Below are positions 1-64,000 of a DNA stretch of 64,000 nucleotides, piece by piece. The DNA is taken from contig BBSY01000005.1 of assembly GCA_000974665.1 (NCBI GenBank), positions 1-64,000 on the forward strand. The letters are read 5' to 3'. Position 1 is the stretch's first letter; each line of letters begins with the position of its first letter. The position numbers were made by a program, and so were the translations under genes. The notes under the pieces are model-generated. The model was not told the origin of the DNA. It ran no database searches and was given only the letters and a program-made list of their open reading frames with translations. Source of the DNA: an alpha proteobacterium U9-1i (GTDB lineage Bacteria; Pseudomonadota; Alphaproteobacteria; Caulobacterales; Aquidulcibacteraceae).

Positions 1-1391
1 AGCGGGCCCTGCCCCCTCAGTCAGCTTCGCCGACAGCTCCCCCGCAAGCGGGGGAGCAAAGACGATCTTACGCCGATTGCGCGGTGTTGGTGCGGGCGGC
101 GTGGCAGATGCGGGCGTTTGAAGAACGCTTCCTGATGCTGCGCATCCCCTACAAGGTGATCGGCGGGCCGCGCTTCTTCGAACGCGCGGAAGTGCGCGAC
201 GCGCATGCGTATCTGCGGCTGATCCGTTCGGAGGACGACGATCTTGCGTTCGAGCGCGTGATCAACAATCCGAAACGCGGGTTTGGCGATGGCTCGCTGG
301 CGAAGCTGCATGCGCACGCCGCAAAGGCGCCGGTGCGGTTTGTGACCGATAACGGGCCGCTGTTCGACCAGGACACGGGCGAAGTGGTGACGACGCAGGA
401 AGAAGCGCCGGGCGGCGCGACGCGGTTCCGTTCGCTCGTCGGCGCGGCGCGCGAGATTGTGCTGACGGACGAGTTGCCGCTGAAGGCGCGCACGGCTCTG
501 CGCTCGTTCCTCAGTGACCTCGATCGCTGGCGCGCGCAATCCTTGACGCTTGGGCACATCGAGCTGGCGGAAATCGTTCTCGACGAAAGCGGCTACACGG
601 AAATGCTGCGCAACGACAAATCTCCGCAGGCGCAGACGCGACTCGAAAACTTGAAAGAATTGGTTCAATCGATGGGCCAATTCGACACGTTGGAAGCGTA
701 TCTCGAACACGTGGCGCTTGTGCTCGACATCGAAGCGGAGAGCGACGCGGAGAACGTGCATCTCTCGACGCTGCACGCGGCGAAGGGCCTCGAGTGGCCG
801 CTGGTGTTTCTGCCCGGCTGGGAAGAAACCGTGTTTCCCTCCCAGCGCGCGATCGACGAAAGCGGCGAGAAGGGTTTGGAGGAAGAGCGCCGGCTTGCGT
901 ATGTGGGCATCACCCGCGCCCGCGAAAGCGCGCGCATTTCGTTTGCGGCGAACCGCCAGATTTATGGGCGCTGGCAGACGGTGCTGCCATCGCGATTTGT
1001 GGATGAGCTGCCGGCGAAGAACGTCGATGCGGTGAGCGAGACGGGCTATACCATGCAGCCTGGCGCGGTGCGTGAGGCGGCGGGCGCGCGGTTTGATGCC
1101 TATGCGCCGGGCGCGGGCTTCAACAGCGCGTATCAATCACCCGGTTGGCGTCGCGCACAGGAAAACGCTGGTCGCGTGTCGAAGCCGCCGATGATCGAGG
1201 GCGAAGCGCGCTTGGTGGCGCGCAGCGGCGGCGACGACAGCAGCTACAAACGCGGCGACCGCATCTTCCATCAGAAGTTTGGCTACGGAAAAATTCGCTC
1301 GGTTGAGGGCAATAAGCTCACGGTGGATTTCGACAAGGCTGGCGAGAAGCGCGTGATCGATAGCTTCGTCGTGCCAGCGAGCGCGGCTTAG
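1..1391 (+). CDS. uvrD: UvrD/PcrA-type DNA helicase, 5' part outside window
   Basis: C-terminal 462 residues of an SF1A 3'-5' DNA helicase acting in nucleotide excision and mismatch repair. The frame is open from base 3 with no stop, so the gene starts upstream of the window. Visible motifs: motif IV region AVLVRAAWQMRAFEERF (from base 81), motif V LSTLHAAKGLEW (about 762-798), motif VI EERRLAYVGITRAR (about 880-924), and a C-terminal Tudor-like tail GDRIFHQKFGYGKIRSV typical of PcrA/UvrD (about 1251-1300). The residues just before motif IV are encoded by a palindromic repeat (11..60) read in frame. The first internal start codon is a GTG at 84, but it lies inside the conserved domain and is not the true start. 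The DUF2971 gene begins 4 bases after the stop. Confidence 0.93.
   Translation, partial: RALPPQSASPTAPPQAGEQRRSYADCAVLVRAAWQMRAFEERFLMLRIPYKVIGGPRFFERAEVRDAHAYLRLIRSEDDDLAFERVINNPKRGFGDGSLAKLHAHAAKAPVRFVTDNGPLFDQDTGEVVTTQEEAPGGATRFRSLVGAAREIVLTDELPLKARTALRSFLSDLDRWRAQSLTLGHIELAEIVLDESGYTEMLRNDKSPQAQTRLENLKELVQSMGQFDTLEAYLEHVALVLDIEAESDAENVHLSTLHAAKGLEWPLVFLPGWEETVFPSQRAIDESGEKGLEEERRLAYVGITRARESARISFAANRQIYGRWQTVLPSRFVDELPAKNVDAVSETGYTMQPGAVREAAGARFDAYAPGAGFNSAYQSPGWRRAQENAGRVSKPPMIEGEARLVARSGGDDSSYKRGDRIFHQKFGYGKIRSVEGNKLTVDFDKAGEKRVIDSFVVPASAA
11..60. repeat. Half of palindromic repeat family A, in frame inside uvrD
   Basis: The core CTCCCCCG-CAAG-CGGGGGAG lies at 37..56, preceded by a CCCCCTCAGTC...GACAG arm. 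It matches the half element at 30549..30595 almost base for base outside the loops. The uvrD frame reads through it as PPQSASPTAPPQAGEQ with no stop. The partner half of the usual inverted pair, if present, would lie just outside the window. Confidence 0.8.
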
Positions 1392-1395
1392 CGCA

Positions 1396-2337
1396 ATGGA
1401 CGCGCTTGACGAACCCCCGTCCACGCTTTCGTTTACCTCGCCCCCCGCGCCACCGCGAAACAACAGGCCGCACTTCTACAAGTTCGTCACTCAACACGTA
1501 GGACGGATCATACTTGCCAATTGCACGCTGCGCTGGACAACGCCCGGTGAGTTCAATGACCCGCACGACAATCGTTTCGATTTAGGCGTGGCGCCGGATT
1601 GTCGAGAAGCCCGATCCTCGGCGCTAAACAAGTTGTGGGCCGCGCACTACAGCGATGACGACGCGCCTGCCGGCACCCCGCTGGGTCAGCTTATTCGCCG
1701 AGCGAAGCCAAATTTTCCTTCGCTGTCGCGCATAGAATTTGAACAACTTTACGGAGACGTCATCGATGAAGCGATCTCTCGCCTCCCGGGCTCGTTGGCA
1801 CGCTTCAACAAAGATATCCAAGAGAAGATGCGCTCAAACAAGTTGTTATGCCTAACAGAGCGCGCCGACAACACGGTGATGTGGGCGTACTACGCTGAAG
1901 GGCACAAAGGGCTAGTCCTGCGATTTCGCACGGTACCCGAGCTCGATAGTCCTTGGGCGATTGCGCACCCCGTAACCTATTCGCAGACAATCCCGGCATT
2001 GTACTCTATCGAAATGCTCGCCGATGCTCTCTCTGGGAGAGCCCGCCTCGATCACGATCAGGTTCTGCATTCTTTGGTCTATACGAAAGGCGCTGATTGG
2101 AAGCACGAGTGCGAATGGCGTATCTTCTCTGGTGACGGTCGCAATCCAAACGAACCGTTTGAAGACATTTCCTTCAATCGATGGGAGCTTGACGCAGTCG
2201 TTCTTGGCTGCGCGATGCGAGAAGAACAGCGCTCCGAATTTCGGAGAATCGTTTCAAATAACTATCCTCACGCGCTCGCGTACCAAGCGATACCGGCAAA
2301 GCACCGTTTCGGTCTCCAGTTCTCGCGCGCGCTATAG
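1396..2337 (+). CDS. DUF2971 domain protein
   Basis: 313 residues. It carries the hallmarks of DUF2971: an N-terminal FYKFVT...LRWTTPGEFNDPHD block (residues about 27-58), MWAYYAEGHKGLVLRF (about 161-176), and a late WKHECEWRIF block (about 234-243). The family is soluble and uncharacterised, and is often found in accessory genomic context. The start is an ATG 4 bases after the uvrD stop, which suggests co-transcription. Codon use looks somewhat less GC-biased than in neighbouring genes, which would fit acquisition by transfer, but I did not compute this. Confidence 0.75.
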   Translation: MDALDEPPSTLSFTSPPAPPRNNRPHFYKFVTQHVGRIILANCTLRWTTPGEFNDPHDNRFDLGVAPDCREARSSALNKLWAAHYSDDDAPAGTPLGQLIRRAKPNFPSLSRIEFEQLYGDVIDEAISRLPGSLARFNKDIQEKMRSNKLLCLTERADNTVMWAYYAEGHKGLVLRFRTVPELDSPWAIAHPVTYSQTIPALYSIEMLADALSGRARLDHDQVLHSLVYTKGADWKHECEWRIFSGDGRNPNEPFEDISFNRWELDAVVLGCAMREEQRSEFRRIVSNNYPHALAYQAIPAKHRFGLQFSRAL

Positions 2338-2351
2338 CTGCATTCGCGCAG

Positions 2352-3056
2352 CTAATCCCGCTTCGCGCGTACCTGTTCGCGATACCAGCCGTCGCCGGCT
2401 TGTGTCGCGCGTAGGATGCGCGTGCGTTCGGCGGCTTCGCGCTCCGTCTCCGAACGAACCACGCCTGTGAGCGCGCTGGTCTCGCGTTTGAACGGGATCA
2501 CTTGCACGAGCGGGGTGTTCTTTTCGAGCGTGTAGCGGCCGTCGGGCGCTGTTGGGAAGAAAGGAAAGTGGATGTGGCTGTGGTAGGCGTCGGTATCCAC
2601 GACGCCGCTGACGATCTCCACGATGTCTTCGCCGCGATTGAGCAAGGGCGTGAACAGGCACGACCAACCTTTCGGGGTGCGGATCGTCCAGTGATTGTGA
2701 AACTTCGCCGGCGGGCGTGGGCTACGCGGGTGGCCTTCGACCTGTTCAGGCGCGTGGAAACTCACCATCGTGCGGTCGAAATCCCAGCCTGCGTCGAGGC
2801 GCTTGCCGTTGTCGGAGATTTCCAGACGCACGGTCGCGGCGAGCGGCAGCACCCAGCCGAGACTCATTGCGTCGAGCACCGGCATGCAACGCTTCACGCT
2901 TAGGCCGTTGTTCGTGGTGGAAACGCGCGCGTGCGCGACGGGCGGCAATTTGCGCCACCATGCCGGAAGAAACTCCTTCGCCGGCCGCGGCTCGGCGATC
3001 ACGCCCTTGTCCTCAGGCGCGCACAGGAATTCAATCGGAGCGTTTGAAAAGCGCAT
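2352..3056 (-). CDS. DUF6065-like protein
   Basis: 234 residues without signal peptide or membrane segment. The pattern RPAKEFLPAWWRKLP, VKRCMPVLDAMSLGWVLPL, then a late PLVQVIPFKRE resembles a family of unknown function (DUF6065) that also occurs in tailed phages of aquatic bacteria. No catalytic motif is recognisable. It converges on the DUF2971 gene with 14 bases between stops. There are no phage genes around it, so the phage resemblance is only a family trait. The function is unknown. Confidence 0.55.
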   Translation of the reverse strand: MRFSNAPIEFLCAPEDKGVIAEPRPAKEFLPAWWRKLPPVAHARVSTTNNGLSVKRCMPVLDAMSLGWVLPLAATVRLEISDNGKRLDAGWDFDRTMVSFHAPEQVEGHPRSPRPPAKFHNHWTIRTPKGWSCLFTPLLNRGEDIVEIVSGVVDTDAYHSHIHFPFFPTAPDGRYTLEKNTPLVQVIPFKRETSALTGVVRSETEREAAERTRILRATQAGDGWYREQVRAKRD

Positions 3057-3161
3057 ATTTGCTCGTCGTACTCACCTCACTTCGATGGGAAGGTCGGTTT
3101 CGCGTCAGCGAAACCGGGAAGGGCGCGTCCTTGGCATTCGAATGAGCCTCGGAGATCACCT

Positions 3162-3189
3162 CACCCGGCCGCTGCGCGGCCGACCGCCC
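3162..3189. repeat. Short GC-rich palindrome (dispersed-repeat type)
   Basis: The segment CCTCACCCGGCCGCTGCGCG with the following GCCGACC forms a GGCCGC-tgc-GCGGCC hairpin. A second small hairpin (TCGGTTTCGCG-tca-GCGAAACCG) lies at about 3091-3115. Both occupy the 155-base gap between the DUF6065-like gene and the Ser/Asn-repeat gene and resemble intergenic palindromes common in alphaproteobacteria. They may simply act as transcription barriers. Confidence 0.4.
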
Positions 3190-3211
3190 CATGGAGGCGT
3201 TGGCGCTATCG

Positions 3212-3658
3212 TTAGTGGTCGTCGCGGTCGCGGTCGCGGCCGCGGCGACGACGATGGCCGTCGTCATCGTGATCATGGTCGTCGTGCCAATGCCGATGGC
3301 GATCGCGGCGGCGATGGTGGCTGTCGTCATCGTGCGAGGAGTTGGAACTCGAATTGCTGGAGTGGTTCGAGCTTGAGTTCGACGAATGATTGCTCGACGA
3401 ATTGTGCGAGCGGTTGCTCGACGAATTCGAGGACCGATTCGAGCTCGAATTGCTGGACGAGTTCGAGGAGGAATTGCCGACGAACACGAGCCTTGCGTCA
3501 TCGCCGGTGGACACGGCAGACGCAGGCGCAGGCGCCGGGCCGTGGACGAGCACGCGGCCGATCCGCGGCGCGGGATCATTGGCGGCGGCGGACGCGACGC
3601 CGCCCGCGGCCAGCACGGCGGCGATCATGCCGCCCGCCAGAAGCGTGAATTTCTTCAT
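3212..3658 (-). CDS. Secreted Ser/Asn-repeat protein with His/Asp/Arg tail
   Basis: 148 residues counted from the ATG at 3658, chosen because GAGGGA lies about 10 bases upstream and a clean signal peptide follows (MKKFTLLAGG...GVASAAA). The mature protein has a short Pro/Ala segment, then about 45 residues of near-perfect SSNS repeats (NSSSNSSSNRSSNSSSN), then a tail dense in His, Asp and Arg (HDDDSHHRRRDRHRHW onward). No fold is expected. The charged His/Asp tail could bind metal and the Ser/Asn region could be a flexible spacer; both are inferences. A longer reading from 3733 lacks support. Confidence 0.6.
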   Translation of the reverse strand: MKKFTLLAGGMIAAVLAAGGVASAAANDPAPRIGRVLVHGPAPAPASAVSTGDDARLVFVGNSSSNSSSNSSSNRSSNSSSNRSHNSSSNHSSNSSSNHSSNSSSNSSHDDDSHHRRRDRHRHWHDDHDHDDDGHRRRRGRDRDRDDH

Positions 3659-3767
3659 CAGGAGTCTCCCTCTTTCCGGCACACTCCGGAACGAGACCTC
3701 CTTGCCGCCCTGGCGCTGACACGCCACGGACACGGAGTGTCAGTGGCGCGTCAGTTTTGAGCGCTAT

Positions 3768-4040
3768 CTATTTGTTTTGAGCAGTGTGGAAGACCGCTTC
3801 CACGCGCAGCTCATCGCCAGCCACGCGGTACAAGACAATGTACGGCGTGCGCGTGATCACCAGCCTACGGACCGGCCCATCACCTTCAAGAGGCGCGGCC
3901 AAGGGCATCTCGGTCTGAGTCGCCACACGCTGCACAATCCGAACCCAGACACGCTGGGCGCCACGCGGGCTCTCTTGCTCCAAAAATTCTTGGATGTGCT
4001 CTAAATCGCGGATCGCTTCAGGCGACCAAACAGCCCTCAC
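3768..4040 (-). CDS. RelE/ParE-family toxin
   Basis: 90 residues with the ParE/RelE fold pattern: VWSPEAIRDLEHIQEFLE at the N-terminus, then PVRRLVITRTPYIVLYRVAGDELRVEAVFH at the C-terminus, close to ParE (gyrase-poisoning) toxins by length and motifs. Its ATG overlaps the stop of the upstream antitoxin gene by 4 bases (4037..4040), the usual antitoxin-first arrangement. The target, gyrase or mRNA, cannot be decided from sequence. Confidence 0.85.
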   Translation of the reverse strand: MRAVWSPEAIRDLEHIQEFLEQESPRGAQRVWVRIVQRVATQTEMPLAAPLEGDGPVRRLVITRTPYIVLYRVAGDELRVEAVFHTAQNK

Positions 4041-4255
4041 CGGCCGTACTTCTGCTCGAAATGGGCGACGACCTCATCGTGTGAGATGTATGCCTTGTCG
4101 CCGGCTAGGCGCCGCGCAAGTTCCGCTTGCTGTTCGTCGCTCAACGGGCTCTCGACGCCATGATCCAGTGCGGCCTCAATATCAGCGATAATCATGTCCT
4201 GCTCGTCCTTGGGAAGCTGGCGGAGGCGTTCGATGATGAGATCGAGCTTGGTCAT
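4037..4255 (-). CDS. Antitoxin of the ParE-type module
   Basis: 72 residues counted from the ATG at 4255 (MTKLDLIIERLRQLPKDEQ). It is acidic and helical, with a C-terminal toxin-binding-like tail (SHDEVVAHFEQKYGR). It precedes and overlaps the toxin gene. A -10-like TATATT on the minus strand ends only 6 bases before the ATG, so transcription would start at or next to the start codon and the mRNA may be leaderless. An upstream in-frame GTG/ATG reading from 4294 would run into the prmA start region and is less likely. Autorepression at the AT-rich promoter is expected for this class but no operator is proven. Confidence 0.75.
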   Translation of the reverse strand: MTKLDLIIERLRQLPKDEQDMIIADIEAALDHGVESPLSDEQQAELARRLAGDKAYISHDEVVAHFEQKYGR

Positions 4256-4299
4256 GGGCCAAATATATACAATTCCAGGCGGTTCCGCTAGCAAGCGCC

Positions 4300-5154
4300 A
4301 TGCTTCTCCTCACCGCCCTTGGCACGCTTGCGCAGATCAAAGCGGCCGCTGACGAACTCGATCGCCACGACCCCTCGCCCGCCGATGCGGTGAGTTGGTT
4401 CGAGGAGAGCCCGAACAAATTTCGGCTCGAAGTGTATGTGCCCACCAAGCAGGACGCTGCGAGCGCGCAAGCCATTGTCGGCGCGGCGGCGCCGGAGCTG
4501 ACGCTGAAGCAAAAGAAAGTGAAAGACGCCGATTGGGTTGCGATGGCGCTGGAAGGTTTGCCGGCGGTGCGCGCGGGGCGTTTCGTGGTGGCCGGCGCGC
4601 ATGCGCTCGCGGGCGACCACAGCGGACGCCAGAAAATTTGGATCGAAGCGAGCGAAGCATTTGGCACGGGACATCACGGCACGACCTGGGGCTGCCTGAT
4701 GGCGCTTGAAGGCGAGTTGCGAAAGCGGCGCGTGCGCAGGGTGCTCGATGTCGGCGCGGGATCTGGTGTTCTCGCGATCGCCGCGGCGAAGGCCGGCGCG
4801 AAAGGCTTAGCCATCGAGATTGACCATCGCGCGGCGGCGATCGCCGAGATCAATGCGCGCCAGAATGAGGTTGGCCAAAGCGTGCGCGTGATCGCCGGCG
4901 ATGGCGCGCGTTTTATTGCCGGGCAGAAGTTCGATCTGGTGTTCGCGAACATCTTGATGCGGCCGCTGATCAAGCTCGCCCCGAAGCTCGTCAACGCCGT
5001 TGCGCCGGGCGGGACGTTGATCCTTTCAGGCCTGCTTCGCTCGCAAGCACCGTTGGTGCGCGAAGCCTACGCCAATCGCGGGCTGATGCTTGATCGGCGC
5101 ATCCCCAAGGAAGCGTGGCAGACCTTGGTGTGGAAGAAGCCTCAGCGCGCGTAG
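4300..5154 (+). CDS. prmA: Ribosomal protein L11 methyltransferase
   Basis: 284 residues, the normal length for PrmA, which trimethylates ribosomal protein L11 using S-adenosylmethionine. Visible motifs: EASEAFGTGHHGTTWG (residues about 116-131), SAM-binding motif I VLDVGAGSGVLAIAAAKAGA (about 148-167), acidic loop IEIDHRAA, and NILMRPL (about 213-219), the equivalent of the NIL.PL catalytic loop. The gene is divergent from the toxin-antitoxin pair, with 44 bases between starts. No clear Shine-Dalgarno lies before the ATG. Its 3' end overlaps the convergent secreted-protein gene by 13 bases. Confidence 0.9.
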   Translation: MLLLTALGTLAQIKAAADELDRHDPSPADAVSWFEESPNKFRLEVYVPTKQDAASAQAIVGAAAPELTLKQKKVKDADWVAMALEGLPAVRAGRFVVAGAHALAGDHSGRQKIWIEASEAFGTGHHGTTWGCLMALEGELRKRRVRRVLDVGAGSGVLAIAAAKAGAKGLAIEIDHRAAAIAEINARQNEVGQSVRVIAGDGARFIAGQKFDLVFANILMRPLIKLAPKLVNAVAPGGTLILSGLLRSQAPLVREAYANRGLMLDRRIPKEAWQTLVWKKPQRA

Positions 5155-5594
5155 ACGTTGAACGCGTAGTAACACACATCGGCGGCACAGCCGGGCATCT
5201 GCACTTCGACGGCGTGCTGGCCCGTGGCGGGCGGGCGAACTTCAATCACCGGAATGGCGTCGCGCAGTAAATCCTCGCCGATGACAATGCCGTTGACGTT
5301 CACGAGGCGCATATCGAGGTCGCGGCAGCGATTGTCGCACACGCCGACGATGCGATATTCCTGGCCGGCGCGCAGCGACAAGGAGAAGCGCCGCGCCTCG
5401 CCTTGGGCAAGGCCGCCGGCGAACGGGCCGGCGGCGCGGGAATAACCCTGCTGCGCCACAAGTTGATCGGTGCGGGACAAGCGTTGGGCGAGGTCGCGGG
5501 CGAAGGGATCGGGCACCTGGGCGAATGCGGGCGCGCAGGCGAGCGCTGCAGCCAGCACCGCCCCCGCCATCGCTTTAACCCATCTCGCGCCCAT
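5142..5594 (-). CDS. Secreted protein of unknown function
   Basis: 150 residues counted from the ATG at 5594; a GTG 9 bases further upstream is also possible. A signal peptide ends near APAFA-QVPDPF. The mature part contains RRFSLSLRAGQEYRIVGVCDNRCRDLDMRLV and ends PGCAADVCYYAFNVYAR, with four Cys that could form two disulfides. The beta-rich pattern resembles bacterial pre-peptidase C-terminal-like domains, but no enzyme domain is attached. Periplasmic location is inferred. It converges on prmA with overlapping ends. Confidence 0.65.
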   Translation of the reverse strand: MGARWVKAMAGAVLAAALACAPAFAQVPDPFARDLAQRLSRTDQLVAQQGYSRAAGPFAGGLAQGEARRFSLSLRAGQEYRIVGVCDNRCRDLDMRLVNVNGIVIGEDLLRDAIPVIEVRPPATGQHAVEVQMPGCAADVCYYAFNVYAR

Positions 5595-5726
5595 GAAACC
5601 CACTCAAACCCTGCAATCGCGCCGAAAAAGCGACGATGCGGTCTTAAACCCTGACACCGAAGCGCTTAAACTTGGGAACAGCATGACCCGGGGCCGCTGA
5701 ACCCGCCCTGAACTTTGTAATCAATA

Positions 5727-7550
5727 ATGGAATTGGGGACTGTCGACGTGTTCCAAAGCTATGACGATCCTGGCGGTCCAGCCCTCGGGCGCAAGCACCT
5801 GCCCCAATTGCGCAAAGCGCTGAAGGCGCTCTCGCTCGATGGCATCATCGTTCCACACGAGGACGAATGGCAGAATGAATATGTGCCGCCGGCCTATGAT
5901 CGCTTGGCGTGGCTGACGGGCTTCACCGGCTCAGCAGGCGCGGCGATGGTGCTTGGCGATAAGGCGGCGATTTTTGTCGATGGGCGCTACACGCTTCAAG
6001 TGCGTGCGCAGGTCGATGGCAAACTATTCGAGTACCGCGATCTGATCGAAGGCGGCGTGACGCAATACATCCGCGAACGCGGCAAGGGCCGGCGCATTGG
6101 ATACGATCCGAAGCTGCACAGCCCCGACGCCCTCGATCGCTTGCGTGCAGCAGCGGACGCGGCGGGCGCCACGCTCGTGCCGCTCGCACCCAATCCGATC
6201 GACGCGATCTGGGATGATCGCCCGGCCATTCCTGCTGCGCCGGTGGCGCCGCACGCGGAGAAGTTCGCGGGCGAAGCCGCAGCGGCGAAGCGTCATCGGT
6301 TGGGCGCAGATCTCGGCGATGCGGATGCGGTGGTGATTACCTCGCCTGCGTCCATTGCGTGGTTGTTCAATGTGCGCGGTGGCGATGTTGCGCGCTCACC
6401 GCTGCCGCTTGGCGAAGCGATCCTACGCGCTGATGGCAGCGCGGATTTGTTCCTCGCGGAAGCGAAAGTGTCAGGTGAATTGCGCGAATGGCTGGGCAAT
6501 GAAGTGTCCGTCCGCCGGAGCGAGGAGCTTGGCCCGGCGCTCGCGGCCATGGCCGGCAAGAAGGTGCGGCTCGATCCGTCGAGCGCGTCGGCCTGGTATT
6601 TCGAGCAATTGAAGAACGCGGGCGCCGAGATCGTGCGCGGGCAGGATCCGGTGGTGATGCCGCGCGCGTGCAAGAACGCGGCGGAAGTGGAAGGCGCGCG
6701 CCAAGCGCACAGGCGCGACGGCGCGGCGGTGTCGCGCTTCCTGCACTGGCTGGCGACAGAGGCGCAGACCGGCAAAGTGACAGAGATAGAGGCGTGTCAG
6801 AAGCTTGAAAGCTTCCGGCAGGAAACCGGCGCGCTGAAGGATTTGTCGTTCGATTCGATTTCGGGCGCAGGGCCGAACGGCGCGATCGTGCATTATCGCG
6901 TGACGAAAAAGACCAACCGCAAGCTTGGCCGCGGACAGCTTTTCCTGATCGATAGCGGCGGCCAATATCTCGACGGCACGACCGATATCACGCGGACCGT
7001 TCCCATAGGCCGCGCGACAAAAGAAATGAAGGATCGCTTCACGCGCGTGCTGAAGGGCCATATCGCCATCGCCCGCGTGCGCTTTCCGAAGGGCACCAGC
7101 GGCCATCAGATCGATGCGTTGGCGCGCATGTCGCTTTGGGACGCCGGGCTTGATTACGATCACGGCACAGGCCACGGCGTCGGCGCGTATCTTGGCGTGC
7201 ACGAAGGCCCGCATCGGATCGCGAAAGCGCTCAACGCAGTGCCGCTGGAGCCCGGAATGATCGTCTCCAACGAGCCGGGCTATTACAAAACGGGCGCATA
7301 CGGCATTCGCATCGAAAATCTCGTCGTGGTGACGCCGGCGGGCGACATTGAAGGCGGCGAGCGGCCGATGCTTGGCTTTGAAACGCTGACGCTCGCGCCG
7401 ATCGATCGATCGCTGATCGTGAAGCCTCTGCTCAGCAAGGAAGAGCGCGCCTGGGTCGATGCGTATCACGCGCGCGTGCGTGCCGAGATCGGCCCGCAGC
7501 TGACGGGCGACGCTAAAGTTTGGCTAGAGGCGGCGACGGCGCCGCTCTAG
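5727..7550 (+). CDS. Xaa-Pro aminopeptidase (aminopeptidase P, M24B)
   Basis: 607 residues, the long three-domain form like eukaryotic XPNPEP1, removing N-terminal residues next to proline in the cytoplasm. Two creatinase-like domains (GFTGSAGAAMVLGDKAAIFVD near residues 66-86) precede the pita-bread catalytic domain. Metal ligands are visible in DSGGQYLDGTTDITRT, GTGHGVGAYLGVHEGP, SNEPGYY and IRIENL. The ATG at 5727 has no good ribosome site; a GTG at 5748 (MFQSYDDPGGP) preceded by TTGGGG matches the usual N-terminus of the family and may be the true start. Confidence 0.9.
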   Translation: MELGTVDVFQSYDDPGGPALGRKHLPQLRKALKALSLDGIIVPHEDEWQNEYVPPAYDRLAWLTGFTGSAGAAMVLGDKAAIFVDGRYTLQVRAQVDGKLFEYRDLIEGGVTQYIRERGKGRRIGYDPKLHSPDALDRLRAAADAAGATLVPLAPNPIDAIWDDRPAIPAAPVAPHAEKFAGEAAAAKRHRLGADLGDADAVVITSPASIAWLFNVRGGDVARSPLPLGEAILRADGSADLFLAEAKVSGELREWLGNEVSVRRSEELGPALAAMAGKKVRLDPSSASAWYFEQLKNAGAEIVRGQDPVVMPRACKNAAEVEGARQAHRRDGAAVSRFLHWLATEAQTGKVTEIEACQKLESFRQETGALKDLSFDSISGAGPNGAIVHYRVTKKTNRKLGRGQLFLIDSGGQYLDGTTDITRTVPIGRATKEMKDRFTRVLKGHIAIARVRFPKGTSGHQIDALARMSLWDAGLDYDHGTGHGVGAYLGVHEGPHRIAKALNAVPLEPGMIVSNEPGYYKTGAYGIRIENLVVVTPAGDIEGGERPMLGFETLTLAPIDRSLIVKPLLSKEERAWVDAYHARVRAEIGPQLTGDAKVWLEAATAPL

Positions 7551-7588
7551 GCTCGCCCCGTCGACAGGGCGGCAGCGGGGAGCGGGGC

Positions 7589-8245
7589 ATGTTCGTTGGA
7601 CACTACGCGGCGGCGATGGCGGCGAAGGCTTGGGAGCCGAAGGCGCCGATGTGGACTTTGGCTGCAGCCTCGCAATTGATCGACATCGGCTGGTCGGGCT
7701 TTATCATCGCCGGTGTCGAACACGCGCGCGTCGACCCCGCCCTGCCCGGCTCGACGCTGGTGTTGTACGACATGCCGTGGACGCATTCGCTGCCTGCTGT
7801 GCTCGCGTGGAGCATTGGCGCGGCGTTGCTGGTGAAGTTCGCACTGCGTTTGCCAAATTGGGCGAGCGCAATGGTAGGGCTCACGGTGTTTTCACATTGG
7901 TTGCTTGATTTCCTGGTTCACCGGCCGGACCTGCCTTTGTGGCCGGGCGGCGAGAGCGTCGGGCTTGGCCTTTGGAATTATCCCGTGCCGGAGCAAGCGT
8001 TGGAGATTGGTTTGCTGGCCGTATGCGGCGCGGCGTGGGTCGCGAGCCGCAAGACGCTTGGGCGCTTCGCCTGGCCGGCGATCGCGTTCATCGGGTTTCT
8101 CGTTGCGTTGCAGATCGTCGCCATGCTCTCGCCGCAGCCGGCGGGCGAGTTGGCGGCGGCGAGCGGCGTGACGATCCTTGTGATCTATGTCGTGGTGGCG
8201 GCGATCGCCGGACTGACGGATTTGCGCGGCAAGCGCGCAACTTGA
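7589..8245 (+). CDS. Integral membrane protein, DUF457-like
   Basis: 218 residues counted from the ATG at 7589, preceded by GGGGAGCGGGG. About five to six hydrophobic segments. MPWTHSLPAVLAWS and SHWLLDFLVHRPDLPLWP carry conserved His/Asp residues between helices, reminiscent of DUF457/YdjM-like membrane proteins annotated as metal-dependent hydrolases. The resemblance is moderate and no activity is assigned. It starts 38 bases after the aminopeptidase gene and may be cotranscribed. It converges on the hydrolase gene with 6 bases between stops. Confidence 0.65.
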   Translation: MFVGHYAAAMAAKAWEPKAPMWTLAAASQLIDIGWSGFIIAGVEHARVDPALPGSTLVLYDMPWTHSLPAVLAWSIGAALLVKFALRLPNWASAMVGLTVFSHWLLDFLVHRPDLPLWPGGESVGLGLWNYPVPEQALEIGLLAVCGAAWVASRKTLGRFAWPAIAFIGFLVALQIVAMLSPQPAGELAAASGVTILVIYVVVAAIAGLTDLRGKRAT

Positions 8246-8251
8246 ACGCCG

Positions 8252-9205
8252 CTATTCCTCCAAATCCTCGCGCGCTGCGTTTGGACGCGCCATGAGAGCG
8301 GCGGTCTCGATCGCCGAGCGTACGCGATCGGGACGCTCCATGGGGATCATATGGCCGGAGCCTTCAACCGTCGCGATGCGCGCGTCCGGTCGCATCGCGG
8401 CGATGCGCTGAACCGTGTCGTCTCGCGTCGTGGGGCGATGCTCGGCGCGCAGGATCACAAGCGGATCGCGGAAGCGCCGCAGCGCGGCGAATGGGTCGTG
8501 ACGATGCGCGCTGAAGGTGGCGGCCTCATAAGCGGGCGCGCACGCGAGCTTGACGCCGCCGTTCTTGGGATCGTCGCTGAAGCCGTCGCCGACATAATCG
8601 GCGATCATGTCCGGCGTGAATGCTTTGAAAATGCCGCGCCCGTTCAAAGCGGCGAGCGCGGCGGCTTTGTCCGGAAAATGGGCTCTGCGGCGCGCGGCGC
8701 CCTTGGCGAGGAAAAATGTGTAGCGCTGCAGCAGCGGCGCGCCGGGAAGCATCGCGGCGGCGTAACGAATGCTTGGCATAATCACCGGATCGATCAGCGC
8801 CAAGCCATTGATGAGATCGGGACGCTTGCCCGCCGCGAGCAGGCTCACAGTGGCGCCCATCGAATGGCCGGCGAGTGTTACGGGGCGGGTGAAGTTGCGT
8901 TCGATCAGCGCAAGCAGATCGTCGCGATGGCGCTGCCAGCCCGCATACCCAAAAATTGGCGCGGGCAATGTCGTGAGGCCGTGGCCTCGTGCATCGAGGG
9001 CGAGCACCGAAAAGCGATCGCCCAAGGGCTCCAGCATGGCGCGATACGCGCGCGCGTTGAAACCGGTGGCGTGCAGGAAGACGATATCTGGCGAGGCTTT
9101 CTCTGCTCCGAAAGCGATGCCGGCCATGGCGCCGCCTTTGAGCTCAAACGACACGCGCCGGAATGTTTCCGGGGCGGCAGATGCGGTGGCGGCGGTGTCA
9201 TTCAC
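8252..9205 (-). CDS. Alpha/beta hydrolase
   Basis: 317 residues with a canonical alpha/beta hydrolase core: LHATGFNARAYRAMLEPLG (oxyanion region), LALDARGHG, nucleophile elbow AGHSMGATVSLLAAG, an acid-bearing loop near VILRAEHRPT, and a final GSGHMIPMERPD with the catalytic His. The Ser-Asp-His triad therefore appears intact. The substrate is unknown; esterase or haloperoxidase-like members share this layout. It is cytoplasmic, with no signal peptide. Upstream on the same strand lies the DUF4197 gene, 39 bases away. Confidence 0.8.
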   Translation of the reverse strand: MNDTAATASAAPETFRRVSFELKGGAMAGIAFGAEKASPDIVFLHATGFNARAYRAMLEPLGDRFSVLALDARGHGLTTLPAPIFGYAGWQRHRDDLLALIERNFTRPVTLAGHSMGATVSLLAAGKRPDLINGLALIDPVIMPSIRYAAAMLPGAPLLQRYTFFLAKGAARRRAHFPDKAAALAALNGRGIFKAFTPDMIADYVGDGFSDDPKNGGVKLACAPAYEAATFSAHRHDPFAALRRFRDPLVILRAEHRPTTRDDTVQRIAAMRPDARIATVEGSGHMIPMERPDRVRSAIETAALMARPNAAREDLEE

Positions 9206-9244
9206 GGGCGGACACTGGCGAGTGGTTCGGTGGCGATCAAGCGA

Positions 9245-9931
9245 TTAGCCAAACACCCGACGCAGGATGTCGGTCGTTCGCCGCACAGGATCGCGACGAA
9301 TGGCGCGCTCCTCCTCGGCGATGAAGAAGAAGCAGCCGTCGAGCGCCTTGGTGGTGGAGAAATTGATCACCTCGGTGCGGAGCTGCGTCGTCATCGACGC
9401 CATGCCGACTTCGCGCAGCGCCGAGCGCAGAAGCGTGAACGCGCCCGATTGAGTCAGCGCTTGCGTCATCGGCGGGCGCAGCAATGAAGTGAGCCGCGTT
9501 TCGGTGCGGCCGCGCAGATAGGTCGTGGCCGAATTCTCGGGGCCGCGCACGATTTCGATCGCGTCGCCGATGGTGATGGTCCGTACGGCGTTGACGAACG
9601 CGCGGCTGGCCTCCGGCATTGTGCGTTCCGCCGCGTGATTCAAACTCTCCTGCAATTGATCGAGCGGCCCGGCCATGCCCATGGGCCGCAAATTGCGTTG
9701 CGCGTCGCCCAGCAGGCCAGGCAACGGGATGCGCACGCGGCCATCGCTGAAAAAGCCGTTGGGCTGGCCGAGGCGCGTCGTCGCGTTCATCGCCGCGAGA
9801 CCAAGCGCGTCGCGGACGCCGCGGCTTGCGTCGGCTTGCGTGAGGCTGTCGAGTAAGGGACGCTGCGCCCAAGCGGGCGCGGCGAACGCTGCGGCAAGGG
9901 CGAATACCAATGTGCGGCGGTGATTCTGCAT
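9245..9931 (-). CDS. DUF4197 secreted protein
   Basis: 228 residues with a signal peptide (RTLVFALAAAFAAPAWAQ). The body matches DUF4197: SRGVRDALGLAAMNATTRLG, VRIPLPGLL, LNHAAERTMPEASRAFVNAV, TIGDAIEIVRGPENSATTYL, and TTKALDGCFFFIAEEERAIR near the C-terminus. The family is periplasmic, helical and of unknown role. Its order with the downstream alpha/beta hydrolase suggests a two-gene unit, though nothing links their functions. Confidence 0.85.
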   Translation of the reverse strand: MQNHRRTLVFALAAAFAAPAWAQRPLLDSLTQADASRGVRDALGLAAMNATTRLGQPNGFFSDGRVRIPLPGLLGDAQRNLRPMGMAGPLDQLQESLNHAAERTMPEASRAFVNAVRTITIGDAIEIVRGPENSATTYLRGRTETRLTSLLRPPMTQALTQSGAFTLLRSALREVGMASMTTQLRTEVINFSTTKALDGCFFFIAEEERAIRRDPVRRTTDILRRVFG

Positions 9932-10032
9932 GTGCCATTATAGCGCGCGGTCACATTGCGTAGCCGATTGTGACTGCGCCTGGGGATGGTGACGCCTGAC
10001 AAGGCCGCCGGTTTGGCCCATGGTCGTTCCGC

Positions 10033-10695
10033 ATGACGCTCTCTGAATTGATGCCGAAGCTGCACTACCCCACCCGCGCCGAGAAATTGGCCGATGGTTG
10101 GGTGCATGGCGTGGGGCTTGTTGTGTTCACGCTTGCCGTGGGCGCAGCGCTTGGGCTGGCGATCTGGCAAGGCGGGCTCGGTATGGCGAGCGCGGTTGGC
10201 GTGTACGCCGTTTGCGTGATCACGATGATCGGCTGCTCGATGGCGTACAACATGGTGGAAGAGCCGAAGCGGAAATCGCTGCTGCGGCGTTTCGATCACG
10301 CGGCGATCTTTCTGATGATCGCCGGCACGTACACACCGTTCACCACCATCCGCTTCGATGGCGCGTGGGCGATCAGCATGACGAGCATCGTTTGGACGCT
10401 GGCGCTGATCGGCGCCGCGGGGAAGCTGTTTTTGCCGGGCGTTTCGAAACGCATCTGGCTCGTGTTTTACATCGCGTTGGGCTGGCTCGTGGTCGCGGCG
10501 ACCGGGCCGATGTTGGCTGGCGTGCCGCTGGCGGGGCTTATCCTGCTGGCGATCGGCGGATTGCTTTATATGGCGGGCGTGCCGTTCTACATCGCCGAGC
10601 GCCTGCCCTTCCGCCGCGCCATCTGGCACGGCTTCGTGCTTCTAGCGGCGGGCGTGCATTACGCAGCGGTGCTGACCGGCGTTGTGTTTGCGTAG
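10033..10695 (+). CDS. Hemolysin III family membrane protein
   Basis: 220 residues, seven predicted transmembrane helices. Family motifs: ADGWVHGVGLVVF, RFDHAAIFLMIAGTYTPFT (residues about 86-104), and IWHGFVLLAAGVHYAAV near the C-terminus, with the conserved His/Asp residues expected to bind zinc in PAQR/HlyIII proteins. Bacterial members (TrhA/YqfA) affect membrane lipid balance; true haemolytic activity is not implied. A family B palindromic pair begins 22 bases after the stop and probably acts as its 3' end. Confidence 0.9.
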   Translation: MTLSELMPKLHYPTRAEKLADGWVHGVGLVVFTLAVGAALGLAIWQGGLGMASAVGVYAVCVITMIGCSMAYNMVEEPKRKSLLRRFDHAAIFLMIAGTYTPFTTIRFDGAWAISMTSIVWTLALIGAAGKLFLPGVSKRIWLVFYIALGWLVVAATGPMLAGVPLAGLILLAIGGLLYMAGVPFYIAERLPFRRAIWHGFVLLAAGVHYAAVLTGVVFA

Positions 10696-10716
10696 CGCGA
10701 AGCAACAGCAACTGTT

Positions 10717-10817
10717 CGTCATCCCGGACACGCGAAGCGTGATCCGGGACCCAGGGGCAAGCGACGAGCCCTTGATCCCCTGGGTGCCGGCTCTCCCCTC
10801 GATCGGCCGGGATGACG
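10717..10817. repeat. Inverted pair of palindromic repeat family B
   Basis: The left half begins CGTCATCCCGGACACGCG and ends GGGACCCAGGGG. The right half read on the opposite strand begins CGTCATCCCGGCCGATCG and ends GGCACCCAGGGG. The halves share their outer ends and differ in the internal loop. The element fills the gap between the hemolysin III gene and the crotonase gene. This CATCCCGG type of repeat is widespread between genes in alphaproteobacteria. Confidence 0.7.
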
Positions 10818-10857
10818 GATATGTGCGAGCGTGTTAGCCGGAGTGAGGAGCCCTTTC

Positions 10858-11697
10858 ATGTCCAGCACCTGCTTCGACGTTAAGATCGAAAACCGCATCG
10901 CGCACATCGCTTTGAACCGGCCCGATGCGCACAATTCGATGATCCGCGCGTTTTGGAACGAGTTGCCGGCGATTGTGCGTGAGATTGACACTGAGGCGCA
11001 GGCCCGCGTGATCGTCGTGTCGGCCAACGGCAAGCATTTCTCCGCCGGCATGGATTTGAGCGTGTTCAGCGACGATGCGTCATCGGGCGCGATGCAAGGC
11101 GACCGCTACGCGCTGGCGGAGGCGTTCCGGCGCCACGTGCTGCTGTTGCAAAAGACGTTCTCCTGTTTGGAGGACGCGCGGATGCCTGTGCTGGCGGCGA
11201 TACAAGGCGCGTGCGTGGGCGCGGGCGTCGATCTGGTGACGGCGTGCGATGTGCGCTACGCGACGGAGGACGCGTTCTTCCAGATCGCGGAGATCAATAT
11301 CGGGATGACGGCCGACGTCGGCACGTTTCCGCGTCTGTGCAAATTGATCCCTGAGGGCTGGGTGCGCGAACTGGCGTATTCGGGCGCGCGCTTAAGTGCG
11401 ACGAAGGCCAAGGAGATCGGGCTCGTGAACGAAGTGTTCGCGACGCACGAGGCGCTGTTGGCGCACGTGATGGGCGTGGCCGCCGCAATCGCGGAAAAAT
11501 CACCGGTCGCGGTGGCGGGATCGAAGCGCATCATCAATTACGCCCGCGACCATTCGACCGCGGATTCGCTCGATTACATCGCCACTTGGAACGCCGGGAT
11601 GCTCGCGCCGGCGCACATCGCTGAAGCGTTCGCCGCGAAAGCGCAGAAGCGCGCCGCGGTGTTTCCGGATTTGCATCCGCTGCGGCGGAAAATGTAG
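10858..11697 (+). CDS. Crotonase, probable dienoyl-CoA isomerase (ECH1-like)
   Basis: 279 residues counted from the ATG at 10858, with GAGGAG 8 bases upstream. Crotonase fold: SANGKHFSAGMDLSVF oxyanion loop and AIQGACVGAGVDLVTACDVR. The active-site pattern is that of delta3,5-delta2,4-dienoyl-CoA isomerase (ECH1) rather than hydratase: Asp in GVDL, Glu in FFQIAEINIGM, and Asp in TADVGTFPRL, matching the three acidic residues described for the rat enzyme. Such enzymes shift double bases of unsaturated fatty acyl-CoA so beta-oxidation can proceed. The pyrophosphatase gene follows 12 bases after the stop. Confidence 0.82.
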   Translation: MSSTCFDVKIENRIAHIALNRPDAHNSMIRAFWNELPAIVREIDTEAQARVIVVSANGKHFSAGMDLSVFSDDASSGAMQGDRYALAEAFRRHVLLLQKTFSCLEDARMPVLAAIQGACVGAGVDLVTACDVRYATEDAFFQIAEINIGMTADVGTFPRLCKLIPEGWVRELAYSGARLSATKAKEIGLVNEVFATHEALLAHVMGVAAAIAEKSPVAVAGSKRIINYARDHSTADSLDYIATWNAGMLAPAHIAEAFAAKAQKRAAVFPDLHPLRRKM

Positions 11698-11709
11698 TAG
11701 GCTTTGCAC

Positions 11710-12234
11710 ATGGACATTCGTTTCATCCCCCCTGGCCGCAATCCTCCGCATGAGGTGAACGCCTTCGTGGAAATTCCGCAGGGTGGTTTGCCGGTGAAGT
11801 ACGAACTCGACCAGAAGTCCGGCGCGCTGTTCGTCGACCGGTTTTTGCACACATCGATGCTTTACCCGTCGAACTATGGCTTCATCCCCAACACGCTGGG
11901 CGAGGACGGCGATCCGATCGACATATTGGTGGTGACGCCGATGCCGGTGGTGCCGGGATGTTTGATCCGCGCGCGGCCCGTGGGCATCTTGATGATGAGC
12001 GACGAGAAAGGCGTGGACGAGAAAATTCTCGCCGTGCCCGTCGATGCGCTGAACCCGTTCTACAAGGACGTGAAGACGCACACGGATTTGCCTCCTTTGC
12101 TGGTCGATCAGATTGCGCACTTTTTTACGCACTACAAAGATCTGGAACCGGGCAAGAAGGCGAGCGTCGGCGAATGGTCGACGCTCGATGTGGCCTACGA
12201 GCGCATCAAGTTGGCGATCGAGCGCAAGAAATGA
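11710..12234 (+). CDS. ppa: Inorganic pyrophosphatase, family I
   Basis: 174 residues counted from the ATG at 11710; a TTG 6 bases earlier is possible. Cytoplasmic hydrolysis of PPi to phosphate. Family I signature residues: VEIPQGGLPVKYELD, SNYGFIPNTLGEDGDPIDILV with the metal-binding Asp cluster, and VPVDALNPFYKDV. The length is typical for bacterial hexameric enzymes. Its stop overlaps the ATG of the next small gene (12231..12234). Confidence 0.93.
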   Translation: MDIRFIPPGRNPPHEVNAFVEIPQGGLPVKYELDQKSGALFVDRFLHTSMLYPSNYGFIPNTLGEDGDPIDILVVTPMPVVPGCLIRARPVGILMMSDEKGVDEKILAVPVDALNPFYKDVKTHTDLPPLLVDQIAHFFTHYKDLEPGKKASVGEWSTLDVAYERIKLAIERKK

Positions 12235-12476
12235 GCGAGGCGGCCGCGGCGAGCGAGATCGTCAGCGCGTTGGCACGCGCCGCGCGCGTTGCGGCGGAAG
12301 CGGCGGCGCCTCTCGTTTCCATTGAAATCGCGTGGCTGGCGGCGGGCGATGTCGCGCGCGTTGAGACGCGCGTCGTGCGTAAGACGCGGACGCTGTTGTT
12401 CATGGGCGCGGACGCGTTCGGCGCCGACGGGGCGCACGTGGCTTCCGGGTCGAGCGTACACCGCGTCGGGGATTAG
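12231..12476 (+). CDS. Small protein resembling half a hotdog thioesterase
   Basis: 81 residues. The ATG overlaps the ppa stop (ATGA), which supports translation. From residue 27 on, VSIEIAWLAAGDVARVETRV followed by KTRTLLFMGADAFGADG and VASGSSVHRV follows the strand pattern of the C-terminal half of PaaI-type hotdog thioesterases. The N-terminal half with the active-site Asp/Asn is missing, so it is either a truncated relic or an unrelated small domain. Its stop overlaps the convergent lipoprotein gene by 4 bases. Confidence 0.55.
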   Translation: MSEAAAASEIVSALARAARVAAEAAAPLVSIEIAWLAAGDVARVETRVVRKTRTLLFMGADAFGADGAHVASGSSVHRVGD

Positions 12477-13093
12477 TCTTCCATCCCCTGCACGCGCGGT
12501 GCGATCCAGCGCATTTCCGTGAGCACGGCGCGTTCGGTGAAATCCGGATCAATGGCGTCAAACGGCTGGCTGGGGCCATCATAGCCGGCGGGCAAGCTGT
12601 AAACCCGCCAGAAGCGGCCCGATTCCGACGTGGAGCAGCCAAAGGCCACAGCGCCCTGATATGGTTCAGCGCCGCAAAACGCGACCTCCGCGCGCGGCGC
12701 TTGAGCGTAGGTGCTAACACCGATCGTCTCGCCCGCGCCGCTGCGCACGGCGGGCGAACGCGTGACGATGGAATGGACGTAGGCCGCGTCATGCGTCGGC
12801 AGAACGCGGAATTGCTCCGCGCCGTTGGCGGAGAGCGTGATCGCGGTGAACGCGTGGCCTTCGATTTGATCCGGCGTTTCGGCGACAGCGAACCCCGGCG
12901 CCGCGGCCGTGAGCGCCGCAACGCTCATGGGCAACGCCGCATTGATGCCCGCAGCACCATTGAAGCCGATGCTGAGATCGGCCTCAACGACGGGCGCTTC
13001 GCTAATTGCGGGCGCTTCTTCTTGCTTTGGCGCTTCGCTGGATTGCCCGCACGCAGCGAGCGCGAGCGCCAAAGCAAAAGCGACGCGTCTCAA
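12473..13093 (-). CDS. Putative lipoprotein
   Basis: 206 residues with a lipobox [11 protein letters not shown] at residues 10-15, so probably an outer- or inner-membrane lipoprotein. The mature region has a beta-rich globular part: [53 protein letters not shown]. The two Cys of the last segment could pair. The first motif resembles DUF1131-type envelope lipoproteins, but weakly. It is transcribed after the thiolase gene with an ATGA overlap at 13090..13093. Confidence 0.65.
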
Positions 13094-14280
13094 CTGAAAA
13101 CCTCAAACAGCCCCGCCGCGCCCATGCCGCCGCCGATGCACATGGTGACGACGGCTTTCTTGGCTTTGCGGCGGCGCCCTTCCATCAAGACGTGGCCGAC
13201 GAGGCGCGCGCCGGTCATGCCGAAGGGGTGGCCGATGGCGATGGAGCCGCCATTGACGTTGTATTTTTCCGGATCGATGCCGAGGCGATCGCGCGAGTAG
13301 AGGCATTGCGAAGCAAACGCTTCGTTGAGCTCCCAGAGATCAATGTCGTCCACCTTCAAGCCTTGGCGCTCAAGCAAACGCGGCACAGCGAAAACCGGGC
13401 CGATGCCCATTTCATCCGGCTCGCAACCGGCGACTGCGAAGCCTTTGAACAGGCCGAGCGGCTCAAGACCGCGCTTCTCCGCTTCCTTCTCGTCCATCAA
13501 CACGACGGCGGCGGCGCCGTCGGAGAGTTGGCTTGCATTGCCAGCGGTGACGAAATTACCGGGCCCGCGCACCGGTTCGAGCTTTTGCAGGCCCGCGAGC
13601 GTCGTGTCGGCGCGATTGCATTCGTCTTTCGTGACGACGTAATCGACGAAGCTCTCGGCTTTGGTTTCCTTGTCGACGACTTTCATCTTCGTCGGCATGG
13701 GCACGATTTCATCGTTGAAGAGGCCGGCAGCTTGGGCGGCGGCGATGCGCTGCTGCGAACGCAGCGAGTATTCGTCCTGATAATCGCGGGCGACGTTGTA
13801 GCGTTGGGCGACGATGTCGGCGGTTTCGATCATCGACATCCAAAGCGCCGGCTTGGTTTTCATCAGCTCTTCTTCGGTGATGTGATAGCGGTTGGCCTGC
13901 CCGCTCAACTGCACCAGCGAGATCGATTCCACGCCGCCGCCGATTGCGGCCTTGGCGCCTTCGTTGGTGATGTAGTGCGAGGCTTGCGCGATCGCTTGCA
14001 GGCCGGAGGAGCAGAAGCGGTTCACGGTCGTGCCGGATGTCGTCACCGGCAAGCCGGCGTGGATCAGTGAAAGGCGCGCAATGTTCTGACCGGTCGCCCC
14101 TTCCGGCGCGCCGCAGCCGATCACCACGTCCTCGATCTCGGCCGGATCAAGCTTCGAACGCGCTACGGCGTGCTTGATCGCGTGGCCCGTCATCGTCGCG
14201 CCGTGGGTGTTGTTGAAGCCCCCGCGACCTGACTTGGCGAGGCCCGTGCGGGCGTAAGAGACGATGACTGCGCGGCCCAT
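13090..14280 (-). CDS. Acetyl-CoA C-acyltransferase (thiolase)
   Basis: 396 residues, full-length thiolase. Nucleophilic Cys in [16 protein letters not shown] (residues about 80-95), His in [19 protein letters not shown], and second catalytic Cys in [18 protein letters not shown]. It catalyses thiolytic cleavage or Claisen condensation of acyl-CoA; the direction is not set by sequence. This is a second thiolase besides the one at 29257..30471, and it stands outside the beta-oxidation operon. An unrelated lipoprotein gene follows with overlap. Confidence 0.9.
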
Positions 14281-14362
14281 AAGCGTTCTCCCTGAACTTG
14301 GCGCGCAAGGTAGGCGCGCGCCAAGTTTCAGGAAAGAGCCGCCGTTACGTTAGGTGCGCCCG

Positions 14363-15496
14363 TTACGGCGCGTTTGGGCCGCCGTGCGGGTTCACGCCGC
14401 TGAAGCCGACGTCCTCTGGCGTGGGCGGCGGCGCGGTGGCGACCGGCGACGCGGCGGCGCCGCCTTGCTGGAAGATGCCCCGGCCGCGATCCTGGATCCA
14501 CTTGGCGATATCTTCCGCCAACACCCCGGCGACGATGCCGATCAGCGATACCGTGAACGGGTTGAGCGTGCCGGAGGTGCCCGCCTGCTGCACGGATGAG
14601 GCGATCGAAAAGCCGGCGATGGTGGCGTTGGCGAGCACATAGAACGCGAGCGCCGCGCACATGCCGAAGATCAGACGCACGACGATTTCAGCCATCGTCA
14701 CCGGCGCGGCGCGGTTGAGGTACGCGGGGAAAAGATAAAGCAACGCACCAAGCGCGCCCATCAACAGCACAAGCATCGTCGACAGCAAAGCGGGATGGCC
14801 CTGCGCGAAGAAGGCGCTGACGCCAAGCGGGCTCAAGGTGCGCAAGGCGAAGGCTTCGCCGCGCACGCGCGCGTAATGCTCGTACTCAGGCACGACGCTT
14901 TGCTGGAGCGCGAAAATGCGACGGTTGGACTCGGCAACTTGGCCGCCGATGAGACGCTGACGCGCGACGAGCGCGCCGCGCTCGGCGCTTTGGCCGTCGA
15001 GGCCCTCTTCGGTGGTCGCGAGTTGGCGCACTTGGGTATTGAGGTTGGCGACAACTTGTTGATCCGCCGGCGTCAGGCCAGGGCGGCCGGCGAGCGATTG
15101 AATGCGCGTGTTGAGGGCGCTGGTGTCGAGATCAGCGGCCGCGCTTGGCCCGGCAATGTTGGCGCGCGATTCAATCTCGGCGATCTGGCCGACGATTTCG
15201 CTGCGTGTTTGGTTGGCTTCAGCCTCAGCGCTCGTCACCGTGTTGTCGATCGCGGCGATGCCTTGCTCGATCTCGATCAATTCACCGCGCGGCGCGGAGG
15301 TTTCCGCTTCGAGCTGTTGGATCTGCGCATCAACTTCGACGAGGTGATTGATGTCGACGAGCCCGTTGGTGCTCGGCGCGATCTGTGCGACGCCAAATTG
15401 GAAATCGCGCGAACTGAACACAAGCGCGCTCAAACCCAGCACCGCGATCATCGCCAGCGCCAGCACCACGCCAACAGCGAATTTGTAGAACGTCAT
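14363..15496 (-). CDS. Membrane protein with coiled-coil ectodomain
   Basis: 377 residues counted from the ATG at 15496 (MTFYKFAVGVVLAL), chosen because AGAAGGGG lies 9 bases upstream; earlier in-frame starts at 15505 and 15553 are less favourable. There is one N-terminal transmembrane helix, then about 190 residues of Gln/Glu/Ala-rich helix with heptad character, then three hydrophobic segments (HPALLSTMLVLLMGALGALL; IVVRLIFGMCAALAFYVLA; NPFTVSLIGIVAGVLAEDIA) and a short Pro-rich tail. No known domain is recognised. The topology suggests a periplasmic coiled coil anchored at both ends. Confidence 0.6.
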   Translation of the reverse strand: MTFYKFAVGVVLALAMIAVLGLSALVFSSRDFQFGVAQIAPSTNGLVDINHLVEVDAQIQQLEAETSAPRGELIEIEQGIAAIDNTVTSAEAEANQTRSEIVGQIAEIESRANIAGPSAAADLDTSALNTRIQSLAGRPGLTPADQQVVANLNTQVRQLATTEEGLDGQSAERGALVARQRLIGGQVAESNRRIFALQQSVVPEYEHYARVRGEAFALRTLSPLGVSAFFAQGHPALLSTMLVLLMGALGALLYLFPAYLNRAAPVTMAEIVVRLIFGMCAALAFYVLANATIAGFSIASSVQQAGTSGTLNPFTVSLIGIVAGVLAEDIAKWIQDRGRGIFQQGGAAASPVATAPPPTPEDVGFSGVNPHGGPNAP

Positions 15497-15791
15497 GGCC
15501 GCCATCCCCTTCTGGTCGGCGCGCGGGGGTCCCGCCTCGCGCATTCCGGCCAACCTCTCTAGCCCAAGGCGGCGCGATCGGGTTGGGCTTTTTTAACCAT
15601 GATGGCAGGGAGCTGACCCGCCTTTGACGAGGCGATGGGCGGCATCGCGCCGCTTTCAAGGGCGTCGTGCACGTTTCCGTGAATATTTTTTGATTTGTTC
15701 AATTTTCTCTTGTCAGTACTCAGGAGTCCGGCAATAGTCCGCGCACGCCTCCTCCCCGATGCGTGACAATTCAAAGCCTGGAGCCATCGTT
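15497..15791. other. Divergent intergenic region
   Basis: 295 bases between the divergent coiled-coil membrane protein gene and the CC_3452-like gene, so it must hold both promoters. The A/T-rich stretch around 15682-15720 is the likeliest promoter zone for the rightward gene, but no confident -35/-10 pair is visible. It also contains a terminator-like hairpin on the + strand (15561..15594), listed separately. No reading frame or RNA gene is convincing. Confidence 0.5.
15561..15594 (+). terminator. Terminator-like hairpin without an upstream gene
   Basis: Stem AGCCCAA (15561-15567) pairs with TTGGGCT (15583-15589) across a GC-rich loop, followed by a run of T. On the + strand this has the form of a weak intrinsic terminator, yet no + strand gene ends here. 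It lies in the leader region of the leftward gene. Confidence 0.4.
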
Positions 15792-16142
15792 ATGTCCCTG
15801 AAAACAGCCGCTAAAACCCTGCTCGCCGCCGTCGTGATTTCCGGCGCGCTGTTCTCGGGCGTGGCCTCTGCCCGCAATGAGCAAGTGTACACGGTGCGCC
15901 TGGCCGCGCCGGTCGCCGAAGCGACCCGCGTGATCGCCGACAACGCACTCTGGAATTGCCAAGGCGACACCTGCGTCGCCCGCCCCAACCATGGCGTGTC
16001 TGTCCGCTCGTGCCGGCAATTCGTGCGCGAAGCTGGCGCGCCGGTTTCCGCCTATGGCGCAGAAGGCCGCCAACTGAGCGCCGACGAGATCAGCCGCTGC
16101 AATGCCGCGCTCGACAGCCAAACGCTTCAAGCGGCAAACTAA
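15792..16142 (+). CDS. Small secreted protein, CC_3452-like
   Basis: 116 residues counted from the ATG at 15792, with GGAG about 10 bases upstream. A signal peptide ends near GVASA-RNEQ. The mature part has ADNALWNCQGDTCVARPNHG and SVRSCRQFVREAGAP...LSADEISRCNAAL, four Cys spaced as in the small Caulobacter-type family often named CC_3452. Probably periplasmic with two disulfides; the role is unknown. A strong terminator follows. Confidence 0.7.
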   Translation: MSLKTAAKTLLAAVVISGALFSGVASARNEQVYTVRLAAPVAEATRVIADNALWNCQGDTCVARPNHGVSVRSCRQFVREAGAPVSAYGAEGRQLSADEISRCNAALDSQTLQAAN

Positions 16143-16168
16143 GCACCACCACGACGCCGCACACAGAG

Positions 16169-16206
16169 CGCGCCGCCAGCCTGCCAGCTGGCGGCGCGTT
16201 TCTTTA
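16169..16206 (+). terminator. Rho-independent terminator
   Basis: Stem CGCGCCGCCAGC / GCTGGCGGCGCG with a CTGCCA loop, followed by TTTCTTT. It lies 27 bases after the CC_3452-like gene and its end touches the stop of the convergent lipoprotein gene at 16204. Confidence 0.85.
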
Positions 16207-16689
16207 TGTACTTGAACGGCCGCGCAATTCCTCACGCCAAGGATGCGGGCCGCAGGGTTCGAGGTTCATGGCCGAGAGCGCTGGATCGTCGGCAACGCGC
16301 AAGCGGGCTGAGCCAGTGAGGCCGTCAATAAGGTTGTGGGTGAGCGGCTGGAGCCCGCCGCTTTGGTCGCGGGTCAGAACCAGCACGCCATGTGCGCCGC
16401 TGGCGCGGGCGCCGCCGGGGCGATGCGGCAGGTCGTAAGTGATGCGCACCCGAAACGCGTCGCCACCGCTTTCCACGACATAACGCGGTCGGTCGAACAG
16501 AATTTCGCGTTGGCTGTCATATACAGCGGCGATCGAATCCGCGCCGAAACGGACGCCGACGCCAGCGGCGCAAGCGGCCTGGCCGGCGCTCCATAAACCA
16601 GCCAATTCAACGGGCGCGCGTCGTCCGCCGCATCCAGTCGCGGCCAGGGCAAGACACATCAACGCTAGGAGCGAACGCACGCGCGCCAT
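16204..16689 (-). CDS. Putative lipoprotein
   Basis: 161 residues counted from the ATG at 16689. Lipobox ALAATGC-GGRRAP near residue 18. The mature region begins VELAGLWSAGQAACAAGVGV and continues with a beta-rich pattern (VVESGGDAFRVRITYDLP) and a late LEPCGPHPWREEL. The three mature Cys could include one disulfide. No known family is recognised. The frame is open upstream to 17055 but would then run antisense into exoD. The stop sits in the tail of the convergent terminator. Confidence 0.6.
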   Translation of the reverse strand: MARVRSLLALMCLALAATGCGGRRAPVELAGLWSAGQAACAAGVGVRFGADSIAAVYDSQREILFDRPRYVVESGGDAFRVRITYDLPHRPGGARASGAHGVLVLTRDQSGGLQPLTHNLIDGLTGSARLRVADDPALSAMNLEPCGPHPWREELRGRSST

Positions 16690-16784
16690 GGCATTTGGGC
16701 TACGCTGCACTGGTTGACGCGTTGTGAACGACGAGCGGCCCTGGTCAAAGCACTGGCGGCGCCCCATGTGACCGCGGCAGCCTG

Positions 16785-17438
16785 ATGGACCAAACGATCT
16801 CCCACCGCCCGCCCCCCGCGCCGAGCGCTTCCGCGTTGCTGGAGGATTTGATCGACGTTTTCCCGAATGAACGGGTTTCATTTGGGGAATTGATCGATCG
16901 GCTGGACCTGCGCGCGCATGGGGTTTTGTTGCTGATCCTGGCGCTACCGATGTGCATCCCCAACGTGCCCGGCATTTCGACGATTTTTGGCGCGCTGATG
17001 ATGCTTCCGGCGCTTCAGCTAACATTGGGCCAGCGGCGCTTGTGGGTTCCCTCAAATGTGAGGGCCTGGACGTTTCCGCGTACGGGCCTAACGCGCACCT
17101 TGGTGGCGACGATCCCGACCTTGCGGCGCTGCGAAGTGTTGGTGAAACCGCGGCTCTCGCTGCTGACGCGGTTTCCGGTGACGATCCTCGTCGGCCTGCA
17201 AACGTTGCTGATGGCGTTTATTCTGATCCTGCCGATCCCGTTCGCCAATTGGCCGCCCGGCATGACGGTGGCGATCACTGCGTTGGCGCTGTTGCAGCGT
17301 GACGGCGTGTTGATGCTGCTGACGATCCCGGCCGCTATCGCGTCGGTGGCGTCGGTCTATCTCGGCACGCGCCTCGGGCTTGCTGCCTTCAACAGCATCG
17401 CCGACTGGGTGCAGGGATTGATCGCTGGCTTGAACTAG
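16785..17438 (+). CDS. exoD: ExoD family membrane protein
   Basis: 217 residues. ExoD signature: SFGELIDRLDLRAHGVLLLI, LALPMCIPNVPGISTIFGAL and LQLTLGQRRLWVP, followed by several hydrophobic helices. ExoD was described in Sinorhizobium as affecting exopolysaccharide output and alkaline tolerance, but its molecular action is unknown. It is an inner-membrane protein. Its stop overlaps that of the convergent lipoprotein gene as CTAG (17435..17438). Confidence 0.87.
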   Translation: MDQTISHRPPPAPSASALLEDLIDVFPNERVSFGELIDRLDLRAHGVLLLILALPMCIPNVPGISTIFGALMMLPALQLTLGQRRLWVPSNVRAWTFPRTGLTRTLVATIPTLRRCEVLVKPRLSLLTRFPVTILVGLQTLLMAFILILPIPFANWPPGMTVAITALALLQRDGVLMLLTIPAAIASVASVYLGTRLGLAAFNSIADWVQGLIAGLN

Positions 17439-18289
17439 CCGCGCTTGATCAGCCAGCCGAGGCTGGCGCCGTCGCGTCCCATTGCTTGCTCAACAGTGCG
17501 GCCAGCCTGCGCGCGCGGTTGCGTCGCGCCGCGCTGAAACTCGATCTCGCCTTCGCCGGCGCGGCGATCTTCGTCGGAAATCGGCTCATACACTTGAACG
17601 GCAGCGCCCGAAGCGTCGGCAATGCATTCGCGACGTGAGCCATCGGATTCACGGATGCGCACGGCGACGACGCCTTCATCCATGGCGCTCGCGAACGTGA
17701 TGCGCGCTGGACGCGCCGAGACACGGCCAAGGCAGGCATCGATCGCGGGGATGAGCTCCGGCAGCACACTGGCCCAGGTTGCGCGCTCGCCGGCGTTCAC
17801 ACCGCGACGGGCGCATCCTTGGTAGGCGACGCCTTCAAACAAGACGTGCGCCACGTAAGGCAAAGCGGCGCCGCTGGAGATTTGGCATTCCTGCTGCATC
17901 ACGGTGATCGTGAGCGGACCCGCGACGACACGCATGCCGTTGGCGCGATAATCGCGCTCGCCGGTGAGAGCGCCGTCATCGCCCAAGCCGGGGCGCGAGA
18001 ATTGCGCGTAGTCGCTGAGCAAGCTCAGTTCCCAGGCGCCCTCTTCGCCGCCGAGCGCGCCGATGCCGCCCGAGGCCTGGAAATCACCTTCGTAGAGCGC
18101 GCGCGTGGCGGCGTCCGCCGCCCCTCCGAGAGCGGCCAATTGCTCGGCCGCGAGCTGCGCTTCACGCTCAGCATTGGTGGGGGGCGCGTTCGCCTCCTCG
18201 CCGGAAGGCGCGGGCGGTTGGCACGCAGCCAACATCGCCGCTGCCGCCAGCGCCGTGACGATCCCCAAGCCGCGGACCCGGTTCCGCAT
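17435..18289 (-). CDS. Putative lipoprotein
   Basis: 284 residues counted from the ATG at 18289, which has AAAGGG about 5 bases upstream. Lipobox AAMLAAC-QPPAP. After an Ala/Glu-rich linker (residues about 30-60) comes a region with QECQISSGAALPYVAHVLFEG, CARRGVNAGERATW and AIDACLGRVSARPARI, then SRRECIADASGAAVQVYEPI, a DUF333/NlpE-like short motif but not diagnostic. The C-terminal 30 residues are polar. Function unknown. It is divergent from the methyltransferase gene, 80 bases away. Confidence 0.6.
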   Translation of the reverse strand: MRNRVRGLGIVTALAAAAMLAACQPPAPSGEEANAPPTNAEREAQLAAEQLAALGGAADAATRALYEGDFQASGGIGALGGEEGAWELSLLSDYAQFSRPGLGDDGALTGERDYRANGMRVVAGPLTITVMQQECQISSGAALPYVAHVLFEGVAYQGCARRGVNAGERATWASVLPELIPAIDACLGRVSARPARITFASAMDEGVVAVRIRESDGSRRECIADASGAAVQVYEPISDEDRRAGEGEIEFQRGATQPRAQAGRTVEQAMGRDGASLGWLIKRG

Positions 18290-18369
18290 ACTGCCCTTTC
18301 CCGACGCCAATGCGCTTCGCGCCACCCATAGCAGACGCCAACGCCGTCGCGAGAGGGTAGTATAGCCAC

Positions 18370-19503
18370 ATGCACCGTGATTCCGGCGCCCCAGTGTACG
18401 AGTTTTTCGCGGGCGGCGGATTGGCCCGACTGGGGCTTGAGCCGGATTTCGCCTGCGTTTTCGCCAACGACATCGAACCGGCGAAGACCCGCGCCTATCA
18501 GGCCGCGTTCGGGGCCGAGGGTTTGCGCCTTGGCGACATCACCCAACTCACCGCCGCCGACCTGCCCGGCCGCGCCGCCTTGGCGTGGGCGAGCTTCCCC
18601 TGCCAGGACCTTTCACTGGCTGGCGCGCGCGGCGGCCTGGACGCGGCGCGCTCGGGCACGTTCTGGGGCTTCCATCGGCTTATCGAGGAACTCGTCGGCG
18701 AGGACCGCGCGCCGCCGGTGCTGTCGCTAGAGAACGTGTGCGGGCTCCTCAGCTCACGCGGCGGCGCCGATTTCGCGGCCTTGGTCGAAGCTTTGGGCAA
18801 GCTGGGCTATCGCGTCGGCGCGCTCGAGATCGACGCGGCGTTGTTTGTGCCGCAATCGCGGCCGCGCTTGTTCATCGTCGCGATCCGCACCGCGGCGCCG
18901 CGACACCTGATGGTGCGCGAACCGGTTGAACCGTTTCACTCGCAGGCGCTGCAGAACGCGGTGGCGAAACTGCCGGAACAGGTACGCGCGAGTTGGATCT
19001 GGTGGCGGCTCGACACGCCGCCGCAACGCAATACGCGGTTGGTCGATGTGCTCGACGATGCGGAGTGGGATGCGCCGGAGAAAACTGAGCGGCTGATCTC
19101 ACAAATGAGCAATTTGCAGCGCGCGCGCCTCGATAGCATTCGCGCCAGCGGCTATCGCGAAGCGGGGGCGGTGTTCCGGCGTATTCGCATCGAGGATGGC
19201 GAGCGCGTGCAGCGCGCGGAAGCGCGATTTGACGGCATTGCCGGGTGTTTGCGCACGCCGACGGGCGGTTCGAGCCGGCAAATCCTGATGATGGTGGAGC
19301 ATGGCCAAGTGCGCTCGCGCCTCATCACGCCGCGCGAAGCGGCGCGGCTGATGGGCGTGCCCGATCATTATCCGCTACCCGAAAGCCAAACCGCGGCGTT
19401 GCATTTAATTGGTGACGCCGTGTGCGTTTCCGCAGTGCGCTGGCTTTCACAGCGTTTGCTTGCCCCGCTCGCGGGCGCGGCGCGGGCTGAGCTGAGCGCG
19501 TGA
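18370..19503 (+). CDS. DNA (cytosine-5-)-methyltransferase
   Basis: 377 residues, complete C5-cytosine methylase. Motif I YEFFAGGGLARLGL (SAM), motif IV ASFPCQDLSLAG with the catalytic Cys, motif VI LSLENVCG, motif VIII QSRPRLFIVAI, motif IX RLITPREAARLMGVPDHY, and motif X LIGDAVCVSAV. The target recognition domain between VIII and IX has a WWRLDTPP segment. The GTG start of the Vsr gene overlaps its stop (19500..19503), so the two are translated together. No restriction endonuclease gene is adjacent, so it is a solitary Dcm-like enzyme; its target site cannot be read from sequence. Confidence 0.93.
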   Translation: MHRDSGAPVYEFFAGGGLARLGLEPDFACVFANDIEPAKTRAYQAAFGAEGLRLGDITQLTAADLPGRAALAWASFPCQDLSLAGARGGLDAARSGTFWGFHRLIEELVGEDRAPPVLSLENVCGLLSSRGGADFAALVEALGKLGYRVGALEIDAALFVPQSRPRLFIVAIRTAAPRHLMVREPVEPFHSQALQNAVAKLPEQVRASWIWWRLDTPPQRNTRLVDVLDDAEWDAPEKTERLISQMSNLQRARLDSIRASGYREAGAVFRRIRIEDGERVQRAEARFDGIAGCLRTPTGGSSRQILMMVEHGQVRSRLITPREAARLMGVPDHYPLPESQTAALHLIGDAVCVSAVRWLSQRLLAPLAGAARAELSA

Positions 19504-19925
19504 CCCCGCGCGCGCACGACGTTTTCGATGACGCCAAACGCTCCGCGGTGATGCGCGCGGTGAAAAGCCGAGACACGGCGCCGGAGCGCGCTGTGCGCGA
19601 CGCGGCTTGCGCGGCGGGCTATGCGCGACGCTACCGTTTGAGTGGCGGAGGACTGCCCGGTAAACCGGATTTGGTGTTTGGCGCGATGCACAAGGCTGTG
19701 TTCGTGCATGGCTGCTTTTGGCACGGCCACACGTGCAAACGCGGCGCGCGTAAGCCGAAAGACAATGCGCGCTACTGGAGCGAGAAAATCGCCCGCAACC
19801 GTGCACGCGATGCGCGGGTGCTGCGTGAGCTGGGCGATGCGGGCTGGAGCGCGCTGGTGATTTGGGAGTGCGAGACGCGGGACAATGCGGCGCTCAGGGA
19901 TCGGCTTTCGCGCTTTCTCGGCTGA
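19500..19925 (+). CDS. vsr: Very short patch repair endonuclease
   Basis: 141 residues, close to E. coli Vsr in length and motifs: RSAVMRAVKSRDTAPE (N-terminal), GLPGKPDLVF with the catalytic Asp, KAVFVHGCFWHGHTC (metal and zinc ligands), YWSEKIARNRARD, and WSALVIWECE. It nicks T:G mismatches produced by deamination of the methylcytosine made by the overlapping methylase, starting their repair back to C:G. The start is a GTG overlapping the methylase stop, implying coupled translation. Confidence 0.95.
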   Translation: MTPRAHDVFDDAKRSAVMRAVKSRDTAPERAVRDAACAAGYARRYRLSGGGLPGKPDLVFGAMHKAVFVHGCFWHGHTCKRGARKPKDNARYWSEKIARNRARDARVLRELGDAGWSALVIWECETRDNAALRDRLSRFLG

Positions 19926-20133
19926 GAGCCGCCGGCTTCCAGCAGGCCGCGACGTTCGTCGCTCTCGCCGGGATGCTCCGCCCGCGCGCATCGTTGGCTT
20001 GCCATCAAAGCCGCCAACGCCCCTGCCCCGACTACCCGGATGACCGTCATGCCGGACCTCTAGATTGCGAATAGTTCTCATTAGCAGGTGATTTAGGGCG
20101 AACGTCAAGCGAGCAGGTGAGAAATCGTGCTGT

Positions 20134-21456
20134 CTAGGCGGCTGTTCGGCCCTTTTGCAGGCCCACGGGCCGCGCGAGCGGCGCTTCGAGCGTGAAGGAG
20201 AAAACCGAGCCTTGGCCGAGTTCGCTCTGCGCCTGCAATTGGCCGCCCATCAAGCGCGCGAGCCGAAGCGAAATCGAGAGCCCGAGGCCGGGCCCTTGCG
20301 CATGACGTTCGCCCTCGCTCATCCGCGCGCGCCCCAGAACGACGGCGACTTGCGAACGCGACATGCCGCAACCGGTGTCAGACACGATGAAAGCAAGCTT
20401 CACGCGCCCCGGCGTCGCCGCCTCCTGCCAACGCAGCTCAACCCGCACGCCGCCGTGGGTGGTGTAGCGCACGGCGTTGGCGATCAGGTTGAACAGGATC
20501 TGACGCACGCGCAGCGGGTCGACATCGACGCGCGCTGGAACGTCGGGCGCGATGTCGAGGAAAAGTTCGAGGCCCTTATCGTGCGCGGCGCTGCGGAATG
20601 CGCTTAAGACGTTGCGAGCAAGTTCACGCACGTCGGTCGGCTTCGGTTCAACGCGCAGCATGCCGTTCTCAAGCCGATCGAGGTCGGCGAGATCGTCGAG
20701 CACAAGACGCAACACGTCGCCAGCCTGCACCAAGACAGCGATTTGCTGGCGCGCGTCGGGTGTTATGGCGGCGCGCTTCAGATGCTCAGCGGCGCCGATG
20801 AGCGCGGCCATGGGCGTACGCAATTCATCGCGCATCCTGCGAATTGTATCGGACTTCGCTGCTGCGGCCGCAGCCGCGGCCTGGCGTTCGCGCGCGGCGG
20901 ACGCTTCCGCGCGCGCGTGCGCCTGATCGGACGCCACGAGGCTGCGCCACAGATTGAAGCCAAAGCCGAGGAACAACACCGCGCCGATCAGCGGCATCAG
21001 ATCGAGCGGGTTGTCAGCGCCGCCGATGAAATAGTCCGCGATCGGCAAACCGATCAGCATCCCGATCGTCGGCAAAAGGCCGGCGATCGCGAACGGCGGA
21101 TAGGCGCGCAAAGAGGTAGCGCCGTTGGCGAGGCCGGCGATGATGTAGATCACACCGAGCGTCTCGCCATGGACGTACGGCGCAAACCAAAGCGCCGGCG
21201 CAATGAGATTGCCGTAGGCGCTCTGCGCGAACGTCCAGGCGATCATGGCGCGATTGTCGGACGGCGGATCACCGGCCTCGGCGCGCTTGGCGAGTTGGGC
21301 GTAGAGGCTGCGATCGGTCCAAACCAAACCGACGAACAGTGCGAACCAAAACAACGGCGCGAGGCTTTGCAGGATGGCGATCGCGACAAGGGTGACGATG
21401 CCGGTGCCGATGGTGCGCGGCAGGAAGTTGGTCACACGGTCGCGCCCCAGCGCCAT
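20134..21456 (-). CDS. Histidine kinase-like protein lacking the phospho-acceptor His
   Basis: 440 residues counted from the ATG at 21456; a TTG at 21579 is an alternative. There are about six hydrophobic helices in the first half, then an Ala-rich linker, a dimerisation helix and an HATPase domain. The ATPase boxes look intact: N box NLIANAVRYTTHG, G1 VSDTGCGMS, G2 GPGLGLSISLRLARLMGG. The H box, however, reads IRRMRDELRTPMAAL where kinases have S-H-E-L-R-T-P; the codon at 20827-20829 is GAT (Asp) instead of CAT/CAC (His). It therefore cannot autophosphorylate in the usual way unless the base is a sequencing error. No response regulator is adjacent. Confidence 0.85.
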   Translation of the reverse strand: MALGRDRVTNFLPRTIGTGIVTLVAIAILQSLAPLFWFALFVGLVWTDRSLYAQLAKRAEAGDPPSDNRAMIAWTFAQSAYGNLIAPALWFAPYVHGETLGVIYIIAGLANGATSLRAYPPFAIAGLLPTIGMLIGLPIADYFIGGADNPLDLMPLIGAVLFLGFGFNLWRSLVASDQAHARAEASAARERQAAAAAAAAKSDTIRRMRDELRTPMAALIGAAEHLKRAAITPDARQQIAVLVQAGDVLRLVLDDLADLDRLENGMLRVEPKPTDVRELARNVLSAFRSAAHDKGLELFLDIAPDVPARVDVDPLRVRQILFNLIANAVRYTTHGGVRVELRWQEAATPGRVKLAFIVSDTGCGMSRSQVAVVLGRARMSEGERHAQGPGLGLSISLRLARLMGGQLQAQSELGQGSVFSFTLEAPLARPVGLQKGRTAA

Positions 21457-21626
21457 GAAGGCGCGCGCCCGCTTGGCCTTCAGGCTGGAGTCGGCCCGGT
21501 CGGCGGGGCCGAGAAGCAGCGTCGGGGGCGGCGCGTGTGACAAACCGCAGGCGATTGTGGACAAAGCCCCCTGCGGCAAGGTTAACGATCCTGTCAGATT
21601 GACACGCGGGCCTTATGGTTCCAGTT

Positions 21627-21642
21627 GATTGAACGTTCAATC
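21627..21642. promoter_or_regulatory. Perfect 16-base palindrome, probable operator
   Basis: GATTGAACGTTCAATC is its own reverse complement. It lies 22 bases after a TTGACA (-35-like, 21599-21604) and 12 bases before the ATG of the SRPBCC gene, overlapping the expected transcription start. The shape suits a dimeric TetR-type repressor, but no regulator gene is adjacent. Confidence 0.55.
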
Positions 21643-21654
21643 TAGGGGGTGTTG

Positions 21655-22200
21655 ATGCAGAAATTCCTGATCTCGGCATTGGTCGTCGCGCTGTCGACGT
21701 TCGCAACGCCGGCGGCGGCGGAAGTCGTGAACGCCTCCCCTGGCAGTTTCATGCTGCGCGCCGAGGAGATCGTGAATGCGGAGCCGGACAGAGTTTGGCG
21801 CGCATTGAGCCGGGTGCAAAATTGGTGGAACGCCGCCCACACTTATTCGGGCGATTCCAGCAACTTGCGCTTAGCCGCCCGCGCTGGCGGCTGCTTTTGC
21901 GAAACCTGGGGCGCCGGCCAATCGGTCGAGCACGCCCGGGTCGTGATGGTCTCGGACCTGGAGGGCGTGCGGACGCTACGGCTCCTCGGGGCGCTGGGGC
22001 CGCTTCAGGACATGGGCGTATCCGGCGTGCTGACGTTCTCGGTCGCGGAAGACGCCGCGGGCGCGAAAGTCACCATGACGTATCGCATAGCAGGCGACCC
22101 GGCTCTGGGTCTGGATTCCCTTGCACCCCTCGTTGATGGGGTCTTGAATGAACAATTCGGGCGGCTCGTACGTTATTCGCGTGGCGAGGGGCTTAATTGA
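21655..22200 (+). CDS. Secreted SRPBCC (START-like) domain protein
   Basis: 181 residues counted from the ATG at 21655, preceded by AGGGGG; GTG and TTG codons 3-6 bases earlier are alternatives. A signal peptide ends near ATPAAA-EVVN. The body has the helix-grip pattern of SRPBCC proteins: EEIVNAEPDRVWRALSRVQN, WWNAAHTYSGDSSNL, GVSGVLTFSVAED, KVTMTYRIAGDPALGL. Proteins of this kind bind hydrophobic ligands; a periplasmic version has no assigned role. It is probably controlled through the palindrome just upstream. Confidence 0.78.
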   Translation: MQKFLISALVVALSTFATPAAAEVVNASPGSFMLRAEEIVNAEPDRVWRALSRVQNWWNAAHTYSGDSSNLRLAARAGGCFCETWGAGQSVEHARVVMVSDLEGVRTLRLLGALGPLQDMGVSGVLTFSVAEDAAGAKVTMTYRIAGDPALGLDSLAPLVDGVLNEQFGRLVRYSRGEGLN

Positions 22201-22289
22201 GCACCGCGTTCATGTTGGGCTCAGACCCGCCTGACGAAAATTCAACTCGATAGCGGGCGTCGCCCGGCATTCGTACACGGAGGGATTCA

Positions 22290-22946
22290 ATGATCCGCAA
22301 ACTACTGATCGGCCTGTCGGCCGTCATGCTTATGGCCGCTTGCACCACGACCGACATGGTCACCGGTGAGCGCACTCGCAACAACACCGGCACCGGCGCC
22401 ATCCTTGGCGCGCTCGGCGGCGCCGCACTCGGCACGCTCGCCGGCGGCGACGACCGCCGCAACGCGCTCATCGGCGCGGGCATCGGCGCGCTCGCGGGCG
22501 CGGGCATCGGCCAATACATGGACCGCCAAGAACAGAACCTCCGCGAACGTCTCGCCGGTTCGGGCGTTGGCGTGACGCGCGTCAGCCAAAGCCAAATCAT
22601 GCTGAACTTCCCGGCCGACCTCACGTTCGACTTCAATCGCGACGCGGTGAAGAGCCAGTTCGTGCCGACGCTGGGCCAAGTCGCCAGCGTGCTCAGCGAA
22701 TACCCGCAAACCACGGTGGACGTGTACGGCCATGCCGACTCGGTTGGCGCGGATGCGTACAACCAAGACCTCTCGGAACGCCGGGCGATGAACGTGTCGT
22801 CGGTGCTGATGAGCGGCGGCGTGATCCGCCAGCGTCTGATCGCGACCGGCTACGGCGAAACCCGCCCCGTGGCCGACAATTCGACGGATACAGGCCGCGC
22901 CCGCAACCGCCGCGTTGAAGTGTATATCAGCGCCTTCCAGGGCTGA
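22290..22946 (+). CDS. OmpA-family lipoprotein with glycine zipper (YiaD-like)
   Basis: 218 residues. Lipobox MLMAAC-TTTD, then a glycine-zipper segment (GAILGALGGAALGTLAG; ALIGAGIGALAGAGIGQYMD, residues about 32-80), then an OmpA C-terminal peptidoglycan-binding domain: FDFNRDAVKSQF, VDVYGHADSVGADAYNQDLS, RRAMNVSSVL, and GYGETRPVADN...ARNRRVEVYI. It anchors the outer membrane to the peptidoglycan. A strong terminator lies 21 bases after the stop, so it is probably its own unit. Confidence 0.9.
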   Translation: MIRKLLIGLSAVMLMAACTTTDMVTGERTRNNTGTGAILGALGGAALGTLAGGDDRRNALIGAGIGALAGAGIGQYMDRQEQNLRERLAGSGVGVTRVSQSQIMLNFPADLTFDFNRDAVKSQFVPTLGQVASVLSEYPQTTVDVYGHADSVGADAYNQDLSERRAMNVSSVLMSGGVIRQRLIATGYGETRPVADNSTDTGRARNRRVEVYISAFQG

Positions 22947-22966
22947 TCCGAACGACGTCAACAACC

Positions 22967-23007
22967 AACGCCGCCGCGCCTACGAACGCGGCGGCGTTTT
23001 TGTTTCT
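22967..23007 (+). terminator. Rho-independent terminator
   Basis: Stem AACGCCGCCGCG / CGCGGCGGCGTT with an 8-base loop, followed by TTTGTTT. It ends the OmpA-type gene; its tail runs to within 11 bases of the next start codon, so the downstream lipoprotein gene must use read-through or a promoter inside this element. Confidence 0.85.
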
Positions 23008-23017
23008 GGAGACCGCC

Positions 23018-23476
23018 ATGCGCGCATTATCGATCGCATCTGTGTTGGCCTTGGCGCTGTTTGCGTGTTCACCAGCTGAAGATGCGAAGGCGCCCGAGGC
23101 AGCGCCGGTCGCCCAACCGGCAGCCGCCGCGCCTGCCCTTCCCGCGATTGATCCACCATGGGACGGCGCGCGTGCGGCCGGCGTCGATTTCCGCGCGGTG
23201 GGCCAAGAGCCGGGCTGGTTGCTCGACATCTACACGCAGGATCGCATCGTGCTGGCGTGGAATTACGCGCAAAGCCGCGCCGCGTTTCCGCTGACGCCGC
23301 CGCAAAGCCCGCAGGAAGGCGCAACGCGCTATGAGACACAAGCTGATGGCCACACACTGGTGATCACGACGCGCCGCGCGCCGTGCCAGGACGTGATGAG
23401 CGGCGAGAATTTCCCGGCGACGGTTGAGATCGTGATTGATGGCACGACGCTGCAGGGATGTGGGAGAAGCGCTTAG
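23018..23476 (+). CDS. COG3650-like lipoprotein
   Basis: 152 residues counted from the ATG at 23018, with GGAG 6 bases upstream. Lipobox LALALFAC-SPAED, then an Ala/Pro linker. The mature domain shows FRAVGQEPGWLLDIYTQDRI and PCQDVMSGENFPATVEIVI ending LQGCGR, the pattern of small COG3650-type envelope proteins. The role is unknown. It lies directly behind the OmpA terminator. The 3' side is a family B repeat pair. Confidence 0.7.
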   Translation: MRALSIASVLALALFACSPAEDAKAPEAAPVAQPAAAAPALPAIDPPWDGARAAGVDFRAVGQEPGWLLDIYTQDRIVLAWNYAQSRAAFPLTPPQSPQEGATRYETQADGHTLVITTRRAPCQDVMSGENFPATVEIVIDGTTLQGCGRSA

Positions 23477-23482
23477 GGGCCT

Positions 23483-23590
23483 CACCCACCCCCGGATGAC
23501 GTCGTAGCCGGCAGTCCGGGGCCTATAACCACGAACGTCTGAGTTTATGGGCCCCGGACTCGCGCGTACCGCGCGATCCGGGGATGGGTG
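23483..23590. repeat. Inverted pair of palindromic repeats (family B type)
   Basis: The left half runs CACCCACCCCCGGAT, 15 variable bases, AGTCCGGGGCCTATAA. The right half, on the other strand, runs CACCCATCCCCGGAT, 15 different bases, AGTCCGGGGCCCATAAA. The outer and inner arms match while the two 15-base loops do not. It sits between two convergent genes and probably acts as a two-way terminator. Confidence 0.7.
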
Positions 23591-23595
23591 CGAGC

Positions 23596-25089
23596 TCAGA
23601 CCCGCGCGGGTTTGCGGTTCAGACGACGCGGCGGACCACTGTTCGACCACACATCGTTGCCCTTGCGGTCACGGCGATCGCCGCGATCGCGGCCCTCTCC
23701 ATCACGCGCGTGCGAGGCTTGACGGCCATCTTGTTTGGCGTGGGCGTGGCCGTGCGCATCTGAAGCGTGATGCTTCTTCGGCGCGTGTTTGCGATCTTGC
23801 TGAGGACGTTGCTGCTGCTGCGGACGATCGGACCGTTCCCCGTCTTGGCGGCCGCCTTCGCTGCGGTGACGCGGCGGGCGTTTTTGCTGCTGCGGACGGC
23901 CACCGCCTCGGCCTTGCGGCTTCGGGCGTGGGGTACGGTCGTCAGGACCTGGCGTGGCGAGCGAGAACTCCGTCTTCATCACCGGCACGTCTTGCTTGGT
24001 GAGCTTCTGGATGTCCTTCAGATACGCGCGCTCATCAGGCGCGCAGAAGCTGATCGCGAGGCCAGTTTGGCCAGCGCGCGCGGTGCGGCCGATGCGGTGC
24101 ACGTATTGCTCGGGAACGTTGGGCAGATCGAAATTGATGACGTGGCTGACTTCATCGACGTCGATGCCGCGCGCGGCGATCTCGGTAGCGACGAGCAAGC
24201 GCGCTTTGCCATTCTTGAACGCTTCGAGTGCGCGTTCACGCTGGCTTTGACTCTTGTTGCCGTGGATGGCGTCGGCGCTGAAGCCGGCATCCCACAATTT
24301 CGTGACGATGCGGTTGGCCCCGTGCTTGGTGCGGGCGAAGACCAGCGCGCGCGAGATCGACTTGTCCTTCAACAGCACGTGCAGGAGATCCTGCTTCTTG
24401 GCGTTGTCGACGTGGATGACCGCCTGCTCCACGCGCTCGGCGGTGGTGGACGGCGGGGCGACGGCGACGCGCTCGGGATCAGTGAGGAACTGACCAGCCA
24501 GCTCGGCGATCGGCGCCGGCATGGTGGCTGAGAAGAATAGTGTCTGACGCTTTTGCGGAAGCAATTTCGCAATGCGCTTCAGATCGTGGATGAAGCCCAT
24601 GTCGAGCATGTGATCGGCTTCATCGAGCACGAGGATTTCGACGGCGTCGAGCTTGATGCTGCGTTGGCTGACGAGATCGAGCAGACGGCCCGGCGTGGCG
24701 ACGAGCACATCAACGCCGCGCGCGACAGAAAGCTTCTGCTTGTGCATGGACGCGCCGCCGTAGACGACGGCCGTCGAGAGCCCGAGGAAGCGGCCATAGG
24801 TGCGGAAAGATTCCGCGATCTGGCTGGCGAGTTCACGCGTTGGCGCGAGGACAAGCGTGCGGCACGCGCGGTCGGTGGCGTGCTTGCGGACGTTGTGCAG
24901 GCGATGAAGGATGGGCAGCGCGAACGCCGCCGTCTTGCCGGTGCCGGTTTGGGCGAGGCCGATCAGATCGCGCTCGCGGAGCACTATGGGAATCGCCTGT
25001 TGCTGGATCGGCGTGGGGTTGGAATAGCCTTCCGCGGCGAGCGCCTTAAGAATGGGCGCCGCGAGGCCGAGCGTTTCAAATTGAGTCAC
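23596..25089 (-). CDS. DEAD-box RNA helicase, RhlE-like
   Basis: 497 residues counted from a GTG at 25089 (TQFETLGLAAPILKALAAEG), which matches the usual N-terminus; another GTG at 25116 adds nine residues. Helicase motifs: Q motif NPTPIQQQAIP, I AQTGTGKTAAF, Ia PTRELASQIAE, II VLDEADHMLDMGF, III SATMP, IV ALVFARTKHGA, V ATEIAARGIDVDEV, VI YVHRIGRTARAGQTG. The last 120 residues are a Gln/Arg/His-rich low-complexity tail, common in RhlE and CsdA-type helicases, that binds RNA nonspecifically. Likely roles are ribosome assembly and RNA turnover in the cytoplasm. A promoter about 170 bases upstream implies a long leader. Confidence 0.92.
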   Translation of the reverse strand: MTQFETLGLAAPILKALAAEGYSNPTPIQQQAIPIVLRERDLIGLAQTGTGKTAAFALPILHRLHNVRKHATDRACRTLVLAPTRELASQIAESFRTYGRFLGLSTAVVYGGASMHKQKLSVARGVDVLVATPGRLLDLVSQRSIKLDAVEILVLDEADHMLDMGFIHDLKRIAKLLPQKRQTLFFSATMPAPIAELAGQFLTDPERVAVAPPSTTAERVEQAVIHVDNAKKQDLLHVLLKDKSISRALVFARTKHGANRIVTKLWDAGFSADAIHGNKSQSQRERALEAFKNGKARLLVATEIAARGIDVDEVSHVINFDLPNVPEQYVHRIGRTARAGQTGLAISFCAPDERAYLKDIQKLTKQDVPVMKTEFSLATPGPDDRTPRPKPQGRGGGRPQQQKRPPRHRSEGGRQDGERSDRPQQQQRPQQDRKHAPKKHHASDAHGHAHAKQDGRQASHARDGEGRDRGDRRDRKGNDVWSNSGPPRRLNRKPARV

Positions 25090-25380
25090 GTGTATTCTTT
25101 CACGCCGTGCGGTCACGCTGCGGCGTTGAGTAAGGAACGATGCGACGGCGAAGAAGGGCGGCGAGCTGAAATGCTCAAAGCCGAACGTCGATGGTGGCGT
25201 TCCGGGGGACCGCGTTCACATCAGGGCAAATGCCCGCGAACGGTCGCTGGGGCGGGATATCGGCGCAAAGCGTTGAAAAGTCAATAACGCCGGCGGCCTA
25301 GGCCGCCGCGCCCGCCACAATTAGCCATGATCGCAGAATCTCAGAATACTCTCCCGACCTATCCGCGCGGGAGATGCGCC
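25090..25380. other. Divergent intergenic region with long helicase leader
   Basis: 291 bases between the RhlE-like gene and the thymidine kinase gene. It holds a leftward promoter (25256..25284) and an 18-base perfect palindrome CGGCGGCCTAGGCCGCCG at 25291..25308. The stretch 25090-25255 would be the 5' leader of the helicase mRNA. No convincing small gene is seen. Confidence 0.5.
25256..25284 (-). promoter_or_regulatory. Sigma-70-like promoter for the DEAD-box helicase
   Basis: On the minus strand TTGACT (25284-25279), a 17-base spacer and GATATC (25261-25256). Transcription starting near 25249 would give a leader of about 160 bases before the helicase start, similar to the long leaders of cold-induced RNA helicase genes in other bacteria. 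Confidence 0.5.
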
Positions 25381-25998
25381 TTGGCCAAGCTCTATTTTTC
25401 CTACGCCGCGATGAACGCCGGCAAGTCCACGATTTTGCTGCAGGCGAGCTACAATTATCGCGAGCGCGGGATGCGGACGCTGCTGTTCACCTCGGCGCTC
25501 TATGCGGCGACCGACGACGGGCAGATCACGTCGCGCATCGGCATCGCTGACGACGCTGAACTCTATGCGGCCGAGGACGATCTCTACGCGCGGATCGAGA
25601 CGCTCACCAAGGCTGGCCCGATCGCCTGCATCTTCGTGGACGAAGCGCAATTCCTGACGAAGGACCAAGCCTGGCAGCTCGCGCGCGTCGCTGATCGGCT
25701 CAACATCCCGGTGCTGTGCTACGGCCTGCGCACGGATTTCCGGGGCGAGCTGTTTCCGGGATCAGCCGCCCTGCTCGCCATCGCGGACTCGTTGCGCGAA
25801 GTGCGCACCATCTGCCATTGCGGCAGCAAGGCGACGATGGTGGTGCGGCAGAACGAAGATGGCATGACGCTCACCGAAGGCGATCAGGTGTCGATCGAGA
25901 AGACGATCTACACCTCGCTCTGCCGCCGGCACTGGGAAGAAGAAATGGGGCGCTGGCCAGCGGCGGAAGCGGTGGAGCCGCAGCGCAAGCGGGCTTAG
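25381..25998 (+). CDS. tdk: Thymidine kinase
   Basis: 205 residues counted from a TTG at 25381 (AKLYFSYAAMNAGKS), chosen because GGGAG lies 8 bases upstream and the N-terminus then matches E. coli Tdk; the ATG at 25327 would add 18 unmatched residues. Walker A MNAGKST, Walker B IFVDEAQFL, lasso/zinc region CHCGSKATMVVRQ and SLCRRHW, with the Cys,Cys,Cys,His set of the tetrameric enzyme. It phosphorylates thymidine to dTMP in the salvage pathway. The stop overlaps the convergent YCII gene as TTAG. Confidence 0.95.
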   Translation: MAKLYFSYAAMNAGKSTILLQASYNYRERGMRTLLFTSALYAATDDGQITSRIGIADDAELYAAEDDLYARIETLTKAGPIACIFVDEAQFLTKDQAWQLARVADRLNIPVLCYGLRTDFRGELFPGSAALLAIADSLREVRTICHCGSKATMVVRQNEDGMTLTEGDQVSIEKTIYTSLCRRHWEEEMGRWPAAEAVEPQRKRA

Positions 25999-26399
25999 GG
26001 CAGCGGTGTCTGCACGCGAAAGCGCGGGATCCAATGTTTCAAGTCGGCGGCGAAAATTCCGCTTGTGATCGCTGGATCGGCCGCGAGCAGCGCGGCGGCC
26101 TCGGCTTCATCCGCCGCCAGCACGATGGCCATGCCGCCGTCGTCGCTGCCGAAACGGCCGCCCGCAAACAGCCGGCCTTGGTTTTGCAGCTCCTGCATGT
26201 AAGCGGCGTGCGGTGCGAGCCCTTGCTGGCGCAGAGGCACGCCCTCGCGCCACGCTGGGCCCGGACGATAGAGGAACAGGTAAAGCTGCCGCGCTTCGCT
26301 CGTGGCGTCGGGCTGGGCGTTCGCCTTCACGGCGCTCAGTGCGCCCACGCCAGCGATGGCGCCACCCATGATGAGATCGCGCTTTGACCAGTGCGTCAT
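25995..26399 (-). CDS. Secreted YCII-related protein
   Basis: 134 residues. The N-terminus SKRDLIMGGAIAGVGALSAVKANA looks like a Tat-type or Sec signal peptide, cleaved near NA-QPDATS. The rest follows the YCII ferredoxin-like fold: RQLYLFLYRPGPAW, HAAYMQELQNQGRLFAGGRF, GGMAIVLAADEAEAAALLA, GIFAADLKHWIPRF. The catalytic-type His of YCII (HAAYM) is present. The substrate is unknown. The 134-base gap before fadJ shows no element. Confidence 0.72.
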   Translation of the reverse strand: MTHWSKRDLIMGGAIAGVGALSAVKANAQPDATSEARQLYLFLYRPGPAWREGVPLRQQGLAPHAAYMQELQNQGRLFAGGRFGSDDGGMAIVLAADEAEAAALLAADPAITSGIFAADLKHWIPRFRVQTPLP

Positions 26400-26533
26400 A
26401 CTCGCCCCTTCGCGCTTGTCGCGACCTCACCTTTTGACGGAGGACGGACAGCGCCAAGAGTGAATCTTGCGCACTTACATCAAAAGCTGCTGGCTGCGAC
26501 GGTGTGGCGGGCCCGACGCCCGCCACACTTGGA

Positions 26534-28741
26534 TCACGCGGCTTGCTTCGCCTTCGCGCCGAAGCGCTCGTAGAAGCTCTCGTTCTTCGCGGCCATTTCG
26601 CGGAGCAATTTGCCAGGGCGGAAACGTTCGCCATAGGCATCCGCCAAGCGGTCGGCCTCTTTCACGAATGCGGCCGTGCCCCAGAAGAGATCGATGTAGC
26701 TGACGCAACCGCCGGTGTACGGGGCAAAGCCCCAAGCGAGGATCGAACCGACATCGGCGTCGCGTGGATCGGTGATCACGCCTTCTTCGAAGCAGCGCGC
26801 AACTTCCACGCATTGGCGGAACAGGAAGCGCTTGGTCAGCTCCAGCTTCATCTCAGGCGGGCATTCTTTGACCTTGATGTCGATCTTCTCTGACAGCTCC
26901 GGCCAAATACGCGCAGGTTTGCCGTCCTGGCCGTACTCGTAGAAGCCCTTCGCGGCCTTGCGGCCGACGCGGCCTTTTTCCTCGACGATCCAGGTCAGCA
27001 ATTTGCCGCGTGGGTCTTTCGAGTAATCGACACCTGACGCTTCGGCCGTCGCCTTGCTGACTTTGAGCGCGGTGTCGAGGCCGACAGAGTCCGATACTTC
27101 AAGCGGGCCCATCGGCATGCCGCATTGGCGGCCAACGTTTTCGATGATCGCCGGCGCGATGCCGTCGTGCAGCATTTCCATGCCTTCGACGGTGTAGGTG
27201 CCGAAGCAGCGCGAGGTATAGAAGCCGCGGCTATCGTTCACGGTGATCGGCGTCTTTCGGATTTTGATCACGTAGTCGACGGCCTTCGCGAGCGTCTCCT
27301 GGCTGGTTTCCTTGCCCATGATGATCTCAACGAGACCCATGCGCTCGACCGGCGAGAAGAAGTGGATGCCGATGAAATTCTTTGGACGCACGCTGGCTTC
27401 GGCGAGACCTGTGATCGGCAGCGTTGACGTGTTGGAGCCGAACACGGCGTTTTCGCCAAGCACCGCTTCCGCTTTCTTGGTGATATCGGCTTTCAAAGCG
27501 GGGTTCTCGAACACTGCTTCAATAACGAGATCGCAGCCTTTGAGATCGTTGTAATCGGTCGATGGCTTGATCAGGGCGAGCAATGAATCGCCTTTTTCCT
27601 TGGTGGATTTGCCGCGGCTCACATCCTTTTCGACGATCTTGCGCGAGTAATCCTTGCCCTTGTCGGCGTTTTCCATCGACACGTCGATGAGCACGGTTTC
27701 AACACCGGCCTTTGCTTGCACGTAAGCGATACCAGCGCCCATCAGACCCGCGCCGATGACGCCCACCTTCTTGATCTCCGTCGGCGGGAAACCTTCGGGA
27801 CGATTGGCGCCCTTGCCCAGCGCCTGCATCGACACGAACAGCGAACGCACCATGCCTTTGGCTTGCGGCGTGTTCGCGGTTTTGACGAAGTAGCGGCTCT
27901 CGATACGGAGCGCGGCGTCGATCGGCACCTGCATGCCTTCATAGATGCAGGAGAGAATGTTGCGCTGCGCGGGATAGTTCAGGTTCGTTTGCTTCGACAC
28001 CATCGCGTTGCCGCCGACAGCAGCCATGCCGCCGCCCGGCGTGTACGGGCCGTCCTTCACCCGGTAGCCTTTCACGTCCCACGGGGCGACGTGGTTCGGC
28101 TTGCCCTTCAGCCACGCTTTCGCCGCTTCGACGGTTTTGCCGGGCTCGACAACGTCATTGATGAAGCCAAGCGACTTGGCTTCTTGCGGGCTCTTGTCGC
28201 CGCCTTGAAGGATGATCATCGCCGCGTTTTGCACGCCGATCAGGCGCGGCAGACGCTGTGTGCCGCCGGCGCCGGGCAAAAGACCGACCTTCGCTTCGGG
28301 AAGGCCGAGCTTGATTTTCGGATTGTCCGCGGCGACGCGATAATGGCCGGCGAGCGCAAGCTCCAAGCCGCCGCCAAGCGCCAAGCCTTCGAGCGCGAAC
28401 GCCACCGGTTTGCCGCAGGTTTCGAGCGCGCGATAGACCTTGTTGAGCGCGAACGCCTGCTCGAATTGCGCCTTGAGCTTTTCTTCTTCCGATTTTGGCG
28501 CGGCCTTATCGCTCGCGCCACGTTGGTTCATTTCGCCAAGATCGGCGCCGGCGCAAAAGCCCGAGGCTTTGCCAGACGTGAACACCGCGCCCTTGATCGC
28601 GGCGTCGCTTTTGATGCGATCAACGACCTCGTAGAGATCCTTGATCACGCCGCCGGTGATCGTGTTCATGGATCGGCCCGGCACGTCGAACGTGATGAGC
28701 GCGATGCCGTCGCTGTCGACGTCGATCTTGAAGTTTTCCAT
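26534..28741 (-). CDS. fadJ: 3-hydroxyacyl-CoA dehydrogenase / enoyl-CoA hydratase fusion
   Basis: 735 residues, the FadB/FadJ alpha subunit of the beta-oxidation complex. The crotonase half (residues 1-190) has SGKASGFCAGADLGEM and ALEGLALGGGLELALAGHY with both catalytic Glu regions (GLPEAKVGLLPGAGGTQRLP). The dehydrogenase half has KKVGVIGAGLMGAGIAYVQ (NAD), GSNTSTLPIT and NFIGIHFFSPVERMGLVEI. It hydrates and oxidises enoyl-CoA to 3-ketoacyl-CoA for the thiolase encoded upstream. Its Shine-Dalgarno GAGGAA (12-7 bases before the ATG) lies in the last codons of the DUF559 gene, so the two are probably coupled. It is the last gene of the operon. Confidence 0.93.
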   Translation of the reverse strand: MENFKIDVDSDGIALITFDVPGRSMNTITGGVIKDLYEVVDRIKSDAAIKGAVFTSGKASGFCAGADLGEMNQRGASDKAAPKSEEEKLKAQFEQAFALNKVYRALETCGKPVAFALEGLALGGGLELALAGHYRVAADNPKIKLGLPEAKVGLLPGAGGTQRLPRLIGVQNAAMIILQGGDKSPQEAKSLGFINDVVEPGKTVEAAKAWLKGKPNHVAPWDVKGYRVKDGPYTPGGGMAAVGGNAMVSKQTNLNYPAQRNILSCIYEGMQVPIDAALRIESRYFVKTANTPQAKGMVRSLFVSMQALGKGANRPEGFPPTEIKKVGVIGAGLMGAGIAYVQAKAGVETVLIDVSMENADKGKDYSRKIVEKDVSRGKSTKEKGDSLLALIKPSTDYNDLKGCDLVIEAVFENPALKADITKKAEAVLGENAVFGSNTSTLPITGLAEASVRPKNFIGIHFFSPVERMGLVEIIMGKETSQETLAKAVDYVIKIRKTPITVNDSRGFYTSRCFGTYTVEGMEMLHDGIAPAIIENVGRQCGMPMGPLEVSDSVGLDTALKVSKATAEASGVDYSKDPRGKLLTWIVEEKGRVGRKAAKGFYEYGQDGKPARIWPELSEKIDIKVKECPPEMKLELTKRFLFRQCVEVARCFEEGVITDPRDADVGSILAWGFAPYTGGCVSYIDLFWGTAAFVKEADRLADAYGERFRPGKLLREMAAKNESFYERFGAKAKQAA

Positions 28742-28744
28742 ACC

Positions 28745-29257
28745 CTATTCCTCGCAGTGCAGCTTTCCTCCCCCGTTTACGGGGGAGGTGTCCCGGACAC
28801 AGTCCGGGACGGAGGGGGCGCAGCGCGCGCTGCGCAAAATCGTTTCAAGCGTTCCGTACAGGTTCTTGTAGACGTCATTGTTCGACACGCGAACGATCCG
28901 CCAGCCTTCGCGGCTCAAAACCTGATCTCGAATTTGGTCGTGCTCCAGCTCTTCCTTCGTTGCGTGCGTAGCGCCGTCCACCTCAACAACCAAACGGGCT
29001 TCGATGCATACAAAGTCGGCGACATACGCCTTGATGGGGTGCTGTCGTCTGAATTTTAGGCCGTCGAGCTGGCGACGACTAAGTCTCGACCATAGGATCG
29101 TCTCGGCACCGGTCAGCCGCGCCCGAAGCTGCTTTGCCCACGGTCGGGATTCGCGTTCTTGCAGACGGATGCGCGGCGGCGCCCCCTTCGTCCCCGCGTT
29201 CGCGGGGACACTTCCCCGTTTCACGGGGGAAGAAAACGGAAAGCCACCGCGCGTCAT
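28745..29257 (-). CDS. DUF559 endonuclease-like protein, ends encoded by repeats
   Basis: 170 residues. Core DUF559 domain (about residues 35-145): LRARLTGAETILWSRLSRRQ, LKFRRQHPIKAYVADFV, CIEARLVVEVDGATH, REGWRIVRVSNNDV, a PD-(D/E)XK fold related to Vsr with Asp and Glu-x-Asp residues in place. The first 25 residues (FSSPVKRGSVPANAGTKGAP) and the last 20 (PSVPDCVRDTSPVNGGGK) are translations of palindromic repeats. The ATG overlaps the thiolase stop (TAATG), and the stop is 3 bases before the fadJ ATG, so the gene is embedded between two cotranscribed genes without breaking coupling. DNA nicking or cleavage is inferred from fold only. Confidence 0.85.
   Translation of the reverse strand: MTRGGFPFSSPVKRGSVPANAGTKGAPPRIRLQERESRPWAKQLRARLTGAETILWSRLSRRQLDGLKFRRQHPIKAYVADFVCIEARLVVEVDGATHATKEELEHDQIRDQVLSREGWRIVRVSNNDVYKNLYGTLETILRSARCAPSVPDCVRDTSPVNGGGKLHCEE
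28767..28818. repeat. Palindromic repeat family A, left copy flanking DUF559
   Basis: Core CCTCCCCC-GTTTAC-GGGGGAGG at 28767..28788, followed by TGTCCCGGACA...TCCGGGACGGAGGGGG. It is inverted relative to the copy at 29181..29232, with which it shares length (52 bases) and layout, and encodes the C-terminus of the DUF559 protein. Confidence 0.85.
29181..29232. repeat. Palindromic repeat family A, right copy flanking DUF559
   Basis: Begins GCCCCCTTCGTCCCCGCG, contains a CCCCGCG-ttCGCGGGG hairpin, and ends with CTTCCCCGTTTCACGGGGGA plus AG. It is the inverted partner of 28767..28818 and encodes the N-terminus of the DUF559 protein. The whole unit 28767..29232 is 466 bases. Confidence 0.8.
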
Positions 29258-30471
29258 TAGTTCACGCGTTCGATCACGGTGGCGGTGCCCATGCCGGCGC
29301 CGACGCAGAGCGTGACCAGTGCGCGCTCCTTGTTCGAGCGTTCGAGTTCATCGACCATCGTGCCGAGGATCATCGCGCCCGTGGCGCCGAGTGGGTGGCC
29401 CATGGCGATCGAACCGCCATTGACGTTGACCTTCTCCATGTCGAGATCGAACGCCTGCACCCAGCGCAGCACCACGGCGGCAAAGGCTTCGTTCAGCTCC
29501 CAAAGATCAATGTCCTTGGTTGTCATGCCGAGGTTCTTCAGGAGTTTGGCGGTGACAAATTCAGGCCCAGTGAGCATGATCGCCGGTTCGGAGCCAATCG
29601 AAGCGCCGCCCAGAATGCGCGCGCGCGGCTTCAAGCCCAACGCTTCGCCCATTTCCTTGGTGCCGATCAGCACGCCGGCCGAGCCATCGACGATGCCCGA
29701 TGAATTGCCGGCATGGTGGACGTGGTTGACCTTCTCCACTTCCGGATAACGCTGCTGAATCACAGCATCGAAGCCGGGCATCACTTCGCCTTGCATCTTG
29801 AAGCTGGGCTCAAGCGCGCCAAGCGATTGCAACGTCGTGTCGGGGCGCATGTGCTCGTCGTGATCGAGCAAGGTAACGCCGAGCTGATCCTTTACGGGCA
29901 CGATCGACTTCTTGAAGCGGCCTTCCTTCCACGCTTTGGCGGCGCGGGTTTGGCTTTGCACGGCGTAGGCGTCCACATCCGTGCGCGAGAAGCCGTACTT
30001 CGTGGCGATAAGGTCAGCGCCAACGCCCTGCGGGGTGAAATAGCTTTTCATGGCGATGCTTGGATCGGCCGCCCACGCGCTGCCGCCCGAACCCATCGGC
30101 ACGCGGCTCATGGCTTCAACGCCGCCGCCGATCGTCATTTTCGCTTCGCCGGATTTCACCTTGGCGGCGGCGATGTTCACGGCTTCCAAACCCGACGCGC
30201 AAAAGCGATCGACTTGAACGCCGGCGACGGATTGCGCGTAATCGGCGTTCAACACGGCGACGCGGGCGATGTCAGCGCCCTGCTCGCCGTGCGGCGAGAC
30301 GACGCCCAGATAAACGTCGTCAATCGCCGAGGTGTCGAGGTTGTTGCGGTCACGCAGCGCCTGCAGCATCTGCGTGGCGAGCGCGAGCGCGGTTTGCTCG
30401 TGCAGCGTGCCGGTATTCTTGCCTTTGCCGCGCGGCGTGCGGACGGCGTCGAAAACGTATGCGTCAGTCAT
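29257..30471 (-). CDS. Acetyl-CoA C-acetyltransferase (beta-oxidation thiolase)
   Basis: 404 residues counted from the ATG at 30471 (MTDAYVFDAVRTPRGK), with AAAGGAG 8 bases upstream. Catalytic Cys in QVDRFCASGLEAVNIAA, His in VNGGSIAMGHPLGATGAMIL, Cys in ALVTLCVGAGMGTATVIE. Cleaves 3-ketoacyl-CoA with CoA to give acetyl-CoA and works with the fadJ product encoded downstream. In most relatives the fadA-like and fadJ-like genes are adjacent; here a repeat-flanked DUF559 gene stands between them. Its TAA stop overlaps the DUF559 ATG. Confidence 0.92.
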   Translation of the reverse strand: MTDAYVFDAVRTPRGKGKNTGTLHEQTALALATQMLQALRDRNNLDTSAIDDVYLGVVSPHGEQGADIARVAVLNADYAQSVAGVQVDRFCASGLEAVNIAAAKVKSGEAKMTIGGGVEAMSRVPMGSGGSAWAADPSIAMKSYFTPQGVGADLIATKYGFSRTDVDAYAVQSQTRAAKAWKEGRFKKSIVPVKDQLGVTLLDHDEHMRPDTTLQSLGALEPSFKMQGEVMPGFDAVIQQRYPEVEKVNHVHHAGNSSGIVDGSAGVLIGTKEMGEALGLKPRARILGGASIGSEPAIMLTGPEFVTAKLLKNLGMTTKDIDLWELNEAFAAVVLRWVQAFDLDMEKVNVNGGSIAMGHPLGATGAMILGTMVDELERSNKERALVTLCVGAGMGTATVIERVN

Positions 30472-30490
30472 CGTCGTACTCCTTTGCCTC

Positions 30491-30595
30491 CTCCCCCGCC
30501 TGCGGGGGAGGTGTCGCCGAAGGCGACGGAGGGGGCGCGTAGCCATTGCCCCCTCAGTCTCGCTTCGCTCGACAGCTCCCCCGTAAACGGGGGAG
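30491..30595. repeat. Inverted pair of palindromic repeat family A
   Basis: The left half starts CTCCCCCGCCTGCGGGGGAG, then GTGTCGCCGAAGGCGACGGA and GGGGG. The right half, inverted, ends CTCCCCCGTAAACGGGGGAG at 30576..30595. The pair occupies the 220-base gap between osmC and the thiolase gene and starts 20 bases before the thiolase ATG. Confidence 0.85.
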
Positions 30596-30691
30596 CAATC
30601 ACCCTGGGTGGAACCGGAGTCGTTCCTGGCGCAAAGCAGCGCCTACTCCGCTGACCGCTGCGCTCGGGCCGAGCACAGCGCGGCAAACGTG

Positions 30692-31150
30692 CTACGTCGC
30701 GACCGTCACTTCACCATTGAACGAATTGGCGATGAAACAGGCGTCGTGAGATTTGTGATGCAACTCGGCGAGTTCGTCCGTGCTCGGGCGCTTGTCGCCG
30801 GAAAATTCGATGGCGGGCTTCAAGGTCACTTTCGTCATCGCGATCTTGCCGGCGGCGTTCTTGCCCATGACCCCTTCGGGATTGTCGATGTAGCTATCGA
30901 CGATGAAGCCGCCGCGGCGCGCGAAATCGAGAAACCACAGCATGTGGCAATTCGAGAGCGAGGCGACGAGCAATTCTTCCGGATCCGCTGCGTCGAGGCG
31001 CGAGAGCGGGACCTTCACAACGTGCGGCGACGATGAACCAGGAATCGACACGCCGCCGTCGAACGAAATTTCGTGCGCGCGCGAATAGAGATTGTCGCTA
31101 AACGGCTGCTCGCCGCGCATCCAAGTGATGGTGGCGGTGTAAGTGGCCAT
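30692..31150 (-). CDS. OsmC family peroxidase-like protein
   Basis: 152 residues. OsmC/Ohr fold with both redox Cys: LLVASLSNCHMLWFLDFARR (Cys near residue 69) and KSHDACFIANSFNGEV (Cys near residue 139). Family members reduce organic or fatty acid hydroperoxides, which would suit a fatty-acid operon. The Shine-Dalgarno GGGGGAGGA, 6 bases before the ATG, is the edge of the family A palindrome at 31156..31177. It lies between the acyl-CoA dehydrogenase and thiolase genes. Confidence 0.88.
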   Translation of the reverse strand: MATYTATITWMRGEQPFSDNLYSRAHEISFDGGVSIPGSSSPHVVKVPLSRLDAADPEELLVASLSNCHMLWFLDFARRGGFIVDSYIDNPEGVMGKNAAGKIAMTKVTLKPAIEFSGDKRPSTDELAELHHKSHDACFIANSFNGEVTVAT

Positions 31151-31155
31151 CTAAT

Positions 31156-31268
31156 CCTCCCCCGCTTGCGGGGGAGGTGTCGCGCGCGCAGCGAGCGACG
31201 GAGGGGGGAGTAAGCTGCCCCCCCTCGGTTTCGCTTCGCTCAACCACTTCCCCCGCACGCGGGGGAAG
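31156..31268. repeat. Inverted pair of palindromic repeat family A
   Basis: The left half has core CCTCCCCCGC-TT-GCGGGGGAGG (31156..31177), then GTGTCGCGCGCGCAGCGAGC and GACGGAGGGGGG. The inverted right half ends CTTCCCCCGC-AC-GCGGGGGAAG (31247..31268). It lies between the acyl-CoA dehydrogenase gene (upstream) and osmC, and supplies the osmC ribosome site. Confidence 0.85.
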
Positions 31269-31287
31269 ATATAACCCGCCAACGCCA

Positions 31288-33081
31288 TCAGAACGCCTCC
31301 GCCGCGAGCGCCATCACCGGCTCGGCGCCGGTTTTGAGTTTGGCGAGATGTGCGCCGGCGTCTGGGGTGACGCGGGCGATGAAGTAGCGGCCGGTGGCGA
31401 TTTTCGTATCGTAGAACGGATCGGCGCCGCCGCCGTTCTTCTTCGCCGCGAAGGCAGCCTTGGCCTGCAGCGCCCACATATAGGTGAGCGCCGTGACGCC
31501 GAAGAGGTTCAAGAAATCGTGGCTCGCGGCGCCGGCATTGTCGAAATTCGCCATGCCGTTTTGCATGAGCCACATCGCCCCTTCCTGCAGCTGCGCTTTG
31601 GTGGCGGCGAGGCTGTCGAGGAACGGCTTCAGATCGGCGTCGGCTTCGTTGGCGTGAATGAAATCGTCGATCTCATTCAAGAACGCAAAAATCGCACGAC
31701 CGCCATTGGCGCCGAGCTTGCGGCCGACGAGGTCGAGAGCCTGGATGCCGTTGGCGCCTTCGTAGATCATGGCGATGCGCGCATCGCGCACGAACTGGCT
31801 CATGCCCTGCTCTTCGATATAGCCGTGGCCGCCGAAGATTTGCTGGCAATTGGTGGCGTTCGCGTAGCCTTTGTCGGTGAGGTAGCTTTTGATCACGGGC
31901 GTGAGCAACGCCATGTAATCGCCGGCCTTCTCGCGCACTTTCTCATCGGGCGAGACGTGCAACAGATCGCCTTGCAATGCCGTCCAGAACGCAAACGCGC
32001 GTGCGCCTTCGTTGAAGCTCTTGGCGTCGAGCAGCATGCGGCGGATATCGGGGTGGACGATGATTGGATCGGCGGGGCCGTTCGGATTTTTGGCGCCGGT
32101 GAGCGAGCGGCCTTGGAAGCGATCCTTGGCGTAAGCGACGCCGTTTTGGTAGGCGACTTCGCTTTGGGAAAGGCCCTGCACGCCAACGCCCAAGCGCGCG
32201 ACATTCATCATCGTGAACATGGCCGCGAGGCCCTTGTTCTCAACGCCGCAGAGATAGCCCACCGCGTCGTCGTAATTCAGCACGCACGTCGAATTGCCGT
32301 GGATGCCCATCTTTTCTTCGATCTTGCCGCAGACGACGCCGTTGCGCTTGCCGGGCGTTCCATCGGCGTTGAGCACGAATTTCGGCACGATAAAGAGCGA
32401 AATCCCCTTGGTGCCCTGCGGCGCGCCTTCGATGCGCGCGATCACCAGATGGATGATGTTGGCCGCCAGATCGTGCTCGCCAGCGGAGATGAAAATTTTC
32501 TGCCCGGTGATGCGATAGCTGCCATCGGCTTGCGGGATGGCTTTGGTGCGCAGCATGCCGAGATCGGTGCCGCAATGCGGCTCCGTCAGATTCATCGTAC
32601 CGGTCCACTCGCCGGTGACGAGCTTGGGCAGATAGGTTTGCTTTTGCTCGTCGCTGCCGTGCTGGTGGATCGCTTCGTAAGCGCCGTGGCTGAGCCCCGG
32701 ATACATGGTGAAGGCCATGTTGGCGCTGGAGCACATTTCGCTCCACGCCATCGCCACCACGTGCGGCATGCCTTGGCCGCCATAGTTCGGATCGCTGGAG
32801 AGCGCCGGCCAGCCCGCTTCAACGAATTGCTTGTAGGCGTCCTTGAAGCCGGGCGGGGTTTTCACAGAGCCATCGTCGCTGCGCACGCAGCCGTGCTCGT
32901 CGCCGATCTTGTTCAGCGGCGCCAACACGCCTTCGCAGAATTTCGCACCCTCTTCGAGCACCTGCTCGATGAGATCCATCGGCGCATCTGCAAAGCTCGG
33001 CAGGTTCGAATAACGCTCGATGTCGAGAACGTCCTTCAGCAGGAAGCGATACTCGCGAAGCGGTGCGGAATAAGATGGCAT
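31288..33081 (-). CDS. Acyl-CoA dehydrogenase
   Basis: 597 residues, the long acyl-CoA dehydrogenase type with an extra C-terminal domain (YLLKDVLD-like N-terminus EYRFLLKDVLDIERYSNLPS). FAD and substrate motifs: GTMNLTEPHCGTDLGML, YRITGQKIFISAGEHDLA, NVARLGVGVQGLSQSEVAYQ, and CQQIFGGHGYIEEQGMSQFV. First, FAD-linked oxidation step of fatty acyl-CoA in the cytoplasm. Electrons go to electron-transfer flavoprotein, which is not encoded here. It is the first enzyme gene of the operon, 82 bases after the MerR gene. Confidence 0.92.
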   Translation of the reverse strand: MPSYSAPLREYRFLLKDVLDIERYSNLPSFADAPMDLIEQVLEEGAKFCEGVLAPLNKIGDEHGCVRSDDGSVKTPPGFKDAYKQFVEAGWPALSSDPNYGGQGMPHVVAMAWSEMCSSANMAFTMYPGLSHGAYEAIHQHGSDEQKQTYLPKLVTGEWTGTMNLTEPHCGTDLGMLRTKAIPQADGSYRITGQKIFISAGEHDLAANIIHLVIARIEGAPQGTKGISLFIVPKFVLNADGTPGKRNGVVCGKIEEKMGIHGNSTCVLNYDDAVGYLCGVENKGLAAMFTMMNVARLGVGVQGLSQSEVAYQNGVAYAKDRFQGRSLTGAKNPNGPADPIIVHPDIRRMLLDAKSFNEGARAFAFWTALQGDLLHVSPDEKVREKAGDYMALLTPVIKSYLTDKGYANATNCQQIFGGHGYIEEQGMSQFVRDARIAMIYEGANGIQALDLVGRKLGANGGRAIFAFLNEIDDFIHANEADADLKPFLDSLAATKAQLQEGAMWLMQNGMANFDNAGAASHDFLNLFGVTALTYMWALQAKAAFAAKKNGGGADPFYDTKIATGRYFIARVTPDAGAHLAKLKTGAEPVMALAAEAF

Positions 33082-33163
33082 CGTTGAACCTCGAGATCAG
33101 GGATTAGGAAATGGGGATGCGGATCGGGCAAAGGCCCAACCCCCAATCCCGAAAACCTCATCC

Positions 33164-33613
33164 CTAGTGGGCGTCTTCGAGACGCTTCTTGGCTTCGCGT
33201 TCGAATGCGCGTGCTGCGCCCATGGCGGCGGGGGCCGCCGGTTTCGAAAGGAAGTCTTCAAGCTGACCGGTGAATTTGTGCAGCATATCGATGGCCGCGT
33301 CGACTTCTTCGCGTTGCGCTTCGAGGGCGACGATGCGGGCCTTGGATTTCTTCAACGCGGTCTGCGCCTGCGCGCGCTGGTCGATGCCGTAAAGGTCGAG
33401 CAATTCCTTGATCTCGATCAGCGAGAGGCCGACGCGCTTGCCGCGCAGGATCAATTGCAGGCGCCCGCGGTCGCGGTGCGAGTAGACCCGGTTGAGGCCG
33501 TCGCGGCGCGGCGTTAGCAGGCCCTTATCCTCGTAAAATCGGAGCGCCCGGGCCGTGACCCCGAACTCCCGCGCCAACTCCGAGATCGTGAAGGTTCGAT
33601 CGGTGTTCGGCAT
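33164..33613 (-). CDS. MerR family regulator, LiuR-like
   Basis: 149 residues. N-terminal MerR helix-turn-helix and wing: FTISELAREFGVTARALRFY, EDKGLLTPRRDGLNRVYSHR, DRGRLQLILRGKRVGLSLIE; then a long dimerisation helix (residues about 75-118). The group regulates branched-chain and fatty acid degradation genes in proteobacteria (LiuR/AtuR type) and lacks a metal-binding Cys set. It is the first gene of the acyl-CoA operon; the sites at 33644..33675 just upstream suit autoregulation plus control of the operon. Confidence 0.87.
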   Translation of the reverse strand: MPNTDRTFTISELAREFGVTARALRFYEDKGLLTPRRDGLNRVYSHRDRGRLQLILRGKRVGLSLIEIKELLDLYGIDQRAQAQTALKKSKARIVALEAQREEVDAAIDMLHKFTGQLEDFLSKPAAPAAMGAARAFEREAKKRLEDAH

Positions 33614-33643
33614 GGGCGCGTCCTCCTGATTTTTTGCGTCAGG

Positions 33644-33675
33644 TTGACGTAATACCCAAGTTACGGAAACGTCAA
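33644..33675. promoter_or_regulatory. Putative MerR/LiuR operator region
   Basis: On the minus strand TTGACGTTTCCGTAA (33675-33661) is followed after eight bases by TTACGTCAA (33652-33644), an inverted array of TTGACGT/ACGTCAA units. It lies 30-62 bases before the merR start and resembles LiuR-type sites. A further TTGACG/CGTCAA unit lies at about 33671-33684. Confidence 0.5.
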
Positions 33676-33714
33676 CGTCAAGCTGACGCTGGCGTCACGA
33701 TTTTTATATTAACT

Positions 33715-34893
33715 CTAAGCAAGGTTGGAGGCGCTGACGTCTCCCGGGGTCCTGCAGCCATTCAGAGCCATGGTGATGTCGAGTTCGGCGATCAAATGCT
33801 CCAGCACCGAATGGACACCCTCTTCGCCGCCCAAGGCGAGCCCATAGACGTAGGGCCGGCCGATGCAAGCGGCGTGCGCGCCAAGCGCTAAGGCCTTGAA
33901 AACATCGGCCCCGCAGCGAACGCCGCTGTCGAGCAACACCGGAATTTTGCCGCCGGCGACGGCGACCACGCCCGGCAACGCATCGAGCGCGCCAATGCCG
34001 CCATCGACCTGCCGGCCGCCATGATTGGACACCAAGATGCCGTCATAGCCCTCCGACACCGCCTTGGCGGCGTCATCGGCGCGCATGATGCCTTTCAGGA
34101 TGATCGGCAGCTTGGTCCAGGAGCGGATTTTGGCGATCCGCGCCCAATCGAGGCCGGGGTCCGAAAAGACCTGGGTGAACTGGACCGCCGCGCCGAGCAT
34201 GTTGTCCTCAGGCGGCTGCGCCAGCAGCGCCCGGAAGGCGGGGTCGGAGGTGTATTGGGCGATGCCCTGCCCCTTGAGGAACGGCAGAAAGCCGATGTTC
34301 AGATCGCGCGGCCGCCAACCGAGGATCGTGGTGTCGAGGGTGATGAAGATGGCTTTGCAGCCGATCGCCTCGGCGCGTCGCACGAAGCTTTCGGCGATCG
34401 CATCGGACTTGCCCCAGTAGAGTTGGAAGAAGCGCGGGCCATCGCCGTTGGCTTCGGCGATCTTTTCCATCGGAAATGACGCCTGGCTCGAAATGATCAT
34501 CGGCACGCCCAGCCGTTTTGTTGCGCGCGCGACCGCGAGGTCCGCATCGGGGTGCATCATTTCCAACACACCAATGGGGCAAGTCATCAACGGCGCGGGC
34601 GCGCGCACGCCGAATATTTCTGTCCCGAGATTACGCTCGCCGGCGCCGCCTAACATGCGTGGCGCGATGGGGCGCCGCGCGAAGGCCGCGCGGTTAGCAT
34701 CCATCGCGCTTTCCAATCCAGCGCCGCCAGCGGTGTAAGCCCATGCTTCGGGCGACATCTTTTGTTTCGCCGCCGCTTCGAGTTGCGTGAATGACGTGGG
34801 GATATCGGGTTTGGCGCCGCTCAATCCGCGCAGATAGATCGCGCCTTGAATTTCGGGCCCGAAATTTCTTGGCGGTTTTACTGCGTCGGACAT
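33715..34893 (-). CDS. FMN-dependent alpha-hydroxy-acid oxidase
   Basis: 392 residues counted from the ATG at 34893, with GGGGGAGA 6 bases upstream. TIM-barrel FMN enzyme of the lactate monooxygenase / glycolate oxidase class: NRAAFARRPIAPRML, PLMTCPIGVLEMMHPDADLA, IILKGIMRADDAAKAV with the flavin-contacting Lys, ILVSNHGGRQVDGGIGALDA with the catalytic His and the Arg, and LLDSGVRCGADVFKALALGA. It oxidises an L-2-hydroxy acid; the substrate is not clear. It is divergent from the PodJ-like gene. Confidence 0.88.
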   Translation of the reverse strand: MSDAVKPPRNFGPEIQGAIYLRGLSGAKPDIPTSFTQLEAAAKQKMSPEAWAYTAGGAGLESAMDANRAAFARRPIAPRMLGGAGERNLGTEIFGVRAPAPLMTCPIGVLEMMHPDADLAVARATKRLGVPMIISSQASFPMEKIAEANGDGPRFFQLYWGKSDAIAESFVRRAEAIGCKAIFITLDTTILGWRPRDLNIGFLPFLKGQGIAQYTSDPAFRALLAQPPEDNMLGAAVQFTQVFSDPGLDWARIAKIRSWTKLPIILKGIMRADDAAKAVSEGYDGILVSNHGGRQVDGGIGALDALPGVVAVAGGKIPVLLDSGVRCGADVFKALALGAHAACIGRPYVYGLALGGEEGVHSVLEHLIAELDITMALNGCRTPGDVSASNLA

Positions 34894-34968
34894 GGTTTCT
34901 CCCCCGTTTACCACTTTACGCGACATTAACATGGCCCCTCGTCTGATCGACACTGCAAAGTCGTGGGT

Positions 34969-34982
34969 GATTCTTTGGAATC
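34969..34982. promoter_or_regulatory. Two CcrM-type GANTC sites upstream of podJ-like gene
   Basis: GATTC (34969-34973) and GAATC (34978-34982) lie 4 bases apart in a small palindromic setting, 64-77 bases before the start of the PodJ-like gene. GANTC is the methylation site of the alphaproteobacterial cell-cycle methylase CcrM and a feature of GcrA-controlled promoters. Confidence 0.4.
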
Positions 34983-35045
34983 ATCAGAATTTGGCGTGTG
35001 CGCGAACGTGATGGACGGACGCGCACTCGAACGGGGCGAGGCAAT

Positions 35046-38000
35046 ATGAGCGGCGCGCAAAATTGGAGCGTGAAGGGCATCGACCCGAAAGTTCGGGAAG
35101 CTGTCCGTGAAGCTGCCGAACGCGAGGGCTTGAGCCTCGGCGAGTATCTGAGCCAAGCGCTGCAGAAACAAACGCACGCTGCGCCCAGCGCAGCGCAAAC
35201 ACGTTTGCGCGCGTCGCGCGTTGGCGCCCCTTCCGTCGTCGAGGACGAAGAAGAAGATTGGCGCATCACCGGCCCGACGCAGATGACGCGCGCGCCGGAC
35301 GCGCAGCGCCTCACCCAACGCATCGAGGCGATTGAGCGGCGCACGCAACTTGCGGTGACCGGCCTTGATCGCGCCGTCTCGACCATCGACCGCTCCGTGC
35401 TCGGCCTTGCCGCGCGCGTGGAAGACGCTGAAACCGTGTCGCGCGAGAGCGCTGACCGGATCGCCGAGGCGCTCGACCATTTCCGCGTCGCCGGAGACAC
35501 GCTGGGCGGGCGTATCGAGCAAGAAATTGAAGCGAGCCGCGAGGCGCTCGATCATGCGGTCTCTGAGCTGAGCGAAAGCAAGAGCGAATTGCTTTCGGCG
35601 AAAGAGCGCCTGGAAGCTCAGGCCAGCGCGGCGGAGGAAGTTGCGCGGCGCGCCGAGGCGGCGGCGAATTTCCTGGCTACGGAGCTTGAAAATCGCGACG
35701 CCGCGATCGGCCACAAGCTGGGCGCATTGGAAGACGCGGCGCGCCAAACCTTGGCGGAAGCACGCAATGCGGCGGAAGAAGCCGCGCGCCAAGCTTCAAT
35801 CGCATCGAATGACGCCGTCACCGAATTGCGCCGTTTGCAGGAGAGCTTGAGCGATCGGCTGAGCGAGACGGAGCAATCCACCCGCCGCGCAGTGGAAACC
35901 GCGATCCAGCAAACGCGCGCCGAAACGCACGAAGTTCGCGAAACGCTGTCCGACATCAATGCGCGCATCGCCGCCGCGAGCGAGCTTGTGGGCGATCACG
36001 CCGAACTCATCTCGCGCATCGAACGCGCCGAGGCCGGCGCGCGCGAAAGCACGGCGGGCCTGCGCCAAGCCGCGGGGGCGGCGATCGCTGACCTTCGCAA
36101 CGCGCAGCTCTCGCTCGCCGCGCGACTGAAGCAAGTCGAAGAAACGTCGGGCAAGGGCGGCGCGCTCGATCTGCACGAATTGCGGCAGACGCAAACCGAT
36201 ATCACTGAGCGGCTCGCGACACTCGAGGTCAAGACCCGCGAAAACCCGATGGAAAATGCGCTCGCCAAGTTCGAGAAGCGCATCGACGATATCGCCGCGA
36301 AGGTGGAAGCGGCGCCGAAGGTCGAGATTGAAGTCAAAACGCTGGACGATGCGATGCAGCGTTTGGCGCAGCGTCTGGCCGAAACGGAATCGAGCGCCAA
36401 CACCGCGATCCGCACGCTTGAGGAAACGGTGTCGTCGCTGTCGGCCCGTGTCGAGAATGGGGCGCCGCAGGAAACCGAAGCTTTGCGCTCGATGCTCGAG
36501 CAGCGCCTCGACACGATGGCCAACGATCTCGCCGGCCAAGTGCATGCCGCACTTGAGAACGTCCAAGGCGAAGGGCTTGAAGAAGCTTTGGCCGACGTGA
36601 ACCGTCGTCTGGCGGCCGCAGAGCGCCGCCAAGCACAAACCATCGAAGCGATCTCGATCGAAATCAAACGCATGTCGGAATCGGTCGACAAGCGCTTGCG
36701 CTCGGTGGAGGCGCGCAATGACGACGCGGCGGCGTCGGCCGTGCGTGAAGAGTTGTCGCGCATGGGCCAAACGCTGGAGCATCGCTTCGACGAGATCGAA
36801 CGCCGCGAAGCCGCCGCGTTTGACCGCATGGGGCTAGAAGTCGGCCGTCTCTCCGAGCGCCTGGAAGAACGCGTTGGTGCGGTCGAAGTGCGTAGCGCCC
36901 AAGCGATCGAGCAAGTCGGCGAGCAAGTCGCGCGCATGGCCGAGCGCTTCAACCAGCGCCACGAAATTCTCGCCCGCGACCTTGGCGAGCGTATGATCGA
37001 CAGCGAAGAACGTTCAGGCGCGCGCGTATCCGAAGCGATCAGCTCGATCATGCAGCGGCTGAACGAGGTGGAGGTAAACTCCGCCGATGCGATCGCCCCT
37101 GTGCAAAAGGCGGTGTCGAGCGTCGCCAGCAAGCTTGAGCAATTCAACAGCGCCCAGCCCGTGCGGCACGAGCCGGTCGGCGAGGACGTGGTGCCGACGC
37201 CGTCGCGCCGGTTCAGCGACTTCGACGCGTTCGGCGATGTTGTGGAAGAAGAAGACGATTATGTCTCGCCGATGGACGCGGCCCAGCCGGTTCGCGCCGG
37301 CCCAATCGCCCCGCCGCCACACGCACACGACGATGACGACATCTATTTCGCCGACGATCTCGAACTGACGAGCGAAACCAACGACGACGTCCTGCTCGAC
37401 ATCGACGCCCCTGTGACGAACACCGCGCCACCGCCCGCGAGCGGCGACGTGTTCGCCGCACCCGAGGACGATCTCACGTTCGAGGATGAATTCGTCGCGT
37501 CCGACGAGACGTCGATCCCGCCACCGCCTGCCGATGACGACCCATTCTGGTCGCCGGAAGCGGAAACAGGCGCGCTCGCGCCATTGGATATCGACGACGA
37601 CAGCACTGCGATTCCGTTCGGCGAACCGCCAGTGCAAACGACCGCCGAAGCGGACGCGCAAATTGCGGCGGACGCGGAAGCCTCGCTCGCGCCTGCCCTG
37701 TTCGACGATGAGCCGGCGGCGGCGCCGTCGAAGAACGATTATCTCGCCAATGCGCGCAAGGCCGCACAAGCGCAATCTCAGCCGAAGGCCAAGACACCCG
37801 CCGAAATGGCGGCGACGCCGACCTACTCGCTGCGCGGCTCAAGCCGCATCGTGTTGTGGGGCGCAGCCAGCGCGATCGCGCTCTTGATTGCGGGCGGCGC
37901 TTGGTACGTGAACTCGCAACGTCAAGAAGCGCCAGAACCTGCGCCGGAGCCCACCTCCCCGCCCGTCGCGCGAACCAGCGAAACGCCGGCCTTCGACCCG

Positions 38001-38768
38001 AACCAGCCGTTCGGCACACCAGTCGAGGGCGCGGAAGCTGGCGGCGCGGAGGCCGCTGTGGTTGAAGAACCCGCGACCGCCGGGCCGATCGCCGCAACAT
38101 CGGCGCCGGTGCAGCAACAAGCGGTCGTCGCCGGGCCACTGGCCCCGCGCAATGTCTCGCTGGAGCAGGCCGCTCAATCGGGCGACATGGTCGCGCAATA
38201 TGAGTTGGGCCTGCAGCGTATCGCAGCCGGGCGAGGCGCGGATGGCGTGCCGCTCTTGCGCCGGGCCGCTGATCGCGGTTTGGCGATGGCGCAGTACCGT
38301 CTGGCCAAGCTCTACGAGCGCGGCGAAGGCGTTCCGGCCGATCTCGCGCTCGCGCGCCAATGGACCGAACGCGCGGCCGCCGCTGGCAATCGCCGGGCGA
38401 TGCACGATCTCGGCGTCTATTTCGCGCGTGGCGAAGGCGCGGCGCTCGACGAGGCGGCGGCGTTCCGCTGGTTCCGCCAGGCGGCGGAATTGGGCGTTGC
38501 CGACAGTCAGTACAATCTGGGCGTCCTCTACCAGCAAGGGCGCGGTGTGAATGCGTCGGCCTCGGAAGCGATGTTCTGGTTCCTGGTCGCGGCGCGTCAG
38601 GGTGACGAAGATGCGGCGGCGCGCGCCGCCACTTTGGAGCCAACGCTGCAGCCTATTCAGGTGGAGCAAGCGCGCGCACGGGCGGCGTCGTTCCGGCCAC
38701 GCGCGGCCAGCGGCATCGCCAATGGTGAATTCGGCCCACGCGCCTGGAACGCCCGCCAAGGGACGTAG
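35046..38768 (+). CDS. PodJ-like polar localisation protein with Sel1 repeats
   Basis: 1240 residues counted from the ATG at 35046, preceded by GGGGCGAGG. Order: a short N-terminal ribbon-helix-like segment VKGIDPKVREAVREAAEREG; a very long coiled coil (about 85-700) rich in Ala, Glu, Arg; an acidic Pro-rich region (about 720-920); one transmembrane helix VLWGAASAIALLIAGGAWYV (about 935-955); and about four Sel1 repeats in the periplasm (AQYRLAKLYERGEG, AMHDLGVYFARGEG, SQYNLGVLYQQGRG; about 1040-1190). This layout matches PodJ, which organises the cell pole in Caulobacter. Here the C-terminal peptidoglycan-binding domain of PodJ is not evident. Pole organisation is inferred. Confidence 0.82.
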   Translation: MSGAQNWSVKGIDPKVREAVREAAEREGLSLGEYLSQALQKQTHAAPSAAQTRLRASRVGAPSVVEDEEEDWRITGPTQMTRAPDAQRLTQRIEAIERRTQLAVTGLDRAVSTIDRSVLGLAARVEDAETVSRESADRIAEALDHFRVAGDTLGGRIEQEIEASREALDHAVSELSESKSELLSAKERLEAQASAAEEVARRAEAAANFLATELENRDAAIGHKLGALEDAARQTLAEARNAAEEAARQASIASNDAVTELRRLQESLSDRLSETEQSTRRAVETAIQQTRAETHEVRETLSDINARIAAASELVGDHAELISRIERAEAGARESTAGLRQAAGAAIADLRNAQLSLAARLKQVEETSGKGGALDLHELRQTQTDITERLATLEVKTRENPMENALAKFEKRIDDIAAKVEAAPKVEIEVKTLDDAMQRLAQRLAETESSANTAIRTLEETVSSLSARVENGAPQETEALRSMLEQRLDTMANDLAGQVHAALENVQGEGLEEALADVNRRLAAAERRQAQTIEAISIEIKRMSESVDKRLRSVEARNDDAAASAVREELSRMGQTLEHRFDEIERREAAAFDRMGLEVGRLSERLEERVGAVEVRSAQAIEQVGEQVARMAERFNQRHEILARDLGERMIDSEERSGARVSEAISSIMQRLNEVEVNSADAIAPVQKAVSSVASKLEQFNSAQPVRHEPVGEDVVPTPSRRFSDFDAFGDVVEEEDDYVSPMDAAQPVRAGPIAPPPHAHDDDDIYFADDLELTSETNDDVLLDIDAPVTNTAPPPASGDVFAAPEDDLTFEDEFVASDETSIPPPPADDDPFWSPEAETGALAPLDIDDDSTAIPFGEPPVQTTAEADAQIAADAEASLAPALFDDEPAAAPSKNDYLANARKAAQAQSQPKAKTPAEMAATPTYSLRGSSRIVLWGAASAIALLIAGGAWYVNSQRQEAPEPAPEPTSPPVARTSETPAFDPNQPFGTPVEGAEAGGAEAAVVEEPATAGPIAATSAPVQQQAVVAGPLAPRNVSLEQAAQSGDMVAQYELGLQRIAAGRGADGVPLLRRAADRGLAMAQYRLAKLYERGEGVPADLALARQWTERAAAAGNRRAMHDLGVYFARGEGAALDEAAAFRWFRQAAELGVADSQYNLGVLYQQGRGVNASASEAMFWFLVAARQGDEDAAARAATLEPTLQPIQVEQARARAASFRPRAASGIANGEFGPRAWNARQGT

Positions 38769-38907
38769 ATCGCTAGCGACGTAGGCCCTCTAAAGTCCCT
38801 GCTCGCGATGTGATTGAAACCACGCGCGGAAGCGTTGCCCTTCTGGGTTTAGGCGCCCATAAGGGCACTCGAAAAAGGCGCGGGCCTCTCCAACCAGAGC
38901 GGACGAC

Positions 38908-39816
38908 TTGATCTATTTGCCGATCGCCGAAATGCCGGTGAACGTGCTGCTTGTCCTATTGGTCAGCGGCGCGGTCGGGTTTGTGTCGGGTTTGGTGGGC
39001 GTGGGCGGCGGCTTCATCATGACGCCGTCACTGATTTTCCTCGGCGTGCCGGCGCCGGTGGCGGTCGCAACGGGCGCCAGCCAGATCGCCGCGACCTCGT
39101 TTTCTGGAATCATGACGCAGACGCGCCGCAAAGCGGTCGATTGGCGGATGGGCATTCTGCTGTCCGTCGGCGGCGTGATGGGCAGCATTTTCGGCGTGTC
39201 GCTGTTCGAGCAATTGCTGGCGATGGGTCAGCTCGATCTGATGGTGTCGCTGCTCTACGTGGTGTTTCTCGCCATCATCGGCTCGCTGATGCTGGCGGAA
39301 GGCTTGGCGATCATGCGCGGCAAGCCGCTGCCTTCGATCCCGCTTTTGAAGCGCCCGGTACGCGGCATCGCCCATACGCTCCCCTTCCGCGTGCGCTTCC
39401 CGCGCTCAGGCCTCTACATCAGCATCATCCCGCCTATCGTGATCGGCTTTTTCATCGGCGCGCTGGCGGCGATCATGGGCGTGGGCGGTGGTTTCGCGCT
39501 GATCCCGGCGATGATCTATCTGCTCCGCATGCCGACGAACGTCGTTATCGGAACGTCGCTGTTTCAGGTGCTGATTGTGACAGCGCTGATCGTCGTGCTG
39601 CAGTCGGCGGCGACACAGACGGTGGATTTATTGCTGGCGGCGCTGCTGATGCTTGGCGGCGTGATCGGCGCGCAGTTCGGTGCGCGCATGGGCGCGGGCC
39701 TCAAGGGCGAACACATACGCGCGCTGCTCGGCGCGCTATTGCTGGCGTGCAGCTTGAAGTTCCTGTTCGACCTGATCGTCACGCCGGACGAGCTTTACAC
39801 GTTGGGCTCGCGATGA
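38908..39816 (+). CDS. TauE/SafE family membrane transporter
   Basis: 302 residues from a TTG start, with about eight hydrophobic helices. Two internally similar halves each carry a glycine-rich motif: GFVSGLVGVGGGFIMTPSLI and GFFIGALAAIMGVGGGFALIP. Family members export sulfite, sulfoacetate or other organosulfur anions across the inner membrane. The following gene overlaps by 4 bases and is of the TIGR02186 family, a pairing seen in other alphaproteobacteria. The 139-base gap before it shows no clear element. Confidence 0.88.
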   Translation: MIYLPIAEMPVNVLLVLLVSGAVGFVSGLVGVGGGFIMTPSLIFLGVPAPVAVATGASQIAATSFSGIMTQTRRKAVDWRMGILLSVGGVMGSIFGVSLFEQLLAMGQLDLMVSLLYVVFLAIIGSLMLAEGLAIMRGKPLPSIPLLKRPVRGIAHTLPFRVRFPRSGLYISIIPPIVIGFFIGALAAIMGVGGGFALIPAMIYLLRMPTNVVIGTSLFQVLIVTALIVVLQSAATQTVDLLLAALLMLGGVIGAQFGARMGAGLKGEHIRALLGALLLACSLKFLFDLIVTPDELYTLGSR

Positions 39817-40592
39817 TCGCCCGCGCGCTCGCCGCCCTCGCTTTCGCGTTTTGCGTAAGCGCCAGCGCGCTCGCGCAAGCGCCTCAGCCGGAAACCACGT
39901 CTGGTGGGGATTTGCCGGCAGCGGTGGCGGAAGAGCAGATCACGGTGAGCTCCGATTATCGCGGCTCGCTGATCACCGTGTTCGGCGTGAATCCGGACCG
40001 GCGCGGGCGCGGCGATGTCGTGGTTGTGGTGCGCGGACCGGACCAGCCGGCGAGCGTCATGCGCAAGCGGCGGTTCCTGGGGCTTTGGGTGAATGGCGAA
40101 CCCGTGCGCTTCAGCGAAGCGCCGTCGTTCTTCGCGGTGATGAGCAATCGCCCGCTTAGGCAAATCGCCAGCCCGCAAGCGATCTGGTCGCTGGAACTGG
40201 ATCCCGCGGCTTCCGCGCAGCTGTCGAGTGCGGTGCCGCCTGGCGCAGATCCTTCGGCCTATCGCGCAGCGCTGGTTCGATTGCGACGTGCGCAAGGGCT
40301 CTACCAGGAACTCGGGCGCGAGGGCTTGCGGATGTATCAAGGCGGCCTCTTCCGGGCGGTGGTGCGGCTTCCGGCGAATGCGCCCATCGCCGAGTATCAC
40401 GCCGACACCTACCTCTTTCGCGACGGGCGATTGATCTCCTCGCAACGCGTGCCGATCCGCATCGCGCGCGTGGGCTTCGAACGCACGATCCATGATCTCG
40501 CGACCAATTCATCGGTGCTCTACGGCTTGTTGACGGTGCTGCTGGCGCTGGCGGCGGGCGCGCTCGCGGCTTATCTCTTCCGCAGACAGTGA
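39813..40592 (+). CDS. TIGR02186-like membrane protein
   Basis: 259 residues, ATG overlapping the TauE/SafE stop. A signal peptide (LAALAFAFCVSASALAQ), a periplasmic beta-rich domain with ITVSSDYRGSLITVFGV, PDRRGRGDVVVVVRGPDQPA and RRFLGLWVNGEPVRF, and a single C-terminal transmembrane helix (VLYGLLTVLLALAAGALAAY). It matches the TIGR02186 description and is probably a partner of the transporter. The following DUF3429 gene overlaps again by 4 bases, making a three-gene unit. Confidence 0.83.
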   Translation: MIARALAALAFAFCVSASALAQAPQPETTSGGDLPAAVAEEQITVSSDYRGSLITVFGVNPDRRGRGDVVVVVRGPDQPASVMRKRRFLGLWVNGEPVRFSEAPSFFAVMSNRPLRQIASPQAIWSLELDPAASAQLSSAVPPGADPSAYRAALVRLRRAQGLYQELGREGLRMYQGGLFRAVVRLPANAPIAEYHADTYLFRDGRLISSQRVPIRIARVGFERTIHDLATNSSVLYGLLTVLLALAAGALAAYLFRRQ

Positions 40593-41065
40593 AACCGCCG
40601 CCGCCACCCTTCCTCCCGCGCGCCGCATTGCGGCTCGGTTTTCTCGGGCTCGCGCCGCTTCTGATTTCTGGGCTTGTGTCACTCTCAGCGCACGAAGGCA
40701 CCGCGCACCTGGGCGCGGTGAGCTTTGTGATCTACGCGGCGGTTCTGCTCTCCTTTCTCGGCGGCGTGCGCTGCGGCATCGAGATCGCGCGCGCCCCCGA
40801 GGAACCAAATGCGCGGCGATTGTTGTTGAGCGCACTGCCCGCCTTGAGCGGCTGGGCCTTTGCGCTCTCAATGGTGGTGTTTCCGGTGCTGCTGGGCGCA
40901 TCCTCCATTTTTGCTGGGCTGTTTGCCGCGCAATACGTGTGGGACCAACGCAGCGCCGATGCCGGCGCGCCAGCTTGGTACCCGTTGTTGCGGCAGGTGC
41001 TGACCGGCGGCGTGATGATCGCATGCCTGCTCGTACCGCTCGCGAGCGCGTTGCGGCGGTTTTAG
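40589..41065 (+). CDS. DUF3429 membrane protein
   Basis: 158 residues starting at a GTG that overlaps the previous stop (GTGA). Four to five hydrophobic helices; LGFLGLAPLLISGLVSL, YAAVLLSFLGGVRCGIEIAR and SALPALSGWAFALSMV are the typical DUF3429 blocks. The role is unknown. Its stop overlaps that of pdeM as TTAG (41062..41065). Confidence 0.8.
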   Translation: MKPPPPPFLPRAALRLGFLGLAPLLISGLVSLSAHEGTAHLGAVSFVIYAAVLLSFLGGVRCGIEIARAPEEPNARRLLLSALPALSGWAFALSMVVFPVLLGASSIFAGLFAAQYVWDQRSADAGAPAWYPLLRQVLTGGVMIACLLVPLASALRRF

Positions 41066-41760
41066 GCGTCCGGCAACAGGCGCGCGTACGGCGCGGGCAG
41101 CACGCGATCCTTGCCGAGCACCAATGCGGTGACGCCGTCAGGGAAGATCGGCGCGAAGGCGTCGTCGCAGACATTGAGGCCACCCGTGTAGGCGCCAAAC
41201 GCGGGCATCACCAAACATTGGCCGTCGGTGGCGAAACAACGGCGGCGGACGCTGCGGCCGCGCCCGGCGACTTTCGCGCATGGATGCAAATGCCCGGCGA
41301 TCTCGCCCGGCGCACCGGTGGGTTCATGCCGCAGCACCAGCGGGCCGATGTGCAGCACGTCGCGCACGGCGCCGCCTAGAATTTCCGGCGCGCGGCCATC
41401 GTGATTGCCTTCGACCCAGACCCAATCGGTACAGGAGATCAACTCCTGCAACAATTTCCGCTCGGTTTCCGCCATGCGCGCGGGGCCGCCGCCATCGTGA
41501 AAGCTATCGCCAAGCGAGACGACGATATCGGGCTGATGCTCGGCGACGAGACGGGCGACGCGCGCCAAGGTCGCGCGTGTGTCGTAAGGCGGCAGCATCT
41601 GGCCGCGCATCGCGAACGCTGAGCCTTTCTCGAAGTGCAAATCCGACACCACGAGCGCGCGCGCAGCTTCAAGCCACAACGCACCGTCGGGCAACGCGCA
41701 CACCATCGTGCCAGCGATGCGCACCTCGACGCATTTTTCGACGATCGCCACCGGCGCCAT
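41062..41760 (-). CDS. pdeM: Ligase-associated DNA damage response endonuclease
   Basis: 232 residues counted from the ATG at 41760; in-frame ATGs at 41811/41817 and 41847 would lengthen it. Calcineurin-like metallophosphoesterase: VVSDLHFEKGSAF, VVSLGDSFHDGGG, VWVEGNHDGRAPE, and GHLHPCAKVAGRGRSVRRRCF. PdeM proteins accompany a DEXH helicase and DNA ligase in a DNA repair set. Here the helicase is encoded just upstream but an alkylsulfatase gene (41854..43782) stands between. No ligase gene is in the window. Confidence 0.85.
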   Translation of the reverse strand: MAPVAIVEKCVEVRIAGTMVCALPDGALWLEAARALVVSDLHFEKGSAFAMRGQMLPPYDTRATLARVARLVAEHQPDIVVSLGDSFHDGGGPARMAETERKLLQELISCTDWVWVEGNHDGRAPEILGGAVRDVLHIGPLVLRHEPTGAPGEIAGHLHPCAKVAGRGRSVRRRCFATDGQCLVMPAFGAYTGGLNVCDDAFAPIFPDGVTALVLGKDRVLPAPYARLLPDA

Positions 41761-41853
41761 GGGCGCGCTTACGCGGGGGCGCGGCGTGCGTGGTGCGGGG
41801 CGTGCGAGCATAGGCATCGTTCCGGAGCTTACACGAGATTCGCGCAAGCTTCG

Positions 41854-43782
41854 CTACGGCGTGACAATCGGGAAATTTATGTCCGGGGTTTCAAACAGTT
41901 CGCCCATCCCCTCAAGAGACCTACGGTTACCGGTGATGCGCACGTTTCCGCTGAGCACGGCGCGCGCCATGGTTTGCGTGGCCATGGCTTGAAGAAACAC
42001 CGGGCGTGCGGCTGTGATGGTTGGCGCGCCCGAAATCGTCACGCCGCTTTCATGCACCAGCACGCCGTTTGCGATGGTCACCGCGAAACGCTCGTCGCGC
42101 TCGGGAAACACCAGATTGAAGGCGATGCGGCGCGCACCTAGGCGCTCTGGGATCAGGCGAATGGAAAGCAGATCGAGCACCTGCGCGGTAGGCGTCGCGG
42201 CGACGAGATCGAGGCTCTGGGTTGTGGCGTCGCGCTGAAATACGCCGCGTTCCAATTCCTGCGCGGCCGAGAGGTACATATTGCGCCAGATCGCGCTTTC
42301 GGCCTGGTAGGCCATCTGACGATGCGTGCGCGCGAGCAAAGTGCGGGCTTCGGCATTATCGGGCGCGGCAAAGACGAGCTTGTCCAAAACCTCTGCCGCC
42401 CAGCGATAATCGCCCGCATCGAACGCGCGCTGCCCTTCCGCTAAAACGTTCGCCGCCCCGCCCATCGCGCGCACGAAACGTTGCGCGCTTTCTTCAGGCG
42501 GCAGCATGTTGAGATGCGCGGGGTTGCCATCGTACCAACCCATGTAGCGCTGATACACGGCTTGGGAATTGTGCATCATCGTTCCGTAATAGCCGCGATT
42601 GAACCAACGGCTGGCGAGGGGCTCTGGCAAGCGCACACGCTCGGCGATCTCACGGCCTGTGTAGCCGGCGTTCATCAGCCGCACGCTTTGGTCGTGCAGG
42701 TACTTGTACGCGTCGCGATGGCTGGCGATGAAATCCGCCACGCGTTCGCGGCCGAAGCGTGGCCAGCCGTGGCTTGTCACCATCGTATCGGTACGATCGC
42801 CGTAGAGGCGCAGTGATTGGGTGAGATAGTCGGCCCATGCTTTGGCGTCGCGTACCAAAGCGCCGCGCGGCGTCAGCACGTTGTGCATTGACACGTTGGC
42901 GTTCTCCGCGAGGCAGAGGATGCCGAGATCGGGTAGGAAGAAGTTCATCTCCGCCGGCGCTTCGGTGTTTGGCGTGAGCTGAAAGTCGAAGCGGACGCCG
43001 GCGAGCGTCAGCGTCTCGCCGGTATGGGTGATCGAGTGCGTGGGCGGGATGAGCGTCACCTGCCCGGCCGATATAGCAAGGCCGATGCCGGAGGTGACCT
43101 GGCCCTCAACGGTGCGCGGCAAGGTCGCGCCGAATTGGTAGATCGCGCGCCGGCTCATGGCGTTGCCGGCGATCACATTCTCGCTGACCGAATGATCCAT
43201 GAACTCTTCAGGCGCGATGATCTGCACGCGGCCCGCCGTGACGTCGGCCTGATTGACCACGCCGCGCACGCCGCCGAAATGATCGGCATGGCTGTGGGTG
43301 TAGATCACCGCGCGCACGGGCAGATCACCAATCGTGCGTCGCGCGAGCGCGAGCGCGGCGGCGGCGACTTCGGAGCTCGTCAGCGGATCGACGACGATCA
43401 GCCCGCCATCGCCGACGATGATGGTCATGTTCGACACATCAAAGCCGCGCACCTGGTAGACGCGCTCCGAGACGCGGAAGAGACCGCTCAGCGCCAGCAG
43501 ACGCGCGTGGCGCCAAAGGCTGGGGTTCACCGTCTCTGGCGCATCACCGCGAAGGTAGTTGAAGGAGGCGAAATCCCAGGCGACGCGGCCGTCGGCGGTG
43601 CGGATTTGCGGTTGCTCCCACGCGGCGACGAAACCACGCCGCGCGAAATCCTCATCCTCGACATCGGCAAGTGGCAGGGCTTGGGCCGTGGCCGCATTGG
43701 CGGCGCGCGTCGCGTCGCTGACTTGCGCCTGGGCGGTTTGGGCGAGCGCAAGCGCCAGCGCGGCAGCGAAGATGATCCGCAT
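41854..43782 (-). CDS. Alkyl/aryl sulfatase, metallo-beta-lactamase fold
   Basis: 642 residues counted from the ATG at 43782, with ACGGGGGAAA upstream. A signal peptide ends near QTAQA-QVSDAT. The SdsA1/BDS1-type sulfatase core shows MTIIVGDGGLIVVDPLTSSE, the zinc motif IYTHSHADHFGGVRGV (two zinc ions), HSVSENVIAGNAMSRRAIYQ, and a dimerisation/SCP2-like C-terminal part (ALGARRIAFNLVFPERDERF). It cleaves primary or secondary alkyl sulfates such as SDS in the periplasm. Unlike the usual order of ligase-associated genes, it separates helicase and nuclease. Confidence 0.88.
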   Translation of the reverse strand: MRIIFAAALALALAQTAQAQVSDATRAANAATAQALPLADVEDEDFARRGFVAAWEQPQIRTADGRVAWDFASFNYLRGDAPETVNPSLWRHARLLALSGLFRVSERVYQVRGFDVSNMTIIVGDGGLIVVDPLTSSEVAAAALALARRTIGDLPVRAVIYTHSHADHFGGVRGVVNQADVTAGRVQIIAPEEFMDHSVSENVIAGNAMSRRAIYQFGATLPRTVEGQVTSGIGLAISAGQVTLIPPTHSITHTGETLTLAGVRFDFQLTPNTEAPAEMNFFLPDLGILCLAENANVSMHNVLTPRGALVRDAKAWADYLTQSLRLYGDRTDTMVTSHGWPRFGRERVADFIASHRDAYKYLHDQSVRLMNAGYTGREIAERVRLPEPLASRWFNRGYYGTMMHNSQAVYQRYMGWYDGNPAHLNMLPPEESAQRFVRAMGGAANVLAEGQRAFDAGDYRWAAEVLDKLVFAAPDNAEARTLLARTHRQMAYQAESAIWRNMYLSAAQELERGVFQRDATTQSLDLVAATPTAQVLDLLSIRLIPERLGARRIAFNLVFPERDERFAVTIANGVLVHESGVTISGAPTITAARPVFLQAMATQTMARAVLSGNVRITGNRRSLEGMGELFETPDINFPIVTP

Positions 43783-43846
43783 GGTTTCCCCCGTGGTTTT
43801 GCCGAAGGTGCGACGATGGACGCCGAAGCGCAACGCTCGCCTTAGG

Positions 43847-46420
43847 TCAACGCATCGCCTCTTCGATGAGAGCGGCCGCGTCCTCCAGGATCGCTTCCTC
43901 GGCTGCGCCCTGAATGGGGACGCGCCCTACCTCCAGCATCACGGGCGCGGCGAATGGCGAGACGTGGGCGAGGTCCTTCAAGACGATGCGGCCCTTGACC
44001 CGCCGCAACAGCGCGCCGAGCCGGCGGAGATCGAGATAGCCCTCGCCCGCATCGGCAAACGCGGCCTCCAGCAGGAGGTGGTCTGGCTCGTACTGGCGCA
44101 GCACGTCGTAGATGAGGTCCGCCGAGAACGTAACTTGGCGCCCGGTTTTCTCGCTGCCAGGCGCGCGGCGTTCGATCATGCCGGCGATGATCGCGCAATT
44201 GCGGAACGTGCGTTTCATCAACGCGCTTTCGGCGAGCCAGCTTTCGAGATCATCGCCCAGCATGTCTTCGTCGAACAAGGCGTCCATGTTGACGCCGCCC
44301 ATTGGCTCCAGGCCCCATACCGCCATCGCGTACTCGCTGGCGAGGAAGCCAAGCGGATGAAGGCCCATGCGTTCGAGGCGGCGCGTGATCAACATGCCAA
44401 GCGTTTGGTGCGCGAGCCGACCTTCAAACGGATAAGCGACGAGGTAATGCTTCGGTCCGCGCGGAAAGGTTTCCACCAGCATTTCGTCCGGCGCGGGCAC
44501 GATTGAACGGCGCTTTTGGATTTTAATCCAGTCGCGCACTTGCGGCGGCAATTGCTTCTGGTGCTTTGGATCATGCAACATTCGCCGCACGCGTTCGGCG
44601 AGGAATGTCGAGAGCGGAAACTTGCCGCCGGCGTAAGACGGGATACGCGGGTTTTCCTCCCCGCTCGCGCGGACGGCGAGCACGTCCTCGTCTCGCAGCT
44701 CTATGAAACGGAGCATCTCGCCGGCGAAGATGAAGGTGTCGCCTGGCGTCAGGCCCTCGATGAAATATTCCTCGATCTGCCCTAAACGCCGGCCGGGCGT
44801 TAGCGGACGGCCTTGCGTTTGCACAACTTGCCCCGGGCGGCGCGCCGCTCTGTGCGCCAGACGAACATTCAGCATTTCCGCTTCGATGATCGCGCCGACA
44901 TTCATGCGGTGCTGTTGGGCGACGGCGGGGTTGCGCGCGCGCCAGCGGCCAGTTTTTGGATCCTGTATGATGCGGCGATAACGATCGTAGATTTTGAGCG
45001 CATAGCCGCCGGTCGCGACAAGATCGATGGCGCGATCGAATTGCGCGCGGGTGAGCGCGGCGTACGGCGCAGTCGAGATCACTTCGGCGTAAAGCTCGTC
45101 GGCGTCGAACGGCTCGCCACAAGCGCAGCCCATGATGTGTTGCGCCAGGCATTCGAGCGCGCCGGTGCGTGGCCCGCCGCCGTCCATCGCGCCCTCGCCC
45201 ACCGCTTCCTGTGCGGCGCGGCACTCAAGCACCTCGAAGCGGTTGCTGGGCGCAAGCAGCGCGCGCGACGGCTCATCCAGCCGGTGATTGGCGCGGCCAA
45301 TGCGCTGCACTAAGCGGGCGGCGCCCTTAGGCGCGCCAATTTGGATGACGAGATCGACGTCTCCCCAGTCAATGCCGAGATCAAGCGTCGATGTGCAGAC
45401 GACGGCCTTCAACGCTCCCGCCGCCATGGCTGCTTCAACTTTGCGGCGTTGCCCTACGTCTAATGAGCCATGATGGAGCGCGATCGGCAGGCCGTCGTTG
45501 TTGATGCGCCAGAGCTCCTGGAACGTCATCTCTGCTTGCGCGCGGGTGTTCACAAACACGAGGGCGAGGCGTGCGCGTCTGATGGCGTCGTAGAGTTCCG
45601 GCATCGCGTGGCGCGCGGTGTGCCCCGCCCACGGGATGCGAGCGTCTGAGTCGAGCACGTCCACGATCGGCGCCGCGCCCGGCGCCGCGCGCACCACAAT
45701 CTCATCCCCGCCTTTTGCTCCCCCGCATGCGGGGGAGCCGTCAGCGCGCGCGGCGCGATGTGGCGACACCTCCCCCGCGCGCGGGGGAGGAAAACCGACC
45801 AACCAATCCGCCAAGCTCTCCGCATCGGCGACGGTGGCGCTGAGCCCCACCCGCCGATGCGCGGGCGCCCAGCGGCGCAAGCGCGCGAGCGCGAGCGATA
45901 GGAGGTCGCCGCGCTTGGTCGGCGCGAGGGCGTGCGCCTCATCGACGATCACCACGCGGAGATCCTCGAAGAACGCGCGCGCATGCTCCGAGGCGATCAG
46001 CAGGCACAATTGCTCTGGTGTCGTCAGCAAGATGTCTGGGGGATAAGCGCGCTGCCGCGTGCGTTTGTGCGAGGGCGTATCTCCGGTTCGGCTTTCAATG
46101 CGAAGGTCGAGGCCGATCTCGCGCACGGGCGTGTCGAGATTGCGCGCGACATCCGTCGTCAGCGCTTTCAACGGTGAAATGTAGAGCGTGTGCAGGCGAT
46201 GCGGACGGCGCGCGCCTTCGAGTGTGCGTGGCGCCAACTCAATCAGGCTTGGCAGGAACCCCGCGAGTGTTTTGCCGGCGCCCGTCGGTGCGATCAGCAA
46301 CGTGGACAAGCCTTCGGCCGAACGGCGCAGAAGCTCCAATTGATGCGTGCGCGGACGCCAACCGCGACGGGCGAACCACGCCTCGAAGGCTGGCGGCAGG
46401 GCTGGAACGGCGGCGTCCAT
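43847..46420 (-). CDS. Ligase-associated DNA damage response DEXH-box helicase
   Basis: 857 residues counted from the ATG at 46420 (MDAAVPALPPAFEAWFARRG); upstream in-frame ATGs exist but overlap the divergent gene. Lhr-type SF2 helicase: I LIAPTGAGKTLAGFLPSL, II VVIVDEAHALAPTKRGD, III LSATVADAES, IV LALVFVNTRAQAEMTFQELW, V STLDLGIDWGDVD, VI RLVQRIGRANHRLDE, then winged-helix and Lhr core domains. Residues about 209-237 are an in-frame palindromic repeat (45717..45790), starting FPPPRAGEVSP and ending SPACGGAKGG, placed between motif III and motif IV where homologues go directly on. Works with PdeM in DNA repair. Confidence 0.9.
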   Translation of the reverse strand: MDAAVPALPPAFEAWFARRGWRPRTHQLELLRRSAEGLSTLLIAPTGAGKTLAGFLPSLIELAPRTLEGARRPHRLHTLYISPLKALTTDVARNLDTPVREIGLDLRIESRTGDTPSHKRTRQRAYPPDILLTTPEQLCLLIASEHARAFFEDLRVVIVDEAHALAPTKRGDLLSLALARLRRWAPAHRRVGLSATVADAESLADWLVGFPPPRAGEVSPHRAARADGSPACGGAKGGDEIVVRAAPGAAPIVDVLDSDARIPWAGHTARHAMPELYDAIRRARLALVFVNTRAQAEMTFQELWRINNDGLPIALHHGSLDVGQRRKVEAAMAAGALKAVVCTSTLDLGIDWGDVDLVIQIGAPKGAARLVQRIGRANHRLDEPSRALLAPSNRFEVLECRAAQEAVGEGAMDGGGPRTGALECLAQHIMGCACGEPFDADELYAEVISTAPYAALTRAQFDRAIDLVATGGYALKIYDRYRRIIQDPKTGRWRARNPAVAQQHRMNVGAIIEAEMLNVRLAHRAARRPGQVVQTQGRPLTPGRRLGQIEEYFIEGLTPGDTFIFAGEMLRFIELRDEDVLAVRASGEENPRIPSYAGGKFPLSTFLAERVRRMLHDPKHQKQLPPQVRDWIKIQKRRSIVPAPDEMLVETFPRGPKHYLVAYPFEGRLAHQTLGMLITRRLERMGLHPLGFLASEYAMAVWGLEPMGGVNMDALFDEDMLGDDLESWLAESALMKRTFRNCAIIAGMIERRAPGSEKTGRQVTFSADLIYDVLRQYEPDHLLLEAAFADAGEGYLDLRRLGALLRRVKGRIVLKDLAHVSPFAAPVMLEVGRVPIQGAAEEAILEDAAALIEEAMR
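45717..45790. repeat. Palindromic repeat family A pair in frame inside helicase gene
   Basis: Core GCTCCCCCGC-AT-GCGGGGGAGC (45717..45738) and core CCTCCCCCGC-GC-GCGGGGGAGG (45769..45790) joined by 30 bases. It resembles the intergenic pairs of the beta-oxidation operon but without their innermost CGGAGGGGG arms. It carries no stop in the helicase frame and is flanked by TTTT and AAAA. Confidence 0.85.
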
Positions 46421-46531
46421 CAAGGCGATCGTAGCGGAAGGGCGCGCGGAAAGGCGCCCGCGTTTGCCGATGTAGGGCTCGAAAACGCGTCGCGCCATGT
46501 TCCCGCCGCGTTTGGACGCGAAACGCGGGGT

Positions 46532-47209
46532 ATGCGTATTGCCAGCCTTGTTCTTTCGCTCAGCGTCGCCGCCCTCTGCGGCGCTTCCGCCCTCGCCCAA
46601 CCTAGCGCCACGGCGCTATTGGCGAGCGCGGTAGGGGCGACCCAGAGCGCGAAGGCCGATTACGCGTTTGACTTTCACCTGCGCACGGCGACGCAAGGTT
46701 GGCGCGCGCGCTTCGAGCCTGGCGCGGACCCGCGCTTGCGCCTCGTCTCGCCGAGCCGTGACCAATTGAACGCGAACAGCCAGCGCGCATTCGACAATCT
46801 CGCAGAGCAATTGGACGGCGTGTCGTGGTGCGCCAGCGAAGGCATGGATAGGGTCACCGACGTGAGCTTGATGCGCGAGGATGCCGACACCGCGACCTAT
46901 TCGTTCCAGCCCACGCGCGAGAGCATTCGCGGCGCCACCGCGCGTCAGTTCGCGGATCGCCTGCGCGGCGAGGTGACAATCACGAAGATCGATCCCGACG
47001 TCACCCACCTTCGCGTCTTCGCGCCGGCGCCGTTTAGTCCGCTGCCGTTGACGCAACTGCAATCGTTCAATCTTGAGATCACGTGCCAAGTCGCGCCGAA
47101 CGGGCGCCGCTACGCCGCCGAAACAGCGATGGAACTGCGCGGTCAAGCGTTCGGCCAAGCGATCGATGAGCGCACGTTTCAGCGCGCGGAGAACCTCACC
47201 GCACCGTAA
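46532..47209 (+). CDS. Secreted protein of unknown function
   Basis: 225 residues counted from the ATG at 46532, directly preceded by GCGGGGT. A signal peptide (RIASLVLSLSVAALCGASALAQ). The mature body has SAKADYAFDFHLRTATQGW, RFEPGADPRLRLVSP, TATYSFQPTRESIRGATA and FSPLPLTQLQSFNLEITCQV, a beta-rich pattern such as in lipid-binding periplasmic proteins, but no family is recognised. It is divergent from the DEXH helicase gene; the frame upstream of 46532 is antisense to that gene and is not coding. Confidence 0.6.
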   Translation: MRIASLVLSLSVAALCGASALAQPSATALLASAVGATQSAKADYAFDFHLRTATQGWRARFEPGADPRLRLVSPSRDQLNANSQRAFDNLAEQLDGVSWCASEGMDRVTDVSLMREDADTATYSFQPTRESIRGATARQFADRLRGEVTITKIDPDVTHLRVFAPAPFSPLPLTQLQSFNLEITCQVAPNGRRYAAETAMELRGQAFGQAIDERTFQRAENLTAP

Positions 47210-47262
47210 GCGCGCAAAGGCTCGACAGGCGCGGCGACGGCGGTTAGCAAGCGCGTGCGCCG

Positions 47263-47964
47263 ATGTACCAGAGCCTCGACCCCGCCCGCATCATCGAAAC
47301 CCTCGCGCGGCTGCGCGATCGGATCGACGCGCGCTTTGCTGACGCCGGGCTCGCGCGGGTGTGCCGCGAACTCTTGGATGTCGCACATCAGACAAGCAGG
47401 CAGACGGCCAGTCTGCAAAAGCCCAATTGGCCGCTGCGCACGGGCGTGCTGCTGGTGATCGCTTTCGGCGCCTTGGCGCAAATCGCCGCCGCGCGCTTCC
47501 TGCACCTGGAGCGCGTCGAGACCGGCATTGACCTCCTGCAAAGCCTCGAAGCGGCGGTGAACCTGCTGATCCTGTTCGGGGGCGCGGCATGGTTCCTGTT
47601 GACGCTGGAGGAACGGCTGAAGCGGCGCCGTGCGCTCGAAGCATTGCATCAGCTGCGCTCGCTCGCGCATGTCGTCGATATGCATCAGCTGACCAAGGAT
47701 CCCACCATCTTGCTGAGCCCGCCAAATACGACGGCGGCTTCGCCGGAGCGCACGATGAGCAAGTTCGAACTGACCCGCTATCTCGATTATTGCGCCGAGA
47801 TGCAGGCGCTGATCGGAAAGCTGGCCGCGCTTTATGCGGAGGGTATGCGCGACCCTGTGGTGATCGAGGCGGTGAACGACATTGAGAATCTTGCAACCAA
47901 TCTTGGCCGGAAGATTTGGCAGAAGATCATGATCCTCAGCGCATTGGAGGAAGGCGCGTCATGA
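47263..47964 (+). CDS. Membrane protein upstream of MscS
   Basis: 233 residues, two hydrophobic helices (TGVLLVIAFGALAQIAAARF, near residue 60; NLLILFGGAAWFLLTLEE, near residue 100) flanked by helical cytoplasmic parts with PNTTAASPERTMSKFELTRYLD and NDIENLATNLGRKIWQKIMI at the C-terminus. No known domain is recognised. Its stop overlaps the ATG of the MscS gene by 4 bases (47961..47964), so the two are coupled and the protein may be an accessory of the channel. Confidence 0.6.
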   Translation: MYQSLDPARIIETLARLRDRIDARFADAGLARVCRELLDVAHQTSRQTASLQKPNWPLRTGVLLVIAFGALAQIAAARFLHLERVETGIDLLQSLEAAVNLLILFGGAAWFLLTLEERLKRRRALEALHQLRSLAHVVDMHQLTKDPTILLSPPNTTAASPERTMSKFELTRYLDYCAEMQALIGKLAALYAEGMRDPVVIEAVNDIENLATNLGRKIWQKIMILSALEEGAS

Positions 47965-48899
47965 CGATCGCCAACGTGACACAGGCAGCGGTGCGCGACG
48001 TCGAAAGCATCGCTGCCGACCCCGCGCAAATTTGGACACGTTATGGCGAGCATGTGATTGCCGCGGCTTTGAATGTCGTCGCAGCGGCGCTTATCCTCAT
48101 CGTCGGCCTATGGGTGTCGTCCTGGGCGGCAAACGCGATGCGCAAGCTGGCGCGCACGCACCCACGCATCGATGATACGCTAGCGGCGTTCTTCTCGTGG
48201 ATCGTGCGTTACGGCCTGATGGGGTTCGTCGCGATCGCCGTATTGAATCGGTTCGGCGTGGCGACGACGTCGATTGTCGCTGTCGTTGGCGCCGGGGCGC
48301 TGGCGATCGGCTTGGCGTTACAAGGCACGCTCTCCAATGTCGCCGCTGGGGTGATGCTCATCTTGTTCCGCCCCTACCGCTTGGGCGATTACGTGGAGCT
48401 GGCCGGGCGGACCGGGACGGTTGAAGACGTGAACCTGTTCACGACTGAACTCACAACGCCGCAAAATTTGCGCATCATCATGCCAAACGGACTCGCTTGG
48501 GGCGCGCCGATGGTGAATTACACCGCCCACCCGCGCCGTCGGCTCGATCTTGAATTTGGCGTCGCCTACGACACCGACATCGACCGCGCCATCGCCATTG
48601 TTCAGGAGGTGCTGGCCGCGGAGGAGCATATCCTCGACGAGCCGGCGCCGCAGGTGAATGTCTCCGCATTGGGCGATTTCGCGGTGACCTTGATGGTTCG
48701 CGCCTGGGTAAAGACGCGCGATCATTTGGAAATGCGCTATGCGGTCACCAAGCACGTCAAGCAAGCGTTCGACCTGCATGGGATCGTGATCCCCTTCCCC
48801 ACTAATGTGAACTACGAATTGCGCGGCGAGCCGCCGGGCTCGCCGCTGCCGCTCGAGGTCGCGAAGAAACCGAAAGCGGGCGACGTACGCGGCGATTGA
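47961..48899 (+). CDS. Mechanosensitive channel, MscS family
   Basis: 312 residues, small-conductance MscS type. Three hydrophobic helices: VVAAALILIVGLWVSSWAAN, VRYGLMGFVAIAVLNRFGV and VAVVGAGALAIGLALQGTLS, the last being the pore helix with its Gly/Ala pattern. Beta domain FRPYRLGDYVELAGRTGTVE, then TTPQNLRIIMPNGLAWG and a C-terminal domain. It opens under membrane tension to release solutes during osmotic downshock. Cotranscribed with the upstream membrane protein gene. Confidence 0.92.
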   Translation: MTIANVTQAAVRDVESIAADPAQIWTRYGEHVIAAALNVVAAALILIVGLWVSSWAANAMRKLARTHPRIDDTLAAFFSWIVRYGLMGFVAIAVLNRFGVATTSIVAVVGAGALAIGLALQGTLSNVAAGVMLILFRPYRLGDYVELAGRTGTVEDVNLFTTELTTPQNLRIIMPNGLAWGAPMVNYTAHPRRRLDLEFGVAYDTDIDRAIAIVQEVLAAEEHILDEPAPQVNVSALGDFAVTLMVRAWVKTRDHLEMRYAVTKHVKQAFDLHGIVIPFPTNVNYELRGEPPGSPLPLEVAKKPKAGDVRGD

Positions 48900-48997
48900 G
48901 GGGCCGTTTACGGTTTGGAAACCGTGCGGCGTTTTCAGCGATTGCTAAACAATGTTGTGTATGTTTCCGCGCTTGCGTGGGAGCGTGCGGTCACTTC

Positions 48998-49891
48998 ATG
49001 AGCCAGGACGACATCTTCGATCCATCGGAGCTGACGGCGCTCGTGCTCGACCGCAATCATTACGAGCGCGGGATTTCGCTCGATCTCCTACGCGGCATGG
49101 GCTTTAAGCGCGCCGTCGGCGCGGCGGACGTACATGAAGCCTGGGATCAATTGCTGACGCTCAATCCAAGCGTCGTGCTCGTGGAATGGCTGAAAGACGG
49201 GCCCGATCCTCTCGATTTTGTTCGCCGCGTCCGATTGAGTGAAGAAGCTCCTAATCGCGCAGTCTCAACGTTCATGCTGACGACCCGCGGCTTTCGAGCC
49301 GATGTGGAGGCCGCCCGCAGCGCCGGCGTCAACGGCTACCTGCGCAAACCCATTTCGGCGTTGGCGTTGCAGCAGCACGTGCGCGTGGTGATGAGCAATC
49401 CGCAGCCGTTTATCGTCACGTCGACCTATGTGGGGCCCTGCCGGCGCCGGCGGCTGGACCCGGCCTTCGCTGGACCCTGGCGGCGCCTCGATGACGAGGC
49501 GGCCGGGCCAAGCATCACCGACGACGAGGAAATCGATCTCAAGACGCAGCTGGCGCGCGCACGGGTCGCCGCTCTCGACGCAGCGGCGCGTGACTTTCAG
49601 CCGGGCGACGCGCGCGCGGCGCGCGGTGTCTTCGCGGCCGCGCAAGATCTGCTGAAGGTGGCCGAACAAATCGGCGATCACAATCTCATCCTCGGCACCA
49701 AGGAAATGATGCGTTATCTGCAAGCGCAGGGCGCGACCGCGCGTCTCGATCCTGACGTGGTGCGCACGCACGTCGCCGCCTTGCACCAATTGGTGCACCT
49801 GCCCCACGCCTTGGGCCAAGAGCGCGAGAGCGTGGCGCTCAGCTTGAAACGCATGGTCGACAAGAAGCTGCGGCAGGCTCACGCGGCATGA
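48998..49891 (+). CDS. Receiver-like protein lacking the phospho-acceptor Asp (1)
   Basis: 297 residues counted from the ATG at 48998. A CheY-like receiver (residues about 10-130) aligns well, with the conserved Thr (FMLTTRG) and Lys (YLRKPIS), but the phospho-acceptor position is Glu63 (VVLVEWLKDG; codon at 49184-49186) and the acidic pair is reduced to one Asp (LVLDRN). The C-terminal helical domain is shared with the next gene and has no recognised output function. Probably a constitutively set or phosphorylation-independent receiver. The next gene overlaps by 4 bases. Confidence 0.82.
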   Translation: MSQDDIFDPSELTALVLDRNHYERGISLDLLRGMGFKRAVGAADVHEAWDQLLTLNPSVVLVEWLKDGPDPLDFVRRVRLSEEAPNRAVSTFMLTTRGFRADVEAARSAGVNGYLRKPISALALQQHVRVVMSNPQPFIVTSTYVGPCRRRRLDPAFAGPWRRLDDEAAGPSITDDEEIDLKTQLARARVAALDAAARDFQPGDARAARGVFAAAQDLLKVAEQIGDHNLILGTKEMMRYLQAQGATARLDPDVVRTHVAALHQLVHLPHALGQERESVALSLKRMVDKKLRQAHAA

Positions 49892-50664
49892 CCAAGTTCG
49901 ATCCCGCCGCGATGACAGCGCTGGTGGTCGATCCAAACCACTTTCAGCGTCGCCTGACGCTCGAACAATTGCGCCTCATGGGCTTCGGCGCAGTGACGGG
50001 CGCGTCCAATTTCGAACAAGCGTGGGCGGCCCTTGTGGCCGACGAACCGCACGTCATCATTGAATGGGTTGAGCCGCGGGCGCCTGCTCTGGATTTCGTG
50101 CGCCGCGTCCGCAATCCCACGTTCTCGCCCAACACGGAAACGTCGCTGTTCATGCTATCGAGCAACGGCAAGCTGAACGATGTCGAAAGCGCGCGCGCTG
50201 CGGGCATTGACGGATATTTGCGCAAGCCTGTTTCCGTCGCCGCCATTCAAGATCGCGTACGACAAGCGCTGGTGCGCCCGAAGGTTTCGCAGGAACAGGC
50301 GGAAGCGGATTTGCGCGGCCAACGCGCCCGCGCGCTCGCAGCCGCGCTTGACACACGCGTGCGCGGCCTAGTGCTTGGCGACGCGGCAGCGCTGCGCGAG
50401 GTGCGCGCCAACGCGCTGGACCTGGCGGACGCCGCGCAAGACGTGAACGATCAGTATCTCGTGTTCGGCGCGCGCGAGCTGGCGCGATACCTCGACGCTT
50501 GCGCCGAGGGGCTCGCGCTCGATCCAGATGCAGCGCGCACGCATACGTCGGCGCTTTTTCAAATCGCGCTGCTGCCGTCGGCGTTCATGAACGAGCGCGA
50601 GAAGCTCGCGAACGGGCTAAAACGCATGATCGAAAAGAAGCTGAGCGAGACAAACGCCGCTTAG
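49888..50664 (+). CDS. Receiver-like protein lacking the phospho-acceptor Asp (2)
   Basis: 258 residues, ATG overlapping the stop of the previous paralogue. Receiver residues about 8-125 with Glu59 in place of the phospho-Asp (VIIEWVEPRA; codon 50062-50064), a single acidic pocket Asp (LVVDPNHF), and conserved Lys (YLRKPVS). The C-terminal helical domain matches that of the first copy (LVFGARELARYLDA; LKRMIEKKL). The two look like an old tandem duplication. The stop overlaps the convergent esterase gene as TTAG. Confidence 0.82.
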   Translation: MTKFDPAAMTALVVDPNHFQRRLTLEQLRLMGFGAVTGASNFEQAWAALVADEPHVIIEWVEPRAPALDFVRRVRNPTFSPNTETSLFMLSSNGKLNDVESARAAGIDGYLRKPVSVAAIQDRVRQALVRPKVSQEQAEADLRGQRARALAAALDTRVRGLVLGDAAALREVRANALDLADAAQDVNDQYLVFGARELARYLDACAEGLALDPDAARTHTSALFQIALLPSAFMNEREKLANGLKRMIEKKLSETNAA

Positions 50665-51695
50665 CCTTTGAGTGCAAGCGCGGTTTCTTGGGCGATACGT
50701 TGGATCGCGGCTTCCGCCGCCGGCGCCGCGCCGGGAAACGAAACGAAGCCGTGCGGCAGGCTATCGAACCGCGCGCGCGCCACCCTTACACCCTCCTCCG
50801 CCATGCGGTCGGCATAGGCTTCACCTTGGTCGAGGAGCATGTCGAAGCCCGCATTGTAGCACAATGCCGGCGCGAGCCCCTTCAAGCTTGGCGCGCGCAA
50901 CGGTGAGATCTTGGCGTCTGCGAGGTCCTCGCCCTCGTGCACATACTGGCGCAGGAAATATTGCAACAAGTCGTCGGTTAGCGGGAACGCGTCGGCAAAT
51001 TCGTGCATCGACGCCGTGTCGCTGACGCCATCGACGGCGGGGTAAATCAGGAGCTGCAAGGCGGGCTGCGCGAGGCGCCCGTCGCGCGCCTCCAACGCCA
51101 ACAACGCGGCGAAATTCCCGCCCATGGAATCGCCGCCAACGCCGACCTTGCGTGCGGGCACGCCGTAGCGGGCGGCATTGTCGAGCGCCCATACATAAGC
51201 CGCGCGCGCGTCATCGAGCCCAGCTGGGTAGCGGTGCTCGGGCGCAAGGCGGTAGTCCACCGAGAGCACCGGCGCGCCGGCGTGCTTGGCGATCAACCCG
51301 CACAAACGGTGGCAACTTTCGAGCGAACCGATCACGCCGCCGCCTTGGTGGAAATAGACCAGCATCGCCGTCGAATTGTTGCGCACTTGCGGCAAGTACA
51401 CGCGGCACGGCACCGAGTGGCTACGGCCGGTGACATAGACTTTCTCGACCCGCACGCCGGAAACGGGCGGACCGGAAAAGGTCGCGGTCATTTGCTCGAA
51501 TGGCGGGCGCAATTGCTGCGGCGTGACCGTTGCCCAATCAACGGGGCGCTTGCGCGATTGGTCCTCGATAAACTGGAACCGCGCATCGAGCGTCATGCCC
51601 CGCACGGTGCGCGGCGTCCCGCCGGTGGCGCGAACCAACGCGGCGTCCGAACGCGACAACGCAAGACGCGCGATAAAGCGGCGCAACCACTGCAA
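50661..51695 (-). CDS. Alpha/beta hydrolase, HSL-type esterase
   Basis: 344 residues. Hormone-sensitive-lipase family: oxyanion motif FHQGGGVIGSLESCH (the usual HGGG, here HQGGG), SVDYRLAPEHRYPAGLDD, nucleophile VGGDSMGGNFAALLALE, acid in GFDMLLDQGEAYADRM, and His in DSLPHGFVSFPG. A cytoplasmic carboxylesterase for short-chain esters is likely; the natural substrate is unknown. The TetR regulator gene lies 14 bases upstream on the same strand and may control it. Confidence 0.85.
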   Translation of the reverse strand: MQWLRRFIARLALSRSDAALVRATGGTPRTVRGMTLDARFQFIEDQSRKRPVDWATVTPQQLRPPFEQMTATFSGPPVSGVRVEKVYVTGRSHSVPCRVYLPQVRNNSTAMLVYFHQGGGVIGSLESCHRLCGLIAKHAGAPVLSVDYRLAPEHRYPAGLDDARAAYVWALDNAARYGVPARKVGVGGDSMGGNFAALLALEARDGRLAQPALQLLIYPAVDGVSDTASMHEFADAFPLTDDLLQYFLRQYVHEGEDLADAKISPLRAPSLKGLAPALCYNAGFDMLLDQGEAYADRMAEEGVRVARARFDSLPHGFVSFPGAAPAAEAAIQRIAQETALALKG

Positions 51696-51709
51696 ACTTG
51701 TATGCCTCC

Positions 51710-52333
51710 TCAGCTCTTCGACGATGCACCGGCCAAGCCGTTCAAAATGAGGCCGGCGGCGAAGCGCGCCGCGCCATGCACATCAGCCGGCGCACGGCGC
51801 AGCATCGCCGTCCCGACTTCTTGAGCAATGCCGATGCAGGCGCAAGCGAGATAGTCCGCGTCGAGGCGCGGCGCGAGGCCACGGTCTATGGCGTCCTCGA
51901 TGCCGAGCCGTACTTCTTCATACACAGCCATGATCTCCGGCGTGTCCGAGCGCACGTGGGGACGGCGTTCATCGATTGGCCGGCCTTCGGCGGCGTTCTC
52001 TTCCGCCATGAAGTGGAAATAGGCCACGAACGCCGCGCGCAGATAATCCTCAAAGCTGGCGGCGTGCTGTTCGCGCGCTTCGCGCAGAATTGGGCGAAAG
52101 CGCCGCGCGGCGTCGTCCGCCAGCGCCTCGAACACCTCCTCCTTCGAGCGAAAGTAATTATAGAAGGTGCCCGACGCGAGTTCGGTGCCGCGGATGACAT
52201 CACGCACGGTGGCGGCGTCGTAGCCGAGCTGCGCGAAGACGCGCCGCGCCGCGACCAGGATCGCTTGACGATTGGCCGCCTTGGCGCGCTCACGCTTGCC
52301 AGACGGTTCGGCCTCGGCCACCTCGCTCAACAC
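51710..52333 (-). CDS. TetR family regulator
   Basis: 207 residues counted from a GTG at 52333, with CGGAG close upstream; a reading from 52372 would start inside the operator palindrome. Helix-turn-helix: RQAILVAARRVFAQLGYDAA, TVRDVIRGTELASGTFYNYF, RSKEEVFEALAD. The C-terminal ligand domain is of the usual TetR length. It precedes the esterase gene and is divergent from two thioesterase genes; the palindrome at 52367..52382 lies between, fitting autoregulation and control of both sides. Confidence 0.87.
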   Translation of the reverse strand: MLSEVAEAEPSGKRERAKAANRQAILVAARRVFAQLGYDAATVRDVIRGTELASGTFYNYFRSKEEVFEALADDAARRFRPILREAREQHAASFEDYLRAAFVAYFHFMAEENAAEGRPIDERRPHVRSDTPEIMAVYEEVRLGIEDAIDRGLAPRLDADYLACACIGIAQEVGTAMLRRAPADVHGAARFAAGLILNGLAGASSKS

Positions 52334-52366
52334 CACTCTCCGAAGGAATCTACGGTGCTGCGATAG

Positions 52367-52382
52367 CGTCACAAATGTGACG
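52367..52382. promoter_or_regulatory. Inverted repeat, probable TetR operator
   Basis: CGTCACA-AA-TGTGACG, arms of seven bases with a two-base spacer, 34-49 bases upstream of the TetR start (52333) and 58-73 bases upstream of the divergent thioesterase start (52440). A further CGTCA follows at 52386-52390. Confidence 0.55.
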
Positions 52383-52439
52383 TGGCGTCAACTTCTGTCA
52401 TTTGCGCGTAGCAGCGCTTGCGCGTAGCACGCCGGACAG

Positions 52440-52934
52440 ATGAGCGACGATGTAGACCCTCCCTACCTCAGTGGCGACGATGTGCTGACACGCATCAAGA
52501 CCATGATGGAATGGACGCCACAGGGCCGCGCCTTGGGGATCGTGCTTGAGCGCCACGAGGGCAAGAAGGTGTGGGCGCGCGTTCCCTATCGTGCAGACCT
52601 GGTGGGCGATCCTGAGACCGGCGTGATCGCGGGCGGCGTGATCACCACAAGTCTGGACCAACTCTGCGGACTGGCGACGGTGCTGGCGATGCAGACGCCC
52701 AGCACGGTCGCCACCATCGACATCCGCATCGATTATATGCGCGGCGCCATTCCCGGACGCGATGTTTGGGCCGAAGCGGAGTGCATCAAGATCGGCCGTA
52801 CTGTCGCGTTCGTGCAGGCGATCGCTTACGAAGACGATGCGAGCGATCCGATCGCGCGGGCGACGGCGACGTTCATGGTCAACGCGCAATCAAAGCGACG
52901 CATTGGCTCAAACCTTAAGCCGCCCCGCACATGA
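52440..52934 (+). CDS. PaaI-type thioesterase
   Basis: 164 residues, hotdog-fold acyl-CoA thioesterase of the PaaI group: MMEWTPQGRALGIVLER, ETGVIAGGVITTSLDQLCGL with the Asp position, TIDIRIDYMRGAIPGRDVW, RTVAFVQAIAYEDDASDPIA. It hydrolyses short or aromatic acyl-CoA. The second thioesterase gene overlaps its stop by 4 bases; such pairs often form mixed hexamers. It lies opposite the TetR gene. Confidence 0.83.
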   Translation: MSDDVDPPYLSGDDVLTRIKTMMEWTPQGRALGIVLERHEGKKVWARVPYRADLVGDPETGVIAGGVITTSLDQLCGLATVLAMQTPSTVATIDIRIDYMRGAIPGRDVWAEAECIKIGRTVAFVQAIAYEDDASDPIARATATFMVNAQSKRRIGSNLKPPRT

Positions 52935-53353
52935 CCGACGTTCAGCAAAAGCTCACGGCGGCGCTTGGGCGCGTGCCCTACGCGCGCTTCCTCGGCGTGC
53001 ACGCCGAATTGAAGGGCGATGAACTGACTTTGATCCTGCCGTTTGCCGATCACCTTGTCGGCAATCCGCTGCTGCCGGCTTTGCATGGCGGCGTGGTTGG
53101 CGCGCTGATGGAGCTGACGGCGCTCACGCAACTCTCCATCGCGTCGAAGAGCGAGAAATTTCCGAAGACGATCGATATCGGTGTGGACTATTTGCGCTCA
53201 GGCCGGCCTGTGGACACGTTCGCCCGGGCTAGGGTGGTCAAGATCGGGCGCCGCGTCGCCAACGTTCAGGCCGAGGCGTGGCAGAGTGATCGCGCCAACC
53301 CGATCGCCGCTATGCACGGTCATTTTCTGGTGCCGGAAAGCGATGCCGGCTAA
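52931..53353 (+). CDS. PaaI-type thioesterase
   Basis: 140 residues, ATG overlapping the previous gene (ATGA). Hotdog pattern: LGVHAELKGDELTLILPFAD, LLPALHGGVVGALMELTALT (active-site loop), KTIDIGVDYLRSGRPVDTFA, VVKIGRRVANVQAEAWQSD. It is similar to the preceding protein in plan, only shorter at the N-terminus. Probably a subunit of the same enzyme. The stop overlaps that of the racemase gene as CTAA. Confidence 0.83.
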   Translation: MTDVQQKLTAALGRVPYARFLGVHAELKGDELTLILPFADHLVGNPLLPALHGGVVGALMELTALTQLSIASKSEKFPKTIDIGVDYLRSGRPVDTFARARVVKIGRRVANVQAEAWQSDRANPIAAMHGHFLVPESDAG

Positions 53354-54042
53354 GCGCTTGCGAAGGCGATCGCACGCTCAACCAAGATGTCAGTCGAATT
53401 CAGCAGCGGAATGGAAATGTCGCGTTGGAACAGCACCAGCGGCGCTTCCGTGCAACCGGCAATGATGGCCTCGGCGCCACGCGCGATCAGCACCGCCGCC
53501 AACGCTCGCGCCTCGGCGCGTGACGCCGAGGCCATATCGCCGCCTTTGATGCGATAGATCAGCGCCATCATGCGCTTCTGCTCTTCGGGATCGTGCGTCA
53601 CCGGTTCAATGCCGGCGCGCTCCAGCGCGTTTTGGTAGAGCTGCGCGTCGATGCAGCCTGTGCCGGCCATCACACCGGCGCGCTTCACGCCGCGGGCCTT
53701 GGTGGCGTCCACGGTCGCTTCGATCATGTTGAGGATAGGGATGGAGAGCGCCGCGCCGATCTCGGGCGCGAAGAAATGCGCGGTGTTGCATGAGATCAAG
53801 ATGCAATCGGCGCCCTCGCGCTCAAGTCCGCGCGCGCCGGCGATCAAGGCTGGCACAGGCGAAGGCCCACGGCCGGCGATAGCATCATTGCGATTAGGAA
53901 TGCGCGGATTGTTGTCGATCAGGATGCGGAGATGATCTTGATCGGTCGCGGCGTCAGTGGCGCGGACGAGTTTGTCAAACAGATCGACGGTCGCCGCTGG
54001 ACCCATGCCGCCAAGAATGCCGATGGTCTTCGGCTCAGCCAC
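53350..54042 (-). CDS. Aspartate/glutamate racemase family protein
   Basis: 230 residues counted from a GTG at 54042 (MAEPKTIGILGGMGPAATVD), which has AGGA 8 bases upstream and matches the usual N-terminus; ATGs at 54051 and 54063 would add unmatched residues. Two-domain PLP-independent racemase with both catalytic Cys: CILISCNTAHFFAPEIG and AIIAGCTEAPLVLF. Converts L- to D-aspartate or glutamate. The start overlaps the upstream D-cysteine desulfhydrase gene, suggesting shared D-amino-acid metabolism. Confidence 0.88.
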   Translation of the reverse strand: MAEPKTIGILGGMGPAATVDLFDKLVRATDAATDQDHLRILIDNNPRIPNRNDAIAGRGPSPVPALIAGARGLEREGADCILISCNTAHFFAPEIGAALSIPILNMIEATVDATKARGVKRAGVMAGTGCIDAQLYQNALERAGIEPVTHDPEEQKRMMALIYRIKGGDMASASRAEARALAAVLIARGAEAIIAGCTEAPLVLFQRDISIPLLNSTDILVERAIAFASA

Positions 54043-55030
54043 GCAAAACATCCTGATACGCATAAAGCGCCGGCGCACCCCCGGTATGGACGAAAAGCAC
54101 GCGCTGGCCGCGCTTGAACACACCGCGGCGCGTCAAGCCGATGAGGCCCGCCATCGCCTTGCCAGAATAGACAGGGTCGAGCAGCACCGCCTCGGTACGC
54201 GCGAGCATCTGCACGACCTCTACCATTTCGTCGGTCGGGATTGAATAACCCGCGCCAACCCAGTCATCGAGTGCGGTGATCTTCTCTCGCGCCGGCGGGG
54301 CGACGCCGAGCAGAGCCGCCGTCGGCAAAGCCAGCGCGTAGAGGTTGCCCTCCTGCTCCGCACGCGGGCGGCGGACGTTGACGCCGGTGACCGGCGCGTC
54401 AAAGTTCACGCTCTCGAAGCCCACCAGCAAACCCGAATGCGTACCGCAGGAGCCGCTGGCGACGACGATGTGATCGAACGTGAGGCCAAGCTCGAAACTT
54501 TGCTGGGCGATTTCATGCGCGCACGACACATAGCCCAAGGCGCCCAGCGGATTGGAGCCGCCGCCAGGGATCACGTAACCCTTGCGCCCTTCACTCGTCA
54601 GTTCAGCAGCGAATGCGTTCATCGCCGCAGCGAGATCATCGCCGGCATTGACGACCTTGATTTTCTCCACGCCCAACAGGCCGTAGAGAAAATTGTTGCC
54701 GGTGGCGTTTGGATCGTATGAGCCGGGAACACGCTGTTCGAGCACGAGCCGACACTTCAGCCCCTCTTTCGCGGCGGCGGCGGCGGTGAGCCGGCAATGG
54801 TTGGATTGCGGGGCGCCCACGGTGATGAGCGTATCGCAACCCTGCGCGATTGCATCGGCGACGAGGAATTCAAGCTTACGCGTTTTGTTGCCGCCGGCGG
54901 CGAGACCCAACAAATCGTCGCGCTTGATCCAGATTTCCGGCCCGCCCAGCGCCGCGCTCAAATTTGGCGCGGGCTCAAGCGGCGTGAAACCATGCGTGTA
55001 ACGGCGGCGGGGAAAACGGGCGAGCTGCAT
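54035..55030 (-). CDS. D-cysteine desulfhydrase / ACC deaminase family
   Basis: 331 residues, fold-type II PLP enzyme: WIKRDDLLGLAAGGNKTRKL with the PLP Lys, TVGAPQSNHCRLTAAAAAKE, VVASGSCGTHSGLLVGFES (phosphate loop), LLDPVYSGKAMAGLIG, LFVHTGGAPALYAYQ. The pattern is that of D-cysteine desulfhydrase rather than ACC deaminase, but the two are hard to tell apart. Degrades D-cysteine to pyruvate, H2S and ammonia. Overlaps the racemase gene by 8 bases and lies 10 bases after the aminotransferase gene, so one operon is likely. Confidence 0.85.
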   Translation of the reverse strand: MQLARFPRRRYTHGFTPLEPAPNLSAALGGPEIWIKRDDLLGLAAGGNKTRKLEFLVADAIAQGCDTLITVGAPQSNHCRLTAAAAAKEGLKCRLVLEQRVPGSYDPNATGNNFLYGLLGVEKIKVVNAGDDLAAAMNAFAAELTSEGRKGYVIPGGGSNPLGALGYVSCAHEIAQQSFELGLTFDHIVVASGSCGTHSGLLVGFESVNFDAPVTGVNVRRPRAEQEGNLYALALPTAALLGVAPPAREKITALDDWVGAGYSIPTDEMVEVVQMLARTEAVLLDPVYSGKAMAGLIGLTRRGVFKRGQRVLFVHTGGAPALYAYQDVLRG

Positions 55031-55040
55031 GCCCGCCCCT

Positions 55041-55919
55041 TTACGCGCTGTTCTTGCGACGCACCAGAGCGGAGAAGTCGGCGATCAGCTGCTCGGTCAT
55101 TTTGCCCGGCGTGAACTTCATGCCGGCGATTTCGCGAACCGGCGTGATCTCCGCGGCCGAGCCGGTGAGGAACACTTCCGAGAACGTGCCGAGTTCATTC
55201 GGCCAGATCGCGCGCTCCTGCACTTCGATGCCGCGCGCTTTGGCGAGACCGATCACGGTTTGGCGGGTGAGGCCGTTCAAGAAGCAATCGGGCAGCGGCG
55301 TGTGCAGCACGCCATCCTTCACGAAGAAGATGTTGGCGCCGGTGCCTTCGGCGATCTGGCCGCGCCAATCCATCATCATCGCGTCATCGAAGCCGCTATC
55401 GAGCGCGGCGTGGCGCGAGAGCGTGCAGATCATGTAGAGGCCGGCGGCCTTCGAGTTCGATGGCGCTGTATCCGGCGCGGGGCGGCGCCACGGCGCGATC
55501 ATCAGCCGGATGCCCTTCATCTTGTCGGCGAAATAATCACCCCACGGCCACGCTGTGACGGCGACATTGATGCGACCGTGCTGGGCCGACACGCCCATCT
55601 CGTCCGAGCCGCGCCAAGCGAGCGCGCGCAGATAGCAATCCTTCCAGCCTTGCTTCACCACAAGCTCGCGCTTGGCCTTGCAGATTTCTTCGGCGCTGTA
55701 CGGCACTTCAAAGCCGAGGAGCTTGCCCGACTGGATCAGACGCTCGCTGTGTTCGCGGCTCTTGAAGATTTGGCCGTCGTAGCAGCGCTCCCCCTCGAAC
55801 ACGCAGGACGCATAATGGAGCGCGTGGCTGAGCACATGCACCTTGGCCTCGCGGTGGGGGACGAATTCGCCATTGAACCAGACCCAGCCGTCACGATCGT
55901 CAAAGGGCTGGCCGGCCAT
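55041..55919 (-). CDS. ilvE: Branched-chain-type aminotransferase (IlvE-like)
   Basis: 292 residues, class IV PLP aminotransferase: GWVWFNGEFVPHREAKVHVL, HYASCVFEGERCYDGQIF, NSKAAGLYMICTLSRHAALD (PLP Lys), GQIAEGTGANIFFVKDG, VFLTGSAAEITPVREI. Transfers amino groups from branched-chain amino acids to 2-oxoglutarate. First gene of a leftward unit with D-cysteine desulfhydrase and the racemase; an AGGAG precedes the ATG. A D-amino-acid transaminase function cannot be excluded by sequence in this class, and the neighbours leave it open. Confidence 0.85.
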   Translation of the reverse strand: MAGQPFDDRDGWVWFNGEFVPHREAKVHVLSHALHYASCVFEGERCYDGQIFKSREHSERLIQSGKLLGFEVPYSAEEICKAKRELVVKQGWKDCYLRALAWRGSDEMGVSAQHGRINVAVTAWPWGDYFADKMKGIRLMIAPWRRPAPDTAPSNSKAAGLYMICTLSRHAALDSGFDDAMMMDWRGQIAEGTGANIFFVKDGVLHTPLPDCFLNGLTRQTVIGLAKARGIEVQERAIWPNELGTFSEVFLTGSAAEITPVREIAGMKFTPGKMTEQLIADFSALVRRKNSA

Positions 55920-55999
55920 GGGGTGTCTCCTGCTATACTGAGGCTCAGCGCGAGCCGTCTGGACGGGATGGATTTGCGCCTTATTGTTTGTATCAGGAC

Positions 56000-56485
56000 A
56001 TGCCTGTCAACCAATCCAGACCCCCCGTAGAATCTTTTTCTGATCCCCGCCTATATTTGAGGGAAGATGAACTAGATCGAGCCGTCGCTTTGGTGTTCGC
56101 TGCCGCGCGGCGCTTCTGGAAGACTGCCCAGGGGCCGCTTTCAGAGGCGAACCTGGGGCCGGCGCACTATCGGGCCCTGGCGGCTATCCGGCGGGCCGAG
56201 GGGCTTTCGATCTCCGATCTGCAGGCCGCGCTGGACGTCCGCAAGCAGAGTCTGGCGCGGACATTGGACGAATTGGAGAAGGCGAGCTTGATCCAACGCG
56301 AACCTGGCCGGGCTGACCGACGTCAACGCCTGCTGCGTCTTACCGAAACCGGGCGCGCGGCGGAACGGGCGACGGCGGAAGCATTGCGTGAGCGGTTGGC
56401 GCACGTGTTTCGACTTGCTGGCGCTGACAATGTGGCCGGCGCCCGCATCGTGCTGGCCGCGCTCGCGGCGGAGGAGCAGAAGTGA
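56000..56485 (+). CDS. MarR family regulator
   Basis: 161 residues counted from the ATG at 56000; TTG at 55988 is an alternative. Winged helix: LGPAHYRALAAIRRAEGLSI, SDLQAALDVRKQSLARTLDE, LEKASLIQREPGRADRRQRL. First gene of an operon with an OmpR-type regulator, a secreted protein and a sensor kinase; the OmpR gene starts at a GTG overlapping its stop. It is divergent from ilvE with 80 bases between starts. Ligand unknown. Confidence 0.88.
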   Translation: MPVNQSRPPVESFSDPRLYLREDELDRAVALVFAAARRFWKTAQGPLSEANLGPAHYRALAAIRRAEGLSISDLQAALDVRKQSLARTLDELEKASLIQREPGRADRRQRLLRLTETGRAAERATAEALRERLAHVFRLAGADNVAGARIVLAALAAEEQK

Positions 56486-57177
56486 GCTTCGACGCGCTTG
56501 ATCGTCCACCGCACCTTTTGATCGTCGATGATGACGACCGCATTCGTGAGCTGTTGAAGCGCTATCTCGCGCAGGCGGGCGCGCGCGTTTCAACGGCGGC
56601 GGACGCCGCGTCCGCGAAGCGCATCCTTTCGACAATCGATTTCGATTTGCTGATCCTCGACGTGACGATGCCGGTCGAAGACGGCTTCTCACTTGCGGAG
56701 GCCGTCCGCAAAACGTCGAACGTGCCGATCGTGCTGCTGACGGCGCGCGGAATGCCGGAGGATCGCATCCGCGGCCTGCAGATCGGCGCCGACGATTACG
56801 TGCCGAAGCCGTTCGAGCCGGCGGAGTTGGCGTTGCGCATCAATGCGATCTTGCGCAGGACCGTCACCAATCGTGGCGAACCGCCGGAAGCGTTGACCTT
56901 CGGGCCGTTCACGTTCAACGCCATACGCGGCGAACTCATGCGCGACGGCGCGCCGGTTCGGCTGACGGAGGCGGAAGTCGCGCTGCTGCGCGTGCTGGCG
57001 GCGCGATCCGGCGAAGTGATGAGCCGCGAGGATCTGGCGAAACGCACAGGCGCGGGGCTGGAGCGATCAGTGGACGTTCAGGTGACGCGGATCCGACGCA
57101 AAATCGAAATCGATCCGCGTGCGCCGGTTTACCTGCAAACGGTGCGCGGCGTCGGTTATCGTCTGGCGGCGGATTAG
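56482..57177 (+). CDS. OmpR-family response regulator
   Basis: 231 residues from a GTG start overlapping the MarR stop. Receiver with acidic pair IVDDDDRIRELL, phospho-Asp LLILDVTMPVEDG, Thr in LLTARG and Lys in YVPKPFEP, so phosphorylatable. C-terminal winged helix: TEAEVALLRVLAARSGEVMS, RSVDVQVTRIRRKIEIDPRA, YLQTVRGVGYRLAAD. Partner of the sensor kinase at 58392..59717. Its stop overlaps the GTG start of the secreted protein gene by one base. Confidence 0.92.
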   Translation: MSFDALDRPPHLLIVDDDDRIRELLKRYLAQAGARVSTAADAASAKRILSTIDFDLLILDVTMPVEDGFSLAEAVRKTSNVPIVLLTARGMPEDRIRGLQIGADDYVPKPFEPAELALRINAILRRTVTNRGEPPEALTFGPFTFNAIRGELMRDGAPVRLTEAEVALLRVLAARSGEVMSREDLAKRTGAGLERSVDVQVTRIRRKIEIDPRAPVYLQTVRGVGYRLAAD

Positions 57178-58379
57178 TGCGCGCCCTCTTCCTCGCTTGC
57201 GCGCTGCTCGCGGCGCCGACGCCATATGCTGCGGCGCAGACCAGCGAACCGGTGGCGCTGTTTTCGTTTGAAGCGCCTTTGCGTTTGTCTCGATGGCGCG
57301 GGCCCCCAAGCGATTTGCAGACGCGCCTGAACACGGCGCTCGCGGCGTGCGGACAAACGCAAATCCGTGTCGACTATTTCCCAGGGCCTACGGGAACCGG
57401 CGCGGCACTTGGGAGGCTGCGCGCCTGCGACGGGTTTCAGATTGCGGGCGAAGAAGGCCGGCGCGATCTGACGGAAGCATTGTACGCCCGTCTCTGGCCG
57501 AACACGCCCGCGCCGAGCATTTCCGAACGCGCGTTGGTGCTCACGCTGAGCTTCGAGAACACGGACTATCATCAGTTTCTCTGGAACGTCGGCCAAGCCG
57601 CCGATCCGCACGCGTGGGGCACATGGGGGCCGTTCGGGGCGACACTCGGCGCCGGCGGCGAGGTACAATCCATCGTCGCCGCAATCGAAGCCGCCTCCCC
57701 TGGAGCGATCGCGTCGGCTTTCGAAGCTGGCGCGACGGATACCAGCTTGCCCGATCCGCGGACCTCGTGGCGCGCTGAATATTGCGCGGCAGAAGCGCGC
57801 GAGGCGCCGGAGATTTCAGGCGCCGCGTTGCTGTTGAGTTTGGCGCGGCCACTCAACGCTCAAGACCGCGAACGCTTGAAGGACGAGTTCTGTTCGGACG
57901 CGCATTTCCGCATTTGGTACGGCGCTTTTCGGGTACTGGCGGCGCGCCCCGAGGTCGTGGCCGCATACGACACGCACTACGCCGCGCAGAACCGCGCCGG
58001 CGCGGCGCGGCTTGCTGCGCTCTACAATACGCGGCGGGAACGAAGCGGTTCGAACACTTGGGTCCCGACGGAAATCGACTGGGCGTTCTTCCTCGACCGC
58101 GCGACCCAATTCACCACTAACCTCAACGCCGCCGTGGACGCTCTCGACGCGCTGCCCTCGGACGCAAATCCAGCGCAGCGCCGCCAGGCCATCGCGCGCG
58201 CGTCATTGCCGGTGCTCGCGTCGCATCGACGGCTGCGGCTGGGGCGCGACGTCGCGTTCTATGTCGACGGCGCGGAACTCAACGAAGAAGAAAGCGACGC
58301 GTGGCGCTATTACGGCGCGCGCCGCGCCGGGCAAGTTGGCCTTTCCGACCTTCGACGCCCTGCCGCGTCTCCATTCTGA
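57177..58379 (+). CDS. Large secreted protein of unknown function between regulator and kinase
   Basis: 400 residues starting at a GTG overlapping the preceding stop (TAGTG). A signal peptide (RALFLACALLAAPTPYAAA-QTSE). The mature protein has SFEAPLRLSRWRGPPSDLQT, TALAACGQTQIRVDYFPGPT, ALVLTLSFENTDYHQFLWNV, and late DASLPVLASHRRLRLGRDVA-like blocks, with Cys only at three places. No known domain is recognised. A periplasmic protein encoded inside a two-component operon may sense or modulate the kinase, but this is inference from position only. Confidence 0.6.
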   Translation: MRALFLACALLAAPTPYAAAQTSEPVALFSFEAPLRLSRWRGPPSDLQTRLNTALAACGQTQIRVDYFPGPTGTGAALGRLRACDGFQIAGEEGRRDLTEALYARLWPNTPAPSISERALVLTLSFENTDYHQFLWNVGQAADPHAWGTWGPFGATLGAGGEVQSIVAAIEAASPGAIASAFEAGATDTSLPDPRTSWRAEYCAAEAREAPEISGAALLLSLARPLNAQDRERLKDEFCSDAHFRIWYGAFRVLAARPEVVAAYDTHYAAQNRAGAARLAALYNTRRERSGSNTWVPTEIDWAFFLDRATQFTTNLNAAVDALDALPSDANPAQRRQAIARASLPVLASHRRLRLGRDVAFYVDGAELNEEESDAWRYYGARRAGQVGLSDLRRPAASPF

Positions 58380-58391
58380 TCCGAGCACATA

Positions 58392-59717
58392 ATGGGCTTT
58401 CGTCTCCGCAATTATCTGCCGAAGGGGCTCTATTGGCGGACCTTGCTGATCATCGTCGCGCCAGCGGCGCTACTGCAATTGATCATCTCGTTGGTGTTTC
58501 TGGACGACCATTGGCAAGCGACGTCAAAGCGCATGAGCCAGGCAGTGGCGTCGGATGTCTCGCTGCTGATCCAACTTTACGAACGCGACCCAACGCCGGA
58601 GCGGTTTGAATATCTGCGCGGCTTGGCGCTTCAGCCCTTGCGCTTGCAGATTCAGCTTGAACCACACGCGCGGCTTGAGCGCGACCGCTGCCGAGGCGGG
58701 CGCTCGGTTTCAGACGGCTACCTCACGCGCGCCCTGATCGAAGACCTTGGGCGCGAAGTCTGGTACGACAGCCGTTGCGCCGGCAATCAGGTGATCATCC
58801 GCGTGCCGATCGAAGGCGGCGTGCTTGATGTGCGCGCGTTCCGCGATCGTGTGCAGGCGCGCTCCGGCCCGCTGTTTCTCGCGTGGATTTTCGGCGCAAC
58901 GTTGTTCCTTTGCATTGTCTCCGTCATCTTTATCCGCAACCAAGTGCGCCCGATCGAGAAGCTCGCGGACGCGATGGAGAGGTTCGGGCGGGGCGAAGGC
59001 TTTGACGAAAAATTTCGCGCCCGGGGCGCGCGTGAAGTACGCGGCGCGACGGCGGCGTTTTTCGATATGCGAGAGCGCATTAAGCGCCACATCGAGCAAC
59101 GCTCGCAATTGCTGGCGGGCGTGAGCCACGATCTGCGCACGCCGCTGACACGGCTCAAACTTCAACTCGCCCTGATGACGCCCTCGCCGGAGATCGAAGA
59201 CGCGAAGAGCGATCTGGCCGAGATGGAAGCGACGCTGGACGAATACCTGGCCTTCGCAAAAGGTATTGCCGAGGAAGCGCCCGACGTTGTCGATCTGGGC
59301 GCGCTGGCGGAGGAAAGTGCGGCCAACGCGGCGCGCTCCGGCGCCGATATCGCTGTTGAGCGTTCGGGCGAGGTTCACGCGCCCGGACGCAAACGCGGGC
59401 TGAAGCGCTGCCTTGCGAACCTCATCGATAATGCGGCCGCGCATGGCGACAAGGTGCGCGTCATCGTCAAAGGCGAGGCGGACGCGATCAGCGTTTCGGT
59501 GGACGACAATGGCCCTGGCATCCCTGAGGAGCTTTACGAGGAAGCCTTCCGCCCGTTCTCGCGTTTGGATGAGACTCGCTCGCGCAACCAGAAGGGCGTG
59601 GGCCTGGGCTTGGCGATCGCGCGCGATGTCGCGCGCTCCCATGGTGGGGACATTCATCTGAGCCAAAGCCCGCTCGGCGGGCTGCGGGCGACGTTGCGCC
59701 TACCCCGCCCTGCCTGA
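58392..59717 (+). CDS. EnvZ-type sensor histidine kinase
   Basis: 441 residues. Transmembrane helix (LLIIVAPAALLQLIISLVFL), a periplasmic region of about 110 residues with DDHWQATSKRMSQAVASDVS, second helix (FLAWIFGATLFLCIVSVIFI), HAMP linker (NQVRPIEKLADAMERFGRGE), H box LLAGVSHDLRTPLTRLKLQL with intact His, N box LANLIDNAAAHGDKV, G1 VDDNGPGIPEEL, G2 KGVGLGLAIARDVARSHGG. Partner of the OmpR-type regulator, 1214 bases upstream of it in the operon. The small periplasmic loop leaves room for input from the neighbouring secreted protein. Confidence 0.92.
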   Translation: MGFRLRNYLPKGLYWRTLLIIVAPAALLQLIISLVFLDDHWQATSKRMSQAVASDVSLLIQLYERDPTPERFEYLRGLALQPLRLQIQLEPHARLERDRCRGGRSVSDGYLTRALIEDLGREVWYDSRCAGNQVIIRVPIEGGVLDVRAFRDRVQARSGPLFLAWIFGATLFLCIVSVIFIRNQVRPIEKLADAMERFGRGEGFDEKFRARGAREVRGATAAFFDMRERIKRHIEQRSQLLAGVSHDLRTPLTRLKLQLALMTPSPEIEDAKSDLAEMEATLDEYLAFAKGIAEEAPDVVDLGALAEESAANAARSGADIAVERSGEVHAPGRKRGLKRCLANLIDNAAAHGDKVRVIVKGEADAISVSVDDNGPGIPEELYEEAFRPFSRLDETRSRNQKGVGLGLAIARDVARSHGGDIHLSQSPLGGLRATLRLPRPA

Positions 59718-59824
59718 GGTTGGGCCGCAGCGGCAGGCGCCAAGCTGTGGATAACTTGCCCCCACGCGGTTCGCGGAGGGCATGTAAGATCGTAAAGGCA
59801 AACCCGGTTCCACGAGCAGGCGAC

Positions 59825-61174
59825 ATGGCGGACAGCGGCGACCCGATCAATCGGGCACGAATTTGCATCGATTTCGGCACCGCGCTCTCCAAGGCGAGCA
59901 TGTGCCTGGACGCGAGCCTCCCGCTTGAGGTGGGCGTGCGCACGATCCCGATCGGCGCGGTGGCTGGCGCAGAGCACCACTTGCTCGCGCCGTCGGTGCT
60001 GTTCGTGGATGGCGGGCGCCTTTTCTTCGGCCCCGCCGCGTTCGGCCACGCACAAGCCGGCGTCGCCGCGAACCGCGACCCGATCCTCTCATTCAAGACC
60101 GTGCTCGGCGCGGCGGACGTGCCCTCAGCGCTGGCGCAGAAAATGCCGCCCTCGATCGACCCGACCGGCACCCTGCGCGCGCGCGACGCGCTGACGCTTT
60201 ATCTCGCGTACCTCGATCAGCTGATCCGCGAGGCGTTGCGCTTCGCCGCGGACGTGCCACCCGGGATCGCCGAAGCGCCTCGCCGGTATACGAGCCCGGT
60301 GTGGAAACCCGGCGGTGGCGTCGATTTGGCGTTCGAGCAGATTTTCAATGAAGCTGCGGCGGTCTCGCAAAAGCTTGGCCGGTTGTTTCTCTCGCCAGAC
60401 GGCATCTCCATCGCCCAGTGCAAAGACGCGCTCGACAAGGCGGCCGCCGCACCCGGCGATGGCCACCTCGAAACCGGCATTTTCGAACCGCACGCAGCGG
60501 CGGCGGCGAGCCTGGCGTTCACTTCCTCCCCGACGCGCTTTGTCATGGTTTTCGACATGGGCGCGGGCACCACCGATATCGCCGCGTTCGATTTCGACGA
60601 AACGTCCGATCCGCCGTCGCTCACCGAAATCAAGGGCGCCCGCCAATGCAGCGCGCTCGCTGGCGATGAGATTGACCGCATCATGGTTGAGCTGGTGCTG
60701 CGCAAGCGCAACGCCAAAGACGACGATGCGCGCGCGATGCGCTCAATGAAGCTGGCCGCGCGCGAGCTGAAGAAAGAGCTGTTCGCGACGGGCAAATGCC
60801 AACTGAAGAACGGTTGGATCAACACCACGATCACCGCGAAGGATCTCGCCGACGACGAGCAGTTCCGAGGCTATCAAGGCGCGCTTGCGCGGCTGATCGC
60901 CGCGAGCCTCACGGCAGTTGTGCAGCGCGCGATGCAAGTGGGTGGCGGCACGATCGACGTGGTGTTGGCGGGCGGCGGCTCGCATTTGCCGTTCTTGCCG
61001 AACCTCGTACGGCATGTGTCCGGCAATCTGCCGGGCAATGTGACGCTGCGCGTTGGCCCGCTGTCGCCAGCAAGCTCCTATTACAACACGATCGATCCCG
61101 CGCTTTCGAGCACCTTCCCGCAGATCGCCATGTCCGTAGGCGGCGCGCTCGTGGAGCGGATGGCGCCGGCTTAG
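59825..61174 (+). CDS. Hsp70-like ATPase without a substrate-binding domain
   Basis: 449 residues counted from the ATG at 59825, with GCAGG 6 bases upstream. It shows the actin/Hsp70 ATPase pattern: N-terminal phosphate loop ICIDFGTALSKASMCLDASL, second phosphate loop FVMVFDMGAGTTDIAAFDFD, connect region ALAGDEIDRIMVELVLRKRN, and adenosine motif VVLAGGGSHLPFLPNLVRHV. The length fits only the nucleotide-binding domain plus a short tail, so it is a specialised DnaK relative rather than a general chaperone. No DnaJ gene is adjacent. The stop overlaps the convergent amidohydrolase gene as TTAG. Confidence 0.83.
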   Translation: MADSGDPINRARICIDFGTALSKASMCLDASLPLEVGVRTIPIGAVAGAEHHLLAPSVLFVDGGRLFFGPAAFGHAQAGVAANRDPILSFKTVLGAADVPSALAQKMPPSIDPTGTLRARDALTLYLAYLDQLIREALRFAADVPPGIAEAPRRYTSPVWKPGGGVDLAFEQIFNEAAAVSQKLGRLFLSPDGISIAQCKDALDKAAAAPGDGHLETGIFEPHAAAAASLAFTSSPTRFVMVFDMGAGTTDIAAFDFDETSDPPSLTEIKGARQCSALAGDEIDRIMVELVLRKRNAKDDDARAMRSMKLAARELKKELFATGKCQLKNGWINTTITAKDLADDEQFRGYQGALARLIAASLTAVVQRAMQVGGGTIDVVLAGGGSHLPFLPNLVRHVSGNLPGNVTLRVGPLSPASSYYNTIDPALSSTFPQIAMSVGGALVERMAPA

Positions 61175-62814
61175 GCGCTTAGCCGCAAGAAGCGTTTGGC
61201 ATTCTCCGACGAGAAATTGCGAAGCGCATCGGCGGGAATCGCCGCTTGCGAAAATCCGCGCGCGATGTTGTCGAAGTAGCGTTCGCGGTTGGGAATGCGT
61301 TCGAACATGATCCAATCGCTGCCATAAAGCAGCTTGCGGAAATCCGGGTCACCGGACGTGCGCGCGTAGTCCCGAAGCGCGGTGAAGAAGCGCCGAACTT
61401 GTGCGGCCTGGTCCGCGTCTTCGCTGACGAATTCTTCCATGAAGCTGAGATCGACGTAGACGTTGGGATAGCGAAGCAGCGGCCCCTTCAAGCGACCCCA
61501 GGATTCGCCTGGCTTGTTGAGGAAATCGCTGACGCTGTCGAAGTGCCCGAGGCAGAGGCGGAGGTTCGCAAGGCCAAGCCCGCCCTCCGATGGTGACGCA
61601 AAAACCTTCGCCCATTGGGCGGGGTGCCCACGCTCAGCGAAGCGGCAACCTGCATCGACAGAGTTTCCCGAATGCGTGGTGATCGGAACCTGCTCTGTCG
61701 CAGCCCAGGTAAAGAACGCCAGCATAGCGTCGTCGAGCGCGCGTCCGAGCGTACGCGCGTCGGCGCCTCGGGCCCTATTCCATTGCTCAACAACGTGCGT
61801 CGGGAACGGGCTCCCGGAGCCGGGATGTTCGCGCTCAAGGCCGACGTTATCGGTCGGCCGGAATCCCATCGGCGGATAAATTTTCACGCCCTGAATGCGC
61901 TGCTGGCGCCAGTGTTCTTTCAAGCGGTCCAGCGACGTCGGCTGTGCCGGCCGACGCACGCCCTCAAGCGCTTCGCGCAGCGGATCGAACGGCGCGAAGC
62001 TTTGCAGCCCCGGGTGGAGGCGCGTGCGAAGCTTATGCATCACCGTGATCTGATCTTCCGTTGTCGATCGTTCGTGCGGCGCCTCGCCCAGCCAATGCTC
62101 GTAATCCACCATGAGGCCAACGAAATGGCTCACGGACTGGCGTTGGTACACGGATTTAAATCGCTTGATGATGCGGCTGCGCGAGCGCGAAAGCCAAAAG
62201 CCCCAATCCAGATATCGCCCGATATCGGTTGGCGCTTCCTCGCGCACGATACGATCCATCTTCTGACGCTGGCTGAGCGGGCGCCCGTCCAGGCCTGACC
62301 CGCCGGCCGCGATGTCGATATCGCTGAGAAGCAAACGTGCAGGCGTATTGCCGTCGTGTCCCGACGTTGCGCGATCCATTGCCTCAAGCCGGTTCGCGAG
62401 GGCGTCCTTGTAGCCATTGCGCGCCGCCTCATCAGCGGCGTTTTGGCGTTCCTCATCTTCAAACACATCTTCTTCGGGATCGGGGGGGCCATCCTGCGCG
62501 CCGCGGTCAATGCGCGCGGACTCGACGCGCGCGGACGGCGCTATCCCCTGCAGCGTTGACTTCAACAGTCCGCCAAGCGCCCTGCCTTGCGGCTTTCCAT
62601 CGCGGCACTCAGGAGGCAGATTCTCTTGGTTGTAGTTCTTGAACACCACCACGGAGATGAATTCTTGCACGGACAAGTCCGTCGCGTTGAACACGTGGGT
62701 GTGCGCATCGACGATCGTGGTGGGCGCGGCAATGTCCAGTGCGGGCGTTCTTGTTTGAGAGCTGCCACACGCGGCCACCGCACCGACACTGAGCAACAAC
62801 GCGCGTCTGTTCAT
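61171..62814 (-). CDS. Amidohydrolase-fold metal-dependent hydrolase
   Basis: 547 residues counted from the ATG at 62814. N-terminus RRALLLSVGAVAAC-GSSQTR looks like a lipoprotein signal. Metal-site motifs of the TIM-barrel amidohydrolase superfamily: TTIVDAHTHVFNATDLS, EQVPITTHSGNSVDAGC, LRLCLGHFDSVSDF, and LLYGSDWIMFERIP. A long insertion (about residues 85-200, rich in Asp/Glu/Arg) separates the first motif from the rest. The substrate is unknown; a secreted enzyme with this fold is unusual. It lies 20 bases downstream of the protease gene. Confidence 0.8.
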   Translation of the reverse strand: MNRRALLLSVGAVAACGSSQTRTPALDIAAPTTIVDAHTHVFNATDLSVQEFISVVVFKNYNQENLPPECRDGKPQGRALGGLLKSTLQGIAPSARVESARIDRGAQDGPPDPEEDVFEDEERQNAADEAARNGYKDALANRLEAMDRATSGHDGNTPARLLLSDIDIAAGGSGLDGRPLSQRQKMDRIVREEAPTDIGRYLDWGFWLSRSRSRIIKRFKSVYQRQSVSHFVGLMVDYEHWLGEAPHERSTTEDQITVMHKLRTRLHPGLQSFAPFDPLREALEGVRRPAQPTSLDRLKEHWRQQRIQGVKIYPPMGFRPTDNVGLEREHPGSGSPFPTHVVEQWNRARGADARTLGRALDDAMLAFFTWAATEQVPITTHSGNSVDAGCRFAERGHPAQWAKVFASPSEGGLGLANLRLCLGHFDSVSDFLNKPGESWGRLKGPLLRYPNVYVDLSFMEEFVSEDADQAAQVRRFFTALRDYARTSGDPDFRKLLYGSDWIMFERIPNRERYFDNIARGFSQAAIPADALRNFSSENAKRFLRLSA

Positions 62815-62834
62815 TGCGACCTCCAAAATACAGG

Positions 62835-64000
62835 CTAATCGCCGAACCTGGCGACACACGGTCCAAAGCGCCGAATGGTGCCAGCTTCATTTCGTTGCGT
62901 GGGCACGGACACGCCTGCGGGCACGATCGCGGGTGAGGCAAACGCCGGCGATGGCGAAGGCCGTTGCGGGTCCTCGCTGTAACGGTTGCGCGGGCAAAGG
63001 TCGCGGAAGGAACCGGACTGCGCATAGCAAGTTCGAGCGCCGATGGTGGCCCAGCCCGTTTGCGGGTTGCTCACGGCGAATGCGAAATTGTCACCGCCCG
63101 CAGAGGTCTCGTTTTCGTGCCGCGATCCCATCAAGTGCCCGAGTTCATGCGCCAGCGTCGCGCGGCCGCCTAAGCAACCTAACGCAACCACGGCAAACGC
63201 CGTGTCTCGGGTGGTTGGGGTAGTGATCACGTCGTCGGGGGCAGCGCCGCAGATCATCGCGTCCCGCACGATCAACACAACCACATCCGCATGCACACGA
63301 GCACGCTCGGCGAACACATCGTCGAGGTAGATGTCTCCGCGTGTCTGGAGTCGGATGAGATGGCGATTCCACGCTTTATCCATCTGCGTCGATGAGCAAT
63401 CGTAGAGCGGGTTGCTGCAAGGCGATTTGTCTGCGTCTTCGGAATAGGCGCTCACATATGTCAACGGCTCTTCGGAAACGGTGAAGCTGTTGATGCTGCT
63501 GCGGTTCAGCGCCGTTCTGAATTCGGAGAGCGGCCTGAAAACGTATTGGTCCAAACTGTCGAGGCCCTGTTCCGCAGGCTTCGTAAAAACGAACAATATT
63601 CTCAGCTCCGCGCCCGCAGGGCAAGTTGGCGTCAGGAGCGGAACGGACGGCGCGGCAGCTCCTGGATTATTAGGACCGTCGAAGGCGCTCGCGGGATGAT
63701 CGGGCGCAGGCGGCGCTCGCACCGCAGGCTCGATCACCGCGAACGTGCTCTCGGACAATTGCCGGAACTGAACATCGCCATTGACCGTCTCCATGCGCCC
63801 AGAGATCACGCCGTCCAACTCCATGAGTTCAGCTTGCGCATAGCTGCCGTCCGGAAGCGTGGTTTGGCCCGTCCAAAAGCGCGCGCGGCCAAAGGTGCGA
63901 GGCGCGTCAACCGCCTCAAACGATTGAAAGTCGCCGTTAGGCAAGGGCAACGCCACACGCTGTCCGTCGCCCCTGCCAAATGCATCCGTGACAACATCGC
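62835..64000 (-). CDS. Metzincin-like metallopeptidase, 5' part outside window
   Basis: At least 388 residues; the frame stays open to the window end and reads GRGDGQRVALPLPNGDFQSF before the first ATG-type codon at 63956, so the start is outside. The zinc motif is ATLAHELGHLMGSRHENETS (HExxHxxGxxH), following a mid-region with several Cys (CSNPLYDCSS, MICGAA). After it the expected Met-turn is not obvious: ATIGARTCYAQSGSFRDLCP has Gly/Ala where reprolysin-like enzymes have Met. The N-terminal propeptide is missing from view. A secreted protease is likely but the active form is not certain. Confidence 0.75.
   Translation of the reverse strand, partial: DVVTDAFGRGDGQRVALPLPNGDFQSFEAVDAPRTFGRARFWTGQTTLPDGSYAQAELMELDGVISGRMETVNGDVQFRQLSESTFAVIEPAVRAPPAPDHPASAFDGPNNPGAAAPSVPLLTPTCPAGAELRILFVFTKPAEQGLDSLDQYVFRPLSEFRTALNRSSINSFTVSEEPLTYVSAYSEDADKSPCSNPLYDCSSTQMDKAWNRHLIRLQTRGDIYLDDVFAERARVHADVVVLIVRDAMICGAAPDDVITTPTTRDTAFAVVALGCLGGRATLAHELGHLMGSRHENETSAGGDNFAFAVSNPQTGWATIGARTCYAQSGSFRDLCPRNRYSEDPQRPSPSPAFASPAIVPAGVSVPTQRNEAGTIRRFGPCVARFGD

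Follow-up and report, generated by a model that had tools for sequence, protein, structure and literature searches.

The DUF559 unit at the fadA-fadJ junction

The window, that is, the whole stretch of 64,000 nucleotides that was analysed, carries three neighbouring genes on its minus strand: a thiolase gene (fadA, 29257..30546 in the list of open reading frames), a DUF559 gene of 170 codons (28745..29257) and a fadJ-type gene for a 3-hydroxyacyl-CoA dehydrogenase/enoyl-CoA hydratase (26534..28741). The two outer genes were assigned from the ORF list and Pfam, and the middle one by its match to profile PF04480. An earlier note on this DNA had placed the DUF559 gene in a 466-base unit between fadA and fadJ, with its start overlapping the thiolase stop (TAATG) and the fadJ Shine-Dalgarno sequence in its last codons. 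All three statements held: the profile match is strong (E 2.1e-33), the overlap is present, and a Shine-Dalgarno-like GAGGAA was found before the fadJ start. The complete unit, delimited by repeat alignment and junction comparison, covers 466 bp (28767..29232).

Each end of the unit is formed by a 52-nt repeat consisting of a hairpin (pyrimidine arm, loop, purine arm), a second hairpin and a third arm. In the left repeat (28767..28818, plus strand; sequence alignment and arm analysis), the pyrimidine arm lies at 28767-28774, the purine arm beyond the loop at 28781-28788, the second hairpin at 28789-28810 and the third arm at 28811-28818. The right repeat (29181..29232, minus strand) is inverted, its third arm GAAGGGGG occupying 29182-29189 on the minus strand, and both third arms face inward. 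The purine arm GGGGGAGG has its mirror in the third arm GGAGGGGG, and GGGGAAG likewise in GAAGGGG; the spacing between purine and third arm is 22 nt on the left and 20-21 nt on the right. The orientation and length previously reported for the two copies were correct, but the copies are imperfect (38/53 alignment columns identical), and the palindrome, though real, had been described without its second hairpin and mirror third arm. The local alignment score of the pair is 70, compared with a maximum of 47 among 2000 Markov-shuffled pairs. The DUF559 frame crosses both repeats, and residues 9-26 and 147-164 of its 170 are translated from them; the former attribution of the first 25 and last 20 residues was thus approximately right. 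Across 190 loci, the frame enters the downstream repeat in 140, and such repeat-encoded tails of DUF559 frames are an annotation issue.

The window repeats possess the arms of a class II triplex (pyrimidine, purine and antiparallel mirror third arm) under the A-A-T, T-A-T and G-G-C rules, which the accessible part of PMC4666352 gives as the R-motif rules. The BoxC/PIT/intrastrand triplex motifs (TMs) described there have the same pyrimidine, purine and mirror third arms of class II. Judged by their sequence, the window repeats are a variant of this class, and not of the RAYT-type REPs with which the earlier note had compared them. E. coli TMs have a 3-nt link in that description, whereas the window repeats have the 22-nt second hairpin in its place; the consensus link is present at other loci. 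Neither window terminal repeat contains a GTAG tag, and a search of 28500-31500 against Rfam returned no match up to E 0.1.

The earlier note had also mentioned empty pairs elsewhere, and two gene-less inverted pairs of triplex-type repeats indeed adjoin the unit. The motif finder located one at 30487..30597 (30487-30535 on the plus and 30550-30597 on the minus strand) and the other at 31155..31268 (31155-31206 plus, 31219-31268 minus); the ends of the latter are of the CCTCCCCC and CTTCCCCC types, as in the DUF559 unit. In the 64 kb, the finder gave 8 matches; three sequences from a first-order Markov model gave 0, 1 and 2. A solitary triplex-type repeat of the TGCTCCCC/CTGAGGGG type lies at the window edge (13-58, minus strand), and a Vsr-family match (PF03852, E 1e-26) occurs at 19518-19742 (plus strand), about 9 kb from the DUF559 unit.

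The window protein scores 114.9 bits against PF04480 (cut-off 20.6), and Vsr (PF03852) is absent among its Pfam matches up to E 0.001; matches from PADLOC and NCBIfam were weak or below cut-off. Its structure model (pLDDT 81) matched 3hrl, a DUF559-like protein from Neisseria (Foldseek E 2.5e-7, TM 0.90 by target); next among solved folds came the homing endonuclease I-Bth0305I (3r3p, 1.1e-4) and Vsr (1cw0, 3.6e-3). All 76 proteins compared share D81, E92, G95, H98 and R123, and E52 and D107 are each found in at least 90% of them; the window protein has all seven. It can thus be classed, from the model, as a predicted nuclease of the PD-(D/E)XK fold and Vsr/EDxHD type, in agreement with the relation to Vsr suggested earlier, and E52, D81, H98 and D107 are probably the EDxHD residues (family name as in the accessible part of PMC6083498). 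Within the family, YcjD had been assigned to the PD-(D/E)XK superfamily by 2005 (PMC1189080, accessible part), and VsrA, a Caulobacter DUF559 protein, is described in the accessible part of PMC12907096 as a predicted mismatch-repair endonuclease and as the cause of an SOS response in cells without a cytosine methylase.

Inverted repeats around DUF559 genes in bacteria

We counted a DUF559 locus as two-sided when the triplex-motif finder gave matches on both sides, on opposite strands and within 400 nt, and used shifted windows as controls. In the genus, 106 places matched, 89 were fetched and 86 were tested, three having been lost to contig ends. Two-sided inverted repeats were found at 68 of the 86 loci and in 0 of 172 shifted windows. 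The earlier note had proposed searching other DUF559 genes for the same flanking palindrome and had named a lack of association as the outcome that would speak against it; the inverted palindromes are there, but they are of many types and not one shared sequence. In the wider Pseudomonadota (class/phylum set, 55 tested of 58 best-scoring loci), 31/55 loci were two-sided compared with 1/110 controls, and in named genomes (78 testable loci, best 80 matches kept) 63/78 compared with 2/444. At least one side carried a motif at 84/86 genus loci (controls 17/172), 54/55 best-scoring class/phylum loci (8/110) and 77/78 named loci from the best 80 (50/444), while 18/86 genus and 24/55 best-scoring wider loci were without a two-sided inverted pair. 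A triplex-blind measure, an inverted-repeat score of 36 or more, was reached at 66/86 genus loci (0/172), 31/55 best-scoring wider loci (1/110) and 39/78 named loci from the best 80 (1/444). At L309 (Legionella anisa), a very long inverted repeat (score 250) is not recognized by the triplex-motif finder.

By this comparison, the association also extends across phyla. Twenty named loci, again among the best 80 matches, are titled outside Pseudomonadota or without phylum: 8 former Deltaproteobacteria, one without phylum and 11 others, among them Chloroflexi, Nitrospirae, Dadabacteria, Planctomycetota, Melainabacteria, Spirochaetes, FCPU426, Bacteroidetes and Stahlbacteria. All 20 are two-sided by the finder and 8/20 by the triplex-blind measure. 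Similarly, for ten cyanobacterial and Deinococcus loci chosen from 47 plasmid records with a match, 7/10 were two-sided by the finder and 6/10 had an inverted-repeat score of 36 or more; on three Deinococcus plasmids, the DUF559 gene lies at differing points of one hpa gene cluster. On four cyanobacterial plasmids (L235, L236, L239, L242), it adjoins DUF499/DUF1156 genes or a BREX-type pglX, as if units often settled in defence-like operons. The window-protein query matched 3 of 50,697 phage records; by this search, therefore, phages are not the main route of spread. Vsr genes had two-sided repeats in 0 of 27 loci tested (30 fetched) and a one-sided repeat in 1. In the window's own genome, nine of ten DUF559 genes have adjoining palindromic repeats, mostly of differing types as judged by eye.

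The third arm was examined at 141 ends whose hairpins had been found through Watson-Crick pairing alone. It was closer to the mirror of the purine arm than to its direct repeat at 82 ends and the reverse at 9, with 50 ties (sign test 7e-16, the ends being not all independent). With the register set by G alone, A lay opposite A in 125 and opposite T in 79 of 216 instances, and C opposite T in 19/32. The facing of C to T is a rule that belongs to triplex chemistry. This third-arm code emerges from comparison of the ends, and the sequences of the window and related repeats fit three-stranded DNA; for the E. coli motif, a triplex has been shown in vitro (PMC4666352, accessible part). A G-quadruplex would be possible in place of the triplex for types with 4xGGG, and leaves the mirror-placed A and T of other types unexplained. 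In the nearest pair, the third arms point inward at 49/68 genus loci and at 54/63 two-sided named loci (best 80 kept).

The palindromes are of many types, with a tendency for a given DUF559 to have its own, a matching that comparison across sites brings out. Taking one unit per site among 61 genus units with an inverted-repeat score of 40 or more (30 sites), repeat similarity tracked DUF559 similarity (rho 0.36, a value that 1 permutation in 3000 reached). At 7/30 sites, where about 1 was expected, the most similar repeat belonged to the nearest protein. A Mantel test on the seven units of the window's own genome alone was not significant (434/2000). The T1 repeat type occurs, among the 86 loci, only at L015, L019 and L022, which form one DUF559 clade (protein similarity 0.68-0.96 internally and at most 0.39 to others), and the genomes of these loci have 31, 5 and 4 T1 copies compared with a mean of 0.7 in 27 others; the cognate clade is missing from G003 and G004, which nevertheless have 6 and 7 T1 repeats. 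When close inverted T1 pairs were inspected by eye, 20 of 21 combined one A end (GAGCTGTCA..TGACTGAGTGGG) with one B end (GAGGTGG..CGGAGTGGG). Two of the three T1 DUF559 units have the same B/A ends and the third has B ends only. A pairing of A and B types is described for E. coli in the accessible part of PMC4666352. The picture is less clear for other types: protein similarity was 0.502 within compared with 0.325 between for the T2 type, and the corresponding values for the TA type, 0.367 and 0.317, show hardly any clustering of proteins.

Repeat numbers also follow the gene. Three repeat types were counted in 30 genus genomes, in all of which the backward pattern gave 0; the counts correlated with the number of DUF559 genes (rho 0.57, p 0.001) better than with that of Y1_Tnp genes (rho 0.33, p 0.08). 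Copy numbers were 0, 0 and 1 in the three genomes that have no DUF559, one of them 65% complete. We further surveyed 398 Pseudomonadota genomes for the E. coli BoxC pattern, taking E 1e-15 or better as strong DUF559. The pattern was present in 65/108 genomes with strong DUF559 compared with 17/290 others (37 of which had weak matches), and read backward it gave 2 and 1 matches in two genomes listed. Stratification by 14 varying families gave a common odds ratio of 28.8 (p 9e-15, 203 genomes), and of 26.8 with 12 families, two varying ones being left out. There are exceptions: strong DUF559 is missing in 8 of the 49 genomes with five or more BoxC copies. Two genomes without strong DUF559, G344 (87% complete) and G264, hold 121 and 36 copies, respectively.

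Presence, absence and copies of the units

As a check, the earlier note had suggested looking for an empty fadA-fadJ junction in relatives, and it had counted a repeat-free DUF559 gene here in all relatives as refuting; neither this outcome nor the lack of association named above was observed. The junction was readable in 27 of 30 genus genomes. The unit is present in 4, window included, and 10 short junctions (68-121 nt as printed) are without it; one further genome (L045) has both repeats, of the same type, with a DUF559 remnant. Another genome (L044), treated below, has one end of the unit, and the remaining 11 have other palindromes at 4 short and 2 longer junctions and other small ORFs in 5. 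At L044 (G021), one terminal repeat and the first DUF559 codons are fused to an unrelated ORF, an arrangement that one-sided replacement of the unit might produce; we take this ORF to resemble DJ-1/PfpI.

The polymorphism seen by comparing this site recurs elsewhere. L020 shares its flanks with L008 and L034 but neither its protein (similarity 0.23-0.25) nor its repeat (0.14-0.15), so a single site can hold unrelated units in different genomes. Genome G399 carries two copies of one unit (568 and 564 bp), 5.7 kb apart and 86% identical over 595 columns. For the first of these sites, 30 loci were read from 81 genomes searched: DUF559 is absent in all 28 other genomes with both flanks read, 20 of which hold 10-69 nt only, and none of the 28 has the same pair without the gene. 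Between the two units lie two palindromic repeats of about 300 bp, 80% alike (L130, 7313-7623 and 8745-9040).

DUF559 units therefore show two features used to define insertion sequences, terminal inverted repeats and presence or absence at a site. Direct repeats of at least 7 nt flanked 4/64 units (two of the four being one locus counted twice) compared with 1.2% in mismatched pairs, a weak excess on which we base no claim of target-site duplication; examples are the 8 nt GCGGCACC at a G399 unit and the 7 nt TAGCCCT at L020. From the comparison of sites we infer that the units are mobile. The autonomous palindrome-plus-nuclease element proposed in the earlier note is supported to this extent, whereas the part in which the enzyme itself moves the unit goes a step further and is taken up below.

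Candidate mechanism, alternatives and known systems

The most probable explanation, in our judgment, is that these are widespread, previously undescribed mobile elements of about 0.5 kb, in which a DUF559 nuclease lies between inverted triplex-capable repeats and handles its own ends, and of which BoxC-like pairs are gene-less derivatives. That the protein recognizes the ends is suggested by the matched types and by the conserved layout, in which the hairpins lie outermost, the third arms point inward and the nuclease gene sits in the middle. In each terminal repeat, the third arm would fold back onto the hairpin to give a triplex of the purine motif. The DUF559 nuclease would most likely recognize and nick terminal structures of its own type, either in single-stranded DNA, as at a replication fork, or after extrusion. 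Nicking by the Vsr-like enzyme would concern one strand, and both ends may fold on the lagging-strand template, as proposed for IS200/IS605 and REP systems. The unit, or a gene-less pair with matching ends, could then be copied or moved to other intergenic sites, and BoxC/PIT/triplex motifs, with many more types, would be gene-less derivatives of DUF559 units. In this scheme DUF559 presumably does the moving, with nicking as the chemistry and the triplex as what is recognized, and to date it is the strongest candidate for the missing partner gene behind the spread of BoxC-like repeats. More tentatively, and with rather less confidence than doubt, DUF559 proteins may constitute a novel transposase class, in which Vsr-like nucleases of a single domain read triplex ends and spread themselves and thousands of BoxC-like repeats across phyla, E. 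coli YcjD being a familiar, partly decayed representative.

These data could also arise if a DUF559 homing endonuclease gene had entered the spacer of pre-existing pairs that spread otherwise, with the repeats as its target. The folds nearest to the model after 3hrl would suit such an enzyme, and the gene invariably separates two repeats that at other sites form a gene-less pair. The pre-existing pair, however, was met in none of the genomes read at the G399 site, most of which hold a few tens of nucleotides, and the only gene-less allele of the same type at fadA-fadJ (L045) retains a DUF559 remnant. Moreover, repeat type tracks DUF559 similarity across different sites, genus genomes without DUF559 are nearly free of repeats, and the comparisons already suggest that repeat-bearing units inserted where no pair ever existed; we consider homing unlikely. 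Still less likely, in our view, DUF559 is a host or defence gene riding in pairs that spread by another transposase, such as a RAYT, or by replication slippage. Y1_Tnp genes do occur in 16/30 genus genomes, and the neighbours of DUF559 on cyanobacterial plasmids would suit a defence gene. Yet 12 of the 14 genus genomes without a Y1_Tnp match carry repeats, up to 30 copies of three types. In addition, Y1_Tnp (RAYT-like) loci of the genus (L334-L343) had two-sided triplex repeats in 0/6 tested of 10 and inverted repeats of another kind in 5/6, so that two separate palindrome systems coexist in the genus. Repeat counts, as noted, track DUF559 better than Y1_Tnp, and a passenger gene would have no need of a matching repeat type.

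It is also conceivable, at a very low probability, that DUF559 serves as a caretaker, a nuclease for DNA structures or mismatches that acts on triplexes or hairpins or repairs T:G mismatches, and is retained next to such repeats on account of the danger they pose to replication. The prediction made for VsrA points in this direction, as do the collapse of E. coli BoxC pairs to one hairpin (L327, L328, L330) and the instability linked with E. coli triplex motifs (PMC4666352, accessible part). Such an enzyme, however, acts in trans and need not sit inside a pair, still less with its frame running into the repeat, and two copies of one unit in one genome, as in G399, would not be needed. An element that handles its own ends thus remains our preferred reading.

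Several known systems resemble these elements in part. I-Bth0305I and Vsr have the fold of the DUF559 model and its E-D-H-D residues; homing genes, however, are located in introns or between phage genes and are not known to have terminal repeats, and Vsr genes, at the 27 loci tested, were free of two-sided repeats. MITEs are like the gene-less inverted pairs (about 110-130 nt), which carry the ends of DUF559 units. Known MITEs derive from DDE-type IS elements, whereas no DDE transposase was seen with DUF559 units, as far as we looked. The REP/RAYT systems (REPtron, TnpA-REP) follow the same plan, with a small gene between inverted palindromes, many gene-less pairs and matching of enzyme and repeat type, but their enzyme is a Y1 (HUH) tyrosine transposase and not a PD-(D/E)XK nuclease, and they have a GTAG tag where DUF559 units have three-armed repeats and no GTAG. 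CGTC-tagged REPs, which are palindromic, mostly alphaproteobacterial and mostly in inverted pairs, are said to be without a dedicated transposase (PMC3733652); they differ from DUF559 repeats in stem sequences and tag. BoxC/PIT TMs, like DUF559 units, are often inverted pairs of two end types. They have been on record since the 1990s and occur in more than 260 genomes, and according to the accessible part of PMC4666352, their spread is an open question; that 2015 study looked for a mobility gene near the repeats and found none, and no partner gene is named in this part. A text search for "DUF559" in PMC4666352 (accessible part) and PMC3733652 gave no hit, and our literature search, which covered few subscription papers and preprints, returned neither a link between DUF559 and the repeats nor a paper with both ycjD and BoxC or one that combines "repetitive extragenic palindromic" with "very short patch repair".

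If DUF559 moves repeats, a nuclease family joins the enzymes that move DNA; to our knowledge, the DUF559 family is not known as a transposase. The three-stranded DNA structure would then gain a biological reader, and many annotations reading "endonuclease domain-containing protein" or "DUF559" would become mobile-element genes. A partner nuclease with matching repeat types also makes the spread of the repeats testable in laboratory E. coli, whose DUF559 gene is ycjD.

In E. coli, ycjD lies between sapF and fabI. At L128 and L129, its stop codon falls inside a BoxC, and a second, inverted BoxC lies about 200 nt away; in the MG1655 record, the first of these is partly deleted. DUF559 relatives in enteric-like genomes lie at other places (L107, L108, L114), and a BoxC-type repeat marks the 3' end of each gene; their neighbours are presumably hemW/yggN-like genes at L107 and L114 and an efeB-like gene at L108. 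The second ycjD BoxC has the sequence of TM no. 9 in the table of PMC4666352 (accessible part). We also considered ycjD-free E. coli strains as a base-exact empty site, and in the three strains read an efflux operon occupies the place. Two E. coli BoxC-pair sites showed collapse to one hairpin, loss of the whole pair and, in one strain, a pair in opposite orientation, with flanks too divergent for exact junctions. Between hrpB and mrcB, the BoxC pair is present, collapsed, absent or in opposite orientation across strains; in strain JNEC-KY204, its orientation is opposite to that in K-12 (L331 compared with L326).
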